Shown piece after piece: positions 1 through 21,213 of a stretch of DNA of 21,213 nt; position 1 is the first letter of the stretch; each line of letters begins with the position of its first letter. Under the pieces are notes generated by a model. That model had not been told where the DNA came from. It was given only the letters and a program-made list of their open reading frames with translations, and did not search any database. Origin of the DNA: a virus; the IMG/VR virus record IMGVR_UViG_3300005613_000477, positions 1 through 21,213 of that record; one strand, written 5' to 3'. Made by a program: the position numbers and the translations under genes.

Positions 1-339
1 TTATTTAATCTTCACGAAACTACATCAAATTATCCACCATATAATTTTATCAAAGTAAGTAATGTTGAGTCAAGATTAGAACTTGCCCTTGCTGGATTTA
101 GAAACAAAGAAGTTAATGTCTACACTCAAGATGGTAAACTTTTTGTCGAAGGTCAAAAAGAAGATAAAGAAACGGAAACTAACTACTTGCACAAAGGTTT
201 GGCTCAACGCTCATTTACACGTTCTTGGACACTCTCTGAAGATACGGAAGTTAGATCAGTTGATTTTGAGGATGGGCTTTTGAGAATTGTTCTTGGAAAA
301 GTTGTCCCCGAAAAACATAAGAGAAAAGATTATCTCTAA
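1..339 (+). CDS. hsp20: Hsp20 family small heat-shock protein, 3' part
   Basis: Frame 1 is open from the first base to TAA at 337-339 (112 residues), so the 5' end lies outside the window. The protein reads as an alpha-crystallin domain: YPPYNFIKV near the start, then LALAGF, DGKLFVEGQ, the beta-strand segment GLAQRSFTRSWTL, and near the end the family signature DGLLRIVL. The tail KHKRKDYL is short and basic, with no obvious I-x-I motif. Small heat-shock proteins bind unfolding proteins without ATP, and T4-like cyanophages commonly carry one. Probably only the N-terminal few dozen residues are missing. A strong terminator follows within 35 bases, so this is the last gene of its transcript. 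Confidence 0.9.
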   Translation, partial: LFNLHETTSNYPPYNFIKVSNVESRLELALAGFRNKEVNVYTQDGKLFVEGQKEDKETETNYLHKGLAQRSFTRSWTLSEDTEVRSVDFEDGLLRIVLGKVVPEKHKRKDYL

Positions 340-372
340 ATATTTTGGGGTTATCCCAGATATCGTCGCCAC

Positions 373-412
373 GGGAGATCAATGGCAAAATCCATTGACA
401 TCTCCCTTTTTT
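373..412 (+). terminator. Rho-independent terminator after hsp20
   Basis: GGGAGAT (373-379) pairs with ATCTCCC (400-406). CAATGG (380-385) pairs with CCATTG (392-397), leaving a two-base bulge at 398-399 and a six-base loop. Six T residues follow at 407-412. It separates hsp20 from the replication operon. Its 3' arm also carries the -35 box of the next promoter. Confidence 0.9.
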
Positions 413-423
413 ATTGTTATACT
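395..423 (+). promoter_or_regulatory. Sigma70-like (early type) promoter of the replication operon
   Basis: TTGACA (395-400), a 17-base spacer, then TATACT (418-423): a perfect -35 and a near-consensus -10. The predicted start is near 430, giving a leader of about 15 bases before the ATG at 445, with AGGAAA as the ribosome-binding site. The -35 lies wholly inside the 3' half of the preceding terminator stem. T4-like phages use host sigma70-type promoters early, so polymerase and recombinase genes here are probably early. Confidence 0.8.
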
Positions 424-444
424 GATTGAAGGAAATCTGGTAAA

Positions 445-780
445 ATGAGTACAAAAATTGCAATACTAAAAACTGGAGAAACTTTAGTTTCTGATATAAA
501 GGAATTAGTTTCTGAAGAAAAAGTATGTGGATATCTATTCACAAACCCATTTAAAGTTGACATCAGTAAGTCAATCTTACTAACAGAAGATTGTGATGTA
601 AGTGCATCTGCAGATCTTCAAGTGTCAATGACACCGTGGATATTGCTCTCAAATGATGAGCAAATTCCAGTTAGTTTAGACTGGGTAGTTACTGTTGTAG
701 AACCCATTAAAGAAATTTTAGAAATGTATGAGGAAAGAGTAAATGGAAAAAACAGTAAAGTGTCTTCTTCTCAAGGTTGA
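445..780 (+). CDS. Conserved small phage protein, first of a paralogous pair
   Basis: 111 residues, ATG start with AGGAAA upstream, directly behind the early promoter. It opens with KIAILKTGETLVSDI, then VCGYLFTNPF, then TPWILLS and DWVVTVVEP, ending in a charged, serine-rich tail. The beta-rich pattern of short hydrophobic strands would fit a small barrel such as an Sm-like fold, but that is only an impression. The next gene has the same order of landmarks (LINPY, KPW, ILTIVDP), so the two look like diverged duplicates. The last 38 bases overlap the next gene. I recognise this as a family often found just upstream of gp43 in T4-like cyanophages; its function is not known to me. Confidence 0.85.
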   Translation: MSTKIAILKTGETLVSDIKELVSEEKVCGYLFTNPFKVDISKSILLTEDCDVSASADLQVSMTPWILLSNDEQIPVSLDWVVTVVEPIKEILEMYEERVNGKNSKVSSSQG

Positions 781-997
781 TAACGTAATTATTACTGAGA
801 TTATTGAAGTTGGATCTGAACTTGGTGAGCCAGATTGTAAACTAATCAATCCTTATCAAATTGACTCTGATGAAAATTTGAAACCTTGGCCAGAGGTAAC
901 AAATCAAAGAGAAATGATGATACATTCGGATAGTATTCTTACAATTGTAGATCCGAAACCTGAAATTATTGAAAAATATCTTGAATTGACTTCCTAA
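743..997 (+). CDS. Conserved small phage protein, second of a paralogous pair
   Basis: 84 residues. The ATG at 743 follows a good ribosome-binding site (GAGGAAAG) and lies inside the end of the preceding gene (38-base overlap). Landmarks VKCLLLKVDNVIITEI, CKLINPYQI, KPWPE and ILTIVDPKPE match the order seen in the preceding 111-residue protein, indicating tandem duplication and divergence. The stop shares bases with the polymerase start (TAATG at 995-999), so translation is probably coupled to gp43. No function can be assigned; a role near the replication genes is inferred from position only. Confidence 0.8.
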   Translation: MEKTVKCLLLKVDNVIITEIIEVGSELGEPDCKLINPYQIDSDENLKPWPEVTNQREMMIHSDSILTIVDPKPEIIEKYLELTS

Positions 998-2466
998 TGA
1001 AATTTTATACAAATGTCCAGATGGTCGGAGACCACTTCTTGGTTAGAGGGTATGAAAATGGTAAGCATTTTATGACCCGTGAGAAGTTTTATCCGACTCT
1101 TTTTGTACCTTCAAATAAAGAAACAAAGTTTAAAACTCTTTCTGGTGATTATGTTGAACCAATTAAACCTGGAACTGTTCGGGAATGTAGAGATTTTGTT
1201 AAGAAGTATGATGGGGTAGAAAACTTTAAAATCTATGGAAATACATCTTACATTTATCAATATATTTCTGATATCTATAATGAAGATGAAATAAAATTTG
1301 ATATCAACAAAATCAAATTGACAACTTTGGATATTGAGGTTGCTTCGGAAAATGGATTTCCAGATCCAGAGTCTGCTTCTGAAGAAGTTCTTCTCATAAC
1401 AATTCAGGACTATGCAACCAAGCAAATACGAACATGGGGTTTGGGTTCATTTGATAACAAGCAAGATAATGTAATCTACAAACAATTTAGCAATGAAAGA
1501 GATTTGTTAAATGATTTCATTCATTGGTGGATGGTTGAAGAAAACATTCCTGAGGTAGTAACTGGTTGGAATATCGAGCTTTATGATATTCCGTATCTTG
1601 TGCGGAGAATTGATAGAGTTCTTGGTGAGAAATTGATGAAAAGAATATCTCCTTGGGGACTTGTAACTGAAAGTGAGATTTATGTATCTGGAAGAAAGCA
1701 AATTTCTTATGATGTTGGTGGAATTACTCAACTTGATTATCTGAATCTTTACAAAAAGTTTACTTATGTGAATAGAGAATCTTATCGTCTTGATCATATT
1801 GCAGATGTAGAATTGGGGCAGAAGAAACTTGATCACTCTGAGTTTGATACTTTTAAGGATTTTTATACTAATGGGTGGCAAAAGTTTGTAGAATATAACA
1901 TCATTGACGTAGAACTTGTTGACCGTCTTGAAGACAAGATGAAGTTGATTGATCTAGCTATTACAATGGCATATGATGCTAAGGCAAACTATGGGGACGT
2001 TTTTTCTCAGGTGAGAATGTGGGATACAATTATTTTCAATTATCTTAAGAAGAGGAAAATTGTAATTCCACCAAAAGAAAGATTGGATAAAGATTCAAAA
2101 TATGCTGGTGCTTATGTGAAAGAACCAATTCCGGGAAAATATGAATGGGTTGTAAGTTTTGACTTGAATAGTCTTTATCCACATTTGATTATGCAATATA
2201 ATATAAGTCCTGAAACTCTTTTAGATGAGAGGCATCCTAGTGTAACAGTTGAAAAGATACTTGATGAAAGTATTACTTTTGAAATGTATAAAGATTATGC
2301 TGTGTGTGCAAATGGGGCAATGTATAAAAAGGATGTGAGAGGATTTCTTCCAGAACTTATGGATAGAATATACAAAGACAGGAAAGTTTATAAGAAAAAA
2401 ATGCTTGCATCTAAGCAGGAATTAGTTGATATTGAAGAAGAAATGAAAAGGAGGGGTATTTTGTAA
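997..2466 (+). CDS. 43: DNA polymerase gp43, N-terminal piece (exonuclease and palm motif A)
   Basis: 489 residues of a family B replicative polymerase. The 3'-5' exonuclease motifs are intact: LDIEV with D112 and E114 (the same numbers as in T4 gp43), WNIELYDIPY (191-200), and Y300-N-I-I-D304. Palm motif A, SFDLNSLYPHLIMQY, follows at 387-401. The protein stops at residue 489 inside the fingers helices, after DRIYKDRKVYKKKML and an acidic stretch. Motifs B and C and the thumb are encoded by the next gene in another frame. The two pieces total 877 residues, against 898 for T4 gp43. All catalytic residues are kept between them, so a two-subunit active enzyme is likely. An artefactual single-base indel at the junction is the main alternative. 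Confidence 0.92.
   Translation: MKFYTNVQMVGDHFLVRGYENGKHFMTREKFYPTLFVPSNKETKFKTLSGDYVEPIKPGTVRECRDFVKKYDGVENFKIYGNTSYIYQYISDIYNEDEIKFDINKIKLTTLDIEVASENGFPDPESASEEVLLITIQDYATKQIRTWGLGSFDNKQDNVIYKQFSNERDLLNDFIHWWMVEENIPEVVTGWNIELYDIPYLVRRIDRVLGEKLMKRISPWGLVTESEIYVSGRKQISYDVGGITQLDYLNLYKKFTYVNRESYRLDHIADVELGQKKLDHSEFDTFKDFYTNGWQKFVEYNIIDVELVDRLEDKMKLIDLAITMAYDAKANYGDVFSQVRMWDTIIFNYLKKRKIVIPPKERLDKDSKYAGAYVKEPIPGKYEWVVSFDLNSLYPHLIMQYNISPETLLDERHPSVTVEKILDESITFEMYKDYAVCANGAMYKKDVRGFLPELMDRIYKDRKVYKKKMLASKQELVDIEEEMKRRGIL
2449..2456 (+). promoter_or_regulatory. Ribosome-binding site for the second polymerase piece
   Basis: AGGAGGGG lies at the very end of the first polymerase piece, 9-11 bases before the ATG at 2466. 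It is among the strongest Shine-Dalgarno matches in the window. It supports independent initiation of the C-terminal piece rather than dependence on a frameshift. Confidence 0.7.
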
Positions 2467-3632
2467 TGGGATATTTAATTGGAGGAAACAAAGAGGAGCA
2501 TCAAAAAGATATTAAAGCATCTGGTAAAAGTAAATATAGTAATCTCTCAGATAAAGAATTGGTTAAGATAAGGGAAATTAAAGAAAAGGAAATATCCAGA
2601 TATAATAACATCCAAATGGCGCGGAAGATTCAACTTAATTCTGCTTATGGCGCAATTGGAAATAATTATTTCAGATATTATAAACTTGCAAATGCAGAGG
2701 CAATTACACTATCGGGACAAGTCTCAATCCGATGGATTGAGAATAAGATGAATCAGTTTCTAAATAAGATTTTAAAAACAGTAGATGTTGATTATGTTAT
2801 CGCATCTGACACCGATTCAATTTATCTTAATCTTGGACCTCTTGTTGACCAATATTTTATTGATAAGTCTGATGATACGGGTAAGATTGTTTCGCTCTTG
2901 GATAAGATATGCCAAGAACAATTTGAACCGTATATCGAAACCTGCTATCAGGAACTTGCGTCGTATGTCAATGCATATGAGCAAAAAATGCAAATGAAGC
3001 GTGAAAATATTGCAGAACGTGGTATATGGACTGCTAAGAAAAGATACATTCTGAATGTGTGGGATAGTGAAGGTGTTCGTTATGAAGAACCTAAACTTAA
3101 AATTATGGGAATTGAAGCAGTTAAATCTTCAACACCAGCACCTTGTCGTAAAATGATTAAGGATGGTCTAAAATTGATGATGAGGGGTAATGAAGATGAT
3201 GTAATTGATTTCATTGATAAGTGTAGGGGAGAGTTTAAAAATCTATCACCAGAAGAAATTGCATTTCCAAGAACTGCTTCTGATGTGAAGAAATATAAAT
3301 CACACTCCTCAATTTATATTAAAGGAACACCGATTCATGTAAGAGGAGCACTTCTTTTTAATTACTATATTAAAGAGAATAATCTGACAAATAAGTATTC
3401 ATTGATTAATAATGGTGAAAAGATAAAATTTCTATACTTGAAAAAACCAAATATTATTCATGAAAATATAATTTCGTTCATTTCAGACTTTCCTAGAGAA
3501 CTTGGTCTTGACAAATATATTGATTATGACTTACAATTTGAAAAGAGTTTTGTTGAGCCACTAAAATCGATTCTCGATGCAATTGGTTGGTCTGTAGAAA
3601 AAACTAATACCCTAGAGGACTTTTTTGTATAA
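2466..3632 (+). CDS. 43: DNA polymerase gp43, C-terminal piece (palm motifs B and C, thumb)
   Basis: 388 residues. The first ~45, before NNIQMARK, belong to the fingers tip; they are lysine-rich and low in conservation signal. Then come motif B (K54-I-Q-L-N-S-A-Y-G), motif C (ASDTDSIY, with D115 and D117), and the KKRY-type DNA contact WTAKKRYILNVWD. The C-terminus NTLEDFFV corresponds in position to the sliding-clamp-binding tail of T4 gp43 (SLFDMFDF). The start overlaps the previous stop as TAATG and has a strong ribosome-binding site. Alone this piece lacks motif A and the exonuclease, so it must associate with the preceding product. Split gp43 genes are reported from some T4-like phages. 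Confidence 0.92.
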   Translation: MGYLIGGNKEEHQKDIKASGKSKYSNLSDKELVKIREIKEKEISRYNNIQMARKIQLNSAYGAIGNNYFRYYKLANAEAITLSGQVSIRWIENKMNQFLNKILKTVDVDYVIASDTDSIYLNLGPLVDQYFIDKSDDTGKIVSLLDKICQEQFEPYIETCYQELASYVNAYEQKMQMKRENIAERGIWTAKKRYILNVWDSEGVRYEEPKLKIMGIEAVKSSTPAPCRKMIKDGLKLMMRGNEDDVIDFIDKCRGEFKNLSPEEIAFPRTASDVKKYKSHSSIYIKGTPIHVRGALLFNYYIKENNLTNKYSLINNGEKIKFLYLKKPNIIHENIISFISDFPRELGLDKYIDYDLQFEKSFVEPLKSILDAIGWSVEKTNTLEDFFV

Positions 3633-4639
3633 TGGACTTTTTAAAAGATATCGTAAAAGAAATTGGTGATGATTACACCAAACTTGCCGCTGATATTGAT
3701 GAAACTGAAACCTATGTGGACACAGGTTCGTATATTTTTAATGCATTGGTTTCAGGTAGTATATACGGTGGTGTATCTGGGAATAAGATCACTGCCATTG
3801 CTGGTGAGTCTTCTACTGGAAAAACTTTCTTCTCTCTTGCTGTTGTCAAAAACTTTCTTGATAATAATCCTGATGGATATTGTCTTTATTTCGATACTGA
3901 AGCTGCTATCACTAAATCTCTTTTAGAAAGTCGCGCAATTGATATAACTAGAACTGTCGTTGTAAATGTTGTTACCGTTGAAGACTTTAGGAATAAAGCT
4001 CTTAAAGCAGTTGATATTTATTTAAAGAAACCTGTAGATGAGCGTAAACCATGTATGTTTGTGCTAGATTCTTTGGGAATGCTCTCCACGAATAAGGAAA
4101 TTACTGATGTTTTAAATGATAAACAGGTTAGGGATATGACAAAATCTCAACTTGTTAAGGGTACATTTAGAATGTTAACTTTGAAACTAGGTCAAGCAAA
4201 CATCCCAATGCTAGTCACAAATCATGTCTATGATGTCATCGGTTCTTACGTTCCTACTAAAGAGATGGGAGGTGGTAGTGGTCTTAAGTATGCCGCTTCT
4301 ACTATTATTCATCTCAGTAAAAAGAAAGAGAAGGATGGAACAGAAGTTATTGGAAACATTATCAAAGCTAAGACTGCTAAGTCGCGTTTGAGCAAAGAAA
4401 ACAAAGATGTTGAGATTCGTTTATATTATGATGAAAGAGGATTGGATCGTTACTATGGACTTTTGGAGTTGGGTGAACTTGCAGGAATGTGGAAAAATAC
4501 TGCTGGAAGATATGAAATTAATGGCAAAAAAATCTATGGAAAGGAGATTCTAAAAAATCCAGAACAATATTTCACTGAAGAAGTAATGCAGCAACTTGAT
4601 GCTGCCGCGAAACAACATTTCTCTTATGGAAAGAATTGA
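3632..4639 (+). CDS. uvsX: UvsX, RecA-like recombinase
   Basis: 335 residues, somewhat shorter than T4 UvsX (about 390). The Walker A motif AGESSTGKTFF is at 57-67, and a Walker B-like strand MFVLDSLGML follows near residue 146. PMLVTNHVYDVIGSY and KEMGGGSGLKYAAS match the region around the DNA-binding loops of RecA-type enzymes. UvsX forms the presynaptic filament on single-stranded DNA and drives recombination-dependent replication. The start is coupled to the polymerase stop as TAATG (3630-3634), and the 3' end overlaps gp41 by 14 bases. Next to polymerase and helicase it completes a compact replication and recombination block. Confidence 0.95.
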   Translation: MDFLKDIVKEIGDDYTKLAADIDETETYVDTGSYIFNALVSGSIYGGVSGNKITAIAGESSTGKTFFSLAVVKNFLDNNPDGYCLYFDTEAAITKSLLESRAIDITRTVVVNVVTVEDFRNKALKAVDIYLKKPVDERKPCMFVLDSLGMLSTNKEITDVLNDKQVRDMTKSQLVKGTFRMLTLKLGQANIPMLVTNHVYDVIGSYVPTKEMGGGSGLKYAASTIIHLSKKKEKDGTEVIGNIIKAKTAKSRLSKENKDVEIRLYYDERGLDRYYGLLELGELAGMWKNTAGRYEINGKKIYGKEILKNPEQYFTEEVMQQLDAAAKQHFSYGKN

Positions 4640-6002
4640 GACTACAATTCTCAGAAACTTAATATTTAATGAAGATTATTCTAGAAAAGTTATTCCTTTT
4701 ATACAACCAGATTATTTTGAGCAAAGATCTGAAAAAGTTATTTTTGAAGAGATTACAAAGTTTATTGTAAAGTATGGATCTGCGATTACCGTTGAAGCAC
4801 TTAAAATCGAAGTTGAAAATCGAAATGATCTTACCGAAGATGAAATAAAAGGTATTAGGAATATTTGCAGATCTTTAGATGATTCTCCTATAGATAAGCA
4901 ATGGTTGACTGATAGTACTGAAAAATGGTGCAGAGATCGTGCCATTTATTTGGCACTGATGGAATCGATTCATATTGCAGATGGAAATGATAATAAAAAG
5001 AATCGTGATGCGATTCCAAGTATTCTTTCTGATGCATTAGCAGTATCATTCGATAATAATATTGGACATGATTATCTTCAGAATTATGAAGAAAGATATG
5101 ATTTTTATCATAAAAAGGAGGAAAGAATTGCATTCGATATCGATTATTTCAACAAAATTACAAAGGGGGGTCTACCTTCTAAAACTCTTAATATCGCGCT
5201 TGCTGGTACTGGTGTCGGCAAATCTTTATTCATGTGCCATGTGGCTAGCTCCGTGCTGCTCCAAGGACGGAACGTTCTCTATATTACAATGGAAATGGCA
5301 GAGGAGAAAATTGCTGAAAGAATTGATGCAAACTTACTGAATGTGCCAATTCAACAGTTGACAGATTTACCAAAGGCAATGTTTGAAAATAAGGTCACTG
5401 GTATTGCAAAGAAAACTCAAGGAACTCTTATAATTAAAGAGTATCCTACTGCATCAGCACATAGTGGACACTTTAAGGCACTTCTTAACGAACTTGCACT
5501 TAAGAAATCATTTAGACCTGATATTATTTTCATTGATTACCTTAATATATGTGCTTCCAGTCGGTACAAAGGTAATCTTTCAGTCAATTCATATTCCTAT
5601 ATTAAAGCGATTGCAGAAGAGTTACGCGGACTTGCCGTTGAGTTCAACCTACCTATTGTTTCTGCTACCCAAACCACTCGTTCAGGTTACGGCAATTCTG
5701 ATGTTGAACTTACTGATACTTCTGAGTCCTTTGGTCTCCCTGCTACTGCTGATCTTATGTTTGCCCTTATTTCTACAGAAGAGCTTGAGGGGCTTGGACA
5801 GATTATGGTGAAACAATTGAAGAATAGATATAATGATCCAACGATATTTAAAAGATTTATTGTTGGTATTGATCGTGCAAAGATGAGATTGTACGATTGT
5901 GAGCAAACTGCTCAGGATAATATACTTGACTCTGGACAAGAAGAAGAGTATAATTATGAAGAAGACAAACCTAAAAAATCATTTGAGGGATTTAAGTTCT
6001 AA
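4626..6002 (+). CDS. 41: Replicative DNA helicase gp41 (DnaB family)
   Basis: 458 residues from ATG 4626. I prefer this start to the in-frame TTG at 4596 because MERIETTILRNLIFNEDY lines up with the beginning of T4 gp41. The N-terminal domain (about 1-140) is followed by the RecA-like motor: Walker A AGTGVGKS at 193-200, YITMEMAEE, and Walker B IIFIDYLNI, with SATQTTRSGYG near the end of the core. The C-terminus is acidic. gp41 is the hexameric 5'-3' helicase that works with the gp61 primase encoded at 14182-15153. Start and UvsX stop overlap by 14 bases. The Walker A site, where split inteins sit in some marine-virus gp41 genes, is uninterrupted here. Confidence 0.95.
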   Translation: MERIETTILRNLIFNEDYSRKVIPFIQPDYFEQRSEKVIFEEITKFIVKYGSAITVEALKIEVENRNDLTEDEIKGIRNICRSLDDSPIDKQWLTDSTEKWCRDRAIYLALMESIHIADGNDNKKNRDAIPSILSDALAVSFDNNIGHDYLQNYEERYDFYHKKEERIAFDIDYFNKITKGGLPSKTLNIALAGTGVGKSLFMCHVASSVLLQGRNVLYITMEMAEEKIAERIDANLLNVPIQQLTDLPKAMFENKVTGIAKKTQGTLIIKEYPTASAHSGHFKALLNELALKKSFRPDIIFIDYLNICASSRYKGNLSVNSYSYIKAIAEELRGLAVEFNLPIVSATQTTRSGYGNSDVELTDTSESFGLPATADLMFALISTEELEGLGQIMVKQLKNRYNDPTIFKRFIVGIDRAKMRLYDCEQTAQDNILDSGQEEEYNYEEDKPKKSFEGFKF

Positions 6003-6412
6003 TGGATAAAAAGATTGATTTTAAAAAATATACTGAGTTTGTAGATGCTGTAACTTCCGATGCATCGACAGATTTTCTTTCCCTTTCTGGTCGTCTTGTA
6101 GAATTGGATGAGAAAGGTGCTAATATCGAAAGACTTCTTACTGCTGGTGTTGGTATTAATGCCGAAGGCGGTGAGTTTCTTGAAATTATTAAAAAGATGA
6201 TTTTTCAAAACAAACCCTGGAATGAAGATAACAAGGAGCATCTTATTATCGAACTTGGAGATTTGATGTGGTATGTGACTCAAGCTTGTATTGCTCTTGA
6301 TGTTTCTATTGATGAAGTAATCACACGAAATGTTAGGAAACTGGAAAAGCGTTATCCAGGTGGTAATTTCGATCCTTACTATTCGGAAAATCGTGCTGCT
6401 GACGATCGATGA
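6002..6412 (+). CDS. mazG: MazG-like nucleotide pyrophosphohydrolase
   Basis: 136 residues. The MazG metal-binding pattern is visible as EGGEFLE (55-61) and IELGDLMWYV (83-92; E84 and D87), with a helical segment between. These enzymes hydrolyse nucleoside triphosphates or related nucleotides to monophosphate and pyrophosphate. Phage MazG has been proposed to recycle host nucleotides or affect alarmones, though substrates of cyanophage enzymes differ from the bacterial model. Start is coupled to gp41 as TAATG, and the stop overlaps the next small ORF as ATGA. A MazG gene near gp41 is typical of T4-like cyanophages. Confidence 0.9.
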   Translation: MDKKIDFKKYTEFVDAVTSDASTDFLSLSGRLVELDEKGANIERLLTAGVGINAEGGEFLEIIKKMIFQNKPWNEDNKEHLIIELGDLMWYVTQACIALDVSIDEVITRNVRKLEKRYPGGNFDPYYSENRAADDR

Positions 6413-6504
6413 CTAAAGATAAAAAAGTAACTCTGAAAATGGATGCCCGTTGTGCTGCCGCAGGAGGAAGTATGGAAGACTTCATCCAGAATTATTTGAC
6501 CTGA
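6409..6504 (+). CDS. 31-residue ORF, last in the replication operon
   Basis: ATG at 6409 overlaps the mazG stop as ATGA. The product begins MTKDKKVTLKMDARCAAAGG and ends MEDFIQNYLT. No family is recognised. The ATGA coupling and lack of intergenic space favour real translation, but at this length chance is possible. Its last codons overlap the -35 box of the tRNA-Ala promoter. Confidence 0.5.
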   Translation: MTKDKKVTLKMDARCAAAGGSMEDFIQNYLT

Positions 6505-6524
6505 TGCCCATTAGGTGATATAAT
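6496..6524 (+). promoter_or_regulatory. Sigma70-like promoter with extended -10 for tRNA-Ala
   Basis: TTGACC (6496-6501), 17-base spacer, TATAAT (6519-6524), with TG at -1/-2 of an extended -10 (TGATATAAT). The expected start near 6531 leaves a leader of only about three bases before the tRNA. The same design precedes tRNA-Leu. Confidence 0.8.
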
Positions 6525-6533
6525 TCTTTTATT

Positions 6534-6606
6534 GGGGGCATAGCTCAATTGGAAGAGCACTTGATTTGCATTCAAGAGGTTTCGAGTTCGAGGCTCGATG
6601 CTTCCA
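6534..6606 (+). tRNA. tRNA-Ala (anticodon UGC)
   Basis: 73 bases forming a full cloverleaf. The acceptor stem GGGGGCA pairs with TGCTTCC through two G-U pairs, including G3:U70, the classic alanine identity element. The anticodon arm is CTTGA-TTTGCAT-TCAAG with anticodon TGC, and the T-arm carries TTCGAG. Discriminator is A; CCA is not encoded. It reads GCN codons and may supplement the host pool. Confidence 0.93.
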
Positions 6607-6628
6607 TTGGTGGAGAGTAAGAGAATAT

Positions 6629-6636
6629 TATAAATA
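6629..6636 (+). promoter_or_regulatory. T4-type late promoter before the HNH endonuclease
   Basis: TATAAATA, 21 bases before the ATG at 6658. This octamer is the T4 late promoter -10 element recognised by gp55-type sigma, and T4-like cyanophages use the same motif. A direct repeat TGGAGAG (6611-6617 and 6647-6653) flanks it; the second copy is the ribosome-binding site. Confidence 0.7.
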
Positions 6637-6657
6637 ACTATAGTTGTGGAGAGCACT

Positions 6658-7194
6658 ATGGTTAGTTGTGTTTGTAAAAATTGTGGACTGCGATTTGAAA
6701 AAATTAAAAGTGAATATAATAGAAAAATTAAATTGGGAACTCCATTTTTTTGTAGTTTAAAATGTTCTAGTAGTTTTGATACTTCACATTTAGATATCTG
6801 GAGAAAAAGTGAAGAAAATCGAAACTTTATAAAACAATTTAGTGGAAGTGACAGAGATGAGTATTCTCCTTTTAGGGAAACACTAAAAAAAGTTAAAAGT
6901 AGAAGTAAATCTAAAAATAGAGAGTGTAATATTGATTTAAAATATTTGAAAGAAGTATGGGAAATGCAAGAAGGTAAATGTCCATATTTAAAAAGAAAAC
7001 TAGTTCTTCCTTTGACTGACCAATCTCATGATAAATCAAATCCAAATTTAATTGCTAGTTTAGATAGAATTGATAGTTCAAAAGGATATGTGAAGGGAAA
7101 TATACAATTTATTAGCACAACTTTAAATTTTGCCAAAAACAAATATGATGAAAAGGTTTTATTAAATTTGATTGAAATGTGTTCTACCTTATGA
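6658..7194 (+). CDS. Free-standing HNH homing endonuclease with zinc finger
   Basis: 178 residues from ATG 6658, which has GGAGAG four bases upstream and is preferred to the in-frame GTG at 6646. The N-terminus has a cysteine cluster (CVCKNCG, C6 and C9; FFCSLKC, C32 and C36), likely a zinc ribbon. The C-terminal half carries an HNH-type core: WEMQEGKCPY (101-110), SLDRIDSSKGYVKGNIQF (134-151) and NFAKNKY. Such enzymes cut a cognate site in genomes lacking the insert, and repair copies the gene in. It lies between two tRNA genes and has its own late promoter, as expected of an intergenic mobile gene. Its target is unknown; the flanking intergenic sequence is the natural guess. Confidence 0.85.
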   Translation: MVSCVCKNCGLRFEKIKSEYNRKIKLGTPFFCSLKCSSSFDTSHLDIWRKSEENRNFIKQFSGSDRDEYSPFRETLKKVKSRSKSKNRECNIDLKYLKEVWEMQEGKCPYLKRKLVLPLTDQSHDKSNPNLIASLDRIDSSKGYVKGNIQFISTTLNFAKNKYDEKVLLNLIEMCSTL

Positions 7195-7200
7195 TATAAT
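7172..7200 (+). promoter_or_regulatory. Sigma70-like promoter with extended -10 for tRNA-Leu
   Basis: TTGAAA (7172-7177), 17-base spacer, TATAAT (7195-7200) preceded by TG (TGATATAAT). It lies in the last codons of the HNH gene. The expected start near 7207 is about two bases before the tRNA. It probably also serves the gene at 7308. Confidence 0.8.
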
Positions 7201-7208
7201 AAGAATAA

Positions 7209-7291
7209 GCTCAAGTGGCGGAATTGGTAGACGCCCAGGTTTTAGGTACCTGTGTCCTTGTGACGTGGAGGTTCAAGTCCTCTCTTGAGCA
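7209..7291 (+). tRNA. tRNA-Leu (anticodon UAG)
   Basis: 83 bases with the long variable arm of a class II tRNA. Acceptor stem GCTCAAG pairs perfectly with CTTGAGC; discriminator is A and CCA is not encoded. The D-arm has GGTAGAC. The anticodon arm is CAGGT-TTTAGGT-ACCTG with anticodon TAG, reading CUN leucine codons. The T-arm is GAGGTTCAAGTCCTC. Confidence 0.95.
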
Positions 7292-7307
7292 CTAAATAAA
7301 AATAAAA

Positions 7308-8642
7308 ATGACAGATTCGGAAATATTACTTTCTTTGAATCAAATATTACAACCTTATGAGAAGAAGGTTGTTAAAGCTGGTCCAAAAGTTGATAAGATA
7401 AGGATTTTATCTTCGCAAAGAGGGGATGTGCAAAATGCCATATCTGCTCAACTTAAGTCATTAAGAATTAATTATAAAAATGAGGTAGACAAAAGTGAAT
7501 CATCTTTTCCAGTAACAAAAATTACGCTCCCAAAATCAAACTCTATAATTAAGTTAATTTATAAGAAGAGTGGTTCAGGAGGTTCTGGAGCGGGAGCAGC
7601 TTTAACAAAACTAACAGAATCTGCTCAGGCACTTTATGGTGCTTTAGTATTTAATGTTTTGGGTAGAGAAATGAATAATTCTGATGTTACATTGGAAAAC
7701 TTTCAAAAAGCATTTTCTACTGCTAGAATAGATACACCATTTCAGAGTGTAATGAATGATTTACCAGACGAATGGGTAAACTCTTCAATTTCGGGTGCAA
7801 ATGCTTTGTTTAGGAAGTTTAGGGGAAGTGGTAATTATATTTTTCATAGAGGTTCTAATGAAGTTTCTTTGATTGAATCTACTTTTACTCGTATTAATAG
7901 GGAAGAAAAGGCATTTGGAAATCTGAACAAATGGAGTCCAGCAGACATCTATATGATTAAAAGCGATGCAAATATTTCTGAGATTGTTAATGAAAAGACA
8001 TTGAAGGGATTGAATTCAAAAATGCTTGAAATGATTAATGAAAAACGTCTGATAGGAATATCTCTGAAGAAAATAGTTGGAACAGCAACAATAAGTAAAA
8101 AGAACTTTCCCAATGATAGTAAAGTTACATCTGCAAAATATTATGGAATGACTACAAATGTTGATGCTATGGATGGATATATTAGATGGGGAAACTCTCC
8201 AAATGAAAAAATACAATTCAGAAGTTTTGGTGGAGAAACTTCTTTAACTGGTTGGCAGGGGGAAATTAAAGGAGCTTCTGCTAATCAAGGAAAAGTTTCT
8301 TTGGGACCAATTAATTTTATACTTAAGAGGCATGGAATTAATCAACTTCCATCCTCTGCAGAATCTGCAAATCTTGCTGTTCAGAATACAATAAGTCATT
8401 GCACTGATATTGCTCAGATGATGGTTAGAAACGGAGTTATATCTCCACAAATGGTTTCGCAAACGGCAAGTGATATACAGAAAAAAAGCAACAAATACAG
8501 ATATTCAAAGTATCTTGTCATGAAGTTATTTGATATATTCTCATCAATTCCAAATGAGACAAAAAACCAAATAGTTCAGGATTTGTATTTGTACGCGAGT
8601 TCTCAAGCAGTTTATTCTGCACCTTATTATAAACTGGAATGA
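7308..8642 (+). CDS. Conserved phage protein with a faint restriction-nuclease-like pattern
   Basis: 444 residues. No Shine-Dalgarno precedes the ATG; ACTAAATA at 7291-7298 could be a weak late promoter. A glycine-rich turn GSGGSGAGAALTKLTESAQAL (89-109) contains E104. Much later comes NKWSPADIYMI (207-217) with D213, then RLIGISLKKI (247-256) with K254. An order of Glu helix, Pro-Ala-Asp-Ile strand and Ser-Leu-Lys strand resembles PD-(D/E)xK-type nucleases, but the usual acidic residue before x-K is a serine. The remainder has no recognised motif. I treat nuclease function as a hypothesis; a structural or DNA-binding role is as possible. It follows tRNA-Leu and is followed at once by two more ORFs, suggesting one transcript. 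Confidence 0.8.
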   Translation: MTDSEILLSLNQILQPYEKKVVKAGPKVDKIRILSSQRGDVQNAISAQLKSLRINYKNEVDKSESSFPVTKITLPKSNSIIKLIYKKSGSGGSGAGAALTKLTESAQALYGALVFNVLGREMNNSDVTLENFQKAFSTARIDTPFQSVMNDLPDEWVNSSISGANALFRKFRGSGNYIFHRGSNEVSLIESTFTRINREEKAFGNLNKWSPADIYMIKSDANISEIVNEKTLKGLNSKMLEMINEKRLIGISLKKIVGTATISKKNFPNDSKVTSAKYYGMTTNVDAMDGYIRWGNSPNEKIQFRSFGGETSLTGWQGEIKGASANQGKVSLGPINFILKRHGINQLPSSAESANLAVQNTISHCTDIAQMMVRNGVISPQMVSQTASDIQKKSNKYRYSKYLVMKLFDIFSSIPNETKNQIVQDLYLYASSQAVYSAPYYKLE

Positions 8643-8643
8643 T

Positions 8644-8865
8644 ATGGAAATTAAGAGTTTACTGAATGAGATTCTCTCAGATTTTGATGGAAATTACAAA
8701 GACTTGCTTTCTTTTGTATATCTATCTTTTCAAAAAAGGATAGATTCTACGAAGAATAAAAATATTAAGAATAAATATATAAAGATTAGAAAGAGTATTC
8801 TACAGTACATATTATCTAATGAAAGGGTAATAACTCTAGAAATCCTTAAAAAGAAGATTAAATAA
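8644..8865 (+). CDS. Small lysine- and isoleucine-rich protein, unknown
   Basis: 73 residues starting one base after the previous stop and ending in TAATG with the next gene. Composition is strongly lysine, isoleucine and leucine rich, with several predicted helices (SLLNEILSDF, DLLSFVYLSFQKR) and a basic C-terminus (LEILKKKIK). No signal peptide or membrane segment is evident. No family recognised. Tight spacing on both sides supports real expression. Confidence 0.7.
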   Translation: MEIKSLLNEILSDFDGNYKDLLSFVYLSFQKRIDSTKNKNIKNKYIKIRKSILQYILSNERVITLEILKKKIK

Positions 8866-10175
8866 TGAAAAGTTTTTTTCAATTCTTAAAAGAAGCAACA
8901 TCTGCATCTGAGCAAGCAAAGCGTCTTGGTCTTCGTGGAGATGGTCATGGAGGTTGGTATGATGGTCGTGGAGAGTTCATTGCAAAAACTGAAGGTGGTC
9001 AGTTAAAGTTTTATAACAAGAGACAAAAGATTGGAGAAAAAGATCCTCCACAAACTGAAAAGGAAAAACAGATATCTTCACCAGGATATAATGACCCTGC
9101 TTTAGTTCAGCAAGCACAGCAAGATATCGAATCACAGCAACAGCAGCAACAACCTGAGGCGGAGCAGCAACCACAGGAAGTTGGACCCCCACCAGTTGAA
9201 AAAACGAAAGGAACTCTAACAATTGCTTTTGGTCGATTTAATCCTCCAACGATCGGACATCAACAATTAATGGATGTTGCGGCACAAGCAGCATCTCAAG
9301 ATGAGGGTGGTGAGTATTTAATTTTTCCATCTCGAACTCAGGATAAAAAGAAAAATCCTTTAGATCCAGATACTAAGATTGAATACATGCAGAAGTTTTA
9401 TCCTTCTCATGCTAATAATATCGTAAACGATCCAAACTCAAAAACAATTTTTGATGTTTTGAAAATGGCTCACAATGATGGGTGGACAAATGTGAGGATT
9501 GTTGGTGGTGGCGATAGAGTCAAAGAGTTTGAAAAGTTATCTAATAATTATAATGGAAAACTTTATGCCTTTGATAATATTGAGGTTGTTTCTGCTGGAG
9601 AAAGAGATCCCGATGCAAAAGGAGTTGAAGGGATGTCTGCTTCCAGAATGAGATTAGCAGCAGCTGAGGGAGATTTTAAAAAGTTTAGGGAGGGTCTTCC
9701 ACCAGAAATTAAAAGATCTGAGGCAAAAGAATTATTTGACCGTCTTCGTGGTTCCATGAATATTAAGGAAGGGTGGAATCTTTGGGAAATTGCACCAAAA
9801 CTTGATTATAGGTCATTAAGAGAAAATTATATTTCCAACAATGTCTTCAAAATTGGTGAAGTAATTCAAAACTTGAATACTGGAATGGTCGGAGAAATTA
9901 TTCGCAGAGGAACTAATTATTTGATTTGTGTTACAGAATCTAATCAAATGTTTAAGTCTTGGATAAAAGATGTTGTGGAGTATACTGAAGTTAAAATGGA
10001 TAGAATGTATAGAGAACCAAATAAACCAAACACTCTTGTTGGTACTACTGGATTTTTTAAGTATGCAGCAAAGCAAACTCCAGGAGCAGTTGGAACTGGA
10101 AAAGAAAATCTTCAACCTGGTGGTAAAGCCTACGGTATCAATTTCATAAATAAGTATAGAAAAAATAAGAAGTAG
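8865..10175 (+). CDS. Nucleotidyltransferase-domain protein with capsid-targeting-like N-terminus
   Basis: 436 residues. The N-terminus MKSFFQFLKEATS resembles the capsid-targeting peptides of T4 internal proteins (MKTYQEFIAEA type). It contains L-x-E before a small residue, the consensus cut by the prohead protease gp21. A module GLRGDGHGGWYDGRGEFIA follows, then a glutamine-rich linker (82-102). The catalytic domain begins near 117: TIAFGRFNPPTIGH holds the GxFxPxxxGH signature of cytidylyl- and NMN-adenylyltransferases, and MSASRMRLAA (257-266) matches the second (ISSTxIR-like) motif. Such enzymes transfer a nucleotide to a phosphate or mononucleotide, with release of pyrophosphate. The C-terminal third (from about 310) includes a small beta-rich segment (IGEVIQNLNTGMVGEIIRRG). 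Substrate cannot be read from sequence. Packaging into the head is inference. Confidence 0.85.
   Translation: MKSFFQFLKEATSASEQAKRLGLRGDGHGGWYDGRGEFIAKTEGGQLKFYNKRQKIGEKDPPQTEKEKQISSPGYNDPALVQQAQQDIESQQQQQQPEAEQQPQEVGPPPVEKTKGTLTIAFGRFNPPTIGHQQLMDVAAQAASQDEGGEYLIFPSRTQDKKKNPLDPDTKIEYMQKFYPSHANNIVNDPNSKTIFDVLKMAHNDGWTNVRIVGGGDRVKEFEKLSNNYNGKLYAFDNIEVVSAGERDPDAKGVEGMSASRMRLAAAEGDFKKFREGLPPEIKRSEAKELFDRLRGSMNIKEGWNLWEIAPKLDYRSLRENYISNNVFKIGEVIQNLNTGMVGEIIRRGTNYLICVTESNQMFKSWIKDVVEYTEVKMDRMYREPNKPNTLVGTTGFFKYAAKQTPGAVGTGKENLQPGGKAYGINFINKYRKNKK
10145..10152 (+). promoter_or_regulatory. Possible late promoter (CATAAATA)
   Basis: One mismatch to TATAAATA, 32 bases before the ATG at 10185 and inside the end of the preceding gene. 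Spacing resembles the clear late promoters at 12563 and 19831, but AT-rich coding sequence produces such matches often. Confidence 0.3.
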
Positions 10176-10184
10176 ACATTACTC

Positions 10185-11792
10185 ATGAAAAAACATATTG
10201 CTGAGGAGCTTCCTACTAGAAAGCACACTCCTGCTAATTTTGATAAAAGTAAGTCTTCGGAAAGGGGAGATGGTGGCGAGAAGCAAGATCCGGCAAAAAG
10301 AGTAAAACAAGCTGTTTACGATATTCGTTATAGAGCACGTAGAGAAGAGCTTCCTCTACGACAAGCATTTTCACAATATATGCAAAATAGTAGTATGGGA
10401 CAGGAAGAGAGGCAGATGGTAAAACAAAGTCTTTTTGGTAAAGAAGGAATGCAGGAGCAATATGTGAATAATTTAAACGTTCCAGACATTGCATCTTCTA
10501 GTGTTGCAAATGCTTTGTATAAAGTTTTTGTTGAGGGTGTTGATAATGAAAGTGGGATTGTTTTAACTTATGAGGAGGAAATGAAGTCTTCTAAAGATAG
10601 AAAGTATAAGGTAAGAGTAACTGGAAAGGATAATAGATCTTATGTTAGATATGCAACTCGTGAAAAAATTGGTGAATTGCGTGCGAATCCAAATATTGAG
10701 TCTGTTGAAATGACAGAATATGGTGAACCATATGAGGGGGAAAAGAAAAGGGGTGAATATACTGCAAGGGCTAAAAAAGGTTTAGATCCAGTCGGCAAAG
10801 AAGATTCTGATGTGAATAATGATGATAAAGTGAATAAGCAGGATGATTATTTGATGAATCGTCGTAAGGTAATTGGGAAGGCTATGGCAAAGGAGGAAGT
10901 TATCTACGAAAAGGGTGATGGTAAAATTGATGTGTTAAAGGGAAAGAAAAAGAATCAAGTGGTTGTTAATCCCCCAATGCCTGGTGGAAAGAAGGGAATG
11001 GGACTTCAAGTTGCACATCATGAAATGGAAGGTCCATTTATTACCGAAAAGGCAGTAAGTAAGGCACAGCAAAAGTTTATGGGGATGGTTTATGCAACTA
11101 AGAAGGGTGATATGAAAGCACCTTCTCCTGAAGTTGCAAAAGCTGCTAAGAGCATTAGTAGCAAGGAAGCAAAGAAATATGCACAAACTTCTCACGAGGG
11201 ACTTCCAACTCATAAAGAAGAAAATGAAAAGAAAAAATGTGAAACTGTTGATAAAAGATCAATTCCAACTGCAATGAATCTTGCTAAAAACAAGATGAGA
11301 GCAATGGGTCTTAAGATGTCTTATGAGCCAGAAGGTGAAGTAATTGATGAAAAACTTAGATCCCGTGAAGAAAGAATGGCACGAATGATGACTGATAAGG
11401 ATCGTAAGAAGCAAAAAAGAGATAGAGAAGTGAGAGCAGCTGCTGACGATATTATTGCTACTCAGAGAGCTTTATCTAAAGGAAAGAAAAAGGAAACTGA
11501 CAAATCACCGGAAACACCAGAAGCAGAAGTTCGTAAACTTCCTAAAGGTCAAAAAGTTGATAAACTTGCAATGAAGGCAAAGGAAGCTATGAAAGAAAAG
11601 TTTGATATGGGAGCATTCAAGGAAAAACTAAGAAAAAGTGAAGGTGCCGTATTCCATGACGATCCTAAAGTAAAGAAAACTTCAAGGAGAAGAGTAGAAG
11701 CACCAAAGGATACCAGAGACAAGAGAGAAAAGGAATCTGAAGGTCGTTATAGATCTGACACTCCAGCAGGAAAAAGATATCAGGGAGACTGA
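10185..11792 (+). CDS. Lysine-rich modular protein with EF-hand-like loop and DUF3008-like region
   Basis: 535 residues, extremely charged (Lys, Glu, Arg, Asp), with no membrane segment. The N-terminal part (34-120) has RVKQAVYDIRYRARREELPL, a pattern I associate with cyanophage genomes. Residues 209-220 form a canonical 12-residue calcium-loop pattern, DVNNDDKVNKQD (acidic or Asn at positions 1, 3, 5, 9 and 12), followed by YLMNRRKVIGKAM. Residues 291-345 match the DUF3008 family pattern (SKAQQKFMGMVYATKKG, then AKKYAQTSHEGLP). The rest is probably disordered. Placed after a protein with a capsid-targeting-like start, it could be an internal head or scaffold-type protein, but nothing proves this. 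Confidence 0.8.
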   Translation: MKKHIAEELPTRKHTPANFDKSKSSERGDGGEKQDPAKRVKQAVYDIRYRARREELPLRQAFSQYMQNSSMGQEERQMVKQSLFGKEGMQEQYVNNLNVPDIASSSVANALYKVFVEGVDNESGIVLTYEEEMKSSKDRKYKVRVTGKDNRSYVRYATREKIGELRANPNIESVEMTEYGEPYEGEKKRGEYTARAKKGLDPVGKEDSDVNNDDKVNKQDDYLMNRRKVIGKAMAKEEVIYEKGDGKIDVLKGKKKNQVVVNPPMPGGKKGMGLQVAHHEMEGPFITEKAVSKAQQKFMGMVYATKKGDMKAPSPEVAKAAKSISSKEAKKYAQTSHEGLPTHKEENEKKKCETVDKRSIPTAMNLAKNKMRAMGLKMSYEPEGEVIDEKLRSREERMARMMTDKDRKKQKRDREVRAAADDIIATQRALSKGKKKETDKSPETPEAEVRKLPKGQKVDKLAMKAKEAMKEKFDMGAFKEKLRKSEGAVFHDDPKVKKTSRRRVEAPKDTRDKREKESEGRYRSDTPAGKRYQGD

Positions 11793-11801
11793 TTTATTAA
11801 T

Positions 11802-12170
11802 ATGGCCGTTTATGGTGCAAATGATCCTGCATACTTAAGGATGAAAAAATTGAAAACAATTAAAAAGGATCTTTCTCCTGGAGTTGGATTTCAGGGAAGA
11901 TATGATCAATATGGTAGAGAATATGACACTACTACTGGTAAACTAAAAGAAGCTCTTTCAAGATCAACATATCATTCTGATTTTGCAAAAAAAGACTTAG
12001 AAAAAGAGGAGGATTATCGTCAAAGAGATGCTCGTATGAAGCATGGTAAGAATTGGAAACAATTTACTCAAGATGTTGAATCTGCAAAAGATAGACTTCG
12101 CCCAGGTGAAGTTAAACGATGGGACAAAAAAGAAAAAAGGTGGATTTCTAATTTAGAAAAAACTAAATAG
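11802..12170 (+). CDS. Charged small protein, unknown
   Basis: 122 residues beginning MAVYGANDPAYLRMKKLKTI, nine bases after the previous stop. It is highly charged, with aromatic spots (FQGRYDQYGREYD) and a lysine- and tryptophan-bearing C-terminus. No family, signal peptide or membrane segment recognised. Composition resembles the preceding lysine-rich protein, and the two are probably co-transcribed. The last codons include ACTAAATA, a poor match to the late promoter. Confidence 0.75.
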   Translation: MAVYGANDPAYLRMKKLKTIKKDLSPGVGFQGRYDQYGREYDTTTGKLKEALSRSTYHSDFAKKDLEKEEDYRQRDARMKHGKNWKQFTQDVESAKDRLRPGEVKRWDKKEKRWISNLEKTK

Positions 12171-12205
12171 TTCAGGATAAAATCCACATTCACACGGAGG
12201 ACATC

Positions 12206-12379
12206 ATGGACGCAATTGTAGCAATTGTAAAACCAATTATCATCAGAATTGCAACACATCCTTCAGTTAAAAATCTTGTCATCGAACTTCTTGAGAAGTA
12301 TGTTACCACTACCGATAACAGCATCGATGATATGGTTCTTTCGACTGTTAAAGAGCTTCTCTATAAGCCACAAGACTGA
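12206..12379 (+). CDS. 57-residue protein with perfect ribosome-binding site, unknown
   Basis: MDAIVAIVKPIIIRIATHPS at the N-terminus, then LVIELLEKYVTTTDNSIDD and a short tail. GGAGG at 12196-12200 lies five bases before the ATG, one of the best Shine-Dalgarno sites in the window. The first half is hydrophobic with a mid-segment proline, and the whole could form two amphipathic helices. It precedes a small membrane protein by two bases. No family recognised. Confidence 0.75.
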   Translation: MDAIVAIVKPIIIRIATHPSVKNLVIELLEKYVTTTDNSIDDMVLSTVKELLYKPQD

Positions 12380-12381
12380 TT

Positions 12382-12549
12382 ATGCTTACATGCTTAGCAA
12401 CTAACTGGGGAGTAACTATACTTCTTGGTCTGCTTTTAACAGCATCTGAATGGTTGGCAAAAACAAAGCGGTTTGAGGAGAATGGTGTTTTAGACTTAAC
12501 AAGTCATTTTTTAAGGACAATATTGCATCATAAAAGAGGCCGAAGATAA
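12382..12549 (+). CDS. 55-residue single-pass membrane protein, unknown
   Basis: ATG two bases after the previous stop. A hydrophobic segment of about 17 residues (WGVTILLGLLLTASEWL) is followed by a basic tail ending HHKRGRR, consistent with a short membrane protein whose C-terminus is cytoplasmic. The 3' end lies within the terminator hairpin, and its TAA is in the loop. Size and topology would fit lysis-accessory or envelope-associated phage proteins, but there is no direct evidence for either. Confidence 0.7.
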   Translation: MLTCLATNWGVTILLGLLLTASEWLAKTKRFEENGVLDLTSHFLRTILHHKRGRR

Positions 12550-12563
12550 GGTCTCTTTTTTTT
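12532..12563 (+). terminator. Rho-independent terminator fused to a late promoter
   Basis: AGAGGCC (12535-12541) pairs with GGTCTCT (12550-12556) with one G-U pair, extended by A-T pairs, followed by eight T residues (12556-12563). The T-tract runs into TATAAATA. It closes the 7308-12549 gene group. Confidence 0.85.
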
Positions 12564-12570
12564 ATAAATA
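12563..12570 (+). promoter_or_regulatory. T4-type late promoter of the 12601 gene
   Basis: TATAAATA sharing its first T with the terminator tract. The ATG at 12601 is 30 bases downstream, with AAAGG as ribosome-binding site. It should make the 12601 gene and those after it late. Confidence 0.85.
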
Positions 12571-12600
12571 TTATCAGAAAAGATTTCGCAGGTAAAAGGT

Positions 12601-13128
12601 ATGTCTCTCTGGGGCAATAAAGATAATATCGGTGTCGGTACTACTGGTTTAGTATCATTGGATTATGGCACTCTAGTTGTTACTGGAACTGGTACTAGTT
12701 TTGGATTGCCTGGATATGCACAGACAGGCGATGTAATTCGTTTTGGTAGTAGACTAGGAACTTATTTCGGTGATGCAGTTATCGTAGACATTGACAGTAC
12801 TACTCAACTCACAGTTGGATCTACTGCAATGCTAAGTGGTGCTGCAATCGCTAGCACAACTTATACAATCAATCAAGAGCCTAAGTATGTAACTCTTGAT
12901 AGTCAGTATAGTGAGACAAGAACAAATGCAGATACATTTGTTTACGGTATTTCAACCGCTGGTGCTCAATCTGCTCTTGGATCTCAATATGCAGTTCCTC
13001 ATGCTGGATGGGTCGGAATCATGACCTATAATGACAATGAGGGAAATCTGAGAGTTAAGAGTGAAGTTTTAGTTGCAATGTCTGGAATTGCTACTGGCAA
13101 CGTTCCACAGTTTCCCGGACAAAAATAA
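12601..13128 (+). CDS. Probable virion structural protein
   Basis: 175 residues, beginning MSLWGNKDNIGVGTTG. The sequence is rich in Gly, Thr, Ser and Ala with alternating beta-strand patterns (LVVTGTGTSFG, VIVDIDSTTQLTVG) and almost no lysine clusters, as in phage tail or head decoration proteins. The C-terminal part (VPHAGWVGIMTYNDNEGNLRVKSEVLVAMSGI) is a conserved-looking block. Expressed from an excellent late promoter directly after a terminator. I recognise the MSLWGNKD start as recurrent in T4-like cyanophages, usually listed as structural or hypothetical; the exact role is not known to me. Confidence 0.85.
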   Translation: MSLWGNKDNIGVGTTGLVSLDYGTLVVTGTGTSFGLPGYAQTGDVIRFGSRLGTYFGDAVIVDIDSTTQLTVGSTAMLSGAAIASTTYTINQEPKYVTLDSQYSETRTNADTFVYGISTAGAQSALGSQYAVPHAGWVGIMTYNDNEGNLRVKSEVLVAMSGIATGNVPQFPGQK

Positions 13129-13135
13129 TTGATAT

Positions 13136-13507
13136 ATGAGATTTGATGAGTTGAATGAAAGTAATTATTACTTATTTGCTATAAAGTTTTATGATAATCC
13201 TCAAGCATTGACGATGGAGGATTTTGAAAATGATTTGAAGCGGATACGATATGTAAAAAGATTGCTTAAAAAGTATAAGAGTACTGGTGAGCTCAAAACT
13301 CACTTGATTCTAAATCATTTAATTGTATTGTTTAATGTTTTTAATGATGCTGCTGTGCCATTACTATTTTATAATTTGGAAAGTGATCTTTGGCCATCAA
13401 TAAAGAGTTTCTTAGTATTTTTAAATAGAATACCTGAGTATCCAAGAACAAAAGTTCATGATATTCGGGAAGATATGAAGTGTCTCTCACATCTACAAAA
13501 AATCTAA
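13136..13507 (+). CDS. Conserved T4-like phage protein (MRFDELNE family), unknown
   Basis: 123 residues, mostly helical. It opens MRFDELNESNYYLFAIKFYD and contains LKTHLILNHLIVLFNVF and a final SFLVFLNRIP segment. This start and the LILNHLIVL block are familiar from a conserved family in T4-like phages (I believe DUF7207), without known function. Starts seven bases after the structural gene and ends in TAATG with the next gene, so it belongs to the same late transcript. Confidence 0.8.
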   Translation: MRFDELNESNYYLFAIKFYDNPQALTMEDFENDLKRIRYVKRLLKKYKSTGELKTHLILNHLIVLFNVFNDAAVPLLFYNLESDLWPSIKSFLVFLNRIPEYPRTKVHDIREDMKCLSHLQKI

Positions 13508-13701
13508 TGAATATAGATAAAGTTATTTCAATTCTGAGAAGTCTAAAAGAAGAATCTGGTCCAACTAATGTTGCCAATGCTGCAGGATTGGGATTTAATC
13601 CCAACACAGAAACTCCCCCAGTATTTAAGAAAAAGAAGAATTATCTTTATATGAAGGGAGCTAGAAAATTATGGAGTAGAATATCTTCAGAAAATAAATA
13701 G
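13507..13701 (+). CDS. 64-residue basic protein, unknown
   Basis: ATG 13507 overlaps the previous stop as TAATG; I prefer it to the in-frame GTG at 13480. The protein reads MNIDKVISILRSLKEESGPT, then a small Gly-Asn-Ala region, a lysine run FKKKKNYLYMKG and WSRISSENK. The overall charge is basic. No family recognised. The stop codon TAG lies inside AATAAATAG, a possible late promoter for the next gene. Confidence 0.7.
   Translation: MNIDKVISILRSLKEESGPTNVANAAGLGFNPNTETPPVFKKKKNYLYMKGARKLWSRISSENK
13693..13700 (+). promoter_or_regulatory. Possible late promoter (AATAAATA)
   Basis: One mismatch to TATAAATA, in the last codons of the 64-residue gene and 26 bases before the ATG at 13727. Spacing is good, but the match is only moderately specific in AT-rich DNA. 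Confidence 0.45.
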
Positions 13702-13726
13702 TAGTAGGACTTTCAAGGGATTTGTA

Positions 13727-14182
13727 ATGATAAACAAATCTATCCTGTCTCCATCAATGTTTAACTCAAACTCATCTTCAGCAGACACTAAAATAGCAGT
13801 ATTGGAGGAAAGACTTTCCTCATATGAAGTCATGTTGAAAAGAATTGATGAAGCAATTCAGATGATGGGAAATACGAGTCAAAACATCAGCAAAATGCTT
13901 ACTGTACATGATCAAAAAATTGAGCAGTGTGGAAAAACTGATGAGATGATTAGTAACATGATAAGTGAATTAAAGGATGAAAATCACCAGCAGCATTTAA
14001 AAGTTTCTGAAAAAATTGGAGAATTGGAAAAGAAAATAGAGGAAGTCGCAAAGTTTAGATGGATACTGATTGGCGTTGCTGCTGTAGTTTCTTTTGCATT
14101 TTCTCAGTCAGCAGTCGTCGTTGATGTATTGACTCCAGACCAACCACCTGCTAAAATACAGAGATATGATTCTGTGTTGTAA
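13727..14182 (+). CDS. Coiled-coil protein with C-terminal membrane segment
   Basis: 151 residues with AAGGGA upstream of the ATG. From about residue 22 to 110 the sequence is a heptad-rich coiled coil (KIAVLEERLSSYEVMLKRID and later KVSEKIGELEKKIEEVAKF). A hydrophobic stretch follows at about 112-130 (WILIGVAAVVSFAFSQSAVVV), then a proline-rich tail. This plan resembles XhlA-like membrane-associated proteins and conserved small phage proteins of unknown role. A role in lysis or membrane anchoring of a complex is possible. Stop overlaps the primase start as TAATG. Confidence 0.8.
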   Translation: MINKSILSPSMFNSNSSSADTKIAVLEERLSSYEVMLKRIDEAIQMMGNTSQNISKMLTVHDQKIEQCGKTDEMISNMISELKDENHQQHLKVSEKIGELEKKIEEVAKFRWILIGVAAVVSFAFSQSAVVVDVLTPDQPPAKIQRYDSVL

Positions 14183-15153
14183 TGGATTTGGTTGATTCCA
14201 AATATATTGGATTAATTTCATCTCGCTTAGAAAAGTTTAAAAGAGTAAAAGTAAATCTTTATAATTTTAGATGTCCTTTTTGCGGTGATTCAAAAAGAAA
14301 TAAGACCAAAGCACGAGGATATATTTACACTGTTAAAAATAATACTAACTTTAAATGTCATAATTGTGGAGCGAGTTTTTCATTTAATAATTTTCTAAAG
14401 CAACTAGATTCAACTCTTCATAAACAATATACTTTAGAGAAGTTTAAAGAAGGTCACACTGGAAAAAACTTTGTAGTTGAGACTCCTAAGTTTAATTTTA
14501 AAAGACCAGTCTTTAAAAAAAAGATTGACTTACCTAAAGCATCTGAAGTTGAAGTTGCCAGAAAATATCTTGAAGGTAGAAAATTAGATTCGAGTAAGTT
14601 TTATTATGCTCATGAGTTTAAAAAATGGACAAATGCTCAGAAAAAAACATTTTCAAATACTCTTAATGATGAGGGAAGAATTATAATCCCACTTTATGAC
14701 TTCAATTCCAATTTAATCGGATTTCAGGGAAGATCTCTAAATCCTAATTCGATTAAATATATAAGCGTCATGTTAAACGAAGATGCACCAAAAATCTATG
14801 GACTTAATACAATCAATAAAGAATTACCAATCTATGTGGTCGAAGGACCCTTCGACAGCAATTTTGTCAGCAATAGTGTGGCTATGTGTGGCAGTGACGG
14901 TGACATGGACTGTCTTGAAGGAAGCGACCTTATTTTTGTATACGACAATGAGCCCCGTAATAAAGAGATTGTCGGCAGAATTGGGAATACTCTTGATAGA
15001 GGTCACAAAATCGTCATCTGGCCAGGAAATATAGTTGAAAAGGATATCAATGATATGATTCTTTCTGGACATGACATTATGAGTGTGTTAAAATCAAATA
15101 CATACTCTGGTTTACAGGCAAAAATTAAGTTTAACAATTGGAAAAAAATATGA
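14182..15153 (+). CDS. 61: DNA primase gp61
   Basis: 323 residues. A zinc ribbon at the N-terminus is formed by C31-P-F-C34 (FRCPFCGDSKRNK) and C59-H-N-C62 (FKCHNCG). The TOPRIM core follows: LIGFQGRSL, then YVVEGPFDSNFV with the catalytic glutamate, and IFVYDNEPRNKE in place of the DxD strand. KDINDMILSG is also typical. gp61 joins the gp41 hexamer to form the primosome and lays RNA primers on the lagging strand. Length is close to T4 gp61 (342). It is coupled at both ends, TAATG at the start and ATGA with nrdA. Confidence 0.95.
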   Translation: MDLVDSKYIGLISSRLEKFKRVKVNLYNFRCPFCGDSKRNKTKARGYIYTVKNNTNFKCHNCGASFSFNNFLKQLDSTLHKQYTLEKFKEGHTGKNFVVETPKFNFKRPVFKKKIDLPKASEVEVARKYLEGRKLDSSKFYYAHEFKKWTNAQKKTFSNTLNDEGRIIIPLYDFNSNLIGFQGRSLNPNSIKYISVMLNEDAPKIYGLNTINKELPIYVVEGPFDSNFVSNSVAMCGSDGDMDCLEGSDLIFVYDNEPRNKEIVGRIGNTLDRGHKIVIWPGNIVEKDINDMILSGHDIMSVLKSNTYSGLQAKIKFNNWKKI

Positions 15154-16787
15154 CGAACGGAACAAAAGTTGTAAAAAGATCAGGAAACCTTGAATCTCTC
15201 AATCTCAATAAACTTCATGTAATGGTAGAAGAAGCTTGTAAGGACCTTGCTGGGGTCTCTGCTAGTCAAGTGGAGATGCAGTCTGGCATTCAGTTTTATG
15301 ATGGCATTACAACGGCAGAGATTCAGGAGATTCTAATTCGTTCTGCATCAGATTTGATTGATTTGGACCACCCAAACTACCAGTATGTTGCAGCAAGGTT
15401 ACTTCTCTTTTCTCTTCGTAAACAATTGTTTGGTGGAATGCATGATTCTCCAAAAGTTTTGGAGCATGTTCAAAAATGTGTGGAGTCTGGAGTTTATGAT
15501 GCGGAAATTTTAGATTTATATTCTGATGAAGAGTTTGAAAAACTTGAATCATTTATTGATCATCAGAGAGATTATCTTTTTACTTATGCCGGTCTTCGTC
15601 AAGTTGTAGATAAGTATCTTGTGCAGGATAGAAGCACTGGAAAGGTGTATGAAACTCCACAATTCATGTATCTTTTGATTGCAGCAACTATTTTTTCCAA
15701 GTATCCTAAAGAAACAAGACTTGATTACGTAAGGAGATACTATGACGCAATCTCAAAACACAAAATCAACATTCCCACACCTATCATGGCGGGAGTGCGA
15801 ACTCCACTTCGACAATATGCTAGCTGTGTGCTTATTGATTCTGATGACACCCTCGATAGCATCTTTAGTTCTGATATGGCTATCGGCCGATATGTTGCAC
15901 AAAGGGCGGGAATCGGTATCAACGCAGGTCGAATCCGTGGCATCAACAGCAAAATCAGGGGGGGAGAAGTTACTCACACAGGTGTTGTCCCTTTCCTCAA
16001 GAAGTTTGAAAGCACTGTCAGATGCTGCACTCAAAATGGCATCAGAGGTGGATCAGCGACAGTACACTTCCCCATCTGGCACCAAGAAATAGAAGACATC
16101 CTCGTATTAAAAAATAATAAGGGATCTGAAGATAATCGTGTTCGTAAGTTAGATTATAGTATTCAAACCAGTAAAATCTTCTATGAGCGATTTATCAAAG
16201 ACGAAGACATTACTCTCTTCAGTCCACACGACGTTCCTGGTTTGTATGATGCTTTTGGCACTGATAGATTTGATGAGTTATATGTGGGTTATGAATCAGA
16301 TAACTCTGTTCCAAGAAAAACTATCGGAGCTCAAGAACTCTTTCTAAGTCTTTTGAAAGAAAGAGCAGAGACAGGTCGTATTTACATCATGAATATCGAT
16401 CACTGCAATTCTCACTCATCTTTTATGGATAAAGTTGAGATGAGTAATCTTTGTGTTTCTGGTGATACGCAAATTACAATTGAGTTCTATTATGGAAAAG
16501 ATTGTATAAGAAAGACAATTAGCATTAAAAACTTGGATGGGTATATTGCTGATCCAAATTACAAAGATTTAAAAGTTCTTTCTTATAATATTCAATCTAA
16601 TCAAGAAGAGTGGGCACAAATTACTAATTTTACAGAAACCTCACCAAAAGCAAAGGTAATGAAAATTACTGATGAAGAAAGTGGTAAGAGTATCGTGGTC
16701 ACACCAGAGCACCAAGTATTCACAAAAAATCGTGGATATGTAATGGCAAAGGACTTAACTGAAAATGATGAGTTGGTAATTAACTGA
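15150..16787 (+). CDS. nrdA: NrdA N-terminal part fused to N-half of a split intein
   Basis: 545 residues from ATG 15150, whose ATGA overlap with the primase stop makes it preferable to the TTG at 15138. Residues 1 to about 95 are an ATP cone (VVKRSGNLESLNLNKL), the allosteric activity site of class Ia ribonucleotide reductase. The barrel domain has C226 in YASCVLIDSDDTLDS, matching redox cysteine C225 of E. coli. Residues 1-434 end in MSNL, the sequence just before the radical cysteine in NrdA. From C435 on, the protein is intein: CVSGDTQITIE (block A) and IVVTPEHQVFT (block B), ending LTENDELVIN and a stop. Reductase activity needs splicing to the product at 17514-18608. Ribonucleotide reductase supplies deoxynucleotides for phage replication. 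Confidence 0.95.
   Translation: MTNGTKVVKRSGNLESLNLNKLHVMVEEACKDLAGVSASQVEMQSGIQFYDGITTAEIQEILIRSASDLIDLDHPNYQYVAARLLLFSLRKQLFGGMHDSPKVLEHVQKCVESGVYDAEILDLYSDEEFEKLESFIDHQRDYLFTYAGLRQVVDKYLVQDRSTGKVYETPQFMYLLIAATIFSKYPKETRLDYVRRYYDAISKHKINIPTPIMAGVRTPLRQYASCVLIDSDDTLDSIFSSDMAIGRYVAQRAGIGINAGRIRGINSKIRGGEVTHTGVVPFLKKFESTVRCCTQNGIRGGSATVHFPIWHQEIEDILVLKNNKGSEDNRVRKLDYSIQTSKIFYERFIKDEDITLFSPHDVPGLYDAFGTDRFDELYVGYESDNSVPRKTIGAQELFLSLLKERAETGRIYIMNIDHCNSHSSFMDKVEMSNLCVSGDTQITIEFYYGKDCIRKTISIKNLDGYIADPNYKDLKVLSYNIQSNQEEWAQITNFTETSPKAKVMKITDEESGKSIVVTPEHQVFTKNRGYVMAKDLTENDELVIN
16452..16784 (+). other. Split intein, N-terminal fragment (111 residues)
   Basis: Starts at the TGT codon 16452 (Cys1, the first splicing nucleophile) after SNL. 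Block A is CVSGDT, and block B is TPEH with the conserved Thr and His. The fragment ends in ELVIN just before the stop. With 33 residues in the C-fragment the whole intein is 144 residues, a mini-intein without an in-frame endonuclease domain. It resembles the NrdA split inteins I recall from marine viral metagenomes. Confidence 0.92.
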
Positions 16788-16791
16788 TATA

Positions 16792-16843
16792 TAGGAAGTG
16801 TAATGTCTATATTTTATAAATAGTTATGAGATTACACTTCCTA
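16792..16843 (+). promoter_or_regulatory. Hairpin over the endonuclease leader, with promoter in its loop
   Basis: A perfect 13-bp inverted repeat: TAGGAAGTGTAAT (16792-16804) and ATTACACTTCCTA (16831-16843), with a 26-base loop. The 3' arm ends two bases before the endonuclease ATG at 16846, so in read-through RNA the start region is buried in a stem. A late promoter in the loop would give RNA lacking the 5' arm. This design is known for I-TevI in T4. No T-tract follows, so it is not a terminator. Confidence 0.85.
16815..16822 (+). promoter_or_regulatory. T4-type late promoter inside the hairpin loop
   Basis: TATAAATA, 23 bases before the endonuclease ATG. Initiation around 16828-16830 would just omit the loop and 5' arm and free the start codon. 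The transcript would also cover the second NrdA piece and nrdB. Confidence 0.8.
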
Positions 16844-16845
16844 CA

Positions 16846-17520
16846 ATGAAAACATATATTGTTTATAAAATTACTAATAAGAAAAACGGAAAATATTACA
16901 TAGGAAAAACTGAATATTCTTTAGAGCATCGTTGGAATCGCCATTTATCGTCAGCAAGAAATGGTTCTAAATTTAGATTTCATTCCGCTATTAGAAAATA
17001 TGGTGAAGATTGTTGGGACTTATCTGTGATTGAAACTTATCAAACTGAAGATGAAAACTTTATCAATGAAAAGGAATCGCACTTCATCAAACTCTTTGAA
17101 AGTGATACTAAAAAAGGTTATAATGCAACTTCAGGAGGAACTGGTGGTTGGATGCTTCCCCGATGCTCACAAGAGGTTCAAGAAAAGTGGAGAAATGGTA
17201 TTTCTGTAAGAACTACTGGTTATAACAACCCAAACTATTCTGGACTTACTGACGAACAACTTATAGAAATTGGTGTGAAGTTTGCCAAAAAGTATGGATT
17301 TATTGGTGGAAGAAAAAGAATAGTTGAGTTTGCTTCTAGTGAATTGAATGTAAAGTTCCCAAAACATTTTTCTAAAAATAGATTTAGAGGAAATCATCAA
17401 AACTTTTATAAATGTATTGAAGAACAAACAGGATTAATGTATAATCCTTACTATAAAGACGAAACTCAAAGAGCACTTGCTAAACAACTTTTAGAACAAA
17501 ATAGGAGAAAAAAATGTTAA
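16846..17520 (+). CDS. GIY-YIG homing endonuclease between the split nrdA halves
   Basis: 224 residues. The GIY-YIG domain occupies about residues 1-97: YIVYKITNKKNGKYYIGKT (the first motif is VYKI rather than GIY; YYIG fits), HRWNRHL with the catalytic arginine R29, the metal-binding glutamate in NEKESHF (E75 or E77), and GYNAT (N93). The rest is a DNA-binding tail with a possible helix-turn-helix (LIEIGVKFAKKYGFIGGRKR) and basic C-terminus. No Shine-Dalgarno precedes the ATG. Homing endonucleases of this family, such as I-TevI, cut unoccupied alleles so that repair copies the element in. Here the likely target is the uninterrupted nrdA radical-cysteine site. The last seven bases overlap the start of the second NrdA piece. 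Confidence 0.93.
   Translation: MKTYIVYKITNKKNGKYYIGKTEYSLEHRWNRHLSSARNGSKFRFHSAIRKYGEDCWDLSVIETYQTEDENFINEKESHFIKLFESDTKKGYNATSGGTGGWMLPRCSQEVQEKWRNGISVRTTGYNNPNYSGLTDEQLIEIGVKFAKKYGFIGGRKRIVEFASSELNVKFPKHFSKNRFRGNHQNFYKCIEEQTGLMYNPYYKDETQRALAKQLLEQNRRKKC
17503..17507 (+). promoter_or_regulatory. Ribosome-binding site of the second NrdA piece
   Basis: AGGAG, six bases before ATG 17514, lying entirely within the coding sequence of the endonuclease. It lets the C-half of NrdA be translated independently while tying it to the endonuclease 3' end. Confidence 0.8.
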
Positions 17521-17612
17521 AGATTGAATATCTTGAAGAAGAAATTCCCGTTTATGATATTACAGTAGAAGGAACTCACAATTTCTTCGCAAATGATATT
17601 CTTGTCCATAAT
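17514..17612 (+). other. Split intein, C-terminal fragment (33 residues)
   Basis: Begins with its own ATG. Block F is VYDITVEGTHNFFAND; block G is ILVHN followed by Cys. The final His-Asn performs asparagine cyclisation, and the +1 Cys (17613-17615) is the second splicing nucleophile. Length is typical for natural C-inteins. Confidence 0.93.
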
Positions 17613-18608
17613 TGCCAAGAAATCACACTTCCAACAAAACCTATTCAACATATTGATGATAAAAATGGCGAAATTGCGCTATGCATTTTGTCTGCTGTTA
17701 ATATTGGAAAGTTGAAAGATGAAGAGGATTTAAAAGATCTTTGTGATCTTTCTGTTAGATCACTAGATGAATTAATCGATTTTCAAGAATATCCTGTAAG
17801 AGCAGCTGAAATTGCTACAAAGGCACGTAGGTCTCTTGGTATAGGATACATTGGACTGGCACATTATTTGGCAAAAAATGGAGTAACTTATGATTCCCCA
17901 GAAGCTTGGAAACTCATTCATGATTTAACAGAAGCATTTCAGTATCATTTGATTCGTGCATCGGTTAGAGTTTCAAGAGAGAAAGGTCCATGTGAGTGGT
18001 GGAAGAAAACCAAATATGGAAATGGTATTTTACCTATTGACACATATAAAAAAGATGTAGACGAAATCGTTGCCAATGAGTTAAAATATGATTGGAATCG
18101 CCTCAGAGAGAAGATTCAAAAGTATGGCATACGTAATAGCACATTGTCCGCACAAATGCCCTCAGAAAGCAGCTCAGTCGTTTCTAATGCAACAAATGGT
18201 ATTGAACCACCAAGAGGATACTTATCAATTAAGAAGAGCAAAAAGGGACCTTTGAAACAAATTGTGCCGCAATATGCCACTCTCAAAAATAACTACACTC
18301 TTCTTTGGGATATGAAGAGTAATGAGGGTTATATTAATATTGTTGCCGTAATGCAAAAGTTTTTTGACCAAGCAATTTCTGGCAACTGGAGTTATAATCC
18401 ATTGAACTACCCCAATAATGAGGTTCCTGTGTCCGTAATGGCACAAGATCTTTTGACTACATATAAGTATGGTTGGAAGACAAGTTATTATCAAAATACT
18501 TATGATTTCAAAACGGATGAAATCGAAGAGTCCAAACCATCAATTGATAATTTAATTTCTGATATTTTAGATTCGTCGGAGGAAGATTGTGAGTCTTGTA
18601 AGATTTAA
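17514..18608 (+). CDS. nrdA: C-half of split intein fused to NrdA C-terminal part
   Basis: 364 residues. Residues 1-33 are the C-terminal intein fragment. C34 begins the extein as CQEITLPTKPI, the NrdA radical-site sequence (E. coli C439 and E441). Then GEIALCILSAVN carries the second redox cysteine (E. coli C462), MPSESSSVVSNATNGIEPPR is the typical C-terminal barrel signature, and SYYQNTYD holds the tyrosine pair of the radical path (E. coli Y730/Y731). The tail ends CESCKI, the thioredoxin- or glutaredoxin-reducible cysteines. The extein part is 331 residues; joined to 434 from the first piece it gives 765. All catalytic residues of a class Ia large subunit are present after splicing. nrdB follows. 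Confidence 0.95.
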   Translation: MLKIEYLEEEIPVYDITVEGTHNFFANDILVHNCQEITLPTKPIQHIDDKNGEIALCILSAVNIGKLKDEEDLKDLCDLSVRSLDELIDFQEYPVRAAEIATKARRSLGIGYIGLAHYLAKNGVTYDSPEAWKLIHDLTEAFQYHLIRASVRVSREKGPCEWWKKTKYGNGILPIDTYKKDVDEIVANELKYDWNRLREKIQKYGIRNSTLSAQMPSESSSVVSNATNGIEPPRGYLSIKKSKKGPLKQIVPQYATLKNNYTLLWDMKSNEGYINIVAVMQKFFDQAISGNWSYNPLNYPNNEVPVSVMAQDLLTTYKYGWKTSYYQNTYDFKTDEIEESKPSIDNLISDILDSSEEDCESCKI

Positions 18609-18633
18609 AACAAACACAACAGAGGAGAAGAAA

Positions 18634-19776
18634 ATGGTCAAACAAATGACCGTCTTTAATTCTGAAGAAGTTGACACCAAAAAGCAACCAATGTTTTTTG
18701 GAAAACCACTAGGTATACAAAGATATGATTCTTACAAATATCCAATTTTTGAAAAACTGACGACTCAACAATTAGGATATTTCTGGAGACCAGAAGAAGT
18801 CTCCTTACAAAAAGATATCTCAGACTACAAAACATTACGACCAGAACAAAAGCATATCTTTACCAGTAACTTGAAATATCAAGTTATGTTGGATTCTGTG
18901 CAAGGTAGAGGACCCAGTATGGCATTTGCACCGTATTGCTCTCTACCTGAGTTGGAAGCATGTATGAAGGTCTGGGAGTTTATGGAAATGATTCATTCTC
19001 GATCTTATACATATATTATCAAGAATGTTTATTCAGATCCTTCTGAAGTGTTTGATACGATTCTTCGTGATGAAAGAATCCTCGAACGTGCTTTTAGTGT
19101 TACTGAGTCTTATAATGACTTCATTAATCATGCTCAGCATTATGGAAGTACTGATGATTGGCTACATGCATTAGAAGAAGTACCATCAGCACAGGAAAGT
19201 AGATATGAACTCAAACGGAAACTTTTCAGAGCAATTGCAAACGTTAATATTCTTGAAGGTATTCGCTTTTACGTCAGTTTCGCTTGCAGTTTTGCTTTTG
19301 GCGAACTCAAACTTATGGAAGGAAGTGCAAAAATTGTCTCATTAATTGCAAGAGATGAGAATCAACATCTAGTCATTACTCAAAACATTCTGAATAAGTG
19401 GAAAGAGGGTGATGATCCTGAGATGAAGAAAATTGCATTAGAAGAGGAAAATTGGATTTATAAAACATTTGAAAAGGCAGTCAATCAAGAGAAACTTTGG
19501 GCAGAATATCTGTTTAAAGATGGATCTATGATTGGGTTGAATGATAAACTTCTGCAACAATACGTAGAATGGATTGCGAATCGTAGACTTAAGGCAATTG
19601 GTCTTAAACCACTTTATGATATTCCTGCAAAGAATAATCCACTTCCTTGGACTGAGCATTGGATCTCTTCTAAGGGACTTCAAGTGGCACCTCAAGAAAC
19701 GGAAATAGAGAGTTATATTATTGGTGGAATTAAACAAGATGTTACTGCCAATACTTTTAGTGATTTTAAGCTTTGA
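18634..19776 (+). CDS. nrdB: NrdB, class Ia ribonucleotide reductase radical subunit
   Basis: 381 residues from ATG 18634, which has AGGAG (18623-18627) six bases upstream; the in-frame GTG at 18589 lies within nrdA. Diiron ligands and radical tyrosine are all visible: D87 (VMLDSVQG), E118 and H121 with Y125 (FMEMIHSRSYTYI), E208 (NILEGIRFY), E242 and H245 (RDENQHL). These match E. coli D84, E115, H118, Y122, E204, E238 and H241. W51 in YFWRPEEV matches E. coli W48. NrdB makes the tyrosyl radical that is passed to the NrdA cysteine. The gene is intact, while its partner is split. A terminator follows at 19805. Confidence 0.96.
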   Translation: MVKQMTVFNSEEVDTKKQPMFFGKPLGIQRYDSYKYPIFEKLTTQQLGYFWRPEEVSLQKDISDYKTLRPEQKHIFTSNLKYQVMLDSVQGRGPSMAFAPYCSLPELEACMKVWEFMEMIHSRSYTYIIKNVYSDPSEVFDTILRDERILERAFSVTESYNDFINHAQHYGSTDDWLHALEEVPSAQESRYELKRKLFRAIANVNILEGIRFYVSFACSFAFGELKLMEGSAKIVSLIARDENQHLVITQNILNKWKEGDDPEMKKIALEEENWIYKTFEKAVNQEKLWAEYLFKDGSMIGLNDKLLQQYVEWIANRRLKAIGLKPLYDIPAKNNPLPWTEHWISSKGLQVAPQETEIESYIIGGIKQDVTANTFSDFKL

Positions 19777-19804
19777 CAATTACAAGAAACTGAAATATAT
19801 GGTT

Positions 19805-19831
19805 AGAGGGTCTTTAAAACCCTCTTTTTTT
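19805..19831 (+). terminator. Rho-independent terminator after nrdB
   Basis: AGAGGGT (19805-19811) and ACCCTCT (19819-19825) form a perfect 7-bp stem with a seven-base loop, followed by seven T residues (19825-19831). The T-tract again runs directly into TATAAATA. Confidence 0.9.
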
Positions 19832-19838
19832 ATAAATA
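19831..19838 (+). promoter_or_regulatory. T4-type late promoter of the last gene
   Basis: TATAAATA whose first T is the last T of the nrdB terminator, 30 bases before the ATG at 19869. The same layout and the same distance to the start codon occur at 12563. Confidence 0.85.
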
Positions 19839-19868
19839 AAAATACGACAGAAATTATTTCATAAAAAC

Positions 19869-21213
19869 ATGTCAACTATTAATTCTAAAACGGCACGAGA
19901 ACTGTTGGAAGCATACCATGCCGTATATCAGACTGAAGAAACAATTGCCGAAGAACAACTTTGGGAAGAAGTTGAAAATTGGGTGAACTCACTTATCGAA
20001 GAAGGTTATGACCTGAGTGAGTATACTTGGGAAGACATGTATGAAGCATATATTGAAGAGCAACCAGGAAATGTTAAAGCAGATTCAAAAGGAAATATCT
20101 TTCAAAGAGCGGAAGCTGAGCGCATCAAAGGTGCAAATAAATTGACTCAAGATGCAAGAGCAATTTTTGGTATGGATAAAAATAAACCAACTGCATCTAA
20201 ACCACAGACTGCACATATACCAAGAAACAGAAGAGGGCAAGGTGGAAGACCGCTTGGAGATACAACATATAGGTCTGGAGGAAGATTGGAGAGAGATGCA
20301 GCATCTAAAACTGCTCCCTCAAGCAAATTTAGAGATCTTGGCAGAAAGGTTCAGCAAAATGCTCCTAAAAATGAACCTATGGTTTTAAGAGGAGTTGATG
20401 GAAAGCCATTAGGAAAACCTCCTTCTAGTTCTACAGGAAGCGGTGGCGGCACCGGCTCTGGCGGTGGTAGATCTACACCACCTACCCCAGCACCTTCACG
20501 TACCCCAGCACCTACTGCTGCTGCAAAGACTGCTCCTAGACCTTCTGCACCAGCACCAGCAAAGCAGACTGGTGATAAGGCAAAGGACATGGCAACCTGG
20601 GCAAAGGCAAACCCAACACTTGCTGCTAAGAAGAAGACTCCAAACCCCTTGATGCAGAAAACCTTTGGTTATCAGACTGGCCAACAACCAACTAAACCAA
20701 GTGGTAATATTAAACCAAATGTTACTGGAATGAAGAGTGGAAGACTTGCTACTGCGATTTCTGGACCAAATAAGAAGATTGGTGAAGGATATGATGCATA
20801 TGATATCGTATTGAATTACATTGCCGAGAATGGTCATGCAGAGTCTCTAGAAGAGGCACATTACATCATGATGGAAATGAGTCCTGAAATGATTCAGGAT
20901 ATTGTGACTGAGTGTGAGGTAGTCAATTTTCTCTGTGTAGAAGGATACGCAGAAACTCTGGAAGAAGCAGAGTGGATGATGGCTAATCTGATTGATGAAG
21001 AAGCGATTGATATTATTCTCGGTGAGGAGCAACTTGATGAAGCAGATTCTATTGCTGCGATGAGAGAAAGAGCTGCTAAAAGAAGAAAGCAACGTTATGG
21101 TGCTAGTGATACCAGCCAAGGTGGGCGTGATGATTTTAGACCATACACCAAAGCAGATTATGAAAGAGGTGAAAAAAATGATCCTAGAAAGAAAGTAAAG
21201 AATGAAGAGTTTG
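19869..21213 (+). CDS. Probable structural or head-associated protein with repeats, 3' truncated
   Basis: Open from ATG 19869 to the window end (448 codons), so the C-terminus is missing. The N-terminus is acidic and helical (ARELLEAYHAVYQTEE, then EEGYDLSEYTWEDMYEAYIEE). Residues 110-182 are basic and glycine-rich. Residues 183-232 are a Ser-Gly-Pro-Ala-Thr low-complexity linker encoded by the most GC-rich DNA in the window. MATWAKANPTLA and NPLMQKTFGYQTG follow. Two diverged repeats of about 36 residues (311-346 and 350-384) share GHAESLEEA or GYAETLEEA, and a basic tail comes next. Late promoter and composition suggest a virion component. I associate these modules with T4-like cyanophage structural proteins; the exact role is unknown. 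Confidence 0.85.
   Translation, partial: MSTINSKTARELLEAYHAVYQTEETIAEEQLWEEVENWVNSLIEEGYDLSEYTWEDMYEAYIEEQPGNVKADSKGNIFQRAEAERIKGANKLTQDARAIFGMDKNKPTASKPQTAHIPRNRRGQGGRPLGDTTYRSGGRLERDAASKTAPSSKFRDLGRKVQQNAPKNEPMVLRGVDGKPLGKPPSSSTGSGGGTGSGGGRSTPPTPAPSRTPAPTAAAKTAPRPSAPAPAKQTGDKAKDMATWAKANPTLAAKKKTPNPLMQKTFGYQTGQQPTKPSGNIKPNVTGMKSGRLATAISGPNKKIGEGYDAYDIVLNYIAENGHAESLEEAHYIMMEMSPEMIQDIVTECEVVNFLCVEGYAETLEEAEWMMANLIDEEAIDIILGEEQLDEADSIAAMRERAAKRRKQRYGASDTSQGGRDDFRPYTKADYERGEKNDPRKKVKNEEF

What the first reader, a model, noticed from the sequence alone, without database searches (positions are those of the whole stretch)
15150..18608. nrdA fractured by a split intein with a GIY-YIG homing endonuclease gene between the halves
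Seen: NrdA 1-434 plus a 111-residue N-intein, stop; a 224-residue GIY-YIG gene; then a 33-residue C-intein plus 331 residues of NrdA. Blocks A, B, F and G, Cys1, terminal His-Asn and Cys+1 are all present. Known: 'fractured genes' of this kind were described from marine metagenomes (Dassa and colleagues, 2009), and phage Aeh1 nrdA is split by an endonuclease without an intein. Inferred: NrdA is made by protein trans-splicing. A complete locus with its control hairpin, and a GIY-YIG enzyme rather than the Vsr-like type stressed in that study, makes it a valuable example.
Basis: partly seen in the sequence, partly recalled or inferred. Interest (0 to 1): 0.9.

Follow-up and report, generated by a model that had tools for sequence, protein, structure and literature searches.

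The report
Phage nrdA fractured by split intein
A phage enzyme gene for making DNA building blocks is cut in two by a DNA-cutting parasite gene sitting inside a self-splicing protein element, so the two enzyme halves are very probably joined after translation; the arrangement is of a known kind, but its many relatives show uninterrupted, fractured and healed versions of the same element side by side.

Summary
NrdA residues 1-434 are followed by a 111-aa N-intein and a stop, then a hairpin, a 224-aa GIY-YIG endonuclease gene, and a 33-aa C-intein with 331 residues of NrdA. It is not an assembly error: 47 distinct alleles of this layout occur in public viral contigs, alongside 10 contiguous HEG-less mini-inteins and about 63 empty sites at the same codon, just before the catalytic Cys. 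The best explanation is a 'fractured gene' (Dassa et al. 2009). The endonuclease cassette has a late promoter inside a hairpin, and the Shine-Dalgarno of the C-half lies in its 3' end. NrdA is restored by protein trans-splicing (inferred, not shown). HEG and C-intein have about a quarter of the exteins' synonymous divergence, their trees conflict with nrdA, and near-identical phages differ by the cassette, so it moves. A sister site in nrdA shows HEG-deletion scars and bare split inteins. The kind is known; a GIY-YIG enzyme in a fractured RNR gene was already published (AceL NrdHF). The value lies in the cis, fractured and bare-split series, which makes the origin of split inteins testable.

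The parts
15150..16451 (+). NrdA residues 1-434 (N-extein)
   Evidence: ORF 15138-16787; ATP-cone, Ribonuc_red_lgN and part of lgC; PRK09103 positions 3-440
16452..16787 (+). N-intein, 111 aa (Cys1, block A, block B TPEH), then TGA stop
   Evidence: TIGR01445 intein_Nterm above cut-off; homologous contiguous inteins fold as HINT, best match NrdJ-1 8ubs
16792..16843 (+). Regulatory hairpin, 13 bp (arms 16792-16804 and 16831-16843), ending 2 nt before the HEG start codon
   Evidence: -21 kcal/mol, z -3.8; 98.7% of cells paired in 35 distinct relatives, compensatory changes at 3 pairs
16815..16822 (+). T4-type late promoter TATAAATA in the hairpin loop
   Evidence: TATAAATA in 44 of 47 relatives, one-base variants in the other 3
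16846..17520 (+). GIY-YIG homing endonuclease gene, 224 aa
   Evidence: PF01541 E=1.4e-12; I-TevI catalytic domain 1ln0/1mk0 E=4e-5, R27 and E75 equivalents present and invariant; dN/dS 0.11
17503..17507 (+). Shine-Dalgarno AGGAG of the C-half, inside the last HEG codons
   Evidence: AGGAG before the C-half ATG in 45 of 47 relatives; HEG stop overlaps that ATG by 7, 8 or 14 nt
17514..17612 (+). C-intein, 33 aa with its own ATG (blocks F and G, His-Asn end)
   Evidence: TIGR01443 intein_Cterm 41 bits; 94-100% identical in most relatives
17613..18608 (+). NrdA residues 435-765 (C-extein); first residue is both the +1 Cys and the catalytic Cys (E. coli Cys439)
   Evidence: PRK09103 positions 438-759, residue 34 of the ORF falling at position 439
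18634..19776 (+). nrdB, downstream partner gene
   Evidence: PF00268, PRK09101

Best explanation
A fractured gene. A mobile GIY-YIG homing-endonuclease cassette lies in a class-1 intein that sits immediately before the catalytic cysteine of NrdA. It turns the cis-splicing intein into a natural split intein. N- and C-halves are translated separately (the C-half from an SD inside the HEG), associate, and trans-splice into one 765-residue NrdA (inferred). On read-through nrdA transcripts a hairpin covers the HEG start region. A late promoter in its loop makes transcripts without the hairpin, so the endonuclease is made late (inferred, by analogy with I-TevI, SegB and Aeh1 MobE). The cassette, with the adjacent C-intein, spreads between phages by homing (mobility shown by sequence comparison; cleavage not shown).
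For: All intein catalytic residues are intact and nearly invariant in 57 alleles. C-intein dN is about 0 at dS 0.39. The contiguous homologue folds as a HINT domain, closest to the NrdJ-1 split intein. Contiguous, fractured and empty alleles exist at the same codon, with at least 19 changes of the fractured state forced on the N-extein tree. Near-identical pairs: L152/L167 (with and without HEG in an almost identical N-intein, flanks 96.8 and 96.6%), L126/L052 (whole element present or absent, flanks 94 and 92%), L154/L194 (intein replaced, flanks 98 and 96%). dS of HEG 0.39 and C-intein 0.39 against exteins 1.5. HEG distances track the C-intein (r 0.73), not the distal N-intein (r 0.10). AU tests reject HEG under the extein trees. 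Hairpin and late promoter conserved. The late-type transcript lacks structure over the start. The I-TevI-type control is reviewed in PMC2988022.
Against: No direct evidence of splicing, of endonuclease cleavage or of promoter use. The leader of the HEG start has no recognisable SD, unlike T4 I-TevI. No elevated similarity of the extein flanks (co-conversion) was found around the insertion. The Aeh1 NrdA works in two unspliced pieces, so splicing is not strictly forced.
Confidence: 0.9

Rival explanations
1. Genes in pieces: the two NrdA halves assemble without being joined, as in Aeromonas phage Aeh1, and the intein halves are passive tails.
For: Aeh1 NrdA, split by MobE without intein, retains function (PMC3653736). 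Relatives L165-L170 have a second, intein-free split of nrdA by another GIY-YIG gene at C-extein codon 14.
Against: Passive tails would decay, yet Cys1, HN and Cys+1 are invariant in 57 alleles and C-intein dN is about 0. The break lies next to the catalytic Cys, where an unspliced tail would sit in the active site.
Confidence: 0.06
2. The locus is a dying relic: endonuclease and split are no longer functional and the phage relies on host RNR.
For: One relative lineage (L157/L158) carries a frameshifted HEG.
Against: HEG dN/dS 0.11 and extein dN/dS 0.06-0.11; all frames are open in the window.
Confidence: 0.02
3. Assembly or sequencing artefact joining unrelated pieces.
For: The record is a 21-kb metagenomic fragment.
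Against: The same layout is present in 47 distinct alleles from many independent contigs, and similar layouts in the isolates Klebsiella phage KP13-7 and Yersinia phage TG1.
Confidence: 0.005
4. The hairpin acts on DNA, as an operator dyad bound by the endonuclease, rather than on RNA. (Concerns the control element only.)
For: I-TevI represses its own late promoter by binding an operator over it (PMC2988022). Hairpin columns are highly conserved in sequence.
Against: Changes in the arms keep pairing, including compensatory ones. Unrelated hairpin sequences hold a late-promoter-like loop in other fractured nrdA loci, which fits an RNA role. The two roles do not exclude each other.
Confidence: 0.2

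Closest known systems
Fractured genes with split inteins (Dassa et al. 2009, gkp095)
   Same: Conserved nucleotide-metabolism gene broken by a split intein with a free-standing endonuclease gene in between; PMC3653736 cites 7 nrdA and 2 nrdJ cases interrupted by inteins in that study.
   Different: Paper not held, so no sequence comparison with its NrdA loci. Added here: cis, fractured and empty alleles at one site, and HEG-deletion scars at a second site.
AceL NrdHF split intein (PMC7891396)
   Same: RNR gene in fractured-gene organisation with an intervening GIY-YIG endonuclease; trans-splicing shown in vitro.
   Different: Class 3 intein in the class Ib beta-subunit gene, split 98 + 48 aa; here class 1 (Cys1) in class Ia nrdA, split 111 + 33 aa.
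NrdJ-1 split intein (PDB 8ubs) and gp41-1 (6qaz)
   Same: NrdJ-1 is the closest solved structure by sequence profile and by fold; gp41-1 also matches.
   Different: About 33% (NrdJ-1) and 26% (gp41-1) identity in the fold alignment; inserted in other genes.
Aeromonas phage Aeh1 nrdA split by MobE
   Same: T4-like nrdA broken by an endonuclease gene controlled by hairpin and late promoter (PMC2988022).
   Different: HNH enzyme; no intein; the pieces are not spliced.
I-TevI / T4 td
   Same: GIY-YIG catalytic domain; late promoter placed so that late transcripts lack the inhibitory hairpin.
   Different: I-TevI is in a group I intron. No Rfam intron match in the window, and the window HEG has no clear SD.
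Klebsiella phage KP13-7 and Yersinia phage TG1 nrdA (isolates)
   Same: N-intein, hairpin with late-promoter-like loop, endonuclease gene, C-intein.
   Different: KP13-7 GIY-YIG is only about 34% identical and its nrdA is broken three times; TG1 has an unrelated endonuclease.

Membership tests
Fractured gene with split intein | Conserved gene broken in two ORFs at one codon | tested here: met
Fractured gene with split intein | Complementary intein halves with splicing residues at the break | tested here: met
Fractured gene with split intein | Free-standing endonuclease gene between the halves | tested here: met
Fractured gene with split intein | Protein trans-splicing restores the host protein | not testable with these tools
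   needs co-expression or mass spectrometry
Class 1 intein | Cys or Ser at position 1, nucleophile at +1, terminal Asn | tested here: met
   Cys1, HN, Cys+1 in all 57 alleles
GIY-YIG homing endonuclease | GIY-YIG fold motif with catalytic Arg and Glu | tested here: met
GIY-YIG homing endonuclease | Mobility into cognate alleles | tested here: met
   tree conflict, low dS and occupied/empty pairs; indirect, no cross made
GIY-YIG homing endonuclease | Site-specific DNA cleavage | not testable with these tools
   needs purified enzyme
I-TevI-type late control | Hairpin over the start region with late promoter inside, so that late transcripts lack it | tested here: met
   promoter use itself not tested
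I-TevI-type late control | Shine-Dalgarno sequestered by the hairpin | tested here: not met
   no SD in the 3' arm in the window; present in TG1 (AAGGAGCATCATA)
Aeh1-type genes in pieces | Break without intein | tested here: not met
   intein halves present
Group I intron | Intron RNA around the HEG | tested here: not met
   no Rfam match at gathering score; N-intein stop and C-intein ATG conserved

The most novel reading that the evidence does not exclude
The GIY-YIG gene plus the C-intein is a parasite of the intein itself. It enters resident cis mini-inteins of many lineages, swaps in its own C-half, and so makes split inteins again and again. The C-intein stays nearly invariant because it must pair with very different N-inteins. 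Loss of the HEG leaves bare split inteins (seen at the second nrdA site) or re-fused cis inteins (L183).
Probability: 0.4. Interest if true: 0.75.

Novelty: new member of a known kind. Interest (0 to 1): 0.55.

Why it matters
Fractured genes have been proposed as the step by which cis inteins become split inteins, which are widely used protein-joining tools (the proposal is cited here from memory of Dassa et al.). This locus and its relatives supply natural alleles before, during and after that step at one gene: empty, cis mini-intein, fractured with a conserved endonuclease, and, at a sister site, HEG-deletion scars and bare split inteins. That makes the origin of split inteins testable with natural pairs. 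About 40 N-intein variants working with almost one C-intein would also be a ready set of splicing tools if active.

Tried and rejected
Group I intron: no Rfam match in the window or in L089, L161, L163, L167. Stop-codon readthrough: three different stop codons are used among relatives. Co-conversion of extein flanks: similarity of fractured pairs does not rise clearly towards the insertion. HEG at other genes: the closest relatives, and more distant ones at 38-45% identity (L260-L262), lie in fractured RNR large-subunit genes; of the weaker partial hits, the few whose surroundings were read (L264, L265, L273) lie elsewhere. Structure model of the HEG: mean pLDDT 63, too weak for a fold search. 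Dassa et al. 2009 could not be read. The simple statement that HEG-bearing alleles are one clade was rejected: fractured and contiguous alleles mix on the N-intein tree (8 changes, at least 4 forced) and on the N-extein tree. Codon bias as the sole cause of low HEG divergence was rejected after correction (0.53 against 0.15), though dS values carry that caveat.
Full report
What is there. The window is a 21,213-base IMG/VR virus record related to T4-like cyanophages (best isolate S-SRM01). The nrdA gene is in two ORFs with a GIY-YIG gene between them exactly as reported. NrdA is broken after SNL, before the Cys that aligns to position 439 of the class Ia NrdA model, the catalytic Cys of E. coli NrdA (established knowledge). 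The +1 nucleophile of splicing is therefore the enzyme's own catalytic residue.

Intein. Both halves match curated intein models. Contiguous homologues from other contigs were aligned (A1), modelled (pLDDT 89) and match known inteins in sequence and fold, best the NrdJ-1 split intein. In 57 distinct alleles Cys1, the terminal His-Asn and Cys+1 are invariant, and block B was matched in 55.

Control region. A 13-bp hairpin ends 2 nt before the HEG start codon and holds TATAAATA in its loop. TATAAATA is present in 44 of 47 relatives, and one-base variants in the other three. 98.7% of pair cells are kept, with compensatory changes at three pairs; the columns are conserved, so covariation support is moderate. 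TATAAATA alone is not rare in the window (4 found, 1.9 expected); its place in the loop and its conservation are what count. RNA starting after the promoter has no stable structure over the start codon. This is the arrangement reviewed for I-TevI, SegB and Aeh1 MobE (PMC2988022), except that no Shine-Dalgarno is visible in the 3' arm. Similar hairpins with late-promoter-like loops precede other endonuclease genes in fractured nrdA loci: TG1, KP13-7 and the second nrdA site in L324 and L317 (in L317 the loop only loosely resembles the promoter). The C-half has AGGAG inside the last HEG codons in 45 of 47 alleles, with HEG stop and C-half start overlapping. Loss of the whole HEG would therefore remove the start signals of NrdA-C, which favours keeping it (inference).

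Relatives. 47 distinct fractured alleles, 10 distinct contiguous mini-inteins without HEG and 63 distinct empty nrdA genes were found at this codon, plus one LAGLIDADG intein (L045). These counts come from capped searches and are lower bounds. In 50,697 phage records no HEG match exceeds 60% identity. The closest similar layouts in isolates are Klebsiella phage KP13-7, Yersinia phage TG1 and Campylobacter phage CPt10.

Mobility. dS is about 0.39 for HEG and C-intein, 0.64 for the proximal N-intein and 1.5 for exteins; same-codon rates corrected for codon usage give 0.53, 0.48 and 0.37 against 0.15. HEG distances follow the C-intein (r 0.73) but hardly the distal N-intein (r 0.10, p 0.07). HEG, N-intein and extein trees share 1-2 of 31 splits and reject each other in AU tests (fast searches). 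The N-extein and C-extein trees share only 7 splits, so nrdA itself recombines. On the N-extein tree the fractured state changes at least 19 times counting only strongly supported branches. The natural pairs are the clearest evidence. L152 (fractured) and L167 (contiguous) have flanks 96.8 and 96.6% identical and an almost identical N-intein up to the HEG; L167 also carries an unrelated break further downstream. L126 and L052 differ by the whole element between flanks of 94 and 92%. L154 and L194 have flanks of 98 and 96% but different inteins.

Direction. L194, L195 and L235 are divergent contiguous inteins. L183 is contiguous, but its C-intein lies 4.6% from the nearest fractured allele, against 11% or more for every other contiguous allele, and its linker resembles the HEG end, so it looks re-fused. 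Thus both gain and loss are likely, and counts on the trees cannot order them.

Second site. In L089, L317-L321 and L324 another split intein breaks nrdA 186 residues into the C-extein, with a 350-residue gene that looks HNH-like between its halves. L322, L323 and L325 keep that split but have a scar: 47 bases of the left border and 74 bases of the HEG 3' end, about 1 kb deleted (89 and 86% identical to L324). L195/L316 and L326/L327 have only 33 and 2 bases between the halves. These are bare split inteins, one of them with the remains of its endonuclease gene.

Mechanism and certainty. Shown by sequence: the layout, intact splicing residues, conserved control elements, recurrent movement. Inferred: trans-splicing, late-only endonuclease synthesis, DNA cleavage. 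The exact homing target is open: whole-element gains fit cutting of empty nrdA, and HEG-only differences fit cutting of HEG-less inteins.

Novelty. Fractured RNR genes with split inteins, and a GIY-YIG gene in one of them, are published (PMC3653736; PMC7891396). This is a new member. The allele series goes beyond what the held papers report, but Dassa et al. 2009 could not be read.

Noticed in passing
L322 3164-3264; also L323, L325: Second nrdA intein site still split but with the endonuclease gene deleted to a 100-base scar (left border 89%, HEG 3' end 86% identical to L324).
   Followed up: yes
L195 4425-4464; L316; L326 and L327 3354: Bare split inteins at the second nrdA site with only 33 or 2 bases between the halves and no endonuclease gene.
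   Followed up: partly
L167 3249-4216 (also L165, L166, L168-L170): nrdA broken at C-extein codon 14 by another GIY-YIG gene without any intein, like Aeh1, downstream of a contiguous intein; a TATAAATA precedes this gene too.
   Followed up: partly
L161 1541-7071 (Klebsiella phage KP13-7, OP617745.1): nrdA of an isolate broken three times: a 128-aa endonuclease-like gene, a GIY-YIG gene in a split intein and a 323-aa gene in a second split intein; most pieces are annotated hypothetical.
   Followed up: partly
L045 5041-6021: A contiguous intein with LAGLIDADG endonuclease occupies the same NrdA codon.
   Followed up: no
L157 4965-5010 (also L158): HEG of this lineage is frameshifted in an A-run near its start, with changed late promoter and no SD for the C-half: decay or sequencing error.
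   Followed up: partly
window 6646-7194: HNH-like endonuclease gene between two tRNA genes (6534-6606 and 7209-7291), with TATAAATA at 6629-6636 just upstream.
   Followed up: partly
window 997-3632: DNA polymerase is in two overlapping ORFs (ATGA junction at 2466); PHROGs has separate families for each half (phrog_2062, phrog_1918), so the split is not unique.
   Followed up: partly
window 12563-12570 and 19831-19838: Further TATAAATA sites, one 30 bases before ORF 12601-13128 of unknown function (phrog_3086).
   Followed up: no
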